This document shows positions 1-64,000 of a stretch of DNA of 64,000 bases, piece after piece. The stretch covers positions 5,271,501 through 5,335,500 of the forward strand of contig NZ_JACHIV010000001.1 of NCBI RefSeq assembly GCF_014203325.1. The letters are read 5' to 3'. Both the position numbers and the translations under genes were made by a program. The notes under the pieces are model-generated. The model was not told where the DNA came from. It saw only the letters and a program-made list of their open reading frames with translations, and made no database searches. This DNA is from Saccharopolyspora gloriosae. GTDB lineage: Bacteria; Actinomycetota; Actinomycetes; Mycobacteriales; Pseudonocardiaceae. The stretch's first letter is position 1. The number at the start of each line of letters is the position of its first letter.

Positions 1-1441
1 TTGTGGTGTCAGGGGTGGGGTCCGTGCTGCGGAACGCTCGGGCCGCGCCGAGGAGGGCTAGGCAGCCCAGGGCCAGGTTGAGGGCCACCACTCCCGCCGT
101 CGGGGAGTCCGGGGTCGCCAAGGCTGCGACGAGCACTCCGCCCAGGCCCACCAGCAGCGCCTGGCCGAGCATGTCGGAGATCTGCAGGGCGGAGGAGTGG
201 AAGCCGCGCCGGTCCGCCGCCGACAGCGCCAGCACCCGCACCGAGGTGCTCGCCACCCCGATGCCCATGCCGACGCCGCCCACGGACCACAGCAGGAACA
301 CCGCCCACGCCGGCCCCCACGCGGGCGCGATCAGCACGAGCCCGACGACCGCGACGGCGACCAGCCCCAGCCCGGCGGCGACGACGTGCTCCCGGCGCAC
401 GTCCGGACGACGGCTCTGCCACAACGCGCCCACGGTCCAGCCGAGGGAACCGACGGTCAGCGGAATTCCCGCCGCGGTCGGCGAATAACCGTGCACCACC
501 GAGAGGATCAGCGGCACGAACGCCTGCGCGCTGAAGAACACCCCGGCCAGCAGCCCGCGCGCGAGCACCATCACCGGGATGCCGGGCCGCCCGGTGCCGG
601 TCCCGCGCGGCAGCAGCACCCGCAGCGACGGCACCAGCACGAGCACCGCCACCAGTCCCACCGCCAGCACCGGCAGCGGAGTCCCGCCGGAGGTCTCCGC
701 GCCGGAGATCCGCTGCGCGGCCCAGTTCAACCCGACCGTCCCGGCCGCCGCGCCCACCGCGGCCAGCGGCAACCGGGCCGAACCCGGCGCCGCCGCCTCC
801 TCCGCGGCACCGAGCCGCCGCACCGTCGGCACCAGCAGCGCCGCGCCGACCAGCATCAGCGGGGCCAGCCCGAGGAACACCCAACGCCAGCCGACGTGCT
901 CGGTCAGCGCCCCCGCCACGACCGGGCCGACCAGCGCGGGCACCACCCACGCCGCGGAGAGCGCGCCGAACGCGGCCGGGCGATCCCGCTCCGGGTAGAC
1001 GCGAGCGATCAGCACGTACAAAGCGACGATCTGCGCACCGGCCCCTAAGCCCTGCAACGCGCGCGCCACCAGCAGCACGGACATGTCCGGGGCGAGACCG
1101 GCGAGCACCAGGCCCGCGGCGAACGTCGGCATCGCCACCAGCAGCGGGATAGCCGGGCCGATGCGGTCGGAGAAGCGGCCCGCCACGACGGTGCCGATCG
1201 CGCTGGCCGCCATGAAGATCGTGAACGGCCACGAGTACCACTGCTCGGCGTGCCATTCCCGCACGATCGTCGGCAGCGCCGTCCCGATGCCCATCGCCTC
1301 GAAGGCGGCGAGCGTGATGACCAGGACCAGACCGAGGGTGAAGTTCCGGCGCCGCGGCCCCCACAGCGCGCTCTCCGAGGTCGCGGGGGTGTGCTGCGTT
1401 CCACTGGTTCCGTCGTCGATCGTCACCCGATGAGCCTGCAT
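1..1441 (-). CDS. MFS drug-efflux-type transporter (3' end outside window)
   Basis: Major facilitator superfamily permease of the inner membrane, probably a proton-driven exporter. The frame opens at ATG (1441) with MQAHRVTIDDGTSG and runs without a stop to the window edge, giving about 480 residues. The first membrane segment begins near residue 37 (NFTLGLVLVITLAAFEAMG). A motif-A-like loop (GRFSDRIGP) follows helix 2, and a motif-C-like helix (WVVPALVGPVVAGAL) marks drug:H+ antiporters. At least ten further hydrophobic segments follow. Substrate cannot be told. It is divergent from the SRPBCC gene. No strong ribosome binding site is visible, so the start is tentative; family membership is sure. 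Confidence 0.85.
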   Translation of the reverse strand, partial: MQAHRVTIDDGTSGTQHTPATSESALWGPRRRNFTLGLVLVITLAAFEAMGIGTALPTIVREWHAEQWYSWPFTIFMAASAIGTVVAGRFSDRIGPAIPLLVAMPTFAAGLVLAGLAPDMSVLLVARALQGLGAGAQIVALYVLIARVYPERDRPAAFGALSAAWVVPALVGPVVAGALTEHVGWRWVFLGLAPLMLVGAALLVPTVRRLGAAEEAAAPGSARLPLAAVGAAAGTVGLNWAAQRISGAETSGGTPLPVLAVGLVAVLVLVPSLRVLLPRGTGTGRPGIPVMVLARGLLAGVFFSAQAFVPLILSVVHGYSPTAAGIPLTVGSLGWTVGALWQSRRPDVRREHVVAAGLGLVAVAVVGLVLIAPAWGPAWAVFLLWSVGGVGMGIGVASTSVRVLALSAADRRGFHSSALQISDMLGQALLVGLGGVLVAALATPDSPTAGVVALNLALGCLALLGAARAFRSTDPTPDTT

Positions 1442-1581
1442 GCTGCACCCAGGTCCAAGTCCACCCCCCTCCACCGAACGGCGGTGGGTGGTCAGCGGTT
1501 CCGCGCGGTCTGCGCAACGCTGGCCACCGCCCGGACCGCACCGCGAAGGAGCAACGACATGGTCGACGCCAGATCAACGCC

Positions 1582-2190
1582 GTGGAGCGCACCGTCGGGA
1601 GCCGCGAGCTCGCCTCCGGCACGGCGCGCGCGGCCACGATGGTGCAGCACTTCGCCGCGCCCATCGACGACGTGTGGGACGCGTGCACGAACCGCGAACG
1701 GATCGCCCGCTGGTTCCTGCCGATCACCGGCGACCTGCAGGCCGGGGGCACCTACCAGCTGGAGGGCAACGCGGGCGGCACCGTCGAGCACTGCGACCCG
1801 CCGCGCTCGTTCGGCGCCACCTGGGAGTTCGGCGGCGACGTGAGCCGGATCGAGGTGCGGCTGCGCGAAGCCGGTGGCGGGACCCGGTTCGAGCTGGAGC
1901 ACGTGGCGCACGTGCCCGACGAGGCGTGGGCCGAGTACGGGCCGGGCGCGGTCGGCCTGGGCTGGGACATGGGCCTGCTCGGCCTCGCCGCGCACCTGGG
2001 CGAGCAGGAATCCGGCGTGGGCCCGGACGAGAGCGCGTGGGCGGCCTCACCGGAGGGGGTGCTGTTCATGACGCTGGGCAGCGAGGCCTGGTTCGAGGCG
2101 AACGTCGCCGCGGGCACCCCGGAACCCGAGGCGCGCGCCGCCGCGGACCGCACGCTGACCGCTTACACGACCCCTCCGCCGGAGTCCTGA
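1582..2190 (+). CDS. SRPBCC (AHSA1-like) protein, start region possibly frameshifted
   Basis: START-like/AHSA1 fold protein of about 200 residues. The typical core is visible: a vestibule-forming N-terminal strand, then DDVWDACTNRERIARWFLP, GGTYQLEGNAGGTVEHCDPP and a tryptophan-rich strand (GATWEFGG). Such proteins bind hydrophobic ligands; no reaction can be assigned. The open frame starts at GTG 1582 with no Shine-Dalgarno. An excellent AAGGAG (1546-1551) sits before ATG 1559, but that ATG is in another frame. Coding-like residues (QINAV) continue upstream of GTG 1582 in the gene frame. A one-base indel near 1568-1570 would join the two. Another in-frame start is ATG 1639. Divergent from the MFS gene. 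Confidence 0.8.
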   Translation: MERTVGSRELASGTARAATMVQHFAAPIDDVWDACTNRERIARWFLPITGDLQAGGTYQLEGNAGGTVEHCDPPRSFGATWEFGGDVSRIEVRLREAGGGTRFELEHVAHVPDEAWAEYGPGAVGLGWDMGLLGLAAHLGEQESGVGPDESAWAASPEGVLFMTLGSEAWFEANVAAGTPEPEARAAADRTLTAYTTPPPES

Positions 2191-2194
2191 TCCG

Positions 2195-3046
2195 TCACGC
2201 GGCGACGTGCCGGAGTTCGACCAGGTGCGGTTCCTCGGGACCGTCGGGCTCGGTGACCGCCGCGACGGCCCGCTCGGCGCGGCGGGCCAGTTCCCGCCGG
2301 TCGCCGATAGCCGCCGCGTCGAGCTCCGGCAGCACCGACAGCTCCACCACGAGGCCCCGGACGCGGGCGACGGCCAGCACCGACTCCAGCAGCGTGGCCG
2401 CGCCGACGAACGCCGCGGCCGTGGTGGGCGCCCCGGACGCGGTGGTGAACCGCAGCGCCACCGGCCGCACCGCCACGCCCGCGTCCACCGCGGCCTGGAA
2501 CACCGCCGGGCGGTAGGTGCCGGAGGCGAGCCCGCACCACGTGGTGCCTTCGGGGAAGGCCCCGACGACCGATCCCTCCCGCAACGCGCCGGTGACGGTG
2601 CGCACCGCCTCCGGCAGCGCGGACAGGCGGTGCCGGTCGATGTAGAGGGTGCCGACGCGGGCCGCGAGCGGCCCCACGACCGGCCAGGAACGCAGCTCGG
2701 TCTTCGCCAGCAGCCGCATCGGCTGCACCGCCATCAGCGCCACCACGTCCAGCCAGGACACGTGGTTGGTGACCACGAGCCCGCCGTGCGCGGACCGCTC
2801 GCCGCGCACGACGAACCGCACCCCGAACGCCCGCAGCAACGCCCGGAACCAGGACTTCACCAGCGCGGTGCGCAGCCTCCCGCGCAGCACCGCGAGCACG
2901 ACCGCCAGTCCCACGCCGAGCAGCATCAGCGCGACCGCGGCGGTGAGCCGCAGCAGCACCCGGTGGGCGCCCGCGCGGCGCAGGCTCCCCGGCTTCGGCA
3001 GGCAACCCGGCCCGCACGGCGAGACCGGCGACCACGCGTGGATCAT
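2195..3046 (-). CDS. 1-acyl-sn-glycerol-3-phosphate acyltransferase family (PlsC/OlsA-like)
   Basis: Membrane-bound acyltransferase that would esterify a lyso-lipid at the inner membrane. Visible motifs are NHVSWLD (the HX4D catalytic motif), YIDR, and FPEGTTW (phosphate-binding FPEG block). A hydrophobic anchor (LTAAVALMLLGVGLAVVLAVL) precedes them. At 283 residues it has normal family length. The ATG (3046) overlaps the TGA of the upstream GNAT gene by four bases (ATGA), so the two are translationally coupled. In other bacteria this pairing makes ornithine lipids (OlsB makes lyso-ornithine lipid, OlsA acylates it). The OlsA role here is inferred from the neighbour; plain PlsC activity on phospholipid is the alternative. 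Confidence 0.85.
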   Translation of the reverse strand: MIHAWSPVSPCGPGCLPKPGSLRRAGAHRVLLRLTAAVALMLLGVGLAVVLAVLRGRLRTALVKSWFRALLRAFGVRFVVRGERSAHGGLVVTNHVSWLDVVALMAVQPMRLLAKTELRSWPVVGPLAARVGTLYIDRHRLSALPEAVRTVTGALREGSVVGAFPEGTTWCGLASGTYRPAVFQAAVDAGVAVRPVALRFTTASGAPTTAAAFVGAATLLESVLAVARVRGLVVELSVLPELDAAAIGDRRELARRAERAVAAVTEPDGPEEPHLVELRHVAA

Positions 3047-3822
3047 GCCGCCGACCCCAGGAAGAACCGCAGGTAGCGCTGGTCGATCCGGGTGAAGTCG
3101 AGCAGCACGAAGAAGTCCGCCACCCCGAAGTCCGGGTCGTGCGCCGGCGGTCCGCACACCCACGCGCCGAGGCGCAGGTAGCCCTTGAGCAGCGCGGGCA
3201 GCGGACCGCGGTGGGTGCGTTCGACGCCCTCCGGGTCCCACGGCAAGTAGGGCCGGACTCGGAACTCCTCGGGCGCGAGGTGCTTGGCCGACACGGTGTC
3301 CCACACCTTCGCCGCGAGCGGTCCGCCGTCGTGCAGCGGCACCGAGGCGCACCCGGCGAGCCAGGTGTGGCCGTAGAGCAGCATGTAGCGGGCGATGCCG
3401 GCCCACACGAGGCTCACGACGCCGCCGCTGCGGTGGTCCCGGTGCACGCAGGAGCGCCCCGTCTCGACCAGCGCGGGCCGCACCGGGGCGAGCGCGCCGA
3501 GGTCGAACTCGCTCTCGGAGTACAGCTTCCCGGCGGCGTGCGCGCGTTCCGGGGGGAGCATGCGGTAGGTGCCGACGACCTCGCCGGAGCGGTCGTCGCG
3601 CACGATCAGGTGATCGCAGAAGTCGTCGAACGGATCGTTCTCCACCCCCGGCAGGTCACCGTGGACGGTGGCGCCCATCTCCTCGGCGAACACCTGGTAG
3701 CGCAGGCGCTGGGCGGCCCGCACTTCGTCGGTGTCCCTGGCCACGAGCAGGGAGTAGTGGGCGGCCTCGGACGAGGAGGATCCTGCTGGCGCGGTGCTGG
3801 CAAGCAGCTGCGACTCGGACAT
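3043..3822 (-). CDS. GNAT-family N-acyltransferase (OlsB/hemolysin-like)
   Basis: Acyltransferase of the PF13444 type, related to L-ornithine N-alpha-acyltransferase OlsB, which links a 3-hydroxyacyl group from ACP to ornithine. Diagnostic stretches are RLRYQVFAEEMGA near residue 40, FDDFCDHLIVRD, VGTYRMLPPE and the VETGRSCVHRDHRSGG block. The C terminus (RYLRFFLGSAA) overlaps the next gene. Length 259 residues; ATG at 3822. It forms a two-gene unit with the PlsC-like gene. The same gene pair lies next to the etf genes in mycobacteria, where its product is not settled, so ornithine-lipid synthesis is an inference. Confidence 0.85.
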   Translation of the reverse strand: MSESQLLASTAPAGSSSSEAAHYSLLVARDTDEVRAAQRLRYQVFAEEMGATVHGDLPGVENDPFDDFCDHLIVRDDRSGEVVGTYRMLPPERAHAAGKLYSESEFDLGALAPVRPALVETGRSCVHRDHRSGGVVSLVWAGIARYMLLYGHTWLAGCASVPLHDGGPLAAKVWDTVSAKHLAPEEFRVRPYLPWDPEGVERTHRGPLPALLKGYLRLGAWVCGPPAHDPDFGVADFFVLLDFTRIDQRYLRFFLGSAA

Positions 3823-4095
3823 GCGTGCAGGTGTATCCCCGCGCGCTGAAAGCGCAGTAGACAGACCGATGACACGCAGCGGGAACTTTCGGTGAATGCC
3901 CGGTACCTGATCGATCTCGCCGATACCGGGACCCCCGGAGGCGACCGTTTTCGGCCGTTTCGCCCGGAAATCGCGGAGCTCGCACCGCGGCTCCGACCGT
4001 CCAACGGACGGCGCGCCCCGGAAGTTCCCGAGCCGCGGATCACCCCCGGCGCGCCTGCTTCCCGGTGCGCCGCAGCAGCGCGCTACGTTGCCCGG

Positions 4096-4572
4096 ATGTC
4101 ACAGCCAGCAGGGGCCGACGAGCCCGACCAGAAACGCGTGGAGCTGTTCACCGACGGCGCGTGCAGCGGGAACCCCGGCCCCGGCGGCTGGGGCGTGGTG
4201 CTGCGCTACGGCGACCACGAACGCGAGCTCCACGGCGGCGAGCGCGCCACGACGAACAACAAGATGGAGCTCACCGCCGTCATCGAGGGCTTGGCGGCGC
4301 TGACGCGGCCGATGCCGCACGTGCGCGTGTTCAGCGACAGCACCTACGTGCTCAAGGGCATCTCGGAGTGGATGAAGGGCTGGAAGCGCAACGGCTGGAA
4401 GACCTCCGCGAAGCAGCCCGTGAAGAACGCGGAGCTGTGGCAGCGGCTCGACGCGGAGGTGCAGCGCCACGGCGAGGTGGAGTGGAACTGGGTCAAGGGC
4501 CACAGCGGGCACCCGGAGAACGAGCGCGCCGACAAACTCGCCTGCAAGGGCCGCGACGAATCCCGATCTTGA
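4096..4572 (+). CDS. rnhA: Ribonuclease HI
   Basis: Cuts the RNA strand of RNA-DNA hybrids (R-loops, Okazaki primers) in the cytoplasm. All catalytic residues are visible: Asp20 in [11 protein letters not shown], Glu58 in KMELTAV, Asp81 in FSDSTYV and Asp146 in ERADKLA. His136 lies in the flexible GHSGHPENE loop. The handle region with [12 protein letters not shown] is present. Length 158 residues, close to E. coli RNase HI. The frame is open further upstream, but ATG 4096 directly precedes the conserved domain and gives the expected length. Monocistronic; no C-terminal phosphatase domain, unlike some actinobacterial RNase H fusions. Confidence 0.95.
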
Positions 4573-4757
4573 CGGTTCCCCGCTCGATTTCACCGGACCT
4601 TCTTTCCGCGCCGCGCATTTCCCGGCCGCCGGGACCGACTCACCCGCGGAATGATCCGGACAATTCGCTTTGATCAACTTCGCGGAATGGGCGGGCTCAG
4701 GAATGGGCGAGAACGCTCCCGACCGGTGATCGCCGGAATTCGAGACCGGAACGCGAA

Positions 4758-4788
4758 AGCGGGCCGCACCCGATGGGTGCGGCCCGCT
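4758..4788 (-). terminator. Hairpin terminator after etfA
   Basis: Perfect 14-bp stem (AGCGGGCCGCACCC / GGGTGCGGCCCGCT) with a 3-nt loop, 18 nt past the etfA stop. There is no U-run, as is common in actinomycetes. It probably ends the etfBA transcript. Confidence 0.75.
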
Positions 4789-4806
4789 CCGTCGTGCTCG
4801 GGGGAC

Positions 4807-5766
4807 TCAGCCCTTGCGCTTGCCGACCTCTTCGGTCAGCTGCGGCGCGACCTTGAACAGGTCGCCCACGACGCCGTAGTCGGCGATCTCGAAGATCGGC
4901 GCCTCGGCGTCCTTGTTGACCGCCACGATCGTCTTCGAGGTCTGCATGCCGGCGCGGTGCTGGATGGCGCCGGAGATCCCGAGGGCGATGTAGAGCTGCG
5001 GCGACACGGTCTTGCCGGTCTGCCCGACCTGGAACTGGTGCGGGTAGTAGCCGGAGTCGACGGCGGCGCGCGAGGCACCGACGGCGGCGCCGAGCGAGTC
5101 GGCCAGCTTCTCCACCACGTCGAACGACTCGGCCGAACCGACACCGCGGCCACCGGAGACGACCACGGACGCCTCGGTCAGCTCGGGGCGGTCCCCGGCC
5201 TCGACCGGCTGCACACCGGTGATCTTCGCGTTCTTCGCCGCGTCGACCGCGGGCACCTCGACGGACTCCTGCGCGCCGGCGCCGGAGGTCGCCTCGGCCT
5301 CGATGCTGCCGGGCAGCACGGTCACGATCGGCGTACCGGTGGTGACCTGGGCCTTCGCGTTGTAGGTGCCGCCGAACAGCGAGTGCGAGCCCACGCCGTC
5401 GCCGTCGATGTCGACGACCTCGGACAGCAGGCCCGAGCCGAGCCGCACGGCCAGCCGGCCCGCGATCTCCTTGCCGTCGACCGAGCCCGGTACCAGCACC
5501 GCGGCCGGCGAGGCCGAGGCGACCAGCGACGCGAGCACGTCCACGGCCGGGGTGACCAGGTACGACGCGGTCTCCGCGGACTCGGCCGCGTAGATCTTCT
5601 CCGCACCGTGCGACGCCAGCGCGTCGGTGAGCTTGCCCGCTTCACCGGGCTCGCCGACCACGACGGCCGACGGCTCACCGAGGCGGCGCGCCGCGGTCAG
5701 CAGTTCCAGGGTGACCTTCTTGACCTCGCCGCCGGAGTGGTCGACGAGGACCAGAACCTCAGACAT
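4807..5766 (-). CDS. etfA: Electron transfer flavoprotein alpha subunit
   Basis: FAD-carrying subunit of the ETF heterodimer, which takes electrons from acyl-CoA and related dehydrogenases and passes them to a quinone reductase. The N-terminal domain starts [17 protein letters not shown]. The C-terminal FAD domain shows [45 protein letters not shown] and [23 protein letters not shown]. Length 319 residues, standard. ATG 5766 has GGAG eight bases upstream. It lies 27 bases after etfB and is surely cotranscribed. Confidence 0.96.
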
Positions 5767-5793
5767 GTCTTTATCTCCTCGCGAACCTAGGAC

Positions 5794-6576
5794 TCAGACC
5801 AGCTTCTCGGCGGCCAAGAACTCGACGATCTTGGTGCCGCCGTCGCCTTCGTCGTTGACGCGCTGGCCGGCCTGCTTCGGCGGCTTCGGCGCGGACTCGA
5901 CGACCTTGGACCCGGCGCCCGCCAGGCCGACCTCGGACGCGTCGATGCCGGCGTCGGCCAGCGTCAGCACGGAGACCGGCTTCTTCTTGGCGGCCATGAT
6001 GCCCTTGAACGACGGGTAGCGCGGCTCGTTGATCTTCTCGGTGACCGACACGACCGCGGGCAGGTTCGCCTCCAGGCCGATGATGCCCGCGTCGGTCTCG
6101 CGCTCGATGCTGATCGTCGAGCCGTCGGTGGTGACCTTGCGCGCGTACGTCAGCTGCGCCCATCCGAGCAGCTCGGCCAGCATGGCCGGGACCGCGCCCA
6201 CGCGACCGTCGGTCGCCTCGTTGCCGGCGAGCACCAGGTCCACGGACTCGACGGTGCCCACGACCTTGGCCAGCGCCTTCGCGGTCGAGACCGCGTCCGA
6301 ACCGGCGAGCGCCTCGTCGGACAGGTGCACGGCCTTGTCGGCACCCATTGACAGCGCCTTGCGGATGGCGTCGGTGGCACGATCGGGACCCATCGCCACG
6401 ACGGTCACTTCGCCGCCCTGGGCCTCCTTGATCAGCAGTGCCTCTTCCACCGCACGTTCATTGATCTCATCCAGCACGGCGTCCGCCGACTCGCGGTCGA
6501 GCGTGTGGTCGGAGTCTTTGAGCTTGCGCTCGGACCACGTGTCGGGCACCTGCTTCACCAGGACGACGATGTTCAT
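5794..6576 (-). CDS. etfB: Electron transfer flavoprotein beta subunit
   Basis: AMP-binding partner of EtfA in the ETF complex for fatty-acid and amino-acid oxidation. Start MNIVVLVKQVPDTW is the classic N terminus; further landmarks are LDEINERAVEEAL, VVAMGPDRATDAIRKALSMGADKAVHL and the conserved LPAVVSVTEKINEPRYPSFKGIMAAKKKP segment. Length 260 residues. ATG 6576 has an AGAGGA Shine-Dalgarno. First gene of etfB-etfA and divergent from degV, so the 303-bp gap upstream should hold its promoter. Confidence 0.96.
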   Translation of the reverse strand: MNIVVLVKQVPDTWSERKLKDSDHTLDRESADAVLDEINERAVEEALLIKEAQGGEVTVVAMGPDRATDAIRKALSMGADKAVHLSDEALAGSDAVSTAKALAKVVGTVESVDLVLAGNEATDGRVGAVPAMLAELLGWAQLTYARKVTTDGSTISIERETDAGIIGLEANLPAVVSVTEKINEPRYPSFKGIMAAKKKPVSVLTLADAGIDASEVGLAGAGSKVVESAPKPPKQAGQRVNDEGDGGTKIVEFLAAEKLV

Positions 6577-6879
6577 GGGTCCTCTTCGACCTCCTGCGGA
6601 CTTCACGATGGCTTTGCTTGCGTTTTCGCGCTGATGCGCGGGTTCCGGTCGATGCATTCACATCGCTTCCGGGAAGTTCGACCTTGCCATGACACAGTGT
6701 CGGTGACACAGTGACGCCAGCCACCCCGGATGTTACTTGCCGGTAGCCCCTGCGCAACCACGGCTTCCCGTGACGGTACTCACGTCATCGGTACCGTCTT
6801 CAATCGCGCCGGAATTCTGGCTCAACGCCTCAGCCCGGCCACGACCTGAAAACTTTTACACGTGACTAGCCTGCACGCC
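6577..6879. promoter_or_regulatory. Divergent promoter region between etfB and degV, with repeated operator-like sites
   Basis: A 303-bp region with no gene. Two direct copies of TGACACAGTG (6690-6699 and 6704-6713) lie 14 nt apart, and the first lies within the palindrome GACACAGTGTC (6691-6701). A partial inverted repeat, TTACTTGCCGGTAG, lies about 20 nt further on. These look like sites for a dimeric (for example TetR-type) regulator of the etf operon. No experimental link is known to me; the promoter hexamers themselves are not clear. Confidence 0.4.
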
Positions 6880-7725
6880 ATGAAACACCACGTCGCCATC
6901 GTGACGGACTCCACCGCCTCGATCCCCACCGACGTCGCCGAACAGCTGAACATCTGCGTGATCCAGCTGGAGCTCAAAATCGGCGACCAGGAGAACGACG
7001 AGCGCCGCGTCCCGCACGCCGAACTCGCGCAGGCGATGCGCGAGGGCACTCCCGTCGAAACGGGACCGCCGCCGCCGCCCGCGTTCTTCTGGAACTACAA
7101 CGACGCCGCCTCCGCCGGAGCCGAGGCGATCGTGTCCGTGCACATCTCCGAAGGCCTGTCCCAGACCTGCGTGTCGGCCCGCACCGCGGCCGAGGAGGTC
7201 AACCTGCCGGTCTACGTCGTCGATTCCCGGCTGTGCGGCCTGGGCATCGGCTTCCCCGTGATCGCCGCCGCCGAGGCCGCGGCCCAGGGGGCGAGCCCGC
7301 AGGGCGTGCTGGGAGTGCTGGACCGGCGGCTGCGCAGCACCACGCAGATGATCTACGTGGACACCTTGGAGTACCTGCGCCGCAGCGGCCGGGTGGGCCG
7401 CGCGCAGGCCATGTTCGGGCAGGCGCTGTCGATCAAGCCGGTGCTGGTGCTGCGCGAAGGCATCCTGGAACCGCTGGTGAAGGGCCGCGGCCCGGACCGG
7501 GCGCTGAAGAAGGCCGTGCGCCAAGCCGTGGCCCGCGCCGGGAACGGCCCGGTCGACATCGGCATCGAGCACTTCCAGTACGGCGACCGCGCCCAGGAGG
7601 TAGCCGAGCAGCTGCGCGCCCAGCTCCCGCAGGTCCGCCGCGTCGTCATCGCCGAGACCAGCGCCATCATCGGCGCCCACGCCGGCCCCGGCGCCCTCGG
7701 CCTCACCGTCTCCCCCGCCGGATGA
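6880..7725 (+). CDS. DegV family fatty-acid-binding protein
   Basis: DegV-fold protein that binds one long-chain fatty acid. In Firmicutes, FakB relatives present the lipid to the kinase FakA. The N terminus VAIVTDSTASIPTDVAEQLNI carries the DSTAS motif, followed by the conserved segments VSVHISEGLSQTC, VYVVDSRLCGLGIGFPV, LEYLRRSGRVGRAQA and LSIKPVLVLREGILEPL. Length 281 residues. ATG 6880 is chosen because the domain begins two residues later; GTG 6862 is also in frame. No FakA-type kinase gene is nearby, so its function here is open. Confidence 0.9.
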   Translation: MKHHVAIVTDSTASIPTDVAEQLNICVIQLELKIGDQENDERRVPHAELAQAMREGTPVETGPPPPPAFFWNYNDAASAGAEAIVSVHISEGLSQTCVSARTAAEEVNLPVYVVDSRLCGLGIGFPVIAAAEAAAQGASPQGVLGVLDRRLRSTTQMIYVDTLEYLRRSGRVGRAQAMFGQALSIKPVLVLREGILEPLVKGRGPDRALKKAVRQAVARAGNGPVDIGIEHFQYGDRAQEVAEQLRAQLPQVRRVVIAETSAIIGAHAGPGALGLTVSPAG

Positions 7726-7806
7726 CGAAGAACCGCGCAGCAGGCCCCAACACCTGCCTTTGATCTTGCAGTTCCAGGGGGACAGCACTGTCGATCATCG
7801 TCCTGT

Positions 7807-7823
7807 CAGCGGCGAAGCCGCTG
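7807..7823 (-). repeat. 17-nt mini-hairpin accompanying hairpin element copy 1
   Basis: Stem of 7 bp with a 3-nt loop; on the minus strand CAGCGGC-TTC-GCCGCTG. It lies in the same relative place and has the same 17-nt length as the mini-hairpins after the other three elements (16420-16436, 24665-24681, 28795-28811) but a different stem sequence. Confidence 0.7.
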
Positions 7824-7855
7824 AGCAGTGACCAGCTTGAGCAAGTCGACCACCA

Positions 7856-7954
7856 GCGGGTTCTCAGCGGTTTCCTCGCGAGGACAGCTTTTTTCCTCGT
7901 GGCGGAGCCACTTGGAAAAAAGATCCCGCAGCGAGGAAACCGCTGAGGTTCCGC
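7856..7954 (-). repeat. 99-nt covarying hairpin element, copy 1
   Basis: Reads on the minus strand as GCGG-AAC-[17-nt arm]-51-nt interior-[17-nt arm]-AAC-CCGC. The arm is CTCAGCGGTTTCCTCGC and its partner is the exact reverse complement. Inside, CTTTTTTCC pairs with GGAAAAAAG; the other copies have CTTTTTCCC and GGGAAAAAG, a compensatory change. It lies between the convergent ends of degV and hrpA, 42 bases past the hrpA stop, so it could also act as the hrpA terminator. Confidence 0.85.
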
Positions 7955-7996
7955 CACCCGACCCGCCACGCAGGCCGACTTCAAACCCGCGGATTC

Positions 7997-10900
7997 TCAG
8001 CGGGCGGCCTTGTCCAGGGCTCGGTGGATTCGCTTGGCGGAGACCGCGTGCGGGGTGCCCAGGGGCTGCGCGAACAGCGAGACGCGGAACTCCTCGATCA
8101 TCCAGCCGACCTTGAGCAGGTCCTCGCCGGGCGCGCGGCCCTCGGGGACGGCGTCGAGCTGCGCCCGGTAGCGGTCCCGCACCTCGTCGATCTGCGCGAG
8201 CCACTGCCGGTCCCGCTGCGGGTGGTGCTGCACCTTCTCCAGCCGGTGCTCGACGGCGCGCAGGTACCGCTCCACGTCCGGCAACCGGTCCCAGCCGGTT
8301 CCGGCGACGAAACCGGGGTGCAGCAGGCCCGCCAGCTGGTCCTGGACGTCGGCCAGCGACTCCCGCGGCATGGTGCGCTCCCGGTCGGCCAGCGCCGACC
8401 GGGCCTGCTGGGCGGCGGTGAGCACCTTCTCGACCTTGGCGGCGGTGTCGGCGGTGACGGGGCCGAGCCCGGCCCGCACCTTCGCCTCCAGCGCGGCGAA
8501 CCCAGCCTGGCTCCACACCGGTCCGCCGGCGTCGGCGACGAGCTTGTCGACCGCGCACGTCACGCAGTCCTCCAGCAGCCGCGCGACGTCGCCGTGCGGG
8601 CCGGTGCCGAGCACGACGCGGGTGCGCGCGTTCATGCCGCGCTGCAAGGACTTCACGGGTGACGGCAGGTTCAGCAGCAGCAGCCGCCGGGTGCCGTCCC
8701 ACAGCGCGCGGCGCTGCTCGGCCTCGGTGTCGAACATCCGGACCGCGACCGAATCGCCCTCGTCGACCAGCGACGGGTAGGCCTTCACGGCGTTGCCGTC
8801 GCGTTCCTTCTCGAAGGTGCGCGGCAGTTCGCCGAAGCTCCATTCGCTGAGCCCGACGCGTTCCACGGTGTCGGCGGCGGCGGAGATCTCGGCGCGCAAC
8901 TTCGGGCGCAGCCGCTGCTTGAGCTCGTCGAGGTCCTTGGATTCGGCGAGCTTCTTGCCGTCGCCGTCGATCACGCGGAACGACATCGTCAGGTGCTCGG
9001 GCAGCGCGTCCACGTCGAACGAGTCCGGCGGGACGACGACGCCCGTCATGGCGCGCAGCTGTTCGCTCAGCGCGCCCACGAGGTCGCCGCGCATCGCGGG
9101 CATCCGGGACAGCGCCGCGCGCGCGTGGTCGGGCACCGGGACGAAGTTGCGCCGCAACGTCTTCGGCAGCGACTTCAGCAGCGCGATGACGCGTTCTTCG
9201 CGCAGGCCGGGGATCTGCCAGTCGAACCCGGCGGGTTCGATCTGGTTGAGCACCGCCAGCGGGATGTGCGCGGTGACGCCGTCGGCGTCGGAACCCGGCT
9301 CGAACTGGTAGGTCAGCTCCAGCCGGTGGCCGCCCTGCTGCCAGGTGTCCGGGTAGTCGTGGTCGGTGACCCGCGCCGACTCCTGGTTGATGAGCATGGA
9401 CTTCTCGAAGTTGAGCAGCTCCGGCTGCTCGCGGCGGGTCTTCTTCCACCAGGTGTCGAAGTGCCTGCCGGAGACGACTTCGGCGCCGACGCGCTGGTCG
9501 TAGAACTCGAACAGCGTCTCGTCGTCGACGAGGATGTCGCGGCGGCGGGCGCGCTCCTCCAAGTCCTCCACTTCGGCCAGCAGCGCGCGGTTGTCGTGGA
9601 AGAAGCGGTGGTTCGTGTCCCAGTCGCCTTCGACGAGGGCGTGCCGGATGAACAGCTCCCGGCACAGCTCCGGTTCGACCCGGCCGTAGTTGACCTTGCG
9701 CCCGGCGACCAGCGGCACGCCGTAGAGGGTGACCTTCTCGCTGGCCATCACCGCGGCGCGGTTCTTCTCCCAGTGCGGTTCGCTGTAGCTGCGCTTGACC
9801 AGGTGCCCCGCGAGGTCCTCGACCCATTCGGGTTCGATGCGAGCGTTGACCCGCGCCCACAGCCGGGAGGTCTCCACCAGTTCGGCGGACATCACGAACC
9901 GCGGCGGTTTCTTGAACAGCGCCGAACCGGGGAAGATCGCGAACTTGGCGCTGCGCGCGCCGAGGTATTCGGAGGCACCGCGCTGGCGAGGCCCGGCCTT
10001 CTCGGTCTTCTTGTCGGTGTCCTTGAGCCCGATGTGCGAGAGCAGCCCGGCCAGCAGCGACCGGTGCACCCGCTCGGCGTCGGCGGGCCGGTCGTTGATG
10101 GTCATGTCGAGCGACTTCGCCATCTGCCGCAGCTGCGAGTAGAGGTCCTGCCACTCCCGCACCCGCAGGTAGTTGAGGAAGTCCGCCTTGCACTGCTTGC
10201 GGAACTGGTTCGAGGACAGCTCGCCCTTCTGCTCGCGCAGGTGGTTCCACAGGTTCAGCAGCGCCAGGAAGTCCGATTCCTTGTCGCTGAACCGGGCGTG
10301 CTTCTCCCCCGCGGCCTGCTGGTGCTCCGCCGGACGCTCCCGGGGGTCCTGGATGGACAGTCCGGAGGCGATCACGAGGGTCTCGTGCAGGCAGCCGTTG
10401 CGGTCGGCGGCGATCACCATCCGCGCCAGCCGCGGATCGATGGGCAGCTGCGCGAGGGACCGCCCGATCGGGGTGAGCCTGCGGTCGTCGTCCTTGCCGG
10501 ACTCGTCGAGCGCGCCGAGCTCGTGCAGCAGGTTGACGCCGTCGGTGATCTGGCGGCGGTCGGGTGGTTCCAGGAACGGGAACGACGCCACGTCGCCGAG
10601 CCCCAGCGACGTCATCTGCAGGATCACCGAGGCGAGGTTGGTGCGCAGGATCTCCGGGTCGGTGAACTCGGGCCGCGACTCGAAGTCCAGCTCCGAGTAC
10701 AGCCGGATGCAGATGCCCTCCGACACCCGGCCGCAGCGGCCCTTGCGCTGGTTCGCCGACGCCTGCGAGACCGGTTCGATCGGCAGCCGCTGCACCTTCG
10801 TGCGGAAGCTGTAGCGGGAGATGCGCGCCGTGCCGGGGTCGATGACGTACTTAATGCCGGGCACCGTCAGCGAGGTCTCGGCGACGTTCGTGGCCAGCAC

Positions 10901-11950
10901 GATGCGCCTGCCGGTGTGCGGCTGGAACGCGCGGTGCTGCTCGGCCGCCGACAACCGCGCGTAGAGCGGCAGCACCTCGGTGTTGCGCAGCTTCAGCTGG
11001 TTCAGCGCGTCCGCGGTGTCCCGGATCTCCCGCTCACCGCTGAGGAACACCAGGACGTCGCCGGTGCCCTCGGCGCCGAGTTCGTCGACGGCGTCGCAGA
11101 TGGCCTGCGTCTGATCGCGCTCGTTGACGGGCAGGTCCGGGTCCGGCGACTCCTCGACCAGCGGCCGGTAGCGCACCTCGACGGGATAGGTGCGTCCGGA
11201 GACCTCCACGATCGGGGCGTCGTCGAAGTGCCGGGAGAACCGGTCCGGGTCGATCGTCGCCGACGTGATGATCACTTTGAGGTCGGGGCGGCGCGGCAGC
11301 AGCTGCTTGAGGTAGCCGAGCAGGAAGTCGACGTTGAGGCTGCGCTCGTGCGCCTCGTCGATGATCAGCGTGTCGTAGCGGCGCAGCAGCCGGTCGCGCT
11401 GGATCTCGGCGAGCAGGATGCCGTCGGTCATCAGCTTCACCAGCGTCGACTCACCGGCCCGCTCGGTGAACCGCACCTGGTAGCCGACGGCTTCGCCGAG
11501 CTCGGTGCCGAGCTCCTCGGCGACGCGTTCCGCGACGGTGCGGGCGGCGAGCCTGCGCGGCTGGGTGTGCCCGATGACGCCCTGCACGCCGCGGCCCAGC
11601 TCCAGGCACATCTTGGGGATCTGGGTGGTCTTGCCGGAGCCCGTCTCGCCCGCGACGATCACGACCTGGTTGTCCCGGATCGCCGCCAGCAGGTCCTCGC
11701 GGCGCGCGCTGACCGGCAGCTGCTCGGGGTAGCCGATGACCGGGACGGCGGCGCGGCGCTGCTCGACGCGCAGCTCGGCGGCGGCGACGTCGGCGGCGAT
11801 CTCGCCGGTGGCGGACTCCAGCTTCGCGGCGTCCTTGATCTTGCGGGCGCCCTCGATGCGGCGGCGGAGCCTGCGCTGGTCGTTGAACATCAGCTCGGGC
11901 AGGCGGCCGCGCAGGTCGGCCAGCGGGGAGCTCACAGGTGACGTACCCAT
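7997..11950 (-). CDS. hrpA: ATP-dependent RNA helicase HrpA (DEAH/RHA)
   Basis: Very large DEAH-box RNA helicase (about 1317 residues, family norm about 1300), implicated elsewhere in mRNA processing and rescue of stalled ribosomes. Order of domains: RecA1 with Walker A GETGSGKTTQ near residue 100 and DEAHERSLNVDF; SATIDPDRF; RecA2 with the ATNVAETSLTVPGI and QRKGRCGRV motifs; then HA2/OB and the HrpA-specific DUF3418 C-terminal region. ATG 11950 (MGTSPVSSPLADL) is preferred to the in-frame start at 11980; neither has a clear Shine-Dalgarno. Monocistronic. Confidence 0.95.
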   Translation of the reverse strand: MGTSPVSSPLADLRGRLPELMFNDQRRLRRRIEGARKIKDAAKLESATGEIAADVAAAELRVEQRRAAVPVIGYPEQLPVSARREDLLAAIRDNQVVIVAGETGSGKTTQIPKMCLELGRGVQGVIGHTQPRRLAARTVAERVAEELGTELGEAVGYQVRFTERAGESTLVKLMTDGILLAEIQRDRLLRRYDTLIIDEAHERSLNVDFLLGYLKQLLPRRPDLKVIITSATIDPDRFSRHFDDAPIVEVSGRTYPVEVRYRPLVEESPDPDLPVNERDQTQAICDAVDELGAEGTGDVLVFLSGEREIRDTADALNQLKLRNTEVLPLYARLSAAEQHRAFQPHTGRRIVLATNVAETSLTVPGIKYVIDPGTARISRYSFRTKVQRLPIEPVSQASANQRKGRCGRVSEGICIRLYSELDFESRPEFTDPEILRTNLASVILQMTSLGLGDVASFPFLEPPDRRQITDGVNLLHELGALDESGKDDDRRLTPIGRSLAQLPIDPRLARMVIAADRNGCLHETLVIASGLSIQDPRERPAEHQQAAGEKHARFSDKESDFLALLNLWNHLREQKGELSSNQFRKQCKADFLNYLRVREWQDLYSQLRQMAKSLDMTINDRPADAERVHRSLLAGLLSHIGLKDTDKKTEKAGPRQRGASEYLGARSAKFAIFPGSALFKKPPRFVMSAELVETSRLWARVNARIEPEWVEDLAGHLVKRSYSEPHWEKNRAAVMASEKVTLYGVPLVAGRKVNYGRVEPELCRELFIRHALVEGDWDTNHRFFHDNRALLAEVEDLEERARRRDILVDDETLFEFYDQRVGAEVVSGRHFDTWWKKTRREQPELLNFEKSMLINQESARVTDHDYPDTWQQGGHRLELTYQFEPGSDADGVTAHIPLAVLNQIEPAGFDWQIPGLREERVIALLKSLPKTLRRNFVPVPDHARAALSRMPAMRGDLVGALSEQLRAMTGVVVPPDSFDVDALPEHLTMSFRVIDGDGKKLAESKDLDELKQRLRPKLRAEISAAADTVERVGLSEWSFGELPRTFEKERDGNAVKAYPSLVDEGDSVAVRMFDTEAEQRRALWDGTRRLLLLNLPSPVKSLQRGMNARTRVVLGTGPHGDVARLLEDCVTCAVDKLVADAGGPVWSQAGFAALEAKVRAGLGPVTADTAAKVEKVLTAAQQARSALADRERTMPRESLADVQDQLAGLLHPGFVAGTGWDRLPDVERYLRAVEHRLEKVQHHPQRDRQWLAQIDEVRDRYRAQLDAVPEGRAPGEDLLKVGWMIEEFRVSLFAQPLGTPHAVSAKRIHRALDKAAR

Positions 11951-12365
11951 ACTTCGTTCCAGGATAGAGAACCGCGCCACGAGGACGCCGCTGATTTTCG
12001 GCCGACGGGCGTGCTGCTCGCCGGCCGCGGGCGGGTGCGCGGCAGGCCTGGTGACCGGTCACCAGGTGCCCGGCACCTCAACACCGGTGGGCACCCGCGC
12101 ATTCCGGTCGCACCGCGAACCGGAGCGCGGCGCGACCGCACGAGCAGGAAGCCTACAAACCACCCGCGCCCACGCCCCGCCGGACCTGCGCGGCAGCGGA
12201 CGTCGCCCGACCGCGCGGGACGGCCCGCGCGGTCGGGCAGCGGCACCTCACGGCCAGGTCGCGAACTCCGTCGTTCCAGGTGAGCAGCGTTCTCCGCCGC
12301 GCCTCGGCGACCGGTTCGAGCAGCACGACCACCGGGCGGTCGACCGCCCCTGGGGGGACGAACGC
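11951..12365. other. Gene-free gap with an 18-bp palindrome
   Basis: 415 bases between the hrpA start and the phosphatase stop. A perfect palindrome CTGGTGACCGGTCACCAG (12048-12065) is followed directly by GGTGC-CCG-GCACC (12065-12077), about 100 nt upstream of hrpA. This could be an operator for hrpA. No credible gene is seen; open frames here have no recognisable protein. Confidence 0.4.
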
Positions 12366-13130
12366 TCAGCCGTAGAGGAACGGGGTGTCGACGCTGCGCT
12401 CCGGCGCCTCCGGGTGGGAGCGGCTGAGCATCCGGCCCCGCAGCGCCGCGAGGTCCTGGCCCGCCAAGCCCGCGGCGCGCAGGTGCGCGGCCAGGTCGCG
12501 GGAGGTGATCGACCGGACCACCTCCACGGTGCTGGTGCCGTGCGCGGTGATCAGCCGCTCGATCTCCGGCGCATCGTCGGCCCGGCCCCGAGCGGTGCGG
12601 AACGCGGCCAGCGGCTCGTGGCTCAGGGCGTGATCGGCGGCGATGACCTCGGCTGACGCGCCCAGCAGGCCCAGCAGCACGAGCACGATCAGCCCGGCGC
12701 GGTCGCGACCGCTGCCGCAATGCACCAGCACACCGCCCGGTCCGGCCGTGGCGACGGCCCCGACGACCTCGGCGATCCGCTGCGGGAACCGCTCCACGAA
12801 CGCCGGGTAGTACAGCGGCGTGCACGTCAGCGGGCCGCCCCAGCGCTCCCAGAACTCGGTGTCAGCGGGATCGTCCAGCGGCAGCCGCAGCGTGGTGAGC
12901 CCGGCCGGGCGCTGCGCCTGATCGGGGCCGTCCTCACCGCCGTCGGTGAGGTCCACGACGGTGCGCACGCCGTGGGCCCACAACCCCGCCCAGCCGTCGG
13001 CGCTCAAGAACACCGGATTCCCGGAGCGCACCACCGCGCCCCAGCGCACCCGCCCACCGGTTACCGGCAGCCCGCCGAGGTCCCGGCCGTTGAGCAGTCC
13101 GTCCCACGTCAGTTCGCGACATCCAGCCAT
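12366..13130 (-). CDS. Tyrosine-protein phosphatase (PtpB-like, DSP fold)
   Basis: Cysteine-dependent phosphatase. The P-loop HCGSGRDRAGL matches HCXXGXXR, with the nucleophilic Cys and the phosphate-binding Arg. The N-terminal RDLGGLPVTGGRVRWGAVVRS block is typical of the Y_phosphatase3/PtpB family, and VRTVVDLTD follows. Length 254 residues. ATG 13130 (MAGCRELTWDGLLNGRDLGG) fits the family start. Mycobacterial PtpB acts on phosphotyrosine and phosphoinositides; the substrate here is unknown. It stands alone between hrpA and the metallopeptidase gene. Confidence 0.88.
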   Translation of the reverse strand: MAGCRELTWDGLLNGRDLGGLPVTGGRVRWGAVVRSGNPVFLSADGWAGLWAHGVRTVVDLTDGGEDGPDQAQRPAGLTTLRLPLDDPADTEFWERWGGPLTCTPLYYPAFVERFPQRIAEVVGAVATAGPGGVLVHCGSGRDRAGLIVLVLLGLLGASAEVIAADHALSHEPLAAFRTARGRADDAPEIERLITAHGTSTVEVVRSITSRDLAAHLRAAGLAGQDLAALRGRMLSRSHPEAPERSVDTPFLYG

Positions 13131-13233
13131 GCCCGGAAGACGCGCGACCCCCTCCGCCGTTGTTCCCCGAACGACGGAATCGGCCACTCGGAGCACGGCG
13201 CCCGATCCGCGCCGCGCCGGTCGGAAAAGCCGC

Positions 13234-14706
13234 TCAGACCCCGTACTTCGTGCTGCACGGGCCGAAACCGTCCTGGAAACCGGTCCGGAACGCGTCGAGG
13301 CGGGCGAAACCGGCGGGCACCTGGTCGCCGTTGACGTCGGCGGCGATGAGGCTGTCGTCGCCGAGCAGCGCGGCCACGCCCTCGTCGATGTCGCCGGGCG
13401 CCATCCGCAGCTCACCGACCGGATTGCGCTGTCCGATGGGGTCCTCGACGAGCAGCCCGCTCCAGGAACCGACCATGCAGGCGGTGCGCAGCCCGGCGTT
13501 CGCCCCCTCCAACGGCAGACCGGCGGCCTGCTGCACCGACAGCGCGTAGCGGGACGCGATCTGCGCGTACGCGGCGAAATCCCCGTAGCCGGAGTCCGGC
13601 GCGTCCTTCGCTGGCGGGTTCGCGATCTTCTGCAGGTCGTCCAGGCTCAACGAGATCGTGTTGGTCGCCGGGCAGAAAGCGGCGGGCGCGGTGCCGCGAA
13701 CCCCGTCGCAGGCGCGGGGTTCGGTGACGAGCTCCGGCGGCAGCGCGCCGGTGTCCCGGAAGACCTCCTGCAGGCTGTCCTGCACGGCCCGCAGGTTCTT
13801 CTCGTCCACCGGCAGGTCCGTCTCCTGCGCCTTCTTCCAGAACTGGAACTGGGTGGTGCGCTGCTTGACGTCGTCGGCGTCCATCGCCGCGCAGCGCTTC
13901 GGACCGTCGCTGAACCCGTACTGGAACGCGGTCACGCGGTCGAACGCGCTGCCGTGCGCGTCAGCGCCCTTGAAGTCGGTGTCGCCGGGGGTGTCGCGGA
14001 TGTAGTTGAGCACGCCCATCACCTTGTTCAGGCCGTCCCCGGTGGAGACCTGGAAGTGCTCGGCGTCGCCCTCGGCCACGTGCCGGAAGAACGCGCCGGT
14101 GAAGCAGTCCGCCTGCTGCTCCAGCACCAGCGTCGGATCGTTCTCGCGCGTGGTGCCCGCGCGGTGCTCCACGGCGTGGCCCATCTCGTGCGCGAGGACG
14201 GTGACCACGGCGATCGGCCCGAAGCTGTTGTCCAGCCGCGGCAGCAGATCGGCGCGGTCCCAGGCGATCAGGTTCTCCTTGCCGCAGTAGAACGCGTTGG
14301 ACAACCCCTGGGTCCGCTCGCCGCACAGGTCGCCGCCGAGCGCGGTCGAATCGTAGGAGACGAGCCGCTTCACGTCGTCGAACCGCTTGCCGTCGAAGGA
14401 CTCGGGGAACTCGTCCTTCCAGAAGTCCTGGATGTCGGCGACGGCGTTGCGCGCCAGCACGTCCATCTCGCCGCCGTCGGTGCCCTCGACGGGCAGGTCC
14501 GCGTCGGCGACCCCGGTGCGCGGACCGGTGGGGCCGTTGTCCACGGGCAACCCGGCCACGTCGTCGGTGGCGGGTCCGCCCGCCACCGAAGGCGTGCCGC
14601 TGATCACCCGCGAACACCCGCCGACCAACACGATGCACGTGAGCAGCGCGAAGATCACGCCGAAGACCCGTTCGCCGCGCCGACCGCCTGCCGAAACCGG
14701 TGCCAC
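13234..14706 (-). CDS. Secreted neutral zinc metallopeptidase lipoprotein
   Basis: Predicted exported lipoprotein: a basic stretch, hydrophobic VFGVIFALLTCIVLVGGC ending in a lipobox, then a Zn_peptidase (PF04228/YpfJ-like) domain. The zinc motif is HEMGH within LAHEMGHAVEHRAG, and the third ligand is probably in LEQQADCFTGAFF. Cys-rich features such as NAFYCGKENLIAWDRADLLP are typical. GTG 14706 is chosen because GGGA lies just upstream and the lipobox then falls near residue 30; the frame is open further upstream. About 490 residues. It is paralogous to the product of 19611-20894. The substrate is unknown. Confidence 0.85.
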   Translation of the reverse strand: MAPVSAGGRRGERVFGVIFALLTCIVLVGGCSRVISGTPSVAGGPATDDVAGLPVDNGPTGPRTGVADADLPVEGTDGGEMDVLARNAVADIQDFWKDEFPESFDGKRFDDVKRLVSYDSTALGGDLCGERTQGLSNAFYCGKENLIAWDRADLLPRLDNSFGPIAVVTVLAHEMGHAVEHRAGTTRENDPTLVLEQQADCFTGAFFRHVAEGDAEHFQVSTGDGLNKVMGVLNYIRDTPGDTDFKGADAHGSAFDRVTAFQYGFSDGPKRCAAMDADDVKQRTTQFQFWKKAQETDLPVDEKNLRAVQDSLQEVFRDTGALPPELVTEPRACDGVRGTAPAAFCPATNTISLSLDDLQKIANPPAKDAPDSGYGDFAAYAQIASRYALSVQQAAGLPLEGANAGLRTACMVGSWSGLLVEDPIGQRNPVGELRMAPGDIDEGVAALLGDDSLIAADVNGDQVPAGFARLDAFRTGFQDGFGPCSTKYGV

Positions 14707-14977
14707 AGAGTTCCCGTCCTGTTCCCAAGTCCGATGACCGGGCGGCGGAGCCGGTCCCCCGAGCTCGCTCCGCCGACCGCTGCGGCTCAGCCTATCGGGT
14801 AGCTCACCCCGCATTCCGCGCGTCGCCCGCAGGCCGCGAGGGCCGCGCTGACCAGGTCGTTCCGCCCGCGATCGGCGGACGGGCGCCGAGCTCGCCGCCC
14901 CTCCGGTCGTGGTCGGGCCCGCCTGGAAAGCGCAAAGCGCCGAGGCGACGCCGAGCGGTCCCGTAAGTTCCTCGCCC

Positions 14978-16129
14978 ATGGGGACTGTGCGCCAATGGCT
15001 GCGGCCGTGGGTCGTGGCGGCGATCGGGGGCCTGGTGGCCGTCGGGATCGTCGAAGGGATCGCGGACGGCGGCCGGTTTCCGCTCGCGGCGCTGGGGGCG
15101 CTCGCCGGGGTGATCGTGCTGCCGATGATCACCCAGCTGGGGTTGCTGACCGGGGCGGCCGTGTTCGGGCTGCGGATCCGGCACATCGTGATCGGCTCGC
15201 TGCGCGGCATCGCGTCCTGGCGGGTCGGCCGGACCACGATCACCCTCCGGATGCTGCCGCTGGAACTGGCCTCCGAGATCGGACCGTGGCGCAGCCCGGT
15301 GATCCTGCGCTGCTGGCTGGCGGGGCTCGTGTCCGCGCTGGCCGGCGTCGCGGCGGTCGCGGTGAGCTGGTCGCTCGCCGACGGCCCGTTCGGGCGCGGC
15401 GTGCTGGTCGCCGTCACACCGCTGATGCTCTACAAGCTGTGGCCGCGCCGCGCCCCGCTGGCCACGTCGACCGGCTGGCTGCTGTTCGGCCTGCCCCGGA
15501 TGCCGGAACCGCGCCGCACCGAGTTCCGCGCGGGCCCGCTCGCCGCCTGCGCGCACGAAGCGCTGCTCGCCGGTGACGTGACGAGGGCCCAAGCCGCGAC
15601 GGACCGGCTCACCGCCGCGCACCCCGGCCTCAACACCACCATCAACTGCCAGGTCACCATGCTCGAAGCGCACGGCGAATACGCCCAAGCCGTGCTGAAG
15701 CTCGTCGGGCACATCGCCGCCGCCGACATCGACCAGCGCGAGATGTCCTACACCTTGGCCGGGCTGGCCGGACTCGGTTTCTCCGCCGCCGAAGCAGGTC
15801 AACTGCCCGCGGCCGAGGTGCTGCCGATCGCGAAGAAGGCGCTCGACGACGCGATCGGCCTCGGCTACCCCGCCTACCAGCTCAGCGGCACCAAAGCCCT
15901 GCTGGCGCTGCTGGAGGACGACCCGGACGAGGCCGCCCGGCTCGCCGCGATCGGCGCCGACCACAACACCTCACCGCTGTCGAAGGCCGACGACTACGCC
16001 ACCCTCGCCCGCGCCCACATGGCCCGCCACGACAACGCGGCGGCGCGAGAAGCACTGGCGAAGGCCGACGAACTCGCAGCCTGGTGGCCACGCGTCCGCG
16101 GCACCCGAGAACGCCTCTCCGTGGCTTGA
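14978..16129 (+). CDS. Membrane protein with C-terminal helical (TPR-like) region
   Basis: About 383 residues, not assigned to a named family with certainty. N-terminal half: hydrophobic segments WVVAAIGGLVAVGIVEGI, LAALGALAGVIVLPMI and LAGLVSALAGVAAVAVSWSLA. Between them FGLRIRHIVIGSLRGIASWRVGRTTITLRMLPL resembles the strand region of M50-type proteases, but no HEXXH is present. C-terminal half: soluble alpha-helical repeats (AHEALLAGDVTRAQAATDRLTAAHPG and later AREALAKADELAAWWPRVRG), suggesting TPR-type protein binding. ATG 14978 directly precedes the first helix. It may be an inactive site-2-protease relative; that is a guess. Confidence 0.6.
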   Translation: MGTVRQWLRPWVVAAIGGLVAVGIVEGIADGGRFPLAALGALAGVIVLPMITQLGLLTGAAVFGLRIRHIVIGSLRGIASWRVGRTTITLRMLPLELASEIGPWRSPVILRCWLAGLVSALAGVAAVAVSWSLADGPFGRGVLVAVTPLMLYKLWPRRAPLATSTGWLLFGLPRMPEPRRTEFRAGPLAACAHEALLAGDVTRAQAATDRLTAAHPGLNTTINCQVTMLEAHGEYAQAVLKLVGHIAAADIDQREMSYTLAGLAGLGFSAAEAGQLPAAEVLPIAKKALDDAIGLGYPAYQLSGTKALLALLEDDPDEAARLAAIGADHNTSPLSKADDYATLARAHMARHDNAAAREALAKADELAAWWPRVRGTRERLSVA

Positions 16130-16295
16130 GCTCTCGGGTTGGCGTGGGGTGTCGGGTTGTGGAGCCGGGTTCGGCTTGGCGTGTGGCGTCGGGTTTGAGA
16201 GCCTTCCCCGGTTTGGGCGTGTGGTTGCTGTGGTGCGGTGGAAGGTCGGCTTTAGGGATTGCTTCCACGGCTCGTTTTGCTTTGGTGTCCGGGTA
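16130..16295 (+). other. Left flank of hairpin element copy 2
   Basis: Non-coding. Bases 16270-16302 (GCTCGTTTTGCTTTGGTG then CGGGTAGCGGAACC) are nearly repeated before copy 3 (24517-24548), so the mobile or duplicated unit extends about 25 nt to the left of the hairpin. Confidence 0.5.
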
Positions 16296-16394
16296 GCGGA
16301 ACCTCAGCTGTCTTCTCGCTGCGGGATCTTTTTCCCGAGTGGCTCCGCCACGAGGGAAAAAGCTGTCCTCGCGAGAAGACAGCTGAGAACCCGC
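16296..16394 (+). repeat. 99-nt covarying hairpin element, copy 2
   Basis: GCGG-AAC outer stem and internal loop, arm CTCAGCTGTCTTCTCGC (16303-16319), 51-nt interior, exact complementary arm (16371-16387), AAC-CCGC. The interior contains CTTTTTCCC ... GTGGC-TCC-GCCAC ... GGGAAAAAG, a second hairpin. Downstream of the TPR-like gene and convergent with glgP. It could act as a terminator, but the variable arms suggest more. Confidence 0.9.
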
Positions 16395-16419
16395 GGGTGG
16401 TCGGCTTTTCGACGTGGGC

Positions 16420-16436
16420 TATTCGCTGCGCGAATA
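16420..16436 (+). repeat. 17-nt mini-hairpin after copy 2
   Basis: TATTCGC-TGC-GCGAATA, 7-bp stem and 3-nt loop, 32 nt after the large hairpin. Identical to the one after copy 4; copy 3 has TATGTGC-TTC-GCACATA, a compensatory variant. Confidence 0.8.
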
Positions 16437-16438
16437 CA

Positions 16439-16800
16439 GGCACGGCCTTCGGCCGCCAGGCAGGCTTGCTCCGCAGCCCAAGGCACGGCTACGCCGCAAA
16501 GGCACGGCCTCCGGCCGCAAAGCAAGCGTGGCTTCGCCCGCCCAAGGCACGGCTACGCCGCAAAGGCACGGCCTTCGGCCGCAAAGCAAGCGTGGCTTCG
16601 CCCGCCCAAGGCACGGCTACGCCGCAAAGGCACGGCCTTCGGCCGCAAAGCAAGCGTGGCTTCGCCCGCCCAAGGCACGGCTACGCCGCAAAGGCACGGC
16701 CTTCGGCCGCAAAGCAAGCGTGGCTTCGCCCGCCCAAGGCACGGCTACGCCGCAAAGGCACGGCCTTCGGCCGCAAAGCAAGCGTGGCTTCGCCCGTCGT
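16439..16800 (+). repeat. Tandem array, 64-bp period, of small hairpins
   Basis: The unit begins GGCACGGCCTTCGGCCGC at 16501, 16565, 16629, 16693 and 16757, exactly 64 bp apart, after a diverged 62-bp unit at 16439. Each unit holds three mini-hairpins with 3-nt loops: GGCC-TTC-GGCC, GGC-TTC-GCC and CGGC-TAC-GCCG. Units are almost identical, implying recent amplification. Because 64 is not a multiple of three and there are no unique spacers, it is neither a coding repeat nor CRISPR. Confidence 0.9.
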
Positions 16801-16832
16801 GCTGCGCGGCTTGATCGCTAGGGGCGGGCGGC

Positions 16833-19382
16833 TCATGCCAGGACGATTCGGCCGAGTTCTGCGGGGCCCGATAGGAGGGGGTGTTTGGGGAGCACTCGGA
16901 CCGTGTAGCCGGTCGGGCCCGCGTGGGGCAGCGTGACCGTCGCCTCGTAGTGGCCGTCTTCGGCCGGGTGCATGGATTCCGTGGTGAACTCGTGAAGCTT
17001 GTCCGCGTCGTCGACGCGGCCCACCACTACCTCCACGTCCACATCGGACGGTTCCAGGCCCGCCAGGTCCACCTCGGCCCGCACCGTGATGCGCCCGCCC
17101 AGCAGCGGGGTCGCGCCGTCGTCCACGGACATCCGGGTGGAGCCGATCCGCACCCACGACCACGCCGCGCTCAACCGCGCACCGTACTCCGCGATCTCCT
17201 TCGCGCCGTGGAAGTCCTGCTCCGTCATCGCCTGCACCGACCGCGACGCCGGGCCGTAGTAGCGGTCCACGTATTCGCGGACCATGCGGGAGGACTGCAC
17301 CCGCGGGCCCAGCGTGGCCAGCGTGTGCCGCACCATCGACATCCACTTGCCGGGCACCCCGTCGGTGCTGCGCTCGTAGAAGGTGGGCGCGACGCTGGTG
17401 GAGATGAGCTCGTAGAGCGCGGCGGCCTCCAGGTCGTCGCGGCGGTTCTGGTCGGTGACGCCGTCGGCGTTCGGGATCGCCCAGCCGTTCTCGCCGTCGA
17501 ACAGCTCGTCCCACCAGCCGTCGCGCACCGACAGGTTCAGCGCGCCGTTGAGCGCGGCCTTCATCCCCGAGGTACCGCACGCCTCCAGCGGGCGGACGGG
17601 GGTGTTGAGCCACACGTCGCAGCCCGACACCAGGTACCGCGCCAACGACATGTCGTAGTCCGGCAGGAAGACGATGCGGTGGCGCACCTCGGGGTCGTCG
17701 GCGAACCGCGCGATCTGCTGGATCATCGCCTTGCCGCCCTCGTCGGCCGGGTGCGACTTGCCCGCCACCACCAGCTGCACCGGGCGCTCCGGGTCCAGCA
17801 GCAGCCGCCGCAGCCGTTCGGTGTCGCGCAGCATCAGCGTGAGGCGCTTGTACGTCGGCACCCGGCGGGCGAAGCCGATGGTGAGCACGTCCGGGTCGAA
17901 GACCGAGTCGCACCAGCCCAGTTCGAGGTCGGAGGCACCGCGCTGCAACCACGCCTGCCGGAGCCTGCGGCGCACCTCGTCGACGAGCCGCTGGCGCAGC
18001 GAACTGCGCAGCTCCCACAGCAGCGGGTCGCTCACCGGTTCCATGCCGCGCAGGCCCGCACCGCTGTCCATTTCGGACTCGCCGAGCAGCTTGCCGAGTT
18101 CCCGCGCCGACCACGTCGGCCCGTGCACCCCGTTGGTGACCGACCCGATCGGCACCTCCTCCACGCCGAAACCGGGCCACAGCCCGCGGAACATGGTGCG
18201 CAGCACGCCGCCGTGCAGCGCCGACACCCCGTTCGCCCGCTGCGCCAGCCGCAACCCCATGTGCGCCATGTTGAACATGCCCGCGTTGTTCTCCGCGCCC
18301 AGCGCCACCACCCGCTCCGTCGGCACCCCCGGCAGCAGCGCCTGCGAGGAACCGTCGCCGAAGTAGTGGCGCACCAGGTCCACCGGGAACCGGTCGATGC
18401 CCGCCGGAACGGGGGTGTGCGTGGTGAACACGGTGCCCGCGCGGACCGCGGCGACGGCCTCGTCGAAGTTCAAGCCCGGCGCGCCGTGCAGTTCCCGGAC
18501 GCGTTCCAGCCCGAGGAAACCGGCGTGGCCCTCGTTGGTGTGGAAGACCTCCGGCGCGGGGTGGCCGGTGAGCTCGCAGTAGGCGCGCACCGCCCGCACC
18601 CCGCCCACGCCGGCGAGGATCTCCTGCCGGATGCGGTGGTCCGAGTCGCCGCCGTAGAGCCGGTCGGTGGTGCCGCGCAGGTCGTCGTCGTTGTCCGGCA
18701 GGTCCGTGTCCAGCAGCAGCAGCGGAACCCGGCCCACCTGGGCCTTCCAGATCCGCGCGCGCAGCACCCGCCCACCGGGCATCGCGACCCGCACCAGGAT
18801 CGGCTCGCCCGACGGTTCGGTCAGCGTCTCCAGCGGCAGGCCCTTCGGGTCCTGCACCGGGTAGTGCTCCTGCTGCCAGCCCTGCTCGGACAGCGCCTGC
18901 CGGAAGTAGCCGGAGCGGTAGAACAGGCCCACCCCGATCAGCGGCACCCCCAGGTCCGACGCCGACTTCAGGTGGTCGCCCGCCAGCACGCCGAGCCCGC
19001 CGGAGTAGTTCGGCAACGCCTCGCTGACGCCGAACTCCATCGAGAAGTACGCCACCGAGGACGGCAGCGCGGCCCCTTCGGCCTGCCGCTGCTGGTACCA
19101 GCGGGGCACCGACAGGTAGTGCCGCAGGTCGTCGTCGACGGCGCGGGTGCGGGCCAGGAACTCGTCGTCCTGGGCGAGCCCGCGCAGCCGCTCCGCCGGG
19201 ACCTCCTCCAGCAGTCGCAGCGGGTCGCCGCCCACCCGCGACCACACCGCCGGGTCCACCGCCGCGAACAGGTCCTGCGTCGGCGGGTGCCACGTCCAGC
19301 GCAGGTTCGTGGCCAGGGTTCCCAGCGCCGCCAACGGCTCCGGCAGATGTGCTCGAACGGTGAATCGGTGGACGGCTCTCAC
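16833..19382 (-). CDS. glgP: Alpha-glucan phosphorylase
   Basis: GT35 alpha-1,4-glucan phosphorylase of the short actinobacterial type (849 residues with an N-terminal DUF3417 region). It releases glucose-1-phosphate from glycogen or maltodextrin. Landmarks: AYFSMEFGVSEALPNYSGGLGVLAGDHLKSASDLG near residue 110, HTNEGHAGF, THTPVPAGIDRFP, VVAGKSHPADEGGKAMIQ and the PLP-lysine block EACGTSGMKAALNGALNLS. The N terminus MRAVHRFTVRAHLPEPLAAL is standard. No glgE/glgB neighbours are in the window. Monocistronic. Confidence 0.95.
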   Translation of the reverse strand: MRAVHRFTVRAHLPEPLAALGTLATNLRWTWHPPTQDLFAAVDPAVWSRVGGDPLRLLEEVPAERLRGLAQDDEFLARTRAVDDDLRHYLSVPRWYQQRQAEGAALPSSVAYFSMEFGVSEALPNYSGGLGVLAGDHLKSASDLGVPLIGVGLFYRSGYFRQALSEQGWQQEHYPVQDPKGLPLETLTEPSGEPILVRVAMPGGRVLRARIWKAQVGRVPLLLLDTDLPDNDDDLRGTTDRLYGGDSDHRIRQEILAGVGGVRAVRAYCELTGHPAPEVFHTNEGHAGFLGLERVRELHGAPGLNFDEAVAAVRAGTVFTTHTPVPAGIDRFPVDLVRHYFGDGSSQALLPGVPTERVVALGAENNAGMFNMAHMGLRLAQRANGVSALHGGVLRTMFRGLWPGFGVEEVPIGSVTNGVHGPTWSARELGKLLGESEMDSGAGLRGMEPVSDPLLWELRSSLRQRLVDEVRRRLRQAWLQRGASDLELGWCDSVFDPDVLTIGFARRVPTYKRLTLMLRDTERLRRLLLDPERPVQLVVAGKSHPADEGGKAMIQQIARFADDPEVRHRIVFLPDYDMSLARYLVSGCDVWLNTPVRPLEACGTSGMKAALNGALNLSVRDGWWDELFDGENGWAIPNADGVTDQNRRDDLEAAALYELISTSVAPTFYERSTDGVPGKWMSMVRHTLATLGPRVQSSRMVREYVDRYYGPASRSVQAMTEQDFHGAKEIAEYGARLSAAWSWVRIGSTRMSVDDGATPLLGGRITVRAEVDLAGLEPSDVDVEVVVGRVDDADKLHEFTTESMHPAEDGHYEATVTLPHAGPTGYTVRVLPKHPLLSGPAELGRIVLA

Positions 19383-19610
19383 GGCGGCTGACCCTATCTC
19401 GCGGTCGATGTCGATGTCTGATTCTCAAACGTCCGGGCGCCGCACGCGTACCCGTGCGGCGCCGCCCGTTCCGGCGATCGGCCGACGAGGCGCGCGACCG
19501 GTTCCTCGACTCGTGGTCGACGCACCCGGCTCCAGGCGTGTCCGACAGTGTCGCAGCCCGATGACGACGCCGTGGCCGGGTGATCAACTCGATGATGCGA
19601 AGCTGGCGGG

Positions 19611-20894
19611 GTGCGCACTCGGCGGATCCGGATCCTCTCCGCTGCCCTGCTGACCCTCGTGCTCGAGGTCGCGGGCTGCTCACGTCCTGCGCCGACGCCG
19701 CCCGCCGAGGCCGAGTCGGCGACGGTCGACCCCGGGTTCGTGCACGGCACCGACGGCGGTGACCTCGACCGGCTCGCCGCCACCGTCATCAGCGACGTGC
19801 AGGCGTACTGGGCGGCGACGCTGCCCGCCGTGACCGGGCGGCCGTGGCACGACCTCGACGGCGGCTTCTTCTCCGTCGACACCACGGCGAGCACCGGGCG
19901 GCCCCCGCCGTGCTCGGGCTCCGTCTCGAACCTGGAGGGCAACGCCTACTACTGCGCCTCCGTGGACGCCATCGCCTGGGACCGCGCGGCGCTGCTGCCG
20001 GTGCTGCGCGAGCACTACGGCGACGCGGCGGTCGCCGTGGTCCTCGCCCACGAGGTCGGCCACGCCGTGCAGCAGCGGTCCGGAGTGGACGTCGGCGCGG
20101 GCAGCGACGCGGCCCGCGTCGAAGCGGGCGCCGACTGCTACGCGGGCGCCTTCCTGCGCGCCGCCGCCGACGGGCGCACCGAACACCTGCGCGTCTCCCC
20201 CGCGCAGCTCGACCAGGCGCTGCACGCGCTGATCGTGTTCCGCGACCCCATCGGCACCGACGCGTCCTCCGGCGACGCGCACGGCACGTCCTTCGACCGG
20301 ATCACCGCGTTCCAGGACGGCCACCGGGACGGGCCGGGCCGCTGCGCCGACGTCCCCACCGAACGCGCCCCCACCGGCGACGCCCCCGACGACGGCAACG
20401 CACCGCTGCAGGCGGTCGTCGACCGGACCGCCGACGCGGGCGCGGAGTTCTTCGGCGACCAGGTCGCCGCCGCGGGCCGGAGCTGGACGCCGCCCGCGGT
20501 GCGCTCCCGCGACTGCCCGGCCGACCCGGTCGGGTACTGCGCCGAGCGCGGCCTGATCGGCTACGACCCGGCCGGGCTCGACGAGCTGCACCGCGACGTC
20601 GGCGACCAGGCGACGGCCACCCTGCTCGCGTCCCGGCACGCGCTCGCCGCGCTCACCGCGCTCGGGCGGCCCACCAGCGGCGCCGCCGCGGGCAGGGCGA
20701 TCAGCTGCCTCACCGGCGCCTACACCGCCACCGAACCCGGGCTCTCCGCGGGCGACCTGGACGAAGCGATCGAATCGCTGCTGGTCAGCGACAGCGTGTC
20801 CCGCGATGCCACCGGCGGCCAAGCTCTCACCGGCGGTGAGCGGGTCGCCGCGTTCCGCACCGGGCTGCTGCACGGGCCCGTCCACTGCGGATGA
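19611..20894 (+). CDS. Secreted zinc metallopeptidase lipoprotein, paralogue of 13234-14706
   Basis: 427 residues from GTG 19611. The signal sequence MRTRRIRILSAALLTLVLEVAGC ends in a lipobox. The Zn_peptidase-like domain has HEVGH in VLAHEVGHAVQQRSG and a later ligand region EAGADCYAGAFL. It shares with the other copy the sequence order TDGGDLDRLA / AYYCASVDAIAWDRAALLP / GDAHGTSFDRITAFQDG and the ending with a Cys. It is shorter in the linker regions. The pair probably arose by duplication and now flanks two unrelated genes. Target unknown. Confidence 0.83.
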   Translation: MRTRRIRILSAALLTLVLEVAGCSRPAPTPPAEAESATVDPGFVHGTDGGDLDRLAATVISDVQAYWAATLPAVTGRPWHDLDGGFFSVDTTASTGRPPPCSGSVSNLEGNAYYCASVDAIAWDRAALLPVLREHYGDAAVAVVLAHEVGHAVQQRSGVDVGAGSDAARVEAGADCYAGAFLRAAADGRTEHLRVSPAQLDQALHALIVFRDPIGTDASSGDAHGTSFDRITAFQDGHRDGPGRCADVPTERAPTGDAPDDGNAPLQAVVDRTADAGAEFFGDQVAAAGRSWTPPAVRSRDCPADPVGYCAERGLIGYDPAGLDELHRDVGDQATATLLASRHALAALTALGRPTSGAAAGRAISCLTGAYTATEPGLSAGDLDEAIESLLVSDSVSRDATGGQALTGGERVAAFRTGLLHGPVHCG

Positions 20895-21461
20895 TCACGT
20901 TCCGTGGCGGAGCCCGCTAGCGAACAGCGGAACATCGCGCACCGTTCGGAGCCTGGGAGGACCCGGCGCCACCGCGCACCATGATCGAGGACGCGCCGCG
21001 GGGGTCGCGGTCCGATCTCGCACAGCGGTCCGGCGCGCGGGGAACCTCCCCGCCGCCGCGTCGCGCCGTCCCACCCCACCTGTCCGCACTGGTCGACAGC
21101 CACAAGACGCCTTCGGCGACGAAGGCGCGAACAAGGGAACCTTCCTGTCACACGAGCCCCACCGACGCCCACATCGCGGGACGCGACCGGCCCACACTGG
21201 CCGCGACCCGCTCGGACGTGCCAGGATCCGGTCCGTGCCGGATTCGTTGCTTACTCGTGATCGCGTGATCGACCTGTTCCTGGTCGTCACTTCGGCCTGT
21301 CACTGACCGCAACTCCCCGTGACCCCACCGGGTCGACGGCGCGGCATCGCGATTCCTCACCTCCCCGCCTTCCCCGCGGCACGCCCGCGCGGTCCGGCGC
21401 TGGGACGCCGTCGATCGGCCCGGTTCCGATTCAGCTCACGAACCAAGGAACGGAAGCACTC
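20895..21461. other. Gene-free gap upstream of cysteine dioxygenase, with one palindrome half site
   Basis: 567 bases without a credible gene. CAAGGGAACCTTCCTGTCAC (21131-21150) is a half site of the dispersed palindrome family. The cdo ribosome binding site (AAGGAACGG, about 21444-21452) is at the end. No riboswitch fold was recognised. Confidence 0.5.
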
Positions 21462-22049
21462 ATGTCCGCACCCACGCACGTCTCCCAGTACACGCCGACC
21501 GAAGAGATCCCGGAGCTCGGCGCGGTCGAACTGCACCCCGCACTGGACCTGCCGCTGCTGCGCGACTCGATCCGCCCCGACCACGAGCTGTGGACGCCGA
21601 AGGAACTGCGCGACCTCACCACGCTGGCCATCACCGAACTCACCGGCTCCCTGCTGGACCTCGTCGAGGTCCACGACGAAGAGCGCTGGTGGGCGCGGCT
21701 CGGCCTCACCTCGGGCGTCGAGCTGTGGCTGCTGTCCTGGGCGCCCGGACAGGGGACGAAACCGCACGACCACGGCGGCGCCTCCGGATCGTTCGCGGTG
21801 CTGTTCGGCGAGGTCCGGGAGGACTACCGCTACCCGGCGGGCCCCATCCGCGAGGCGCACCACGGCACCGGTTCGTCGATCGGCTTCGGCGCCGGGCGCG
21901 CGCACCAGGTCCGCAACACCAGCTCGGTGAACGCGGCCACCGTGCACGCCTACTCGCCGCCGCTGCTGCCGGTGCGCCACTACGCGGACCTCTCCGACGT
22001 GCCGCCCGTGGCGCCGCAGCCGGCGGGCCCGATCCGGAAGAACATCTGA
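21462..22049 (+). CDS. Cysteine dioxygenase (cupin)
   Basis: Type I cysteine dioxygenase-like cupin, oxidising L-cysteine to cysteine sulfinate with O2 at a mononuclear Fe(II). Metal ligands: two His in KPHDHGGASGSFAVL near residue 103 and the distal His in GRAHQVRN. The Glu of the classical cupin is absent, as in true CDOs. Length 195 residues. TGA overlaps the ATG of the rhodanese gene (TGATG), so cysteine oxidation and sulfur transfer are made together. A 3-mercaptopropionate dioxygenase activity is the alternative. Confidence 0.88.
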   Translation: MSAPTHVSQYTPTEEIPELGAVELHPALDLPLLRDSIRPDHELWTPKELRDLTTLAITELTGSLLDLVEVHDEERWWARLGLTSGVELWLLSWAPGQGTKPHDHGGASGSFAVLFGEVREDYRYPAGPIREAHHGTGSSIGFGAGRAHQVRNTSSVNAATVHAYSPPLLPVRHYADLSDVPPVAPQPAGPIRKNI

Positions 22050-22501
22050 TGAGCGAGGTCACCGTGCCGACGCAACGCCCCCACGCCGACGAGGCCCCTG
22101 GTTTCGGCCCGTACGGCATCGACCACCTGCTCACCGACGCCCGCGGCGACCTGGACCGGGTCGATCCGCGCGGCGCCGCGGAGCTGCAGCGCAACGGGGC
22201 CCTCCTGATCGACATCCGGCCGGAGTCGAACCGGCTCGCAGAAGGCGAGATCCCGGGCGCGCTGAACGTGGAGCGCATCGTGCTGGAGTGGCGGCTGGAC
22301 CCGTCCAGCCCGCACCGGCTCGACGGCCTGCGCGTCGACCAGCCCGTGGTGCTGGTCTGCAACGAGGGCTACGCGTCGAGCCTCGCCGCCGCGCAGGCCC
22401 GCGAACTCGGCCTGGGCAGGGCGACCGACCTGATCGGCGGGTTCCGGGCGTGGCGCGCGGCCGGGCTCCCCGTCGAAGGCGGTCACGCCCCCGTCGGCTG
22501 A
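22049..22501 (+). CDS. Rhodanese-domain sulfurtransferase
   Basis: Single-domain rhodanese of 150 residues. The domain runs from about residue 35: LIDIRPESNRLAEGEIPGALNVERIVLEWRL, then the active-site loop VLVCNEGYASSLAAAQARELG with the persulfide-forming Cys, then DLIGGFRAWRAAGLPVEGG. Translationally coupled to cysteine dioxygenase by a one-base overlap. It probably handles sulfane sulfur from cysteine breakdown. Confidence 0.9.
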   Translation: MSEVTVPTQRPHADEAPGFGPYGIDHLLTDARGDLDRVDPRGAAELQRNGALLIDIRPESNRLAEGEIPGALNVERIVLEWRLDPSSPHRLDGLRVDQPVVLVCNEGYASSLAAAQARELGLGRATDLIGGFRAWRAAGLPVEGGHAPVG

Positions 22502-22514
22502 GACGTACCCCGCA

Positions 22515-22547
22515 GCGAGGGCGTCGTCCACCGGACGGCGCCCTCGT
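22515..22547 (+). terminator. Hairpin after the cdo-rhodanese operon
   Basis: 15-bp stem with two wobble pairs (GCGAGGGCGTCGTCC / GGACGGCGCCCTCGT) and a 3-nt loop, 13 nt past the rhodanese stop. No U-run. Confidence 0.65.
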
Positions 22548-22770
22548 TCGCGCGCGGACGGCCCCGCGCCCGGTCGCGGACGGCCTCGCTCCCGGTCTCC
22601 GCCTGGCACCACCGACGGCGGTGCCCGGAGCCCCGGTCGAGCCCGGCCGCAAGCACCTGGTGCGGGACCGGAAGAATGAGTCCCGGAGGGGACCGGCGGG
22701 GTGATCGCCAGGCGGTCCGAACGGCGCCGGAACCGTGCGCAGAGCGGCCGGAAACGGCTGGGAGGTGGAC

Positions 22771-23559
22771 GTGGACGACCTGGTCATCCGGATGGACGGA
22801 GTCGGAGTCCGGCGGGGTGGAAACGCGCTGGTGTCCGACGTGAACTGGTCGGTGGAACTCGACGAGCGCTGGGTGGTGCTGGGACCGAACGGCGCGGGCA
22901 AGACCACGCTGCTCAAGCTCGCAGGCGCCGAACTGCACCCGTCGGACGGCACCGTCGACGTGCTCGGGGAACGCATGGGCCGCACCAACGTGTTCGAGCT
23001 GCGCCCGCGGATCGGCCTGTCCTCGGCCGCGCTGGGTTCGCGCGTGCCCGGCGACGAACTGGTGCGCGACGTGGTGGTCAGCGCCGGGTACTCGGTCCTC
23101 GGCCGGTGGCGCGAGGAATACGACGAGATGGACACCGACCGGGCCACCGAACTGCTGGACCTGCTCGGGGTGGCGCACCTCGCCGACCGATCCTTCGGGA
23201 CGTTGTCCGAAGGCGAGCGCAAGCGCACCCTCATCTCCCGCGCGCTGATGACCGATCCGGAGCTGCTGCTGCTCGACGAACCCGCCGCCGGGCTGGACCT
23301 GGGCGGGCGCGAAGACCTGGTGGCGCGGCTGTCCGCACTGGCCATGGACCCGGAAGCACCCGCGTCCGTGCTCGTCACCCACCACGTGGAGGAGATCCCG
23401 CCGGGGTTCACCCACGCCCTGCTGCTGCGCGAAGGCACCACCGTCGCGCAGGGGCTGCTGGAGGACGTGCTCACCGAGGACAACCTCTCGAAGACCTTCG
23501 ACCAGGACCTGGAGCTGCAGCGCAGCGGCGACCGCTACTTCGCGCGCAGGCGCGCCTGA
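22771..23559 (+). CDS. ABC transporter ATP-binding protein, standalone
   Basis: 262-residue nucleotide-binding domain: Walker A GPNGAGKTT, signature LSEGERKR, Walker B LLLLDEPAAGLDL and switch His in LVTHHVEEIP. GTG 22771 is chosen because GGAGGTG sits immediately upstream; GTG 22735 is also in frame. No permease gene is adjacent and the gene is closed by a terminator. It resembles the ModF/PhnK-type single ATPases whose partner is unknown. It might act with a remote permease or in a non-transport role. Confidence 0.88.
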   Translation: MDDLVIRMDGVGVRRGGNALVSDVNWSVELDERWVVLGPNGAGKTTLLKLAGAELHPSDGTVDVLGERMGRTNVFELRPRIGLSSAALGSRVPGDELVRDVVVSAGYSVLGRWREEYDEMDTDRATELLDLLGVAHLADRSFGTLSEGERKRTLISRALMTDPELLLLDEPAAGLDLGGREDLVARLSALAMDPEAPASVLVTHHVEEIPPGFTHALLLREGTTVAQGLLEDVLTEDNLSKTFDQDLELQRSGDRYFARRRA

Positions 23560-23578
23560 CCGACCGCACCCGCGCGAC

Positions 23579-23608
23579 GGGCCCCCGCTCCCAAGCGAGC
23601 GGGGGCCC
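23579..23608 (+). terminator. Strong hairpin terminator after ABC gene
   Basis: Perfect 12-bp GC stem (GGGCCCCCGCTC / GAGCGGGGGCCC) with a 6-nt loop, 20 nt past the stop. Confidence 0.8.
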
Positions 23609-23725
23609 GTGCGCGTTCGGCCGCAAGGGATACGCGACACCACTACTGAGATCGTCGACACTGACGATCGGCGGGAACGCGGGATAGCCTCCGGGCAAGC
23701 GGCAGTTCGACGAGGAGGTTGCGGC

Positions 23726-24508
23726 GTGGGTGAGTTCGTCAGGCTCGACGTGGAAGGCGCCATCGGCACGATCAGGTTGGAACGGCCGCCGATGAACGCG
23801 CTGAACCGGCAGATCGAGCAGGAGCTGAAAGCCGTGGCGGCGGAGGCGGCCGAACGCCCCGACGTGCGCGCGGTGATCGTCTACGGCGGCGAGAAGGTCT
23901 TCGCGGCCGGCGCCGATATCAAGGAAATGGCCGACATGTCCTACTCGGACATGGCCGCCAAGGAGGAGAACGGCCTCACCGCAGCGATGAGCGCCGTCGC
24001 CGCGATCCCGAAGCCGACCGTCGCCGCCATCACCGGCTACGCCCTCGGCGGCGGATTCGAACTCGCGTTGAGCTGCGACCGCCGCATCATCGGCGACACC
24101 ACCAAGGTCGGTCAGCCGGAAGTCCTGCTCGGCGTGATCCCCGGAGCCGGCGGCACCCAGCGCCTCGCCCGGCTCGTCGGGCCCAGCAAGGCCAAGGACA
24201 TCATCTTCTCCGGCCGGTTCGTCAAAGCCCCCGAAGCCCTGGAACTGGGCCTCGTCGACGAGGTCGTGGCGGCCGACGAGGTGTACGCGGCGGCCCGCAA
24301 GTGGGCCGAGCAGTTCGCCAACGGCCCGGCGCGCGCGCTCGCGGCGGCGAAGGCCGCGATCGACGGCGGCCTCGACATGGACCTCGACAACGGCCTGCGC
24401 CTGGAGACGCAGATCTTCGCCGGCCTCTTCGCCACCGAGGACCAGAAGATCGGCATGCGCTCGTTCATCGAAAACGGCCCGGGCAAGGCTGAGTTCACCG
24501 GGCGGTAG
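23726..24508 (+). CDS. Enoyl-CoA hydratase/isomerase
   Basis: Crotonase-fold enzyme of 260 residues, probably hydrating 2-enoyl-CoA in fatty-acid beta-oxidation. Oxyanion-hole segments are visible: AAGADIKEMADM and ALGGGFELALSCDRRI. Catalytic Glu candidates lie in VGQPEVLLGVIPGAGGTQRLARLVG, the block of true hydratases with two acidic residues. GTG 23726 (MGEFVRLDVEG) is preceded by GAGGAGG at 7 nt. It works with acyl-CoA dehydrogenases that feed EtfAB. Confidence 0.92.
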   Translation: MGEFVRLDVEGAIGTIRLERPPMNALNRQIEQELKAVAAEAAERPDVRAVIVYGGEKVFAAGADIKEMADMSYSDMAAKEENGLTAAMSAVAAIPKPTVAAITGYALGGGFELALSCDRRIIGDTTKVGQPEVLLGVIPGAGGTQRLARLVGPSKAKDIIFSGRFVKAPEALELGLVDEVVAADEVYAAARKWAEQFANGPARALAAAKAAIDGGLDMDLDNGLRLETQIFAGLFATEDQKIGMRSFIENGPGKAEFTGR

Positions 24509-24541
24509 GTGCTGGGCTCGTTCTGCTTTGGTGGTCGGGTA

Positions 24542-24640
24542 GCGGAACCTCAGCGTTCTTCTCGCTGCGGGATCTTTTTCCCAAGTGGCTCCGCCACGAG
24601 GGAAAAAGCTGTCCTCGCGAGAAGAACGCTGAGAACCCGC
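24542..24640 (+). repeat. 99-nt covarying hairpin element, copy 3
   Basis: Arm CTCAGCGTTCTTCTCGC (24549-24565) pairs exactly with 24617-24633. The interior is as in copy 2 except CCCAAGTGGC for CCCGAGTGGC, a change outside the paired core. It begins 33 nt after the enoyl-CoA hydratase stop, in the same direction. Confidence 0.9.
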
Positions 24641-24664
24641 CGGTGAGGGCTTTTCGACGTGGGC

Positions 24665-24850
24665 TATGTGCTTCGCACATACAGGCACGGCCTGCGGCCG
24701 CAAGGCAGGCTTGCTTCGCCGCCCAGAGCACGGCTTCGCCGCAAAGCACGGCCTACGGCCGCAAGGCAGGCAGGGCTTCGCCCGCCCTACTGCACGGCCT
24801 CGCCGCAGAGGCACGGCCTTCGGGCGCGAGGCTGGTGGGCTTGGCCTTGC
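24665..24850 (+). repeat. Mini-hairpin string after copy 3 (diverged relative of the 64-bp array)
   Basis: Starts with TATGTGC-TTC-GCACATA (24665-24681), then GGCC-TGC-GGCC, CGGC-TTC-GCCG, GGCC-TAC-GGCC, GGGC-TTC-GCCC and others, mostly with 3-nt loops. The order resembles the 16439 array but spacing and sequence have drifted. Confidence 0.7.
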
Positions 24851-25139
24851 TATTCGCTGCACGGTTTGGTTGTGAGGCACGGGCTCCTCCGGTCGTGAAG
24901 CGGACGGGCTTCGTCGCCTTCGCCGGCTACGTCGGCGAAAGGGCGCTCGGCGCTGGGGCGCTTTGCTTCGCTCGTGCTTGGGTTTCGCCGGGTGGTGGTC
25001 GGGCTTTGGCGCGGTGTTCGTTGGCGGAGACCGGGGGTGTTGGCGGGGGATTCCGGGTGGGCGTGTCTCCGGGGTGCTCGGGTGGGGCGGTTAGAGTGCT
25101 GCGGTCCAGGTAGAGCACGTGCGCGGTGGTGGGAATTCG
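24851..25139. other. Gene-free stretch upstream of the THUMP-like methyltransferase
   Basis: Low-complexity G/T-rich non-coding sequence. Short open frames here show no family features. It presumably carries the promoter of the methyltransferase gene, but no clear hexamers were seen. Confidence 0.4.
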
Positions 25140-26318
25140 GTGGGCTACGCATTCGATCTCGATGATGTGGCCTTCCTGCGGTCCCCCGCCGGGGCCGAGG
25201 CCGTCGCGGTCGTGGCGCAACGGCCGCTGACCGCGGACTCGCGGCTGGCCGACGTCGCCGCCGCTCGGGCCGCCGCCGGAGCGCGCTTCGCCGGGGCCGT
25301 GCTGGAGACCGCGGTGCTGCGCGGCCGAGCCGAGTCCAAATTGGACGGTGCCGGGCAGTGGCTGTTCACCGCGGACTCGTTGCAGCAGGCGACCACCGCC
25401 GCCGTCGCCCGGCACCGCGCCCGCCGGCTCACCGGCCGCGCCGTGCACGACGTGACCTGTTCGATCGGCGCGGACCTCCGGGAAGTGGCGCTGGTCGCCG
25501 AGCGCTGCATCGGCTCCGACCTCGACGAGGTCCGGCTCGCCATGGCCCGGCACAACCTCACCGCCGACGGCAGTTCCGCGGGCCTCGTGCGCGCGGACGC
25601 GCTGCGCCCCACCAGCACCGGGACCACGATCGTCGCCGACCCCGCGCGCCGCGACGGCACCGGCCGCCGCCGCTGGAACCCGGCCGACCTGGTGCCGCCG
25701 CTGGACGCGCTGCTCGACGTCCACGCCGGCCGCGACATGGTCGTGAAGTGCGCGCCCGGCCTCGACTTCGACGCCATCCCCGACCACGCCGAGGTGGAGA
25801 TCGTCTCGCTCGCCGGGCAGGTCCGGGAAGCCGCCGTGTGGCTCGGCGACCTCGCCGAGCACGGGGTGCGGCGGCGCGCCACCGTGCTGCGCGCCGGCGG
25901 AGCTCCCGACGAACTCACCGATCAGGCCCCCGACGAGTGCCCCGTGCTCGACGTCGGCCAGTGGATCGTCGACCCCGACGGTGCCGTGGTGCGCGCCGGA
26001 CTGGTCCGCCACTACGCGGCGCGGCACGGGCTCGGGCAGCTCGACCCGCGCATCGCCTACCTCACCGGCGACGCGCCACCGCCCGGCATCCGGGCGTTCC
26101 GGGTGATCGACCACGGGAAGTACGCGGAGAAGACGCTGCGAGCGCTGCTGCGCGACCACGACGTGGGGCGGCTGGAGATCATGACCCGCGGCGTCGACGT
26201 CGACCCCGACGCGCTGCGCCGCAGGCTCAAACCGCGCGGCAGCACCGAAGCGACGGTCATCATCACCCGCGTCGGCAGCACCCCCCGCGCCTACCTCTGC
26301 CGAGCCGAACGCACCTGA
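25140..26318 (+). CDS. Class I SAM-dependent methyltransferase with THUMP-like C-terminal domain
   Basis: About 392 residues. The Rossmann region has the SAM loop VHDVTCSIGADLREVALVAERCIGSDLDEVRL, then VADPARRDGTGRRRWNPADL as the catalytic-loop region (DPARR). The C-terminal 80 residues (FRVIDHGKYAEKTLRALLRDHDVGRLEIMTRGVDVDPDALRRRLKP) match the THUMP-like domain of actinobacterial methyltransferases. The target is likely RNA. The start is uncertain: GTG 25140 has GGTGGTGGG upstream and matches the domain start; GTG 25119 is in frame. Confidence 0.85.
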   Translation: MGYAFDLDDVAFLRSPAGAEAVAVVAQRPLTADSRLADVAAARAAAGARFAGAVLETAVLRGRAESKLDGAGQWLFTADSLQQATTAAVARHRARRLTGRAVHDVTCSIGADLREVALVAERCIGSDLDEVRLAMARHNLTADGSSAGLVRADALRPTSTGTTIVADPARRDGTGRRRWNPADLVPPLDALLDVHAGRDMVVKCAPGLDFDAIPDHAEVEIVSLAGQVREAAVWLGDLAEHGVRRRATVLRAGGAPDELTDQAPDECPVLDVGQWIVDPDGAVVRAGLVRHYAARHGLGQLDPRIAYLTGDAPPPGIRAFRVIDHGKYAEKTLRALLRDHDVGRLEIMTRGVDVDPDALRRRLKPRGSTEATVIITRVGSTPRAYLCRAERT

Positions 26319-26489
26319 AGCCGATCACCCTCCGCACCCCTGCCCGGATCCGCATTTCACCCGCACCCGCGCAATTCGCGAGAAATCGCGGGACACCAGG
26401 GAAAACGGGGTCACGATCGTGGAGCCGGACGCGGAGCGGAAGCAGGTCTCACCACGCCGAGGGTCACTCGGCCCAGCTTCGAACACCGC

Positions 26490-27239
26490 TCACTGGCCGA
26501 CGATGCTGACCTGACGCGTCTCGGACGGGCCGTCCCACGTGCGGGGCAGCGGCGTGGCGACGTCCGGAGCGACGACGTCCACGATGGCGTCCAGCGCCGC
26601 CTCCGCCTTCCCGACCCACAAGTGCTTGGTGTCGTCGAAACCGGTGACCGTCGCCTGCGGGATCGTCGCGAACCGGCGGCGCGCCTCCTCCGGGCGGAGG
26701 TAGTCGTCGAACTCCGGGACCAGCGCGTGCACCGGCTTGCCCGACTCGCCCCACGCCCGCAAGTGCTCCTCGGTGCTCCAGCGCAACGGCGGCGAGATCA
26801 GGATCGCGCCCCGCACCAGCGGATCCAGCCCGTGCACGAGCGTGAGGTCCGTGCCGAACGACCAGCCCACCAGCCACACGTCCGGCAAGTCGTGGAACTC
26901 GGCGTACTCCAGCGCCGCGGCGACGTCGAACCGCTCGGAGTCGCCGTTGTCGAACGAACCCTCGCTGCGCCCCGCCTCGCTGGCCGTGCCGCGGGTGTTG
27001 AACCGCAGCACGGCGAGATCGGCCAGCGCGGGCAGCCGGAACGCCGCCTTGCGGTAGAGGTGCGAGTCCATCATCCCGCCGTGCGTCGGCAACGGGTGCA
27101 GGCACACCAGCGTGGCTCGCGGAGCACCGTTCGCGGGCAACGACAACTCACCGATCAACCGCAGCTCATCGGCGGTGTGCAGGGTGATCTGCTCCCGCTC
27201 GGCGGGCAGCACGGTGTTGGCGCGGATCTCGGTGCTCAT
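26490..27239 (-). CDS. Alpha/beta hydrolase
   Basis: 249-residue serine hydrolase of the KANL3/Tex30-like or dienelactone-hydrolase-like type. The nucleophile elbow is GWSFGT; strand and oxyanion landmarks are LVCLHPLPTHGGMMDSHLYRKAA and LAVLRFNTRGTASEAGRSEG. The acid is probably in VPEFDDYLRPEE, and the His is in DDTKHLWVG. ATG 27239 gives MSTEIRANTVLPAEREQITL. Substrate unknown. It precedes nothing obvious; the small zinc-ribbon gene lies upstream on the same strand. Confidence 0.85.
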   Translation of the reverse strand: MSTEIRANTVLPAEREQITLHTADELRLIGELSLPANGAPRATLVCLHPLPTHGGMMDSHLYRKAAFRLPALADLAVLRFNTRGTASEAGRSEGSFDNGDSERFDVAAALEYAEFHDLPDVWLVGWSFGTDLTLVHGLDPLVRGAILISPPLRWSTEEHLRAWGESGKPVHALVPEFDDYLRPEEARRRFATIPQATVTGFDDTKHLWVGKAEAALDAIVDVVAPDVATPLPRTWDGPSETRQVSIVGQ

Positions 27240-27288
27240 CGGCTCGATCCTCCCACGCCCACCAGGCCGCACCGGTGTGAGATGCCCG

Positions 27289-27603
27289 TCAGGACCAGCG
27301 CCGAGTGGGCCCGCGGCGCCCGCGCGCCCGCCAGCACCCGCTGTGCCAGTGCCGCCGGTCGGCGACGTCGCCCTGCTCGTCGGCGGGCCACGCCACGACG
27401 TGGCCGACACCCGGCCGCACCTCGTGGTCGCATCCCGGGCAGCGGTAGGTCTTCGTGGCCTGCGCGGCCGGAACGGTCCGCACCACCCACTCGCCGTCCG
27501 GTCCTTCCTCCACCCTGGACCAGCCGAAACCGGAACCCATCGGCCGAGGACCCGGCCCCGGCGAATCACCGGTCGGGCGCTGAGGACGATTGCGGCGCGG
27601 CAC
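27289..27603 (-). CDS. Small conserved actinobacterial protein with Cys/His metal-site motif
   Basis: 104 residues. It begins PRRNRPQRPTGD and contains GWSRVEEGPDGEWVVRTV, then YRCPGCDHEVRPGVGHVVAWP and HWHSGCW. The CPGC pair together with HWHxxC suggests one zinc site. Homologues in databases often carry the misleading name ATP/GTP-binding protein. GTG 27603 is preceded by GGTGGGGG. Function unknown. It lies 49 nt upstream of the hydrolase and may share its transcript. Confidence 0.8.
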   Translation of the reverse strand: MPRRNRPQRPTGDSPGPGPRPMGSGFGWSRVEEGPDGEWVVRTVPAAQATKTYRCPGCDHEVRPGVGHVVAWPADEQGDVADRRHWHSGCWRARGRRGPTRRWS

Positions 27604-27646
27604 GCCCCCACCGTAACGGCACCGGCCCGTGCCCGTATCCAGCCCT

Positions 27647-28615
27647 CTACGGCCGAGGGAGCCCCGGCCAGGCGCGTTCCGCGAGGCCCCTGGCGAACTC
27701 GCACGCGTCCAGCCCGGTGCCATCGGGGTACGCCACGACGATCATCGCCACCTCGACCTGGCCGCCGCCCGGTTCGCCGAACGGGAGGTGCCCCGTCTCC
27801 GCCGAGCACAACGGGGTTCTCGGGTCGCCGCCGACGACGCTGGTCACCGTGCGGCGACCCGCGATCGACTCCTCCACCGCCGACCCGTGCAGCACGGCAG
27901 GCGGATCACCCGCGGTGTGCACCAACCGCACCCGCGGCGACGCGGCGTCCTGCTGCCCCCACTGGCACTGGTGGCCCGCCGGGGAACCCTCCGGCTCGGC
28001 CTCCTCCAGGCCCGGTACCTCGCGCACCACCTCGGTGCCGAGCACCCGGCACGGGTCACTCAACGCCAGCGAATTCGGCGGGTACGGGCGGTGGCGCACC
28101 TGGTGCCGCCCGATCGCGGCGACGACGTCACCCGCCCCCGCCTCCGCCAGCCCGCACAGCGCGGCACCCGGCGCACCATCGAGCTGATCGGCGCTGACCA
28201 GCAAGGAATTGCCGTCACCGAACAGGACCCGCCGCGTGCAATGCCCCGGCAACGGCGCCTCCCGCGCGATCCGGAACGCGCCCGCGCCGACCACCGGATC
28301 GGCCTGCCGCGGAGCTTCCCGCGCGAGTTCGCCGACCTTCAGCTGCGCCAGCGCGCCCTCCGCCATCCGGACCCGGAACAAGCAGTAGTCCAACGAGACC
28401 GTGCCCGCGTCGCGCGCCTCGCCGAACTTCGCCAACGACGCGGGATCGATCAGCGAACACGGATCGACCGTGCGCGGATCACCGAGAGCCCCGGTCACCG
28501 ACGCGGACTCGCGGTCCGACACGGGTTCCGGACGCTGCTGCGCGACACCGCTGCAACCGACGGCCCACAGCAGCAACGACACCAGCACCACCGGCAGACC
28601 AAGAAAACGCGGCAT
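27647..28615 (-). CDS. DUF3558-type lipoprotein
   Basis: 322-residue exported lipoprotein. The signal MPRFLGLPVVLVSLLLWAVGC ends in a lipobox Cys at residue 21. Two repeats with the DUF3558 signature are visible: VDPCSLIDPASLAKFG and, later, LSDPCRVLGTEVV, each followed by further Cys residues likely to pair. This family is typical of Pseudonocardiales and mycobacteria and its role is unknown. A second member lies at 33812-34774. Confidence 0.82.
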   Translation of the reverse strand: MPRFLGLPVVLVSLLLWAVGCSGVAQQRPEPVSDRESASVTGALGDPRTVDPCSLIDPASLAKFGEARDAGTVSLDYCLFRVRMAEGALAQLKVGELAREAPRQADPVVGAGAFRIAREAPLPGHCTRRVLFGDGNSLLVSADQLDGAPGAALCGLAEAGAGDVVAAIGRHQVRHRPYPPNSLALSDPCRVLGTEVVREVPGLEEAEPEGSPAGHQCQWGQQDAASPRVRLVHTAGDPPAVLHGSAVEESIAGRRTVTSVVGGDPRTPLCSAETGHLPFGEPGGGQVEVAMIVVAYPDGTGLDACEFARGLAERAWPGLPRP

Positions 28616-28670
28616 CGCCCCAGACTAACTTTGTTCGGGGTGGGGGTCGTTTTGCCCGGGGGGGTGGGTG

Positions 28671-28769
28671 GCGGAACCTCAGTCGGTCTCTCGCTGCGGG
28701 ATCTTTTTCCCGAGTGGCTCCGCCACGAGGGAAAAAGCTGTCCTCGCGAGAGACCGACTGAGAACCCGC
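28671..28769 (+). repeat. 99-nt covarying hairpin element, copy 4
   Basis: Arm CTCAGTCGGTCTCTCGC (28678-28694) pairs exactly with 28746-28762. The 51-nt interior is identical to copy 2. It lies in the gap upstream of the DUF3558 gene and is antisense to both flanking genes, so a terminator role for those genes does not fit this copy. Confidence 0.9.
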
Positions 28770-28794
28770 GGGTAGTCGGCTTTTGGACGTGGGC

Positions 28795-29020
28795 TATTCG
28801 CTGCGCGAATACAGGCACGGCCTTCGGCCGCCAGGCAGGCTTGCTTCGCCGCCCAAGGCACGGCTACGCCGCAAAGGCACGGCTACGCCCGCCCAAAGCA
28901 CGGCTACGCCGCAAAGGCACGGCCTCCGGCCGCAAAGCAGGCGTGGCTTCGCCCGCCCAAAGCACGGCTACGCCGCGAAGCACGGCCTCCGGCCGCGAGG
29001 CAGGCTTAACTTCGCCCGCA
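28795..29020 (+). repeat. Mini-hairpin string after copy 4
   Basis: TATTCGC-TGC-GCGAATA (28795-28811), then units with GGCC-TTC-GGCC, CGGC-TAC-GCCG, GGCC-TCC-GGCC and GGC-TTC-GCC. The units are those of the 16439 array in partly scrambled order. 29021-29158 beyond it is featureless. Confidence 0.8.
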
Positions 29021-29158
29021 CGGAGCGCGGAGCACGGCGTGGCAGGTGTGGGTTTGCTCGTTTGCGGTGCTGGCTTCGGCCGTGCAGTGGGCTTCGGCGG
29101 TCGCCGGGGGCGGTCCACTTCGGACTGGGATGGGGCGTTGCGGGCCGTCCCGTCGGGG

Positions 29159-29836
29159 TCATTCGCCGAAGTTCTGGTCCACCAGGTCGAGGATGCGCTG
29201 CACGGCCGCGCCCGCGTCGGCGCCCGTCGCGACCAGGGTGATCCGGTCGCCCTTGCGGGCGCCGAGCCCCATCAGGCCGAGCACGCTAGCCGCGTCCGCC
29301 TCCGACTCGCCCGCCCGCACCCGGACGTCCGCCTGCAAGCCGGTGAGGCTGCGCGCCAGCAACGCCGCCGGGCGAGCGTGCAGGCCGACCTCGTTGCGCA
29401 GCTCGATCTCCTCGGTGATCGACTCGGCGGCGTCGGCGACCGGCGCCTGCTCCGCCTCCGAACCGACCCCGGCGGCGGTCGCGGCCCGCGCCACCGCATC
29501 CCGGTCCTTGCCGCCCTGCGCCTCCACGGCGGCCGCCACCGCGCCCTCGACCAGCGGCGCATCCGCCACGATCGCCGTCGTCGGGTCGCCCAGCGACTCC
29601 ACCGCGAGCTCCGCCGTCATCTGCGCGCTGCCCAAGTCGTAGAGCAGCACGACGCCCGAACCGGAATCGGCGTCCGACAACGCGGCCGAGACCTTGTCGA
29701 AGTCGGTGCCGACGGCACCGCCCGCCAGACCCCCCGCGGGCACGACCCGCACGTCCGGCGCCATCTGCGCGGCGAGCTCCGCCACACCGGCGGCGAGCCG
29801 CTCGCTGTGCGAGACGATGACCAGGCCGACACTCAT
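29159..29836 (-). CDS. dhaM: Dihydroxyacetone kinase phosphotransfer protein DhaM (EIIA-HPr fusion)
   Basis: PTS relay protein that rephosphorylates DhaL-ADP. The EIIA-mannose-type domain has phospho-His10 in LVIVSHSERLA; it continues through LLYDLGSAQMTAELAVE. A fused HPr domain near residue 150 has phospho-His in EVGLHARPAALLARSL, plus SVLGLMGLGARKGD. The third (enzyme-I-like) domain of E. coli DhaM is missing, so a separate enzyme I must feed it. 225 residues; ATG 29836 overlaps the dhaL stop by one base (GTG 29839 also possible). Confidence 0.93.
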   Translation of the reverse strand: MSVGLVIVSHSERLAAGVAELAAQMAPDVRVVPAGGLAGGAVGTDFDKVSAALSDADSGSGVVLLYDLGSAQMTAELAVESLGDPTTAIVADAPLVEGAVAAAVEAQGGKDRDAVARAATAAGVGSEAEQAPVADAAESITEEIELRNEVGLHARPAALLARSLTGLQADVRVRAGESEADAASVLGLMGLGARKGDRITLVATGADAGAAVQRILDLVDQNFGE

Positions 29837-30468
29837 CACACGGACCTCGATTCGACGAACGCGGACAGCAGCAGCGCGGTCGACCGGGCACCCGGATCGA
29901 CATGCCCCGCGCTGCGTTCTCCCAAGTAAGAAGCCCGGCCCTTGCGGGCGACGAGCGGTTCGGTGGCCTGCGCCCCGGAATGCGCGGCCTGCGCCGCCAC
30001 CTCCAGCACCCTGGCGGGACCGGCGCCGTCGGCGGCGGCCGCCTTCGCCGCATCCACCGCCGGGATCAGGGCGTCCACCATCGTCTTGTCCCCCGCCACG
30101 GCTTTGCCGCGGGCGACGACACCGTCCAACCCGGCCTGCAAGGCCGCAGCCACCGCCGGACCGTCCAGCTCCGGCGCATCGCCCACCGCCGCCGCGGCGC
30201 GCAGGAAAGCCGTGCCGTAGAGCGGACCGGACGCGCCACCGACCGTCGAGATCAACGTGGTCGCGACCTGCTTGAGCACCGCACCCGGCGTCTCCGGCAC
30301 CGCCGTGTCCAGCTTCGACACGACCGCGCGGAAACCCCGATCCATGTTCTCGCCGTGGTCGGCGTCGCCGATCACCCTGTCCAGCTGGATCAGCTCATCC
30401 CGATGCGCGGAGACCGCCGCCGCGCCCGCCTGCAGCGCGCCGATCACGTCCGTTGCCGTGCAACCCAT
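29836..30468 (-). CDS. dhaL: Dihydroxyacetone kinase subunit L
   Basis: ADP-binding subunit of PTS-dependent dihydroxyacetone kinase; it transfers phosphate from DhaM to dihydroxyacetone on DhaK. The Mg-ADP site is IGDADHGENMDRGF, near residue 32; TVGGASGPLYGTAF and GDKTMVDALIPA follow. 210 residues, standard length. 18 nt after dhaK and overlapping dhaM. Confidence 0.94.
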   Translation of the reverse strand: MGCTATDVIGALQAGAAAVSAHRDELIQLDRVIGDADHGENMDRGFRAVVSKLDTAVPETPGAVLKQVATTLISTVGGASGPLYGTAFLRAAAAVGDAPELDGPAVAAALQAGLDGVVARGKAVAGDKTMVDALIPAVDAAKAAAADGAGPARVLEVAAQAAHSGAQATEPLVARKGRASYLGERSAGHVDPGARSTALLLSAFVESRSV

Positions 30469-30486
30469 CTAGTCCACCCGTCCTAG

Positions 30487-31482
<996 letters not shown>

Positions 31483-32052
31483 CGTTGGCCTCCTTGCCGC
31501 CGGTTCGCGACCGCGGCGCCACCTGCTCGACGACCGGGCTCGCGGGAACGTACGGACTCCCGGACCGAATGTGCCCGCAAGAGCCGCCTCATCGCATCCT
31601 CGCGCCGATCCGAACCGGGCGGAACCTCCCACTCCGGAGCGCACATTCGATCACTCCGAGCGGGCAGGTTACGCGGGGACGGCCACATTCCGATCACGCC
31701 CCGCACAGCACATGCCCTGCACGTGGCACCCCACCCGCCACCGGCCACAACGCCCTGCCGGAGAGGAGGGGAACCTTCCTGTCACCGAGCCGAGGAAGGT
31801 CGCCTTCCTGCCATCCGCGAGCGGGGCGCGCAGCCCAGCACGGCGCGGCTCCAGCCGCCCCGGCCGTCGCGTGACGAGGAAGGGAACCTTCCTGCCACCG
31901 GCGCGAGCAAGGGAACCTTTCTGTCACTCCCACCGCCATCGCCCGGCACGCCCTGCGAGGAAGGGAACCTTCCTGTCACCGAACGGCGCGACCGGGCCAG
32001 CCCGCAGCGCGGGCTCGGTTCGGTTCGGAAAGCTCCCCTCCTCGGGGGTGGT
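31483..32052. repeat. Gene-free gap with five dispersed-palindrome half sites
   Basis: 570 bases with no gene. Half sites in one orientation at 31763-31786, 31792-31816, 31875-31899, 31905-31928 and 31955-31980, all forms of GAGGAAGGGAACCTTCCTGTCACC. The 31792 copy has the loop changed (AAGG-TCG-CCTT) with the stem kept. This is the densest cluster of this repeat family in the window. Confidence 0.75.
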
Positions 32053-33564
32053 TCAGCGGCCTCGGGTGAGGCGGATCAGCCGCACGACGGCGCCGACCGT
32101 GCCCTTCGAGCGGGCGAAGGTCATCGGGTTCAGCGGGATGCGGAACTTGGTGCGGGTCATCGACTGCGGGCGGCTGAACTCGCGCAGCCCGTCCTCACCG
32201 TGGATGCGGCCGAACCCGGAGTCGCCGACACCCCCGAACGGCAACGCCGGAACGGCCGCGAACGAGATCACCGAGTTGACCGCGACCATCCCGGAGCGCA
32301 GCTTCCGCGCGAGCTCGACGCCGCGGGAGCGCGAGAACACGGTGCCGCCGAGGCCGTAGCGGCCCTGGTTGGCGCGCGCCACGCCCTCCTCCGCGTCGTG
32401 GACGCGTTCGACGACGATCGTCGGGCCGAACGTCTCTTCCACGGCGGCCTCCGAGTCGGCGGGGACGTCGACCAGCACCACCGGTTCCACGAACGGCGGG
32501 CGCACCGAGTCCTTGCCGCCGATCACCGCGCGCGCTCCCGCGTCCAAGGCCGAGTCGACGTGCCTGCGGATCACCTCGACCTGCGAGGGCATCGTGATCG
32601 GCCCCAGGTCGGCGCCGGGCTCGCCACCGGGGCGGAGCTTCTTGGCGCGTTCGGCGACGAGTTCGAGGAACCGGTCGGCGACGGCCTCGACGACGAACAC
32701 CCGTTCCACGCCGATGCAGGTCTGGCCGGCGTTGGACATGCCGCCCCACACGGCCGCCTCCGCCGCGGCCCGCAGGTCGGCGTCGGCATCGACGATCAAC
32801 GCGTCCTTGCCGCCGCACTCCACGAGGACCGGGGTCAGCGTCTGCGCGCACGCCGTCATCACGCGCTTGCCCGTCTCGGTCGACCCGGTGAACGCCACCT
32901 TGTCCACTCCCGAAGCGCACAGCGCGGCACCCGTCTCGCCGAAACCGGTGGTCAGCGCCAGCACCGGGTGCTCGGGCACGATCTCGGCGAAGCTGTCCAC
33001 CAGCCAGCGGCCGACGCCGGGGGTGAGCTCGCTCGGTTTGAACACCACGGAGTTGCCCGCGGCGAGCGCGTAGGCGATCGAGCCCATCGGTGTGAACGCC
33101 GGGTAGTTCCACGGGCCGATCACACCGACGACGCCGAACGGCAGGTACTCGACGGTGGCGGCCTGGTTCGCCATCAGCACGCCGGAGCCGACCTTGCGGC
33201 GGCGCAGCACCTTCTCCGCCTTGTTGGCGGCCCAGTGCAGGTGGTCGATGACGAGGACCAGTTCCAGCCGGGCGTCGTCGAGCGGTTTGCCGGTCTCCGA
33301 ACAGATCACCCCGGCGAGTTCGTCGATCCCGCGCACCAGCCGGGCGCGCCACTGGTCGAGGCGCTTCTTCCGTTCCGCGAAGCCGAGTTCCGCCCACCAC
33401 CGACCGGCCACGCGGGCCGATTCCACGATCTCGTTGACCTCGGTGGCGTCGTGCAGCGGATACCGTCCCACGACCTCGCCGGTCCGCGGATCGAGCGAGT
33501 CGAACGACTGCGCTGAGGCCGCTCCGGCAATCGTGTCGGCGTCGCCGTTGGCGGTCCGGGTCAT
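32053..33564 (-). CDS. NAD(P)-dependent aldehyde dehydrogenase
   Basis: 503-residue ALDH superfamily enzyme, similar to succinate-semialdehyde/fatty-aldehyde types. Motifs: GVIGPWNYP, FKPSELTP, FTGSTETGKRV, catalytic Glu in LVECGGKDALIV and catalytic Cys in NAGQTCIGVERVFV. The C-terminal MTRTKFRIPLNPMTFARSKGTVGAVVRLIRLTRGR tail is basic and longer than usual. ATG 33564 precedes a low-complexity leader. Specific substrate cannot be set. Monocistronic. Confidence 0.92.
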   Translation of the reverse strand: MTRTANGDADTIAGAASAQSFDSLDPRTGEVVGRYPLHDATEVNEIVESARVAGRWWAELGFAERKKRLDQWRARLVRGIDELAGVICSETGKPLDDARLELVLVIDHLHWAANKAEKVLRRRKVGSGVLMANQAATVEYLPFGVVGVIGPWNYPAFTPMGSIAYALAAGNSVVFKPSELTPGVGRWLVDSFAEIVPEHPVLALTTGFGETGAALCASGVDKVAFTGSTETGKRVMTACAQTLTPVLVECGGKDALIVDADADLRAAAEAAVWGGMSNAGQTCIGVERVFVVEAVADRFLELVAERAKKLRPGGEPGADLGPITMPSQVEVIRRHVDSALDAGARAVIGGKDSVRPPFVEPVVLVDVPADSEAAVEETFGPTIVVERVHDAEEGVARANQGRYGLGGTVFSRSRGVELARKLRSGMVAVNSVISFAAVPALPFGGVGDSGFGRIHGEDGLREFSRPQSMTRTKFRIPLNPMTFARSKGTVGAVVRLIRLTRGR

Positions 33565-33811
33565 GGGCTGCCTCCCACCGTTTCAATGGTCGTTGTAATT
33601 CGGCAGCCTACGGAAATACCGGGCGCGGCGGCAGGTACTCGGGTCGAAAGCGGGCAATCACATGTGAACGGCGCGAAGTTCGTCATCAGCGTCGCGAATC
33701 GGCTACGACCGGTGCTCACGACTCTTCGCGGGCCGTGCCGGCCCGGGTGCGCTGAGTCGCGTGCCCGGACGACCGACAGCCACCCGCGGTGATCCACCGC
33801 ACGCCGACGGG

Positions 33812-34774
33812 TCACCCCCGCGGGAGTTTCGCCCGCGCCGCGCGAGCGGCACCGATCGCGTTCGCGCACGGGTCGAGCGGGATCCGCCCGGCGTTGCTCA
33901 CCGACACCTCGACGAGCTCGTCGTCCCCGGACGGCTTGGCGACGCCCCGGTTCTCCCACTGCACCCGGCAGGTACCCGGGGTGGCTCCCGGCAGCACCGA
34001 GGCGAACTGACCGCCCAGGTCGGCCGGCGGGACCGGGCCCGTCTCCACCCGGCCCGATCCGAAGCGCACGTTCGCCGACACCCCGTTCTCCGGGGTCCAG
34101 CCGCACCGGAACAGGCCGCGGGCAACGGCGGGCGCGGTGGCGCCGGCCAGCGCGTCGCGGGCCTCGACGGGGTTGAGCATCGCGCACGGGTCGTAGGAGG
34201 CGATCGATCCCCCGCCGCCGCCGATCGGCGGATCGGTGCGGAGGGTGTCGACGATCCTGGTCATGATCTGCACCGCGGCCGAGCACGGGTCGGTCGCCCC
34301 ATCGCTGAGCAGTTGGACCTGCATGCCGTGGCGGGTGCCCAGGACGTCGGCGCCGGACCCCTGGTAGGCGGCGCGGACGAAGCACGTCTCGTCCTCGGGC
34401 AGCACCTCGCCCGGCAACCCGCCGATGCGGTGGGTGTCGACGTTGTAGACGTCGTTGTCCAGGTACAGCGTGGCGTTGAACTGCTCGCCGTCGTGGTCCT
34501 TCATGAAGTTCGAGCAGGACCCCAACTCGCCCCGGGTGTCCGAGGCGGGCTCGCCGTACTGCTCCAGCCCGGCGGAGCGCAGTGCCGCGCACGGGTCGAC
34601 CGAGCGCAACCGGTCCGGCGCGAACGCGTCGTCGAAGACCGCGTCCGCGTCCACGTCGAACTCGACGACCGGCACGGTCTCCCGCTGCGACGTCGCCCTC
34701 CCCATGCCGGTGGCGCAGCCTGCGGCGGTGAGCAGGACGAGCAGGGTCGCGGTCAAGGTCACGAGTCTGGACAC
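33812..34774 (-). CDS. DUF3558-type lipoprotein
   Basis: 320 residues. Signal MSRLVTLTATLLVLLTAAGC with lipobox Cys at residue 20. Two DUF3558 repeats begin VDPCAALRSAGLEQYG and YDPCAMLNPVEARDAL, each with later Cys (ELGSCSNFM; LFRCGWTPENG) and the ending LDPCANAIGAARAA. Possibly a cell-wall-facing binding protein; function unknown. Relative of the 27647 gene product. Confidence 0.83.
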   Translation of the reverse strand: MSRLVTLTATLLVLLTAAGCATGMGRATSQRETVPVVEFDVDADAVFDDAFAPDRLRSVDPCAALRSAGLEQYGEPASDTRGELGSCSNFMKDHDGEQFNATLYLDNDVYNVDTHRIGGLPGEVLPEDETCFVRAAYQGSGADVLGTRHGMQVQLLSDGATDPCSAAVQIMTRIVDTLRTDPPIGGGGGSIASYDPCAMLNPVEARDALAGATAPAVARGLFRCGWTPENGVSANVRFGSGRVETGPVPPADLGGQFASVLPGATPGTCRVQWENRGVAKPSGDDELVEVSVSNAGRIPLDPCANAIGAARAARAKLPRG

Positions 34775-34952
34775 GCGATCACAGTAGCCAGCGAACCCGC
34801 CCGGCCGGTCCGGAACCGGTCATTCTCCGCCTGCGAACGGCGAATTCGTCCTGGGCACGCGAACGCGGCGCCGCCGATCGAGCCGAAGCCACGATCGACG
34901 ACGCCGCGCGGTGCCGCCGCGTTCCGGACCGCGAGGACCGGAACGGGCGAGG

Positions 34953-35219
34953 TCAGTGCTCGGCGGCACTCTCCTCGGTGGAGCCGTCAGGAACGATCAG
35001 GGGCCGCAACCGGACCCACAGGGCGAACGCGACGGCGAACACGAGCATGCCGAGCCCGCTCCACAGGTTGATGTTCATCCCGGCGGCCTTCGCCACGTCC
35101 TCGGCGCTCGCGGTGGCACCGAGGACGGTGAGCACCAGGCCGTACAGGAAGAACAGCACAGCGATGATCAACCGGATGTCGAAGGCGCCCGCAGTGCGCT
35201 TGGGTGTCTCAGTAGCCAT
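34953..35219 (-). CDS. Small two-helix membrane protein linked to the sodium symporter
   Basis: 88 residues with two transmembrane helices: LIIAVLFFLYGLVLTVLGA and LWSGLGMLVFAVAFALWVRLRPL. It lies 13 nt after the SSS symporter gene on the same strand. Such small partners are regularly found beside SSS carriers in actinobacteria and may be an accessory subunit. Unnamed family as far as I can tell. Confidence 0.8.
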   Translation of the reverse strand: MATETPKRTAGAFDIRLIIAVLFFLYGLVLTVLGATASAEDVAKAAGMNINLWSGLGMLVFAVAFALWVRLRPLIVPDGSTEESAAEH

Positions 35220-35232
35220 GGGGTTCCTCCGG

Positions 35233-36915
35233 TCAGCCGAAGACGATGTTGAGCACGATGGTGATCACCAGGACGATGCCCGCCATCAAGCCGGGCTTGC
35301 GGTACCAGCCCGCGTCCTCGCCGGAGGCCGCTGCCTTCAGCTTCGTCCGCGGTGTCAGCGAGTACACCAGGCCGACCAGTTCCTCGTCCGGCTTCGGCCG
35401 GGTCACGATGCTGACCAGCACGCTGACCACGATGTCCACCACGAACGCCGCACCGGCACCGACGAAGCTCGCGCCCTGACCCGGCAGGTCCAGGACCCCG
35501 GTCTCGGCGAGTGCGAACACGGCGACCGCGGACGCGGTACCGAGCACCAGGCCGAGCCAGCCCGCGGTCGGGGTCATCCGCTTCCAGAACATACCGAGGA
35601 TGAACGTGGCGAACAGCGGCGCGTTGAAGAACGAGAACAGCTGCTGCAGGTAGTCCATCAGGTTCTCGTAGCCGGACGCGATGAACGCCGTGCCGATCGC
35701 GATGACGGTGGCGCCGACGGTCACCCAGCGACCCATGTTCAGGTAGTACTGGTCCGACTCGTCCTTCTTGATGTAGGACTGCCAGATGTCGTAGGTGAAC
35801 ACCGTGTTGAACGAGCTCAGGTTCGCCGCCATACCGGCCATGAACGAGGCGAGCAGACCTGCCAGCGCCACGCCGAGGATGCCGTTGGGCAGCAGGTCCC
35901 GCATCAGCAGCAGGATCGCGTCGTTGTAGTCGACGTTGCCCGTGGAGGTCGCCTTGAACACGACCAGTTCCTGCACCGCCACGCCGGCGATCATGCCGGG
36001 GATGATGACGATGAACGGGATCAGCAGCTTCGGGAACGCGCCGATGATCGGGGTGCGCTGGGCCGCGGACATGCTCTTGGAGGCCATGGCCCGCTGGACC
36101 TCGACGAAGTTCGTCGTCCAGTAGCCGAAGGCCAGCACGAAGCCGAGGCCGAACACGATGCCCAGCACGCTCAGGAAGCTGTTGGTGAACCCGGTGAGCT
36201 CGGTGCCCGGCCACGCCGAGAGCTGCTCGGCTCCGCCCGGGCTGGCGCTGACCTTGTCGACCAGGCCTTCCCAGCCGCCGACCTTGTGCAGCCCGACCAG
36301 GGTCAGCGGCAGCAGCGCGGCGACGATCACGAAGAACTGCAGCACCTCGTTGTAGATCGCCGCGGACAACCCGCCGAGCGCGGTGTAGGTCAGCACGATC
36401 GCGGCGGCCACGATCACCGACACCCACAGCGGCCAGCCGAGCAGCACGTTCACGATGCTGGCCAGCAGGTACAGGTTGACACCGGCGATGAGCACCTGCG
36501 CGAGCGCGAAGCTGATGCCGTTGACCAGGTGCGCCGGTTTGCCGAAGCGCCGCAGCATGAACTCGGGAACGCTGCGGACCTTCGAGCCGTAGTAGAACGG
36601 CATCATCACGATGCCGAGGAACAGCATCGCCGGGACCGCGCCGACCCAGAAGTAATGCATGGTCGGCATGCCGTACTCGGCACCGTTGGCCGACATGCCG
36701 ATGATCTCGATCGCGCCCAGGTTGGCCGCGATGAAGGCCAACCCCGTCACCCACGCCGGCAGCGCGCGCCCGGACAAGAAGAAGTCCAGGCTCGTGGAGA
36801 CCGAGCGCCGAGCGAGATAGCCGATGCCGAGCACGAACACGAAGTACAGCGCGAGCAGCACGTAGTCGACCGCGCCGGCATCGAGCCGCAACTCTTCTTG
36901 GGCTAGCACGTCCAC
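35233..36915 (-). CDS. Sodium:solute symporter (SSS family)
   Basis: Sodium-coupled importer with about 14 membrane helices, 560 residues. SSS features: FFLSGRALPAWVTGLAFIAANLGAIEIIGMSANGAEYGM near residue 55, and ALGGLSAAIYNEVLQFFVIVAALLPL matching the family signature region. The C-terminal tail ends WYRKPGLMAGIVLVITIVLNIVFG. Similar carriers move sugars such as galactose or glucose, but the solute is not provable here. GTG 36915 is set by GGAGGTGG; ATG 36948 is also in frame but has no such site. Confidence 0.9.
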   Translation of the reverse strand: MDVLAQEELRLDAGAVDYVLLALYFVFVLGIGYLARRSVSTSLDFFLSGRALPAWVTGLAFIAANLGAIEIIGMSANGAEYGMPTMHYFWVGAVPAMLFLGIVMMPFYYGSKVRSVPEFMLRRFGKPAHLVNGISFALAQVLIAGVNLYLLASIVNVLLGWPLWVSVIVAAAIVLTYTALGGLSAAIYNEVLQFFVIVAALLPLTLVGLHKVGGWEGLVDKVSASPGGAEQLSAWPGTELTGFTNSFLSVLGIVFGLGFVLAFGYWTTNFVEVQRAMASKSMSAAQRTPIIGAFPKLLIPFIVIIPGMIAGVAVQELVVFKATSTGNVDYNDAILLLMRDLLPNGILGVALAGLLASFMAGMAANLSSFNTVFTYDIWQSYIKKDESDQYYLNMGRWVTVGATVIAIGTAFIASGYENLMDYLQQLFSFFNAPLFATFILGMFWKRMTPTAGWLGLVLGTASAVAVFALAETGVLDLPGQGASFVGAGAAFVVDIVVSVLVSIVTRPKPDEELVGLVYSLTPRTKLKAAASGEDAGWYRKPGLMAGIVLVITIVLNIVFG

Positions 36916-37548
36916 GGCTACCCCACCTCCAGACCCAACAAAGTCCAACGATAATCACCACCCGATCGGCGGCAGACGGACACTACCGCACAGTGGGACC
37001 GCTCACACTGGACCGATACCAATTCGTTGGGTGTCAACTTTCGGCGCAACCACCACTCCTCCGAGCAGCCGAAACGTCACGGACAGTCAGACGCCGTCTC
37101 GGCCCAACAAGAAACGACACCGCGTTTCGCGGACCGGATCAGGACACGGAATCCACCACGCGATCACAGCGCAGTCCACAGGAGAAAACGAAAATCAACC
37201 CGAGTCGCGGTACGGGCGAGCACGACCGGCAGGCGCCCGCGCGGGACCGCCGGAGACCCCGGCGATCCGCCGCACCGCAAGGCGAAGCCGACCGGCAGGA
37301 CCCGGACGCAGAAGGGCGGCTACTCCGCCCGGAAGAGGCGGCCGACCAGCGCGAAGCGCGAGCGCGGACACGCCGAGGAACACCGATGAAGCGATCATGT
37401 CTCCAGTGTTCCGCGCGCTGCGGCGGAAATCATCACTCAGCAGGGTGAACACGTGTTCGACATGCGCAGGCGCGTCAACCGCGCCGGAATCGACGACCTC
37501 ACGGCCGCGGAGCGACGGCGGAACCCGCCACCGCCCCGCAGGAGGGAC
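36916..37548. other. Gene-free gap upstream of the symporter
   Basis: 633 bases without a recognisable gene. Overlapping short frames in 37027-37597 give only Arg/Pro-rich shadow peptides. AATTCGTTGGGTGT (37021-37034) and other A/T-richer patches suggest a promoter region for the minus-strand symporter, but no clear hexamers or riboswitch fold were seen. Confidence 0.4.
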
Positions 37549-38208
37549 TCAGAACAGCCGGAACTCGTCTGGCTCGATCCCGCGCAGCTGGTCGTAGTCC
37601 AGCGTCACGCACCGGATGCCGCGGTCCTCCGCCAGCGTCCGGGCCTGCGGCTTGATCTGCTGAGCCGCGAACACCCCGGTCACCGGCGACAGCAGCGGGT
37701 CCCGGTTCAGCAGTTCCAGGTAGCGGGTCAACTGCTCCACGCCGTCGATCTCGCCGCGCCGCTTGATCTCGACCGCGACGCTGGCACCGCCCGAATCCCG
37801 GCACATCAGGTCCACCGGGCCGATCGCCGTCGGGAACTCGCGGCGCACCAGCGACCACCCGTCGCCGAGCGTCGTGACGTGCTCGGCGAGCAGCTGCTGC
37901 AGGTGCGACTCGACGCCGTCCTTGACCAGGCCCGGCTCCGGGCCCAGCTCGTGCTTGGAGTCGTGCAGCACCTCTTCGATGCTGATCACCAGCTTCTCGC
38001 CGGCCTTGTTCTGCACCGTCCACACGCCGGGGTCCTCGATCAGCCAGCACGGCGGGCTCATCCAGTTCAACGGCTTGTAGGCGCGGTCGTCGGAGTGCAC
38101 CGAGACCGACCCGTCGGACTTCACCAGCAGCAGGCGCTGGGCGACGGGCAGGTGCGCGGTGAGGCGGCCGACGTAATCGACCTTGCAGCGAGCGATGACA
38201 AGACGCAC
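37549..38208 (-). CDS. nucS: Mismatch-specific endonuclease NucS (EndoMS)
   Basis: Endonuclease that replaces MutS/MutL in non-canonical mismatch repair of actinobacteria and archaea. It cuts both strands at mismatches together with the beta clamp. 219 residues. N-terminal binding domain: [20 protein letters not shown]. The C-terminal nuclease core has GPVDLMCRD and [24 protein letters not shown] (D...ExK). GTG 38208 matches the usual N terminus; the longer frame is rejected. The C terminus EPDEFRLF fits a clamp-binding tail. Divergent from the amino-acid permease. Confidence 0.95.
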
Positions 38209-38315
38209 CCGGCACAGGGTACGGGCGCCGATCACGATGTCGAGCACCCATGCCGGTAGTGCCCCGGCAAACCTCACGAAGATCACTAGGACCGGCAGGT
38301 CTACCGTGCGTTCTC

Positions 38316-39719
38316 GTGTCGTACGCCCAGTTGTTCTCCCGCGTCAAACCGGTCGAGCGCCTCACCGACGAAAGCTCGCACACCGCGCTGAGCCGCACCC
38401 TGGGGCTACTACCGCTGGTCGCGCTGTCGGTCGGCGCGACCCTGGGAACCGGGATCTTCGTCGTGCTGGCCGAAGCCGCGCCCGCCGCCGGACCCGCCGT
38501 GATCGTGTCGTTCGTGCTGGCCGGCCTGGCCGCGTTGTGCTCGGCGCTGTCCTACGCCGAACTCGCCGGCAGCGTCCCGGTGTCCGGCTCGGCGTACTCC
38601 TACGCCTACGCGACCCTCGGCGAACTCGTCGCCTGGATCTGCGGGTGGTGCCTGCTGCTGGAGTACGGCGTGTCGGTCGCCGCGGTCGCCGTCGGCTGGG
38701 GCGGATACCTCAACGAGTTCCTGCGCGGCACCCTCGGCATGACCATCCCCGACGCGCTGTCGGCGCCCCCGGGCGAAGGCGGCATCGTGAACGTGCCCGC
38801 CGTCATCGTGGTGCTGCTCGCCACGGCCGTGCTGATGATGGGCGTGCGGGAGAGCGCCGCGGTCACCACCTTCACCACCCTGCTCAAGCTGGCCGTGCTG
38901 GTGTTCTTCGTCTGCGTGGCGCTCACCGCGTTCCGCTCGGAGAACCTGACGCCGTTCGCGCCGCTCGGCATCGCGGGCATCTCGGCGGGCGCGTCCGCGG
39001 TGTTCTTCTCGTTCATCGGGTTCGACGCCGCCTCCACCGCAGGTGAGGAGGCGCGGAACCCGAAGCGGGACCTGCCGAGGGCGATCATGCTCTCGCTGGT
39101 CATCGTCACCCTCGTCTACGTGGTGGTGGCCTTCGCCGCCGTGGGCGCGGTCGGCACCGACGTGCTCGGCGGCTCCGAGGCCTCGCTCGCGACCGCGCTG
39201 GAGATCGTCACCGGTCAGGGCTGGCCCGCGGTGCTGCTCGCGTTCGGCGCCGTCGTCGCGATCGCCTCCGTGGTGCTGACCGTCCTGTACGGGCAGACCC
39301 GGATCCTGGTGTCGATGTCCCGCGACGGGCTGATGCCCGCGAAGCTGTCCGCGGTCAACCGCCGCGCCGTGCCCGCGCACAACACCATGATCGTCGGCGT
39401 GCTGGTGGCGATCCTCGCGTCCGTGGTCCCGCTGAGCAGCCTCGCCGACGCGACGAGCATCGGGACCCTGGTGGCCTTCGGGATCGTCAACGTCGGCGTG
39501 ATCGTGCTGCGGCGGCGCAAACCCGACCTGGACCGGTCCTTCCGCACGCCGCTGATGCCGTGGGTCCCGCTGCTGGGCGTGGCGCTGTGCGCGTACCTCA
39601 TCCTCGGGCTCGACTGGGTCACCTGGCTGGTCTTCGGGATCTGGACGGCCGTCGGCCTCGCCGTGTACCTCGGCTACGGCGTGCGCCGCTCGAAGCTCAA
39701 CCGGGCGGAGAGCGCCTGA
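38316..39719 (+). CDS. Cationic amino-acid/polyamine permease (APC, CAT-like)
   Basis: Twelve- to fourteen-helix APC permease of 467 residues. Family marks: [34 protein letters not shown] with the GXGIF loop, [30 protein letters not shown], and [26 protein letters not shown], characteristic of the CAT subfamily (arginine/lysine type). GTG 38316 ([16 protein letters not shown]) matches CAT N termini; further upstream the frame runs into the divergent nucS promoter. Confidence 0.9.
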
Positions 39720-39732
39720 CGGGCGCGGCCGG

Positions 39733-39758
39733 GGTGACAGGAAGGTTCCCTTCCTCGC
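39733..39758 (-). repeat. Dispersed palindrome half site
   Basis: GGTGACAGGAAGGTTCCCTT followed by CCTCGC; a single half site between the permease and the Nudix gene, 13 nt past the permease stop. Confidence 0.8.
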
Positions 39759-39802
39759 CTGCCGCGCGATCGGTCCGGAGCGAGGCGTAGGACCATGGGC
39801 TC

Positions 39803-40336
39803 ATGCGCACGACGAGCAGCCGCGAGGTCTACGCCAACCCGTGGATGACGGTCCGGGAGGACGGCATCCGCCGCGCCGACGACTCCGACGGGATCTACGG
39901 CGTGGTGGACAAACCGGACTACGCGCTGATCATCCCGATGGACGGGGACCGGCTGCACCTGGTCGAGCAGTTCCGCTACCCGCTGGGCATGCGCCGCTGG
40001 GAGTTCCCGCAGGGCACCGCGCCGGACCGGGCGGAGGTGGAGACCGCGGAGCTCGCCGCCCGCGAACTCCGGGAGGAGACCGGGTTGCGCGCGGCGCGGC
40101 TGACCGACCTGGGGCGGCTGGACGTCGCTCCGGGCATGTCCAGCCAGCGCGGCAGGGTGTTCCTGGCGACCGGCCTCACCGCCGGGGAGCATGAGCGGGA
40201 GCTCGAGGAGCAGGACATGCGGGCGGCGTGGTTCGACCGCGCGGAGGTCGAACGCATGATCCGGGACGGCGAGGTGACCGACGCCCAGTCCATCGCCGGA
40301 TACCTGCTGTTGTGCTTGCACGAACGAAAAACGTGA
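39803..40336 (+). CDS. Nudix hydrolase (ADP-ribose pyrophosphatase-like)
   Basis: 177 residues. The Nudix helix AELAARELREETGL carries the metal-binding REXXEEXG core. The upstream part (GTAPDRAEVE) departs from the exact GX5EX7 spacing. VDKPDYALIIPMDGDRLHLVEQFRYPLGMRRWEFPQG before it and APGMSSQRGRVFLATGL after it are typical of NUDT5/ADP-ribose-type enzymes. It probably cleans up nucleoside-diphosphate derivatives; the substrate is unproven. ATG 39803. Confidence 0.88.
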   Translation: MRTTSSREVYANPWMTVREDGIRRADDSDGIYGVVDKPDYALIIPMDGDRLHLVEQFRYPLGMRRWEFPQGTAPDRAEVETAELAARELREETGLRAARLTDLGRLDVAPGMSSQRGRVFLATGLTAGEHERELEEQDMRAAWFDRAEVERMIRDGEVTDAQSIAGYLLLCLHERKT

Positions 40337-40368
40337 AGTTCGCGGATTCCACTTGGCAAAAGTTGATC

Positions 40369-40390
40369 ATTGGTCCACGATCGGACCAAT
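40369..40390. promoter_or_regulatory. Inverted repeat operator upstream of DUF574 gene
   Basis: ATTGGTCC-N6-GGACCAAT, perfect 8-bp arms, 35 nt before the start of the DUF574 methyltransferase. It also contains the A/T-richest bases of the gap, so it probably overlaps the promoter. Confidence 0.55.
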
Positions 40391-40425
40391 GCCCGACTCG
40401 GCCATGATCAGCGAGGTGCCACCGG

Positions 40426-41232
40426 GTGAGCAACAGACCTAGCTGGAAACCGGTCCGGGCAGACCTGACCAGGCCCAGCGCCGCCCGCATCTACAACTAC
40501 TTCCTGGGCGGCTCGGCCAACTTCGCGGTCGACCGCGAGTTCGCGCAGCGCGCCCTGGAGATCTTCCCCGGAGCGCGCGAATACGCACGGCTCAACCGGC
40601 TGTTCCTGCAGCGCGTCGTGCGCTTCTACCTGGACCGGGGCGTGCGGCAGTTCCTCGACATCGGCTCCGGCATCCCGACCGCGGGCTCCGTGCACGAGAT
40701 CGCGCAGCGGCTCGACCCCGAGTCCACCGTGGTCTACGTGGACAACGAGGCCGTCGCCATCGCGCACAGCCAGCTCGTGCTGCAGCACAACGCCCGCGCC
40801 GAGATCGTGCAGGGCGACATGCGCGACCCCGAGCAGCTGCTGGGCGTTCCGGAGCTGACCCGGGTGCTCGACCTGGACCGGCCGATCGGGGTGACGATGC
40901 TCGCGATGCTGCACTTCATCCCGGACCGGGAGGACCCCGTGGGGCTGCTCGGCCGCTACCGCGAGCTGCTCGCACCGGGGAGCTACCTGGCGCTGTCGCA
41001 CTGCACCGCCGACCAGCTGCCGGAACTCGACGCCGCGGGCGAGCTGTACCAGTGCACGTCCACGCCGGCGACGCTGCGGACCGCGGAGCAGATCAGCGCG
41101 ATGCTGGGCGGCTTCGACGTGCTGGAACCGGGAGTGGTCTTCACCCCGCAGTGGCGACCGGACTCCGAAGAGGACGTCGGACCGGACCCCGAGCGCGCCG
41201 CGAGCTACGCGGCCGTGTGCCGCAAGCCCTGA
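40426..41232 (+). CDS. DUF574-family S-adenosylmethionine methyltransferase
   Basis: Actinomycete-specific methyltransferase family PF04672, 268 residues. Recognised by WKPVRADLTRPSAARIYNYFLGGSANFAVDREFA at the start, the SAM loop FLDIGSGIPTAGSVHEIAQ, VVYVDNEAVAIAHSQ and MLAMLHFIPD. These genes are often many per genome and often lie near DUF397/helix-turn-helix genes; none is seen here. Substrate unknown. GTG 40426. Confidence 0.92.
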   Translation: MSNRPSWKPVRADLTRPSAARIYNYFLGGSANFAVDREFAQRALEIFPGAREYARLNRLFLQRVVRFYLDRGVRQFLDIGSGIPTAGSVHEIAQRLDPESTVVYVDNEAVAIAHSQLVLQHNARAEIVQGDMRDPEQLLGVPELTRVLDLDRPIGVTMLAMLHFIPDREDPVGLLGRYRELLAPGSYLALSHCTADQLPELDAAGELYQCTSTPATLRTAEQISAMLGGFDVLEPGVVFTPQWRPDSEEDVGPDPERAASYAAVCRKP

Positions 41233-41284
41233 CCAAACGCTCGGGCCGCGGACTGTGGCGGGCGTCGCTGCGCCCGGAAATCAC

Positions 41285-41314
41285 GTGACGCCACCGGGCC
41301 CGCGTCCCTATTCT
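41285..41314 (+). promoter_or_regulatory. Candidate promoter of lysE-type gene
   Basis: GTGACG (41285-41290), 18-nt spacer, TATTCT (41309-41314). The -10 ends 6 nt before GTG 41321, which would give a leaderless transcript. Confidence 0.4.
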
Positions 41315-41320
41315 GCGCGA

Positions 41321-41962
41321 GTGCCCGCTCAACTCGTTCCCTTCGTGCTGTTCGTGATCGTGGTGACCCTCGCCCCCGGCCCCGATACCGCGCTCGGCCT
41401 GCGCAACAGCATCCGCGGCGGAACGGCCGGGATGTGGTGGACGGGCCTCGGCTGCTGCACGGGGCTGCTGGTGCACGCGGCGATCTCGGTGGCCGGGTTG
41501 TCGGCGCTGCTGGCGGCCTCCGCCGTCGCCTACACGGCGCTCAAGATCGCGGGCGCGGCGTACCTGGTGTGGCTCGGCGCGACGACCCTGTGGAAGAGCG
41601 TCCGGGACCGCGGCGAACCGGCCACCGACCTGCCCGCGGCCGCCGCGGGCAGCGGTGTGCTGACCCGGCGCGCGGCGTTCCGGCAGGGCCTGGTGAGCAA
41701 CGTGCTCAACCCGAAGATCATCCTGCTGTTCCTGACGCTGCTGCCGCAGTTCATCTCGCCGGGCGAACCGCGCACGGCGACCTCGATGATCCTCACCCTG
41801 GCATTCCTGGGCGTCGCGCTCGTCTACTGGCGCCTGGCGTCGTGGCTGGTCGGCGGCCTGCGAGGACTGCTCAGCCGCAGGCGCGTCCGGCTCGCCCTGG
41901 AACGGATCACCGGCACCGTGATGGTCGGGCTCGGCATCCGGGTGGCGTTCGAGAGCGGCTGA
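41321..41962 (+). CDS. LysE/RhtB-family exporter
   Basis: Inner-membrane exporter of amino acids or related metabolites, 213 residues with six hydrophobic segments. Family marks: LFVIVVTLAPGPDTALGLRNSIRGGTAGM at the N terminus and FRQGLVSNVLNPKIILLFLTLLPQFI in the middle. GTG 41321 is the natural start (MPAQLVPFVLF); the longer frame starts inside the preceding intergenic region. It converges with murA, the two stops being 6 nt apart. Confidence 0.9.
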   Translation: MPAQLVPFVLFVIVVTLAPGPDTALGLRNSIRGGTAGMWWTGLGCCTGLLVHAAISVAGLSALLAASAVAYTALKIAGAAYLVWLGATTLWKSVRDRGEPATDLPAAAAGSGVLTRRAAFRQGLVSNVLNPKIILLFLTLLPQFISPGEPRTATSMILTLAFLGVALVYWRLASWLVGGLRGLLSRRRVRLALERITGTVMVGLGIRVAFESG

Positions 41963-41967
41963 GCTCC

Positions 41968-43224
41968 TCAGTCCGTGACGCGCTCGATGTAGGCGCCCAG
42001 CCCCCGCAGGTTCTCCACGAAGTTCGGGTACCCGCGGTCGATGTGGAACACGTCCCACACCTCGGTGATCCCGTCGGCGCACAACCCGGCCAGCACCAGG
42101 CCGACACCCGCGCGGATGTCGGAAGCCCACACCGGCGCGCTGGAGAGCCGCTCCAGCCCGCGCACCACCGCGTGGTGCCCGTCGGTGCGCGCGTCCGCGC
42201 CCATCCGCACGAGCTCCTCGATGAACCTGAACCGGGACTCGAAGAGGTTCTCCGTGATCATCGACGTGCCGTCGGCCACCGCGGACAGCGCCAGCGCCAT
42301 CGGCTGCAGGTCCGTCGCGAAACCCGGGTACGGCAACGTCACGTAGTCCACCGCCAGCGGACGCCGGTCGGCGACCACGCGGAACTCCTCGTCGCCCACG
42401 ACGACCTCGGCACCCGCGCTGCGCAACTTCTCCAGCACCAGGTTCACGTGGTGCGGGTCCACGCCGCGCACCTTGATGTCGCCCTGCGTGGCCACCGCGG
42501 CGAACGCCCACGTCGCGCCCACGATGCGGTCACCGATGACCCGGTGCTCCACGGCCTTGAGCGAGGACACGCCGTGCACCGTGAGCGTGGAGGTGCCCGC
42601 GCCCTCGATCTTCGCGCCCATCTGCTGCAGCATCACGCACAGATCAACGATCTCCGGCTCCCGCGCGGCGTTGTCGATCATCGTGGTGCCCTCGGCGAGC
42701 ACCGAGGCCATCAGGATGTTCTCCGTGGCCCCCACGCTCGGGAAGTCCAGCCAGATCTGCGCGCCGTGCAGGTTCTCCGCCTCGGCCACGACCGCACCGT
42801 GCTCGATGTGGCTCGTCGCGCCGAGCTGGCGCAACCCGCTCTGGTGCATGTCCAGCGGGCGCGAACCGATCGCGTCGCCGCCCGGCAGCGTCACCACCGC
42901 CTTGCGGCACCGCGCCACCAGCGGACCGAGCACGCACACCGACGCGCGGAGCTTGCCCATCGACGGCGAGACCGCCTCGTGGCTGATCTCAGCGGGCGTC
43001 GTGATGTACGCGGTGCGGCCCTCGATCACGACCTCGCAGCCCAGACTGCGCAGCACGTCCCCCATCAGCGGGACGTCCAGGATCTCCGGGCAGTTCGTGA
43101 TCGTCGTCGTGCCCTCGGCCAGCAACGCGGCCGCCATCAGCTTCAGCACGCTGTTCTTCGCGCCGACCACGTCGACTTCGCCGACGAGCCGCGCTCCGCC
43201 GTGCACGCGGAAGTGCTCACTCAC
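41968..43224 (-). CDS. murA: UDP-N-acetylglucosamine 1-carboxyvinyltransferase, Asp active site
   Basis: First committed step of peptidoglycan synthesis: adds enolpyruvate from PEP to UDP-GlcNAc. 418 residues with the EPSP-synthase fold. [16 protein letters not shown] near residue 22 carries the substrate-binding KN pair; HMD-type loops follow. The active-site loop reads [15 protein letters not shown], with Asp where most MurA enzymes have the fosfomycin-target Cys. This substitution is known in Mycobacterium and gives intrinsic fosfomycin resistance. GTG 43224 ([10 protein letters not shown]) starts the fold; the longer frame is rejected. Confidence 0.96.
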
Positions 43225-43283
43225 GAACAGCAGGTTACGGCCCTGGCACGGCCCCGTCCGTGGCGGGTGCGCTACGCGCAGCG

Positions 43284-43339
43284 GTGCGAGGAAGGGAACC
43301 TTCCTGTCACCGGTGACCGAAAGGCGACCTTCCTCGCAC
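43284..43339. repeat. Full dispersed palindrome between murA and the pduO-type gene
   Basis: GTGCGAGGAAGGGAACCTTC at the left end and a diverged inverted partner ending GACCTTCCTCGCAC. It is centred on GGTGACC-like sequence in a divergent promoter gap, 36 nt before the + gene. The right half has loop TCG (on the minus strand) in place of GAA with the stem kept. Confidence 0.85.
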
Positions 43340-43374
43340 CGATCACGACGCGGCGCAGCACCTAGGCTGGGGGC

Positions 43375-43947
43375 ATGGCCGTACACCTGACGAAGATCTA
43401 CACGCGGACCGGCGACGGGGGCACGACGCGGCTCTCCGACAACTCGGAGGTCAGCAAGACCGACCCGCGCCTGGTCGCCTACGCCGAGGTGGACGAGACG
43501 AACTCGGTGCTCGGCGTGGCGCTGGCCACCGCGACCTTCGAGCCGGCGATCGTCGAGGTGCTGCGGGGGGTGCAGAACGACCTGTTCGACGTGGGCGCCG
43601 ACCTGTCCACCCCCGTCGTCGAGAACCCCGAGTTCCCGCCGCTGCGCGTCACCCAGGCCTACGTCGACCGGCTGGAGGCCTGGTGCGACGAGTACAACGC
43701 GCGGGTGCCGAAGCTGAACTCGTTCATCCTGCCCGGCGGCACTCCCGGTGGCGCGCTGCTGCACCAGGCCCGCTGCGTGGCGAGGCGCGCGGAACGCGCC
43801 GCGTGGGGCCTGCTCGAAGCCGACGCCGACCGCAGCAACGCGCTCGCCGCGAAGTACCTCAACCGGCTGTCCGACCTGCTGTTCATCCTCGCCCGCGTCG
43901 CCAACCCCGACGGCGACGTGCTGTGGCGTCCGGGCGGCGGCGCCTAG
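43375..43947 (+). CDS. PduO-type cob(I)alamin adenosyltransferase
   Basis: Transfers adenosine from ATP to cob(I)alamin, making adenosylcobalamin for mutases. 190 residues. N-terminal [16 protein letters not shown] is the ATP-binding loop, [15 protein letters not shown] follows, and the C-terminal [19 protein letters not shown] carries the helix with the conserved RLSD. PduO-type, not CobA-type. ATG 43375. It is next to murA as in mycobacteria. Converges with the GNAT gene. Confidence 0.94.
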
Positions 43948-43951
43948 CGGC

Positions 43952-44422
43952 TCACAAGGCCTTCGCGAAGCACACCGAAGCCGGGTCGTCGCGGTAGGGC
44001 CCGAACGCGGGGATGTCGAGGTAGCCGGACGCCCGGTAGAGGCCGATGGCCTCCGGTTGCCGGTCGCCGGTCTCCAGCAGCACCCGCTTGTGCCCGGCCG
44101 CCACGGCCCGCTCCTCCAACTCCGCCAGCATCCGGCGGGCGAGGCCGCGGCCGCGCGCCCGCGGCGCCACGTACATGCGCTTGAGCTCGACGTCGCCGTC
44201 CTCGAATTCCGGTTCCGCCGGGTCGTACGCCCGCCACCCTCCGATGGCCACGGGTTCCCCTTCGACGCGGCCGAGCAGGAACATCCCGTGCGGGGCGCGG
44301 AACTGCTCGGATCCGATGGGGGTCTCGTCCTGGCGTCCGTAGCGGGCCACGTACTCCTGCTGGACCTCCGCGATCAGCCGCTGCACGGCGGGGTGGTCGA
44401 ACTCCGCGATCTCGATGTGCAC
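43952..44422 (-). CDS. GNAT acetyltransferase
   Basis: 156-residue GNAT. Acetyl-CoA pyrophosphate loop: [24 protein letters not shown] (R/QXXGXG/A form). C-terminal [28 protein letters not shown] is typical of small-molecule acetyltransferases. Related to the next gene (44442-44933); the two are tandem paralogues 19 nt apart. Substrate unknown. Confidence 0.88.
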
Positions 44423-44441
44423 GGGACCAGCTTACGAGCGG

Positions 44442-44933
44442 TCACACCAGCGACTTCTCGAACCAGTGGCGGGCGTACTCGTTGTCGTTGTACGCAGGGA
44501 TCTCCACGTAACCGGCCGAGGCGTACAGGGACCGGGCGGCCCGGAGCTCCGCGGCCGTGTCCAACCGGACCACCTCGCAGCCCAGCTTGCTCGCGTGCAG
44601 TTCGAGATCGGCCAGCAACGCCCGCCCCGCGCCCTGCCCGCGCAGCGCGGGCGAGATCCACATGCGGCGGATCTCCGCGAACCCGCCTTCCGCGACCCGC
44701 ACCGCGCCGCAGCCGCGGGCCTCGCCGGCCGCATCGCGCACCAGCAGGAAGTAGCCCCGCGGCGGTGTGAAGTCACCGGGCTCGGGCGGCGCGGCCCGGC
44801 CCGGATCGAAACCAGCGGGGAACAACCGCGCCAGCTCGCCGACGTACTGCTCCAGCGCGGCGCGCGAGTCCGCACCGTCGATCGGTTCCGGGGTGATCGT
44901 GAACTGCCCACTGCCGGGAGACGCGTCCTTCAT
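44442..44933 (-). CDS. GNAT acetyltransferase, tandem paralogue
   Basis: 163 residues. The CoA loop is MWISPALRGQGAGRALLADLELHA; C-terminal YASAGYVEIPAYNDNEYARHWFEKSLV is the counterpart of [28 protein letters not shown] in the downstream paralogue. ATG 44933. First of a two-gene unit that is divergent from the LysR gene and so may be its target. Confidence 0.87.
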   Translation of the reverse strand: MKDASPGSGQFTITPEPIDGADSRAALEQYVGELARLFPAGFDPGRAAPPEPGDFTPPRGYFLLVRDAAGEARGCGAVRVAEGGFAEIRRMWISPALRGQGAGRALLADLELHASKLGCEVVRLDTAAELRAARSLYASAGYVEIPAYNDNEYARHWFEKSLV

Positions 44934-44976
44934 GCGGCCAGTCTTTCCGAGCCGCGGTGTTCACCGCCAGTTACTC

Positions 44977-45004
44977 GAACTTCGTGCGCCTAAAGTAGAA
45001 CTTC
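44977..45004. promoter_or_regulatory. Direct repeats in the GNAT/LysR divergent promoter
   Basis: GAACTTC at 44977-44983 and again at 44998-45004, 21 nt apart (two helical turns), in a 71-bp divergent gap. TAAAGT (44991-44996) could be the LysR -10, giving a very short leader. A plausible autoregulatory LysR site. Confidence 0.45.
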
Positions 45005-45925
45005 ATGGACCCGGCGAAGCTGCTGCTGCTGATCGCGTTGCGCGACGGCGGCAGCATCACGCGCGCCGCCGAACTCACCGGGCGCACACCACCCGCCGTC
45101 TCCCAGCAGCTCGCCCGGCTCGAACGCGCCGCGGGCACCGGACTCGTCGAACGCCTCCCGCACGGGGTGCGGCTGACCCCGCTCGGTGCCCGGCTGGCCG
45201 AGCACGCCGACCAGATCGCCCGCGTGCTGCACGACGCCGAAGAGGACCGCGCCCGGCACCTCGGCCTGCATCGGAACCGGCTGCGGATCGGCGCGTTCCC
45301 CACCGCGGGCGTGCGGCTGCTCCCGGAAGCGCTCGCCGCGCTCAACCGGCTGCGCCCTGACAGCGAAATCTCGGTCGTCGACCTCGGCCCGGTCGAGGGC
45401 AACGCGCTCGTCGCCGAACGAGAACTCGACCTCGCGCTGGTCGCCGAGTACGACGAACCGCTGCGCGCCCCCGCGGGCGTCCGGCTGATCCCGCTGCTCG
45501 ACGACCCGGTCCTCGCCGTGCTGCCGGAACGCCACCACGCCGCCACCGCATCGGCCGCGCCCGGTCGCACGCTGCGGGACTTCGCCGCCGCCGCCTGGGC
45601 CTGCGCGCCGCGGGACCTGCCCAACCGGCGGCAGCTCGACGCGCTCGCACGCGTCGAAGGGTTCACGCCGCGAGTCCCGTTCGAATCGGAGTCGTACGCG
45701 GTCGCCCAGGCCGTGGTGTCCGCGGGCGTGGCGGTGGCCTTCCTGCCCCGGCTCGCGATCGGCGAGGTCCCCGGCACCGTGTCCCGCGCGCTCGCCGAAC
45801 CCGCCCTGTTCCGCCGGGTGCACGCCGCCCTGCCCGCGGACTCCCCCGCCGAACTCACCGGTGTCTTCCTCGACCTGCTCCGCGAGGTGTGCGCGGAGCA
45901 CGGCGGGACGACCGCCGACCGCTGA
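45005..45925 (+). CDS. LysR-type transcriptional regulator
   Basis: 306 residues. Winged helix-turn-helix in residues 1-60 (KLLLLIALRDGGSITRAAELTGRTPPAVSQQLARLERAAGTGLVERL), then a two-lobe effector domain (NRLRIGAFPTAGVRLLPEALAAL and FLPRLAIGEVPGTVSRAL). The typical LysR divergent arrangement with two GNAT genes suggests it controls them. The effector is unknown. Confidence 0.92.
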   Translation: MDPAKLLLLIALRDGGSITRAAELTGRTPPAVSQQLARLERAAGTGLVERLPHGVRLTPLGARLAEHADQIARVLHDAEEDRARHLGLHRNRLRIGAFPTAGVRLLPEALAALNRLRPDSEISVVDLGPVEGNALVAERELDLALVAEYDEPLRAPAGVRLIPLLDDPVLAVLPERHHAATASAAPGRTLRDFAAAAWACAPRDLPNRRQLDALARVEGFTPRVPFESESYAVAQAVVSAGVAVAFLPRLAIGEVPGTVSRALAEPALFRRVHAALPADSPAELTGVFLDLLREVCAEHGGTTADR

Positions 45926-45974
45926 GGAGCCCGTCCAACGCCCGGAGCGGAGGCCATCCGCGTGCCCGAAGCCC

Positions 45975-46028
45975 TGCGAGGAAGGGAACCTCTCTGTCAC
46001 CCGTGGCAGAAAGGTTCCCTTCCTCGCA
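45975..46028. repeat. Full dispersed palindrome between convergent genes
   Basis: GCGAGGAAGGGAACC-type left half and AGAAAGGTTCCCTTCCTCGC right half with several mismatches in the inner part (TCTCTGTCAC / GTGGCAGA). It lies between the LysR stop and the DUF2550 terminator. Confidence 0.85.
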
Positions 46029-46037
46029 CGCGGGCAC

Positions 46038-46069
46038 AAAAAAACGCGCCCCCTCTGGAGGGGGCGCGT
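46038..46069 (-). terminator. Intrinsic terminator at end of the atp cluster
   Basis: 11-bp stem ACGCGCCCCCT / AGGGGGCGCGT (46044-46069) with a 4-nt loop. On the minus strand it is followed by a run of seven T (46038-46044). It lies 13 nt past the DUF2550 stop. One of the few classical U-run terminators in the window. Confidence 0.88.
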
Positions 46070-46082
46070 GCTGCTGGGGCGG

Positions 46083-46535
46083 TCAGGACGCCCAAGGCAC
46101 GGATCGGCCCGGCGGGGCCGACTCCAACCAGGACAGGAACCCGGTCAACGCGTCCGCGCCCATGGCGACCTCGAGGTGCTCGTCGCGCCCCGTCAGGTGC
46201 AGGACGGTCGCGGCCTGCGGTAAGGCGTACACCTCGGACATCGACGGTTCCCGCCGGGTCGCGATCTCCACGTCGCGGCGGTTCACCACCCAGTTCGGTC
46301 CGGAACGCAGGCTCAGCACCCGGTACCAGGTGAACTCCTCGCCGCGGTAGTGCGCGACCCCGAGGTGCCAGCCGCGACCACGATCATCGGTCCGCAGGCG
46401 CAACGCCACATCGATGCCACCGGCGCGCAGCTGCCGCAGCCGCCGGCGAGCGGCCAGCACCACGCTCAGGGCCGCGCCGGCCAGGACAAGCACCAGCCCG
46501 GCACCGATGATCGACCACACGCCCGCGGAGCCCAT
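46083..46535 (-). CDS. DUF2550 membrane-anchored protein
   Basis: 150 residues: one N-terminal helix (VWSIIGAGLVLVLAGAALSVVLA), then a basic stretch and a soluble domain (LRLRTDDRGRGWHLGVAHYRGEEFTWYRVLSL...). The family sits just after atpC in actinobacteria. 12 nt after atpC and followed by a strong terminator, so it is the last gene of the unit. Function unknown. Confidence 0.88.
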   Translation of the reverse strand: MGSAGVWSIIGAGLVLVLAGAALSVVLAARRRLRQLRAGGIDVALRLRTDDRGRGWHLGVAHYRGEEFTWYRVLSLRSGPNWVVNRRDVEIATRREPSMSEVYALPQAATVLHLTGRDEHLEVAMGADALTGFLSWLESAPPGRSVPWAS

Positions 46536-46547
46536 GTGCGCGGCCCG

Positions 46548-46913
46548 TCAGACGGACTGCCCGGCCGCCCGAAGTCGACTCAGGGCCCTCGTGCGGGCTT
46601 CCTCGTCGTCGCTCTTGGCATCCGCACGAGCCTGCGCGACGTCGATCTCCTGGGCGAGTTCGGCCGACTCGGCGAGCACGCTGACGCCGTCGGCGGTGAC
46701 GGACAGGAATCCGCCCTGCACCGCCGCGGTCACGGTGTCGCCGTCGACGGTCGTGATCTTCACGACGCCACCCTCGACGAGCTGGCCGAGCAGCGGCTCG
46801 TGCCCCGGCAGGATGCCGATCTCGCCTTCGGTCGTCTGGGCCACGACGGTGGTCGCCTCACCGGACCACAGGCGGCGCTCGACAGCGACCAGCTGGACGG
46901 ACATGTTGGCCAC
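46548..46913 (-). CDS. atpC: ATP synthase epsilon subunit
   Basis: Central-stalk subunit of F1; it couples rotation and restrains ATP hydrolysis. 121 residues, beta-sandwich first ([40 protein letters not shown]), then a helical C-terminal part ([23 protein letters not shown]). GTG 46913 ([12 protein letters not shown]) is chosen because AAAGGAG lies 6 nt before it; ATG 46904 is then too far. Unusually, it is separated from atpD by 247 bp with hairpins. Confidence 0.94.
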
Positions 46914-47012
46914 GCGCGTCTCCTTTGTCGGGTGTACAGCCCGCAGTCTAGCCAACGCCAGGCGGGCTCTGATGACGGGCCGAACAGGGCCTCGTCACAT
47001 CCGGAGGGGGGA

Positions 47013-47065
47013 CGCGAGGAGGGGAACCTTCAGGTCACGGGTGACAGGAAGGTTCCCTTCCTCGC
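47013..47065. repeat. Full dispersed palindrome between atpD and atpC
   Basis: GCGAGGAGGGGAACCTTCAG left half and GGTGACAGGAAGGTTCCCTT-type right half meeting at GTCACGGGTGAC. It lies inside an otherwise tight ATP synthase operon. Confidence 0.85.
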
Positions 47066-47074
47066 GGAAAGGCG

Positions 47075-47155
47075 AAAAAAGAGGCCGGGGCCCGTGACGG
47101 ACCCCGACCCGCTGCCGGTAGGTCTTCGCCGCGGCGGACAGCCGCGGCGAAGACC
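47075..47155 (-). terminator. Two hairpins after atpD, the second with a U-run
   Basis: First hairpin: perfect 15-bp stem GGTCTTCGCCGCGGC / GCCGCGGCGAAGACC (47121-47155), 5-nt loop, 5 nt past the atpD stop. Second: CGGGGTCCG-TCA-CGGGCCCCG on the minus strand (47086-47106), with one wobble pair, followed five bases later by six T (47075-47080). Together they look like a (partial) terminator within the operon. Confidence 0.7.
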
Positions 47156-47160
47156 GGGGC

Positions 47161-49519
<2,359 letters not shown>

Positions 49520-49530
49520 GGCTTACCCGG

Positions 49531-51174
49531 TCACTTCTTCGGGGCGGGCTTGTTGACCTGAACGGTTTCCTGGCCCACCGCGTCCGCGTCCATGGCCTCG
49601 GCGTCGGCTTCCTGCGTGAGCGAGGAGCCGTCGGAGGTCGTGAACTGCTTCTTGAACTCCTCGACCGAGTCCACGATCAGCTTCTGGCCGTCGTCGGAGA
49701 GCTTCTTGCTCTCGACGATGTCCTTGAGCAGCGACTCGTGGGTGCGGCGCAGGTAGGAGAGGAACTCCGACTCGAAGCGCCGCACGTCGCCGACCGGAAC
49801 GGTGTCGACGTGGCCCTTCGTGCCGAGGAACAGCGACACGACCTCTTCCTCGACCGGAAGCGGGTCGCCCGCGCCCTGCTTGAGCAGCTCCATGAGGCGG
49901 GCACCGCGGTCCAGCTGCGCCTTCGACGCGGCGTCGAGGTCCGAGGCGAAGGCGGAGAACGCCTCCAGCTCGCGGAACTGCGCCAGGTCGATCTTCAGCG
50001 AACCGGTGACCGACTTCATCGCCTTGATCTGCGCGGAACCGCCGACGCGGGACACCGAGATGCCGACGTCGATGGCGGGGCGCTGACCGGCGTTGAACAG
50101 GTCCGACTGCAGGAAGCACTGGCCGTCGGTGATGGAGATGACGTTCGTCGGGATGTAGGCCGACACGTCGTTGGCCTTCGTCTCGATGATCGGCAGGCCC
50201 GTCATCGAACCGGCGCCCATCTCGTCGGAGAGCTTCGCGCAGCGCTCCAGCAGACGGGAGTGCAGGTAGAAGACGTCACCGGGGTAGGCCTCGCGGCCCG
50301 GCGGACGACGCAGCAGCAGCGAGATCGCGCGGTAGGCCTCGGCCTGCTTGGTGAGGTCGTCGAACACGATCAGGACGTGCTTGCCCTGGTACATCCAGTG
50401 CTGGCCCAGCGCGGAACCCGCGTAGGGGGCCAGCCACTTCAGACCCGGCGAGTCCGAGGCGGGGGCGGCGACGATGGTCGTGTACTCCATCGCGCCCGCG
50501 TCCTCGAGGGACTTCTTCACGCCGGCGATCGTGGAGCCCTTCTGGCCGATCGCGACGTAGATGCAGTGGACCTGCTTGGCAGGGTCACCGCTGTCCCAGT
50601 TGCCCTTCTGGTTGATGATCGTGTCGACCGCGACCGTGGTCTTGCCGGTCTTGCGGTCGCCGATCAGCAACTGGCGCTGGCCGCGGCCGATGGGGGTCAT
50701 CGAGTCGATGGCCTTGATGCCGGTCTGCATCGGCTCGGCGACGCCCTGGCGCTGCACGACCGTGGCGGCCTGCAGCTCGAGGGCGCGCTGCGCCTCGGCC
50801 TTGATCTCGCCGAGGCCGTCGATGGCCTCGCCCAGCGGGTCCACCACGCGGCCGAGGAAGCCGTCGCCGACCGGCATGGACAGCACCTTGCCGGTCCGCT
50901 TGACCTCCTGGCCCTCTTCGATGCCCGCGGATTCGCCCAGGATGACCGCGCCGATCTCCTGCGCCTCCAGGTTCATCGCCACGCCGTAGACGCCGCCGGG
51001 GAACTCCAGCAGCTCTTCGGTCATCACCGAAGGCAGGCCCTCGACATGGGCGATGCCGTCACCGGTATCGGTGACGACGCCGACCTCCTCGCGGCTGACC
51101 TCCGGGGAGTAGCTGGAGACGTACTTCTCGATCGCACTGCGGATCTCGTCCGACGAGATCGTCAGCTCCGCCAT
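49531..51174 (-). CDS. atpA: ATP synthase alpha subunit
   Basis: Non-catalytic F1 subunit, 547 residues. Walker [63 protein letters not shown], and ARG-finger region [18 protein letters not shown]-terminal extension ([33 protein letters not shown]), like those of mycobacterial alpha subunits, may restrain ATP hydrolysis. ATG 51174 with AGGA upstream. Confidence 0.97.
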
Positions 51175-51236
51175 GTCTCGTTCCTGCTCTCGGTTCGTTC
51201 TGGAAGGAAGTTCGTGTCCGGGCCGCGCCCTCGCCG

Positions 51237-52067
51237 TCAGTCGGCGAGATCGCGCCGGAGGGACTGCAGGCGCCCCGTGGTCGTCCCGTCGATGATCTCG
51301 TCACCGACCTTGATCAGCAGGCCGCCGCCGACCGCAGGATCCACTTCCAGGTGGACCGCGATGGGCCGCGAGTAGATCCGCTGCAACGTGGCCGCGAGCC
51401 GCTGCTGCTGCTGCTCGGAGAGCTCGATGGCGGACCGCACGTGCGCCACCGAACGCTCCCGGCGCTTGGCCGAGAGCTCCGCGAGCTCCTCCAGCCCCTC
51501 GCTGACGTGTCCGCCACGCGGGTGCGCCACCAACTGGCGCACCAGGGCCTGGGTGACGGGTTCGACCTTGCCGCCGAGCAGTTCGTCGACCAGCGCGGTC
51601 TTGCCGTCGGTGGCAGCGGCCGGGTCGGCCAGCAGCCGCTCCAGCTCCAGTTCGGCGCCGATGATGCGGCCGAGGCGGAACAGCTCGTCCTCGACCGCGT
51701 CCAGCCGGCCCGCCCGTTCGGCCTGCACCAGCAGGGCGATCCGTGCCAGCCGCTCCAGACCTCCGACCAGGTCCTTCGCGCTCGACCAGCGGGAGCGGAC
51801 GGCTTCGACGACCACGGGCAGCGCCCGGGCGCCGAGCTTGCCGGCCAGCAACTGCTTGGCCAGCTCCTCCCGCGAACGGGGTTCGGTGGAGGCGTCCGCC
51901 AGCGCCCGGCGCAGGGTCGACTCACGACCCAGCAGGGCGGCCACGCCGAACAGTTCGTCGGCGAGGCCGGTGATCTCCGCGGCCCCGGCCCCGTCGGTGG
52001 CCTGCAACAGCTGCAGCTCGGTGGCTGCCAGCGCGTCGCGGCTCGCGGCGTTCACGAGGGTGCTCAA
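51237..52067 (-). CDS. atpH: ATP synthase delta subunit
   Basis: Peripheral-stalk subunit joining b to the top of F1. About 276 residues, the long actinobacterial form (E. coli delta is 177). C-terminal part is classical: [68 protein letters not shown]. Not fused to atpF, unlike in mycobacteria. The start is uncertain: TTG 52067 ([14 protein letters not shown]) with AAAGG at 10 nt is preferred; GTG 52109 and GTG 52055 are in frame. Confidence 0.92.
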
Positions 52068-52139
52068 CTCTCCAGGGCCTTTCGTTCTGGGGGAACCTTC
52101 GGGGACCACATCATGTGCGTGTCCATCGCACCGGCGCCG

Positions 52140-52700
52140 TCAGGACCTGCTGGACCCGGACGGTGCCGACGTGGAGTCCAGTTCCTCCAGGAACCGGTCC
52201 ACGGTGCCGCGACGACGGGTCTCGTCCTCAAGGGACTCCCCGACGATGCGACCGGCCAGATCCACGGCCTGACGGCCGAGGTCGGCGCGCAGCTCCGCAA
52301 CGATCTGCGAACGCTGCGCGGCCAGCTGGTTCTGGCCTTGCGTGACGATCCGCTCCGACTCGGTCTGAGCCTGGGTGCGCATCTCCTCGACGATCTGCTG
52401 GCCCTCGGCCCGCGCGTCGTCCCGGATCCGCGCAGCCTCGGCGCGCGCCTCGGCCAGCTGCGACTTGTACTGCTCCAGCGTCCGCTGTGCCTCGGCCTGA
52501 GCCTGCTCGGCGCGGGCGATACCGCCCTCGATCCGCTCGCTGCGCTCCGCGTAGATCTTCTCGAAGCGCGGCACCGCGTACTTCCACAGTACGAACAGCA
52601 GGATCAGGAAGGCGATCAGGCCGACGACGATCTCGGCCGGCTCGGGGATGACGGGGTTGTGCCCGCCCTCCGCGGCCAACAGCATCTGTGTCTTCACCAC
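52140..52700 (-). CDS. atpF: ATP synthase subunit b
   Basis: Peripheral stalk of the ATP synthase. One membrane helix ([23 protein letters not shown]) near residue 25, then a long charged coiled coil ([57 protein letters not shown]). About 186 residues. GTG 52700 is chosen because GGGAG lies 6 nt before it; TTG 52712 is the alternative. Confidence 0.94.
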
Positions 52701-52734
52701 GACGTCTCCCAACGCTCTCCAGCCGTGAACAAGG

Positions 52735-52992
52735 TCAGGCTGCGGAGGCGATGAAGTACACGACCAGGCCGATCAGGGCGAGCACCTCGACCAGGACGAA
52801 CGAGATCCAGGCGATGCCCTGCAGCTGGCCCTGGGCCTCCGGCTGACGCGCGGTGCCGTTGATGACGGCGGCCCAGATCAGACCGACACCCACACCCGGG
52901 CCGATGGCGCCGAGGCCGTAGCCGATCGCGGCCAGGCCGGGGTTGATGTTCGCTGCAGATTCGGCGGCCTGCGCAAGAACGATGTTGCTCAC
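52735..52992 (-). CDS. atpE: ATP synthase subunit c
   Basis: Proton-carrying ring subunit with two helices, 85 residues. Helix 1 has the GXGXG-type packing run [21 protein letters not shown]; the polar loop is [10 protein letters not shown]. The proton-binding carboxylate is Glu69 in [20 protein letters not shown] 52992 ([11 protein letters not shown]) has AAGG 8 nt upstream; GTG 52998 is the alternative. Confidence 0.95.
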
Positions 52993-53053
52993 TTTCACTA
53001 CCTTTCAACTCGGTCCGCGCAATCCGCGCGGATCGGAGGTCTTGGTCTTGCTC

Positions 53054-53833
53054 TCAGTGCTCCGAGGACAGCGCACTGCCGATGAAGTTGGCCGTCAGCA
53101 GCGCGAAGATGTAGGCCTGGAGCACCTGGATCAGGGCTTCGACGAACGTCAAGGCAATGGAGAAGGCGAAAGCGACGATGGAGACCGGCTTCAGCCCCGC
53201 GCTCGCCTCCATGAGCAGGAATTCCCCGCCCAAGGTGAACACAAGCAGGATGAGGTGACCGGCGAACATCGCGGCGAACACCCGGATCGCCAGCGCGACC
53301 GGCTGGGCGATGAACTTCTGGAAGAACTCGATCGGCGCGAGCAGCACGTAGATCGGCTTCGGCACGCCCGGTGGGAACATGACGTGCTTGAAGTAGCCGA
53401 GGAATCCGTGCGTGGCGAAACCGACCGTGTGGATCACGACGTACACGACGATGAACAGCGCGACCGGGAACCCGATCCGCGACATCGTGGGGAACTGGAT
53501 CAGCGGGATGATCCCGAAGATGTTGTTCACCAGCACGAACGTGAACAGCGCGAAGATCAGCGGGACGAACTTGCGAAAGTCCTTCGCCCCGATCTGGTCC
53601 CGCGCGATGTTGTTACGGCTGAACTCGTAGAGGAACTCCGCGACGAACTGGGACTTGCCCGGTACCAGCTTCAGGTTGCGGGTCGCCATCACGAAGTACG
53701 CGCCGACGATCACCACCGAGAGTGCGATCAGCACCATCGGCTTGGTTACGCCGCCGAAGATCGGCGGGAGGTCAAAAGCATCGGCACCCGGCGGTACGAA
53801 CTGTCCGCCTTGGGCCAGCACCAGCGCGCCCAA
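53054..53833 (-). CDS. atpB: ATP synthase subunit a
   Basis: Stator proton-channel subunit, 259 residues, five to six helices. The essential Arg is in ALAIRVFAAMFAGHLILLVF. Other landmarks: KSQFVAEFLYEFSRNNIARDQIG and the C-terminal FVEALIQVLQAYIFALLTANFIGSAL. Starts at TTG 53833: AAGGAG lies 5 nt upstream, which decides for the rare codon over GTG 53821. Confidence 0.95.
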   Translation of the reverse strand: MGALVLAQGGQFVPPGADAFDLPPIFGGVTKPMVLIALSVVIVGAYFVMATRNLKLVPGKSQFVAEFLYEFSRNNIARDQIGAKDFRKFVPLIFALFTFVLVNNIFGIIPLIQFPTMSRIGFPVALFIVVYVVIHTVGFATHGFLGYFKHVMFPPGVPKPIYVLLAPIEFFQKFIAQPVALAIRVFAAMFAGHLILLVFTLGGEFLLMEASAGLKPVSIVAFAFSIALTFVEALIQVLQAYIFALLTANFIGSALSSEH

Positions 53834-54064
53834 CTGGGCTCCTTCCGGTTCTCCCGAGGTTCACACCGCCGGGGGAATCGTCATGATTTGCACGTAACGT
53901 ACCCGATACGCGATCTGGCACGTTCGCCGACCCCACCCTAGTGAGCGCAGATACGTTCAGTAAGGGATGGACGGTCGCCACACGGATGGGCGACCAGGCC
54001 GAAGCGGACAATACCAGCGGGTAACAAGTTTCGGGAAGCTACCCGGTCTTGGTCAACAAAACGG
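53834..54064. other. Gap between atpI and atpB
   Basis: 231 bases with no gene, in an otherwise tight operon. It probably carries a promoter for atpBEFHAGD on the minus strand. No certain hexamers identified. Confidence 0.4.
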
Positions 54065-54523
54065 TCATTGACCAGTGACGATGGTCGGGATCTTGGTATT
54101 CCGGAATGCGACGACCTCTGCGCCGGCCCACACCATGATGGTGGCCAGCATGGTCAACGCCAGCGCCATCGGATGGATCGCTTCCACGCCGCCCAGCAAG
54201 GTCATCACGATGAGTAACACCAGCATCTTGCCGACGTAACCACCGAGCGCGACCGCCATGACGAACATCGGGTGCAACCCACCCGTCCAGCGCATCAGGA
54301 AGATAGTGAGCAGTGACGATCCGAACGCCACCGCGCCACCGACGACCGCGCCGAACGCGCCGGTCGCCCCGACGAGGACCGCGGACACCACGATGCCGAG
54401 CAGCACCGTCGCGACACCCGGCCACAGCGCGGTCCGCAGCATGGCGTCGGCCAGCTTCCGCACCGTCGCGGCGTGCGGGTTCTCCGCTGCCTGCTCGGCG
54501 GGCTGTTCGGTCGTCTCGCTCAT
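54065..54523 (-). CDS. AtpI-like membrane protein
   Basis: 152 residues with four hydrophobic segments (VATVLLGIVVSAVLVGATGAFGAVVGGAVAFGSSLLTIF; FVMAVALGGYVGKMLVLLIVMTLLG; LALTMLATIMVWAGAEVVAF). Position directly before atpB identifies it as the AtpI counterpart (Mg/c-ring assembly factor elsewhere). Its ATG abuts the wecA stop with no gap. Confidence 0.85.
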   Translation of the reverse strand: MSETTEQPAEQAAENPHAATVRKLADAMLRTALWPGVATVLLGIVVSAVLVGATGAFGAVVGGAVAFGSSLLTIFLMRWTGGLHPMFVMAVALGGYVGKMLVLLIVMTLLGGVEAIHPMALALTMLATIMVWAGAEVVAFRNTKIPTIVTGQ

Positions 54524-55699
54524 TCAGGCCCCTCGATCGGATCGCCATCGTCCGGCCATTCTCGGAATGAGCGAAATGATAGCTGCCGCCGCCACGCCGA
54601 TCCCGGCCACCCAGCCGACCACGGCCGCGCTGAACAGCGTCAACGACACCGCGCCGAAGGCCAGCACGCCTGCCCACAAGTAGATGAGCAGCACCGCGCG
54701 GCGTTGCGAGTGGCCGATTTCCAGCAGCCGGTGGTGCAGGTGCATCTTGTCCGCGTGGAACGGGCTCTTGCCGGCCCGCGTCCGGCGTACCACCGCCATG
54801 ATCAAGTCCAGCAGCGGCACGAACAGCACCGCCGCCAGCACCAGCAGGGGTGAGAGCAGCGCCAGCAGGTCCTTGCCGCCGAAGCCCGCGTAGTCGGCCT
54901 TGCCGGACGCCGACGTGCTCGCCGTCGCCAGCATCAGCCCGATCAGCATCGAACCCGAATCGCCCATGAAGATCCGCGCCGGCTGGAAGTTGTACGGCAG
55001 GAAGCCCATGCACGCGCCCGCGATCGACGCCGCGATCAGCGCCGGCGGGTACGCGGTGACGTCGCCACCGTGCTGCTGCAGCAGGCTCAGGCAGAACGCG
55101 CAGGTCGCGCTCGCCGCGATCAACCCGATCCCCGAGGCAAGCCCGTCCAGGCCGTCCACGAAGTTCATCGCGTTGATCATCGTGACGACCAGCAGCACCG
55201 TCAGCAGCTGGCCCTGGTTGCTGTTGAGGACCATGAGCTGACCCATGTGCCCCTCATCGCCACCCCACGGCACCCAGAACCCGAACCACTGCACACCGAG
55301 CAGCACCAGGATCCCGGCCGCGGTCACCTGACCGGCCAGCTTCGTCAGCGAATCCAGTTCGAAGCGGTCGTCGAGCGCGCCGACCAGCACGATCAACCCA
55401 CCGGCCACCAGCGCGGCCACCGCGTCGTTGGAGAACTCGAAACCCCGCGACAGCGCAGGCAGGTTGCTCGCGAGGAACATCGCCGCGAGCACCCCGCCGA
55501 ACATCGCCACCCCGCCCATCCGGGGGATCGGCGTCAGGTGCACGTCGCGCTTGCGGGGATAGGCGACCGCGCCCACGCGGATCGCCAGCAACCGGACCAA
55601 GCCGGTCAACAGGAATGTCACCGCCGCCGCGGTGAGCAGAACAAGCAGGTACTCGCGGGCGGGGAGACCCGCGGGAGCCCAGAGGGGTGCGTTGTCCAT
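54524..55699 (-). CDS. wecA: Undecaprenyl/decaprenyl-phosphate N-acetylglucosamine-1-phosphate transferase
   Basis: Polytopic PNPT enzyme that loads GlcNAc-1-P on the polyprenyl carrier, starting the arabinogalactan linkage unit in related actinobacteria. 391 residues, about eleven helices. Motifs: LVGALDDRFELD (Mg/substrate Asp pair), MNFVDGLDGLASG, IFMGDSGSMLIG and DKMHLHHRLLEIGHSQR (the HXHH loop that separates WecA from MraY). ATG 55699. Adjacent to atpI as in mycobacteria (rfe). Confidence 0.92.
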   Translation of the reverse strand: MDNAPLWAPAGLPAREYLLVLLTAAAVTFLLTGLVRLLAIRVGAVAYPRKRDVHLTPIPRMGGVAMFGGVLAAMFLASNLPALSRGFEFSNDAVAALVAGGLIVLVGALDDRFELDSLTKLAGQVTAAGILVLLGVQWFGFWVPWGGDEGHMGQLMVLNSNQGQLLTVLLVVTMINAMNFVDGLDGLASGIGLIAASATCAFCLSLLQQHGGDVTAYPPALIAASIAGACMGFLPYNFQPARIFMGDSGSMLIGLMLATASTSASGKADYAGFGGKDLLALLSPLLVLAAVLFVPLLDLIMAVVRRTRAGKSPFHADKMHLHHRLLEIGHSQRRAVLLIYLWAGVLAFGAVSLTLFSAAVVGWVAGIGVAAAAIISLIPRMAGRWRSDRGA

Positions 55700-56124
55700 G
55701 GCGGCGGCTCTACCCTCGCGGGCCGACGGCCCGCGGAAGGTCGATGTTCAGCCCCCAGAACGGCGTCTTCAAGCTCGGCGCTCCTCATCGCTGTCCACGT
55801 TGCGCATCTGGGGCTAACGCTATCGGCCAACAGCCGCACCACGACCACCGGTCCGGAACAGCGAAGATCGTCCGGGGCTCGGCGAGCGGTCGTGCGGGCC
55901 GCGAGCAAGGGAACCTTCCTGTCACGCCGGGAACGCGACCGGGCACGCGCCGCGTTCATGGCCTGCGCGAACCGGCGAATTCCAGCCGTGCGAAGAAGGG
56001 AACCTTCCTGTCACCGCTCGACGCGCGCAGGCCGAGCCGTGGACGCACATCGCCGGTGCGGTGCGCCCACTGACAGGGGAAGGGGGTTCGCGCCGTCACC
56101 GGGAAACCGGCGACGGCGCCCGGC
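55700..56124. repeat. Gap with two palindrome half sites
   Basis: 425 bases with no gene between wecA and the sua5-type gene. Half sites GCGAGCAAGGGAACCTTCCT (from 55901) and GCGAAGAAGGGAACCTTCCTG (about 55990-56015), same orientation, about 90 nt apart. Confidence 0.7.
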
Positions 56125-56775
56125 TCACGCCGCGGGCTCGACCTCGACGCCGAGCACCTCGGACAGCTCCGCCAAGGTCACGGCGCCCTCCCGCAGCACC
56201 CGCGGCTGCGGCTGGGTCAGGTCCACGATCGTCGAGGCGACCGGCTCACCGGCGGGCCCGCCGTCCAGGTACACCCCGACCGACTCGCCGAGCTGCTCCC
56301 GCGCCTGCTCCGCCGCGGACGCCGGCGGGTGCCCCGTCCGGTTCGCGCTCGACACGGCCATCGGGCCGACCTCGCGCAGCAGGTCCAGGGCGACCGGGTG
56401 CAGCGGCATCCGCAGGTTCACCGTCCCGCGCGTGTCGCCCAGGTCCCACGCCAGCGACGGCGCCTGCGGCAGCACGAGCGACAACCCGCCCGGCCAGAAC
56501 GCCTCCACCAGCGATCGGGCCTGCCGCGACACGGACTGGACGAGGCCGTCGATGGTCGACCACGAACCGACCAGCACCGGAACGGGCATGTCGCGTCCTC
56601 GGCCCTTGGCCGACAACAACGACCCCACGGCATCGGAGTCGAAGGCGTCCGCGCCGATCCCGTACACGGTGTCGGTGGGCAGGACGACGAGCCCTCCGGC
56701 GCGGACGGTGTTCGCGGCTGCGGCGAGACCGGCTTCCCGGTCGTCCGGGCGGTTGCAGTCATACACGGTGCTCAC
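56125..56775 (-). CDS. L-threonylcarbamoyladenylate synthase (Sua5/YrdC)
   Basis: Makes threonylcarbamoyl-AMP from Thr, bicarbonate and ATP for the t6A37 modification of tRNA. 216 residues, YrdC domain only, with a short acidic tail. Marks: VLPTDTVYGIGADAFDSDAV, the Arg-rich KGRGRDMPVPVLV loop, LRMPLHP and AVSSANRTGHPPA. GTG 56775 (MSTVYDCNRPDDR) fits family start. Upstream of wecA on the same strand but separated by 425 bp. Confidence 0.92.
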   Translation of the reverse strand: MSTVYDCNRPDDREAGLAAAANTVRAGGLVVLPTDTVYGIGADAFDSDAVGSLLSAKGRGRDMPVPVLVGSWSTIDGLVQSVSRQARSLVEAFWPGGLSLVLPQAPSLAWDLGDTRGTVNLRMPLHPVALDLLREVGPMAVSSANRTGHPPASAAEQAREQLGESVGVYLDGGPAGEPVASTIVDLTQPQPRVLREGAVTLAELSEVLGVEVEPAA

Positions 56776-57028
56776 GCTCCGATCCTGGCACGCCACGCAC
56801 GGGCCCCGGCGGGTGGTGCCCGTCCGCTGCGCTGCGGGCCTATCCTCCCCAGTAACACCAGCGCCCCGTCGCAAGATCGAAAAGGTGCGCTCGTCCTCGG
56901 CGGAGTCGTTGCCCTCGTCACCTCTCAGGTACGGCAACGTGACGGTCCCGCCGCACGTCTGATCGTACGAACGGCAGGTCCGCGATCCGGACCGCCCGTC
57001 TCCAGCCAGTCCCGAACAAGGAGTACAG

Positions 57029-57898
57029 ATGACCGCCCCGCCCCAGGGTGTCGAGGTCGACCACGTCGAGTTCCCTGCCGGCAAGATCCGCTACTACCGC
57101 GCGGGGTCCTCTGGGCCCGCGATCGTGCTGCTGCACGGCGGCGGTCTGGACAACGCGATGCTGAGCTGGCGGCACACGATTCCCGTGCTCGCCGAAGACC
57201 ACCGCGTCTACGTGCCCGACCTGCCCGGTCAAGGCGGGAGCAGGCCGTGGCACGGCCGCGCCAACCAGCGCACCTTCGAAGAGGTGCTGCGGTGGTTGCT
57301 CGACGCCTGGCAGGTGCGGGACACCATGATCGTCGGGTTGTCCATGGGCGGCAGCATCGCCACCGGGTTCACGCTGCGCCATCCTCGGCGCGTGCGGGGA
57401 CTGGTGCTCGTCGGCTCCGGTGGGCTGGTCCCCCGGCTCGACCACCACCTGCTGAGCTACCTGGCGACCCGAGTCGAATTCGTCGGCTCGGCGAGCGCGA
57501 AGCTGCTGGCGAAGCATCGTGGACTGGTGCGGCGGCAGCTGACGAAGCAGCTGTTCACCGGCGACCGGCCCGTGCCCGACCTGGAGAGCATCGTCGACGA
57601 GGTCAGCGCCGAAGCCGGGCAGCGCGAATCGGTGTTCTCCGACTGGCAGCGCGACTCGCTCGGGCGGCGCGCCATGCGGGTCAACCACGGCCCCCACCTG
57701 GACCAGATCAACTGCCCCGTGATGTTCATCCACGGCGAGCAGGACACCGCGGTGCCGATCTCCTCCTCCCGGCAGGCGGCGACCGCCATCTCCGGTGCTC
57801 AGCTGCACGTGATCCCCGGCGCCGGGCACTGGCCGAACCGCGAGAAGGCCAACGAGTTCAACGCCCTGCTGCGCCAGTTCGTCAACGCCCGATCCTGA
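57029..57898 (+). CDS. Alpha/beta hydrolase
   Basis: 289 residues, epoxide-hydrolase/meta-cleavage-hydrolase type. Oxyanion HGGG in VLLHGGGLDNAMLSW, nucleophile Ser in VGLSMGGSIATG, acid in FIHGEQDTAVP, His in IPGAGHWPNREKANEF: a complete triad. ATG 57029 has AAGGAG at 6 nt. Divergent from the sua5 gene and ends in a shared palindrome with the sugar-binding-protein gene. Substrate unknown. Confidence 0.9.
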   Translation: MTAPPQGVEVDHVEFPAGKIRYYRAGSSGPAIVLLHGGGLDNAMLSWRHTIPVLAEDHRVYVPDLPGQGGSRPWHGRANQRTFEEVLRWLLDAWQVRDTMIVGLSMGGSIATGFTLRHPRRVRGLVLVGSGGLVPRLDHHLLSYLATRVEFVGSASAKLLAKHRGLVRRQLTKQLFTGDRPVPDLESIVDEVSAEAGQRESVFSDWQRDSLGRRAMRVNHGPHLDQINCPVMFIHGEQDTAVPISSSRQAATAISGAQLHVIPGAGHWPNREKANEFNALLRQFVNARS

Positions 57899-58031
57899 CC
57901 GAACGAAGCGCGCACCAGCCGCCGCCCCGGCACCTCCCCGCGCCCGGCAGCACCCTCACCCGACAGCGGCCCACTCCCCCGGCCGAGCACCACCCCCACT
58001 TCGCACCGTGACGCCCCTGCGCGCGCCCGGA

Positions 58032-58085
58032 TGCGAGGAAGGGAACCTTCCTGTCACCGGTGACAGGAAGGTTCCCTTCCTCGCA
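58032..58085. repeat. Perfect 54-nt dispersed palindrome between convergent genes
   Basis: TGCGAGGAAGGGAACCTTCC leading to a centre GTCACCGGTGAC and the exact inverse. All 27 positions of each half pair. It lies 9 nt past the stop of the sugar-binding-protein gene and serves the convergent hydrolase end too; it could be a bidirectional terminator. Confidence 0.92.
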
Positions 58086-58094
58086 GAACCGCGG

Positions 58095-59075
58095 TCAGCA
58101 GGTGGCGCGGTAGAAGTACTGGGCTTGTGACTGCATGGAGTCGCGGGTGAGGGCGATCATGTCCGTTCTGGTCTCGCGTTCGACGGGTTCGCCCTTGATG
58201 GCGGCGATGGCTCGGGCGACACCTTCGCGGCCGATCTCCGCGGGGTTCTGCGCGATCAGGGCCTGCACGCGTCCGTTGCGGAGGTCGTCGACCTGCTTGG
58301 GGCTGGCGTCGAAGCCGACCAGCTGCACTTGGCCGGACTTCCCGGCATTGGCGAGCGCGGTGCCCGCGCCCTCGCCGGTGTTGAGGTTGGTGCCGAACAC
58401 TCCGACGAGGTCGGGGTTGGCGGCCAGCGTCGCGGAGACGATCTGGGCGGCGGTCGCGGGCTCGTTCTCGGTGTACTGCGTCGGCAGCAACCGCAGGTTG
58501 GGGTGCTTGGCGATCTCCTCTTCGAAGCCGCGGGCGCGCTCGTCGGTGGTGGAGGTCCCGGCCTTCGTGTTCAGCGCGAGCACCGTGCCGGTGCGTTGCC
58601 CGACGAGATCGGCGAGGGTCTGCGCGGCGAGCACCCCTCCGGCGTGGTTGTCGGAGGACAGCGAGGTCACCGCGACCGACTTGTCCTCCAACGCGGTGTC
58701 GACCTCGACGACCTGAACACCGTTGTCCTTGGCCTGCTGCAGCGGCGTGGCGAGGGCCTTGTCATCGGTCGGCGCGATGATCACGGCTCCGGGCTGGGAA
58801 CTGACGACACCGCTGAGCAATTGCGCCTGCTCGGCTTGTTCGAACTTCTCCGGCGCCTGCACGTTGAGTTCGTACCCGGCGGCCGCCGCCGCTTCTTTCG
58901 CCGCGCATTCGATGGAGACGTAGAACGGTTCCCCACGCATTCCGGTGAGCAATGCCAGGTTCTTGTTGTTCGGGTCCGTGGTGGCTCCCCCGGTGTCCCC
59001 GATCTGACCGGATCCGCAACCGGCGAGCAGAGTTCCCGCCGCCAGCACGACCATGATCTGATTCCTGATTTTCAC
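58095..59075 (-). CDS. Sugar ABC transporter substrate-binding lipoprotein
   Basis: RbsB-type (Peripla_BP_4) lipoprotein, 326 residues. Signal MKIRNQIMVVLAAGTLLAGC with lipobox. Binding-protein marks: FYVSIECAAKEAAAAAGYELNVQAPEKFEQAEQAQLLSGVV, VIIAPTDDKALATPLQQAKDNGVQVVEVDTAL and VQLVGFDASPKQVDDLRNGRVQALIAQNP. GTG 59075 with GGAGG upstream. Last gene of the LacI-ATPase-permease-binding-protein unit. Sugar unidentified. Confidence 0.92.
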   Translation of the reverse strand: MKIRNQIMVVLAAGTLLAGCGSGQIGDTGGATTDPNNKNLALLTGMRGEPFYVSIECAAKEAAAAAGYELNVQAPEKFEQAEQAQLLSGVVSSQPGAVIIAPTDDKALATPLQQAKDNGVQVVEVDTALEDKSVAVTSLSSDNHAGGVLAAQTLADLVGQRTGTVLALNTKAGTSTTDERARGFEEEIAKHPNLRLLPTQYTENEPATAAQIVSATLAANPDLVGVFGTNLNTGEGAGTALANAGKSGQVQLVGFDASPKQVDDLRNGRVQALIAQNPAEIGREGVARAIAAIKGEPVERETRTDMIALTRDSMQSQAQYFYRATC

Positions 59076-59110
59076 TTTTTCCTCCACACACCGTTGTGCT
59101 GAAAAGCGGG

Positions 59111-60163
59111 TCAGCGGCTGTTGCGATTCCTCCGGCGCCGCTGGTCGAGCCAGACGGCGGCGACGAGCACGGCACCGACCGCGATCGGTTGCCAGAACGG
59201 CCGGACCCCGGCCATGACGAAGCCGGCGTCGAGCACGGCGGGGATGAACACGCCGATGACGCTGCCGAGGATCGTGCCCACGCCGCCGAACAGGCTGGTG
59301 CCGCCGAGCACGACCGCGGCGATCGCGTTGAGGTTGTCGTTGCTGTGCCCGCTGATCGTGGTGGTGCCGAAGTAGGCCAGCGACAGGAACCCGGCGAATC
59401 CCGCCAGCACCCCGGTCAGCGCGTACACGGCGACGAGGTGCCTGCTCACGTTGATCCCGGCGCGGCGCGCGGCTTCGGAGTTGGAGCCGATCGCGTAGGT
59501 GTGCCTGCCGAACGCGGTGGTGTGCAGCGCCCAGGCCGCGAGCAGGGTGACGATCGCGGCGAGGATCACCAGGTTCGGCACCACGCCGAACGAGGTCCCG
59601 GTGCCGAGCGTCTCCCGCAGCGCGGCGGGCACGGTGCGCACGTCGATGCCGTTGGTGAGCAGCTGGGCCGCGCCGAGCGCCGCGCCGAACGAGCCGAGCG
59701 TGACGATCAGCGCGGGCACCCGCGCCACCGCGACCAGGAGTCCGTTGAGCACGCCCCAGGCGGCACCGCCGAGCAGCGCCACGACCAGCCCGACGAGGAT
59801 CACGCCCCATCCGGCGCCGGTGGCGTCACCACCGCTGAGCGCCTCCATCGTCTGCGCGGACACGACGCCGGCGAACACCAGCACGGATCCGACGGACAGG
59901 TCGATCCCGGAGGTGATGATCACGAAGGTCATCCCGACCGCGAGCATCAGCAGCGGCGCCGCCTGCACCAGCAGGGTCTGCAGGTTGAACAACGTGGGGA
60001 AGGCGTCCGGGCGCACCGCGCTGAACAGCACGCACAGCACGATCAGCACCAGACCCGTCCACAGCGTCGGCGACGCGGCCAGCCGGGTGCGGAAGGTCTT
60101 GCCGGAAGCGGGATCCGCGGTGGGCGCGGAGACGTCCTCGGGGGATCGTTGTGGTGCGGACAT
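59111..60163 (-). CDS. Sugar ABC transporter permease (RbsC/FrcC-like)
   Basis: BPD_transp_2 permease, 350 residues, eight to ten helices. Marks: LMLAVGMTFVIITSGIDLSVGSVLVFAGV, the GLLVAVARVPALIVTLGSFGA block, and AFGRHTYAIGSNSEAARRAGINVSRHLVAVYALTGVLAGFAGFL (ATPase-contact loop). ATG 60163 overlaps the ATPase stop by one base. Confidence 0.93.
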   Translation of the reverse strand: MSAPQRSPEDVSAPTADPASGKTFRTRLAASPTLWTGLVLIVLCVLFSAVRPDAFPTLFNLQTLLVQAAPLLMLAVGMTFVIITSGIDLSVGSVLVFAGVVSAQTMEALSGGDATGAGWGVILVGLVVALLGGAAWGVLNGLLVAVARVPALIVTLGSFGAALGAAQLLTNGIDVRTVPAALRETLGTGTSFGVVPNLVILAAIVTLLAAWALHTTAFGRHTYAIGSNSEAARRAGINVSRHLVAVYALTGVLAGFAGFLSLAYFGTTTISGHSNDNLNAIAAVVLGGTSLFGGVGTILGSVIGVFIPAVLDAGFVMAGVRPFWQPIAVGAVLVAAVWLDQRRRRNRNSR

Positions 60164-60927
60164 CAGTTCTCGTCCTCCTGGGTCAGAGCCCCGGTCATGG
60201 CTCCCACGAGCTCTTCGAGGCTCACGTCGGCAGCGCGGAAGCGAGCGACACGGCGGCCCAGCCGCAAGACCTCGACGCGGTCGGCGACGGAACGCACTTC
60301 GGGCATGTTGTGACTGATCAGCACCACCGAGATGCCGGTGTCGCGGACCCGGCGCACCACGTCGAGCACGCGTTCCCGCTGCACCACGCCGAGCGCCGCG
60401 GTCGGTTCGTCGAGGAACACCAGGCGATCCGCCCAGGCCACCGACCGGGCCACGGCGACGCTCTGGCGTTGCCCACCGGACAGCGCCCCGATCGGCACGT
60501 CCAGGTCGGGCAGCGAAACGCCGAAAGTCGCGAACTGCTCGGCGGCGCGGGCGCGCATGGCCGCCTTGTCCAGCATCCCGAGCTTGCCGAGCAGCCCACC
60601 GCGGCGGATTTCCCGCCCCAGGTACAGGTTCGCCGCCGGGTCCAGGTCCGGGGCGACGGCCAAGTCCTGGTAGGCCGTCTCGATGCCGTGCGAGCGGGCC
60701 GCGCCCGGCGAGTCCAGCGTCACCGGCGTCCCGGACACGCTGATCTGCCCGGAATCCGGTTGCTCCACACCGGAAAGGCATTTGACCAATGTGGACTTCC
60801 CGGCCCCGTTGTCGCCGATGAGGGCGACCACTTCGCCGGGGTGCACGGTGAAGGAGGCGCCCCGCAACGCCTCCACCCCGCCGTACCTCTTGGTGAGTTC
60901 GCGGGCTTCCAACAGCGGTTCGGACAT
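60163..60927 (-). CDS. Sugar ABC transporter ATP-binding protein (single-domain FrcA type)
   Basis: 254-residue ATPase: Walker A GDNGAGKSTLVKCLSG, signature LSGGQRQSVAVARSVAW, Walker B LVFLDEPTAAL, switch His in LISHNMPEV. One ATPase domain only, unlike the double-domain RbsA/XylG; it must act as a homodimer, as in FrcBCA systems. ATG 60927. Confidence 0.93.
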   Translation of the reverse strand: MSEPLLEARELTKRYGGVEALRGASFTVHPGEVVALIGDNGAGKSTLVKCLSGVEQPDSGQISVSGTPVTLDSPGAARSHGIETAYQDLAVAPDLDPAANLYLGREIRRGGLLGKLGMLDKAAMRARAAEQFATFGVSLPDLDVPIGALSGGQRQSVAVARSVAWADRLVFLDEPTAALGVVQRERVLDVVRRVRDTGISVVLISHNMPEVRSVADRVEVLRLGRRVARFRAADVSLEELVGAMTGALTQEDEN

Positions 60928-61021
60928 CAGACCTTCCAGGTGGCTCGGGTGCTGCGGTCGAGGCGGTGCGGGGCACCGGGGCGGGGCGGGCGCACGTCGG
61001 TCCGGCACCGCGCGCGGGGGT

Positions 61022-61996
61022 TCACGCGGGCACCTCCCCCGATCCCCGCGGCAACAACCGGGTGGGCAGCACCAGTCGTCGCGGCGCAGTGGTGTCCCCG
61101 GCGAGCCGCGCGTACACGGTCCGCGCCGCCGACGCGCCCAGTTCCCGGACGTCGTAGGTGATGACCGTGATCGGCGGGTCCAGCAGGTCGGCCAGTTCGA
61201 AGTCGTCGAAACCCACCAGCGCGGGCCGCCCGGGACGCCCCGCGAGAGCGCGGACGGCGTGGACGGTGATCCGGTTGTTGCCGGTGACCAGGGCCGTCGC
61301 GGCGCACAACGGCCCCGCCAGCACCTCGGCCACCGAATCCGCGGTGTGCGGGCCCATCCGCACCAGCGCCGCGTCGAACGCGACACCGGCCTGCGCGCAG
61401 CCCTCCCGGAAGCCGCGCAGCCGCTCGGCGGCGGTGTTGATGCCCGGCGAGTCGCCGAGGAACGCGATGCGCCGGTGGCCGTGCCCGGCGAGGTGGCGGA
61501 CGGCCAGGGCCGTACCGCCCACGTTGTCCACCAGCACGGTGTCGGCTTCGACGCCGCCCGCCGGCCGGTCCACGAACACGACCGGCGTGCCGGTGATGAT
61601 CTCCCGCGCGAGGTAGCCGTGCCGGTCCCCGGCCGGCACGACCAGCAGCCCGTCGACCCGCCGGGACAGGAATTCGGTGACCAGTTCCCGTTCCCTGGCA
61701 GGGTCTTCGCCCGACGAGCCGGTCAGCACCTGGCAGCCCTGAGCGCGGGCGACTTCCTCCACCGCGCGCGTCAGCATCGAGTAGAACGGGTTCGCGACGT
61801 CCTCCAGGACGAGCCCGACGATCCCGGTTTCGGCGCCGCGCCGGAGGTTGCGCGCATCGAGGTTGCGGCGGAATCCGAGTTGGTCGATCGCGGTGAGCAC
61901 GCGGCCCGCGGTGCCCGGATGCACCCCGGTCTCACCGTTGACGACCCGGGAGACCGTTTTGATGCTCACCCCGGCAAGACGGGCCACATCGTTCAT
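61022..61996 (-). CDS. LacI-family transcriptional regulator
   Basis: 324 residues. Helix-turn-helix MNDVARLAGVSIKTVSRVVNGETGVHP at the very start with hinge ARNLRRG, then a periplasmic-binding-like effector domain (GIVGLVLEDVANPFYSML; VVPAGDRHGYLAREIITGTPVVFVDRPAGG). ATG 61996 is chosen because the domain starts there and the operator-like palindrome then lies in the leader; ATG 62038 and TTG 62077 are in frame. It precedes the sugar ABC genes by 94 bp on the same strand and is their likely sugar-responsive repressor. Confidence 0.9.
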   Translation of the reverse strand: MNDVARLAGVSIKTVSRVVNGETGVHPGTAGRVLTAIDQLGFRRNLDARNLRRGAETGIVGLVLEDVANPFYSMLTRAVEEVARAQGCQVLTGSSGEDPARERELVTEFLSRRVDGLLVVPAGDRHGYLAREIITGTPVVFVDRPAGGVEADTVLVDNVGGTALAVRHLAGHGHRRIAFLGDSPGINTAAERLRGFREGCAQAGVAFDAALVRMGPHTADSVAEVLAGPLCAATALVTGNNRITVHAVRALAGRPGRPALVGFDDFELADLLDPPITVITYDVRELGASAARTVYARLAGDTTAPRRLVLPTRLLPRGSGEVPA

Positions 61997-62024
61997 GGTG
62001 GCTCGCCGAACATTCCCGGAATCC

Positions 62025-62036
62025 GACAACGTTGTC
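62025..62036. promoter_or_regulatory. LacI-type operator palindrome
   Basis: GACAACGTTGTC, a perfect 12-bp palindrome of the LacI-family class with central CG, 29 nt upstream of the lacI-type ATG 61996. Suggests autoregulation of the regulator-ABC operon. Confidence 0.65.
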
Positions 62037-62387
62037 ATGATCTGGCGGATTTCACCGCTCTGGACCAGCGGTGTCAATGCTCGACCGGATTCCTGCGTGC
62101 CGACGGCCGCAGAAATGCGGCCGAACGGCGCAACCGAACACCTGGAATCGTTCGCGAGCGACCGTGTTCGACGGTTTTTCGATCTTGATCCAGAACTGCG
62201 CGGCGAACCGGGAAGACAAGGTTGTCACGAATTGATTTCGGACCGTTCGATTCCGCTCCGGAACCATTCCGGCCACGCGCGCACCAGGCCCGCGGCGTCA
62301 CCGGTGGCGGTGTGACCACGAGCACCCGGCACACTCGGAGGAATCAGGTGCCGGTGAGCGGCACCGCGTCCGAAAGGCGGTCTGAGG
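62037..62387. other. Gap between the LacI and DUF3817 genes
   Basis: About 350 bases, divergent. Apart from the second operator-like site at 62215-62226 no gene or motif is recognised. It should hold both promoters. Confidence 0.5.
62215..62226. promoter_or_regulatory. Second LacI-type operator
   Basis: GACAAGGTTGTC, identical to the first palindrome but for the central CG to GG change, 190 nt (about 18 helical turns) away. Two sites would allow looping by a LacI tetramer or bipartite control. Confidence 0.5.
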
Positions 62388-62747
62388 GTGTTCCGTACCT
62401 ACGCGGGATGGTTCCGCCTCGTCGCGGTCGCCGAAGCGTGCTCCTGGGCGGCGCTGCTGATCGCGATGGTCTTCAAGTACGGCTTCGGGCTACCCGAAGG
62501 CGTCACCGTCGCAGGCTGGATCCACGGCCTCGTGTTCACCGCCTACGTCGTGACCTGCCTCGTGGTGTTCAGCCCGCTGCGCTGGTCGTTCGGCGTGCTC
62601 GTGCTCGCACTGGTGTCCTCGGTGCCGCCGCTGGCCTCCGTCGGCTTCGAACGCTGGGCGACCGGCCGCGGCCTGCTCACCTGGCAGCACTCCGCGGACC
62701 CCACGTTCTGGGGCCGGGTCCGCTACGTCCTGCGCACCCTGAACTGA
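62388..62747 (+). CDS. DUF3817 membrane protein
   Basis: 119 residues with three helices: FRLVAVAEACSWAALLIAMVFKYGFGLP, GWIHGLVFTAYVVTCLVVF and FGVLVLALVSSVPPLASVGF. The R-x-x-A-x-x-E start and the GWIHGL stretch are family marks. GTG 62388. Function unknown. It is followed by a perfect palindrome 13 nt past its stop. Confidence 0.87.
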   Translation: MFRTYAGWFRLVAVAEACSWAALLIAMVFKYGFGLPEGVTVAGWIHGLVFTAYVVTCLVVFSPLRWSFGVLVLALVSSVPPLASVGFERWATGRGLLTWQHSADPTFWGRVRYVLRTLN

Positions 62748-62760
62748 CGCCCGCTCCCCC

Positions 62761-62812
62761 GCGAGGAAGGGAACCTTCCTGTCACCGGTGACAGGAAGGT
62801 TCCCTTCCTCGC
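62761..62812. repeat. Perfect 52-nt dispersed palindrome
   Basis: GCGAGGAAGGGAACCTTCCT through GTCACCGGTGAC to the exact inverse ending CCTCGC. Identical over 52 nt to the palindrome at 58032-58085. It lies between the convergent DUF3817 and MarR genes. Confidence 0.92.
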
Positions 62813-62913
62813 ACCAGGGCGCGCGCGTGCGGCGGCTGAGCGGGTGGTCGAACGCGCCTCGACCCGATGGGGAGGCGTGCGGGGAGAGATCCCCGAGTGG
62901 AGCCGGGTTCGGC

Positions 62914-63414
62914 TCAGAAATCGCCCGCCGCGTGGCGGACCTTGCCGAGCAGTTCGGTGAGCTGCTGCGTCTGCCGCTCGGTCACGCCGCCCAGCCCGAA
63001 CTCGATCTCGTTGACCGACTCGGTGGCGCGCTTCATCAGATCCCGTCCTTCATCGGTGATCTCGACGAGCGTGGTGCGCCGATCCGTCGGGTGCGGCACC
63101 CGGCGCACCAGCTCGTCGTGCTCGAGCCGGTCGACGATGTTGGTGACGCTGGTGGGGTGCAGCTGGAGCCGATCACCCATGACGCGCATCGGCAGGCTTC
63201 CGCGGCTGGAGAAGGTCAGCAGGACGAGCGCCTCGTAGCGGGCGAAGGTGAGGTTGTGCGGGCGCAGCGCCGTGTCGACCGCGGACTGCAGGATCTGCTG
63301 GACCCGCATGACGCTGGTCACCGCGGCCATCGTCGTCGATGGCCCGATCCGCTCCGACCACAGTTCGGCCGCACGTGCGATGGGGTCGAATGGCAGCGGG
63401 CTACGGGCGCTCAT
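62914..63414 (-). CDS. MarR-family transcriptional regulator
   Basis: 166-residue winged-helix regulator. Core: MRVQQILQSAVDTALRPHNLTFARYEALVLL, LPMRVMGDRLQLHPTSVTNIVDRLEHDELVRRVPHPTDRRTTLVEITDEGRDLM (recognition helix and wing). ATG 63414. Divergent from the thiamine-binding-type gene, which may be a target. Ligand unknown. Confidence 0.92.
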   Translation of the reverse strand: MSARSPLPFDPIARAAELWSERIGPSTTMAAVTSVMRVQQILQSAVDTALRPHNLTFARYEALVLLTFSSRGSLPMRVMGDRLQLHPTSVTNIVDRLEHDELVRRVPHPTDRRTTLVEITDEGRDLMKRATESVNEIEFGLGGVTERQTQQLTELLGKVRHAAGDF

Positions 63415-63546
63415 GATGCCGACGCTAGCAGCGGGCACCGAACGGACGAATGACCATTCGGCATCACGACCTGCCGACGAGCACGATGCCGATGGGATCC
63501 AGCATGATCGCAGTCTTTCCCGAGCAGCTCGCAGGAGGAAGATCGA

Positions 63547-63852
63547 ATGTTGGTTGCGTTCAGCGTGGCACCGTCCGGCTCCGGTGATGGCGACAGCGTC
63601 AGCGCGGCCGTCGCGGAAGCGGTGCGGATCGTGCGCGAATCAGGCCTGCCGCACGAGACGACGTCGATGTTCACGACCGTCGAAGGCGACTGGGACGAGG
63701 TCATGGACGTGGTGAAGCGCGCGACGGAAGCGGTGTCCGCGCACTCGCCCCGCACCAGCCTGGTGCTCAAGGCCGACATCCGCCCCGGCCACACCGGGCA
63801 GTTGCACGAGAAGGTCCGACGGGTCGAAGAGCACCTGTCGACGGACCGGTGA
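63547..63852 (+). CDS. Thiamine-binding (MTH1187/YqgV-type) protein
   Basis: 101-residue single-domain protein with a ferredoxin-like fold. Marks: MLVAFSVAPSGSGDGDSVSAAVAEAVRIVRESGLPHETTSMFTTVEGDWDEVMDVVKRATEAV and the end SLVLKADIRPGHTGQLHEKVRRVEEHL. Members bind thiamine or form oligomers; no enzyme role is known. ATG 63547 with GCAGGAGGAA upstream. Confidence 0.88.
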   Translation: MLVAFSVAPSGSGDGDSVSAAVAEAVRIVRESGLPHETTSMFTTVEGDWDEVMDVVKRATEAVSAHSPRTSLVLKADIRPGHTGQLHEKVRRVEEHLSTDR

Positions 63853-63858
63853 GAGACG

Positions 63859-63898
63859 CGGCCGGCCGGAGGTCCCGAGGGACGTCTCCGGCCGGCCG
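63859..63898. terminator. Bidirectional hairpin terminator
   Basis: 13-bp stem CGGCCGGCCGGAG / CTCCGGCCGGCCG enclosing a second small stem (GTCC/GGAC). It lies between the convergent thiamine-binding-type gene and the partial gene at the window end. Confidence 0.8.
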
Positions 63899-63915
63899 TC
63901 GTCGTACGCGATCGA

Positions 63916-64000
63916 TCAGCCCTTGACGGAGGGGTGGTCGATGACCGGCGCGTTGGTGCAGTCGTTGGTCTGCGGCGACAGGACCGGCACGACGACGCCG
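63916..64000 (-). CDS. C-terminal end of a probable secreted protein
   Basis: Only 27 codons are in the window, ending VLSPQTNDCTNAPVIDHPSVKG and a TGA at 63916. The one Cys and the PVLSPQTN run recall small secreted surface proteins of actinomycetes (rodlin-like), but this is weak. The frame is open to the window edge, and the terminator beyond the stop supports a real gene. Confidence 0.4.
   Translation of the reverse strand, partial: GVVVPVLSPQTNDCTNAPVIDHPSVKG

Follow-up and report, generated by a model that had tools for sequence, protein, structure and literature searches.

A dispersed hairpin repeat of the Pseudonocardiaceae with covarying stems

The REP and REPIN sequences that go with TnpA-REP (RAYT) are, like the element described here, high-copy palindromes, and according to the available parts of two sources the enzyme acts on them in the form of folded single strands of DNA, and they are thought to be non-autonomous (PMC8266576, PMC3116915). 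The present element likewise is a high-copy extragenic palindrome folded as one strand, with the reservation that the strand asymmetry is weak or absent in the clade of the genome studied. It differs from REPs in size, these being 20–40 bp in the accessible part of a survey (PMC3733652) against a 99-nt hairpin plus a second small hairpin (H2), and in that the REP/RAYT system has a Y1 transposase, whereas none was found in the carriers G000–G003 (Saccharopolyspora gloriosae and three congeners). Bacterial MITEs such as QMITE2, SPRITE and BOX resemble the element in being short and intergenic, with transcripts that would form stable stem-loops, as far as the available portion of a review describes them (PMC10969869). 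Another trait of MITEs, that of a short non-coding repeat missing from orthologous sites of sister species, is also found here; in contrast to MITEs, the arms vary with compensation instead of being fixed as transposase-binding repeats, and neither a matching insertion sequence (in a scan of seven contigs) nor a target duplication (the flanks being diverged) was found. The structured RNAs of Rfam have in common with the element conserved internal loops, covarying stems and one sense strand, whereas the element has no credible Rfam match in the stretches tested and reaches hundreds of copies in one genome. ERIC, RUP and Correia elements are imperfect palindromes of about 100–150 bp in many copies, with other sequences and in other phyla, and we know of no strand-specific wobble in them. 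Among the titles and abstract beginnings listed from open literature there was no report of the element, and the carrier genera searched for are absent from the available parts of the palindromic-repeat survey (PMC3733652) and of the MITE review (PMC10969869).

Anatomy of the unit and covariation of its stems

The window is a stretch of 64,000 nucleotides from S. gloriosae, positions 5,271,501–5,335,500 of a genome (G000) assembled in one contig of 6,825,909 bp. An earlier note had described four 99-nt copies of a hairpin in it, and their positions and strands are confirmed by the sequence and by one common predicted structure for all four (−65.5 to −69.4 kcal/mol by RNA folding; Table 1). The arms CGGTTTCC, CTGTCTTC, CGTTCTTC and TCGGTCTC each face a perfect complement, and the inner stem covaries as the note had stated. 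Its claim that the opposite arm is the perfect complement in every copy is true of these four and does not extend genome-wide, since the outer 17 bp are fully Watson–Crick in 52 of the 73 distinct copies kept from G000–G003. The proposal of a selected secondary structure is well supported: in 22 distinct copies the covariation score was 0.181 against a shuffled mean of 0.060, and none of 500 shuffles reached it. In a set of 48 minus-strand copies both sides had changed in 20 of 37 pairs, and paired cells made up 95.6%, against 36.5–46.0% when the partner was slid, with none of 500 shuffles as high on any measure.

Table 1. Copies of the repeat, their parts and their neighbours in the window
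Feature	Position	Strand	Remark	Basis
H2 of copy 1, type B (TCAGCGGCTTCGCCGCTGA)	7806..7824	-		sequence and aligned flanks
Hairpin H1 of copy 1, 99 nt	7856..7954	-	42 nt past stop of HrpA-like helicase gene	
Left flank module of copy 1	7955..7981	-		sequence and aligned flanks
HrpA-like helicase gene, upstream of copy 1	7997..11980	-		
Left flank module of copy 2	16269..16295	+	near-copy consensus ..cgg.tcg.ttTgctt.GGtGGtCGGGTg	aligned flanks, 85 near copies
Hairpin H1 of copy 2, 99 nt	16296..16394	+	wobbles in other species point to minus as folding strand	
H1–H2 linker of copy 2	16395..16419	+	GGTGGTC-type motif, matches left flank	aligned flanks
H2 of copy 2, type A (TATTCGC-TGC-GCGAATA)	16420..16436	+		sequence and aligned flanks
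Array of CACGGC..GCCGC palindromes, 3' of type A tail of copy 2	16438..16796	+	5.6 units of 64 bp	
Enoyl-CoA hydratase gene, upstream of copy 3	23609..24508			
Left flank module of copy 3	24515..24541	+	6 nt past stop of enoyl-CoA hydratase gene	
Hairpin H1 of copy 3, 99 nt	24542..24640	+		
H2 of copy 3, type A (TATGTGC-TTC-GCACATA)	24665..24681	+		sequence and aligned flanks
Array of CACGGC..GCCGC palindromes after a type A tail	24685..24846			
Gene whose start adjoins copy 4	27647..28615	-		
Left flank module of copy 4	28644..28670	+		
Hairpin H1 of copy 4, 99 nt	28671..28769	+	exception: adjoins a gene start	
H2 of copy 4, type A	28795..28811	+		sequence and aligned flanks
Array of CACGGC..GCCGC palindromes after a type A tail	28849..29019			

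The stretch discussed in the note ends at 16436 and so takes in H2 of the second copy, which belongs to the element; what escaped the note is that the hairpin lies within a larger unit and that wobble pairs point to the opposite strand. With approximate boundaries, this unit measures about 170–190 bp. A left module of 22–27 nt comes first, then H1, an imperfect hairpin of 99 nt, and after it a linker of about 25 nt and H2, the two stretches beside H1 being conserved flanks. On the minus strand, the aligned copies keep GCGGGTTCTCAG-N8-TCGCGAGGACAGC ... GATCCCGCAGCGA-N8-CTGAGGTTCCGC, and compensated variation is seen in the arm, in the inner stem and in the apical stem-loop. The parts that stay fixed across genera are for the most part the GUU/GUU loop on the outside and, in the internal loop, the blocks GAGGACAGC / GATCCC. 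The image of labels on a constant core fits one recent expansion and fails across genera, where inner stem and apical loop vary too. In 38 of 123 named copies one more base lies between arm and core, a variant that is common in S. soli and S. elongata (e.g. L172, L184, L189).

Flanks, gene contexts, the consensus fold and one alignment of the copies were taken from the 176 copies kept of 217 pattern candidates, a set in which the one-base-longer variant is under-represented. An inverted repeat of at least 6 bp follows H1 as H2 in 156 of 187 copies, a count made without a chance control, and in the clade of the window it is mainly TATnnGC..GCnnATA (type A) or TCAGCGGC..GCCGCTGA (type B). The flank motifs on the two sides of H1 resemble each other and change in concert: at the other loci, a set that takes in some copies of Saccharopolyspora sp. 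NFXS83 (very probably the strain of G001), GGTGC stood on both sides in 67 of 102 copies and a GGTC-type motif on both sides in 15, with 4 discordant and 16 not classifiable (Fisher p = 6e-13, uncorrected for relatedness). H2 matches free of H1 numbered four in four contigs (1.2 Mb), all in G002; two of them are interpreted as degenerate relatives of H1, one as a copy with an internal deletion and one as a chance match.

Copies at five loci (L012, L028, L029, L054, L185) are chimeric, with two arms or ends of different types, a sign of recombination between copies. Arrays of CACGGC..GCCGC palindromes with a unit of about 61–64 bp follow the three type A tails of the window and look like a second repeat family attached to the element. 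The element itself was rejected as a tandem repeat, tandem arrays only following the type A tail, and as a tRNA, the single tRNA of the window (2389–2479) being unrelated. In the foot of an integron attC site RYYYAAC pairs with GTTRRRY. An attC identity was rejected as well: both ends of the element carry AAC on the same strand, and these stay unpaired in the fold.

Distribution, placement and turnover

A pattern of 5' arm and core, in which eight positions were left free, had 236 exact matches in G000 (6.83 Mb) and its reversed control none, and a chance origin of the window copies is therefore excluded. Matches to a pattern spanning both arms numbered 153 in G000, and those to the 3' core, two mismatches being allowed, 264 in G000, 65 in G001, 132 in G002 and 30 in G003, where the count for a draft genome (G001: 65) may be low. 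The near-exact core was absent from two further congeners, G004 and G005, and from 54 other genomes. Within the Pseudonocardiaceae, a covariance model made from 23 copies had matches in 38 of 150 genomes, G004 and G005 included, and in 13 of 46 genera, with at most 27 candidates scored per genome. The note's suspicion of a dispersed family is borne out: the four window copies are members of a dispersed repeat family of these soil actinobacteria. A second model, made from 48 diverse copies, was run on 394 genomes of the class under strict filters and with at most 10 candidates scored per genome; it matched 2, both of them Pseudonocardiaceae, and none outside that family. Among the matches listed, carriers are many species of Saccharopolyspora, S. 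spinosa being one of those named, as well as Amycolatopsis, Saccharomonospora sp. CUA-673, Pseudonocardia sp. CNS-004, Prauserella aidingensis and Sciscionella sediminilitoris. The note had not recognised the family, and no Rfam family fits either: no match in the window exceeded the gathering threshold, and none below it was credible in the stretches tested, from the window and from seven relatives. At the L103/L104 boundary of the draft G001, the element at L104:907–1005 is followed by a run of N, either an assembly gap or a masked stretch.

Copies prefer the 3' ends of genes. The contexts of 174 classifiable copies were codirectional in 91, convergent in 64 and divergent in 19, against 582, 230 and 203 gene pairs, respectively, in the same loci. 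Among the codirectional copies, the strand on which the note had read the element was sense behind the upstream gene in 65 and antisense in 26 (p = 5e-5). Behind genes of the same direction H1 starts at a median of about 40 nt past the stop codon, and the unit therefore begins within about 20 nt of it. The neighbouring genes come from a crude ORF finder based on GC content, and ORFs of this finder that were overlapped by a copy (31 of 192 distinct copies) were excluded as neighbours. By hand count, 65 of 100 listed G000 copies run with the replication fork (dnaA at 6.47 Mb, terminus assumed opposite; p = 0.0035); since genes share a similar bias, 185 of 292 predicted genes in 400 kb being codirectional with the fork, we have not used this as evidence.

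The check for empty sites in sister strains that the earlier note had proposed gave a positive answer at the level of sister species. Many G000 copies face element-free orthologous gaps in G002, G003, G005 and one contig of G001, with 0–147 bp between the anchors in 18 comparisons, and the flanks at these sites are too diverged for a target-site duplication to be read. In 16 chosen gaps with a copy in two to four species, no two species had the same 5' arm, although a neighbouring protein is 98% identical between G000 and G001; 5 of the 16 included a copy in opposite orientation, and some copies were degenerate. Arms are thus exchanged in whole blocks, whether through conversion from other copies, through a fresh insertion at the site, or through both.

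The strand that folds

A one-sided change of a G-C or A-T pair can leave a G-U pair on the plus strand or a G-U pair on the minus strand (C-A on plus), and the two outcomes can be counted. A first count over the outer arms of 103 copies gave 123 minus-strand wobbles, 10 plus-strand wobbles and 20 other mismatches, and 119 against 6 when 16 NFXS83 copies were set aside; taken per species or genome (n = 43, again without NFXS83), minus wobbles were in excess in 34, plus wobbles in 1, and 8 were ties. Of the named set, with its 124 pattern matches, this count had left out 40, nearly all of them the one-base-longer variant, which was out of register. A recount over 16 pairs therefore chose the register for each copy, a choice that favours pairing and neither strand, and covered 123 of the 124 matches, one being cut by the end of its locus. 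In 102 copies from 24 named species other than NFXS83, wobbles of the minus kind numbered 123 and those of the plus kind 12 (p = 2e-24, the copies not being independent), beside 32 other mismatches; the minus excess was present in 24 of 24 species, and 17 of the 102 copies were fully Watson–Crick.

In the clade of the window the bias is weak or absent, with 15 minus against 8 plus wobbles in G000–G003 and 4 against 7 in NFXS83, and neither the inner stem (14 against 9) nor the apical stem (3 against 5) has a clear minus excess. The consensus fold of 99 copies, some of them from NFXS83, is more stable on the minus strand, at −56.9 against −34.6 for the plus strand. The conserved AAC/AAC loop of the strand as read becomes GUU/GUU on the minus strand and can there pair as G-U, U-U and U-G. 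Since the wobbles outside the clade of the window are mostly minus-strand G-U, it seems that one strand, opposite to the one read in the earlier note, is selected to fold as RNA or single-stranded DNA. The tolerance of G-U leans towards RNA, that is, a transcript of the minus strand, as the folded molecule. The main alternative to strand selection behind the asymmetry is a mutational strand bias; read-through from the upstream gene would be expected to raise C-to-T changes on the plus strand and thereby to give the opposite wobble bias.

Explanations for the repeat

We regard it as somewhat probable that the element is a REP- or MITE-like non-autonomous repeat of the Pseudonocardiaceae that is recognised as a folded single strand. 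A trans-acting enzyme would recognise the folded single strand reading GCGGGTTCTCAG...CTGAGGTTCCGC, only copies that fold would keep multiplying or be kept, and copies would settle at the least harmful places, just behind stop codons. It counts against such a mobile element that no mobilising gene was found, whether a Y1 gene in G000–G003 or a reverse transcriptase in G000, and that transposition was not seen. A more specific proposal, which we put forward tentatively and hold to be doubtful, is that of a family-wide mobile structured RNA of about 170–190 nt with two hairpins, made from the strand antisense to most upstream genes. The enzyme that spreads it would recognise it as RNA or ssDNA and would belong neither to the Y1 transposases nor to the reverse transcriptases. 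The whole hairpin, both arms and core, would be swapped between sites, and orthologous sites of close species would therefore rarely share arms.

A structured RNA or 3'-end element useful to the host, acting in mRNA end protection, termination or regulation and multiplied behind genes for its usefulness, is possible though rather unlikely. The preference for gene 3' ends suits this explanation, as does the report, in the available part of its source, that antisense transcription in S. erythraea is enriched at the 3' ends of genes (PMC3610266). So does the copy behind gatB, where the element is scarce and change has been gradual. Two genomes of genus g56 (G122 and G095), with one detected copy each, differ there in 4 of 100 positions of H1, which make up exactly two compensated pairs; this genus is probably Prauserella, as its genome G173 matches the P. 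aidingensis record over 1,290 nt. Identity is 93–95% in the upstream gene and 91% in both flanking modules, and falls to 38–50% over the 150 nt that follow on the right. Since the modules are so much more alike than the adjoining 150 nt, the unit itself looks constrained at gatB, as judged from these alignments. A copy stands behind gatB also in the Saccharopolyspora genome G003, and behind benB in two genera, and genomes with one detected copy keep the structure (L169/L171), which suits a host role as well. Against this, a third genome of genus g56 has three pairs at the same gatB site that are neither Watson–Crick nor wobble, presence varies strongly among close species, and the neighbouring genes are diverse. 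In most copies between codirectional genes, moreover, the folding strand runs antisense to the gene upstream and therefore is not its 3' UTR.

The earlier note had thought of a RAYT or IS200-type enzyme. A system of the REP/RAYT or IS200/IS605 type, with single-stranded DNA hairpins moved by a Y1 (HUH) transposase, would account for the high copy number, the extragenic palindromes and the folding of one strand, and the two hairpins with their flanking motifs resemble left and right ends; it is nevertheless improbable, the Y1_Tnp profile (PF01797) having matched 5 of 14 known genomes as a control and none of the four with the near-exact element (G000–G003), so that the idea is not supported for this clade. 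Y1 genes are present in G004 and G005, but a model scan of the 3-kb loci around them (L059–L061) found no element. A short ORF, interpreted as a TnpB-like zinc finger, adjoins the Y1 frame of L061, and the locus is read as an ordinary IS200/IS605 remnant without the repeat. The IS91/Y2 profile PF04986 matched none of 13 genomes, yet the control genomes gave no match either. A half-element scan of seven contigs (about 1.57 Mb) gave no split or autonomous relative, its matches being normal copies read in reverse, copies that had diverged or lost internal sequence, and chance hits.

Covariation could also stem from the DNA itself, with template switching or cruciform repair copying one arm onto the other and no selection on structure. 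Such a mechanism has been published for hairpins, in the part of the source available (PMC8794818), and it would suit both the predominance of perfect palindromes among the copies kept from G000–G003 and the arms that differ as whole blocks at orthologous sites. We judge it quite improbable, as template switching yields Watson–Crick arms, whereas G-U pairs are in 10:1 excess on one strand, and as the GUU/GUU and GAGGACAGC/GATCCC loops have stayed unpaired instead of being repaired. A SINE-like spread of RNA by reverse transcription is very improbable: the fold is RNA-like and reverse transcriptase genes (RVT_1, PF00078) occur in 4 of 13 genomes searched (G001, G017, G080, G138), but the domain had no match in the other 9, among them G002, G003 and G000, the genome richest in copies, and neither a poly-A tail nor 5' truncation was noticed in the copies.

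The preferred reading thus remains that of a non-autonomous repeat recognised as a folded single strand. Dispersed palindromes of bacteria are often explained by RAYT/IS200 enzymes. The present element resembles such a system in copy number and, for most carriers, in its single-strand signature, yet does so in genomes where a RAYT/IS200 enzyme was not found, and the factor that mobilises or maintains it may therefore be missing from the list of known ones. Counting strand-specific wobbles is a cheap test of the folding strand for any palindromic repeat. In S. spinosa, a producer of antibiotic and insecticide, stable hairpins behind many genes could shape the ends of mRNAs.
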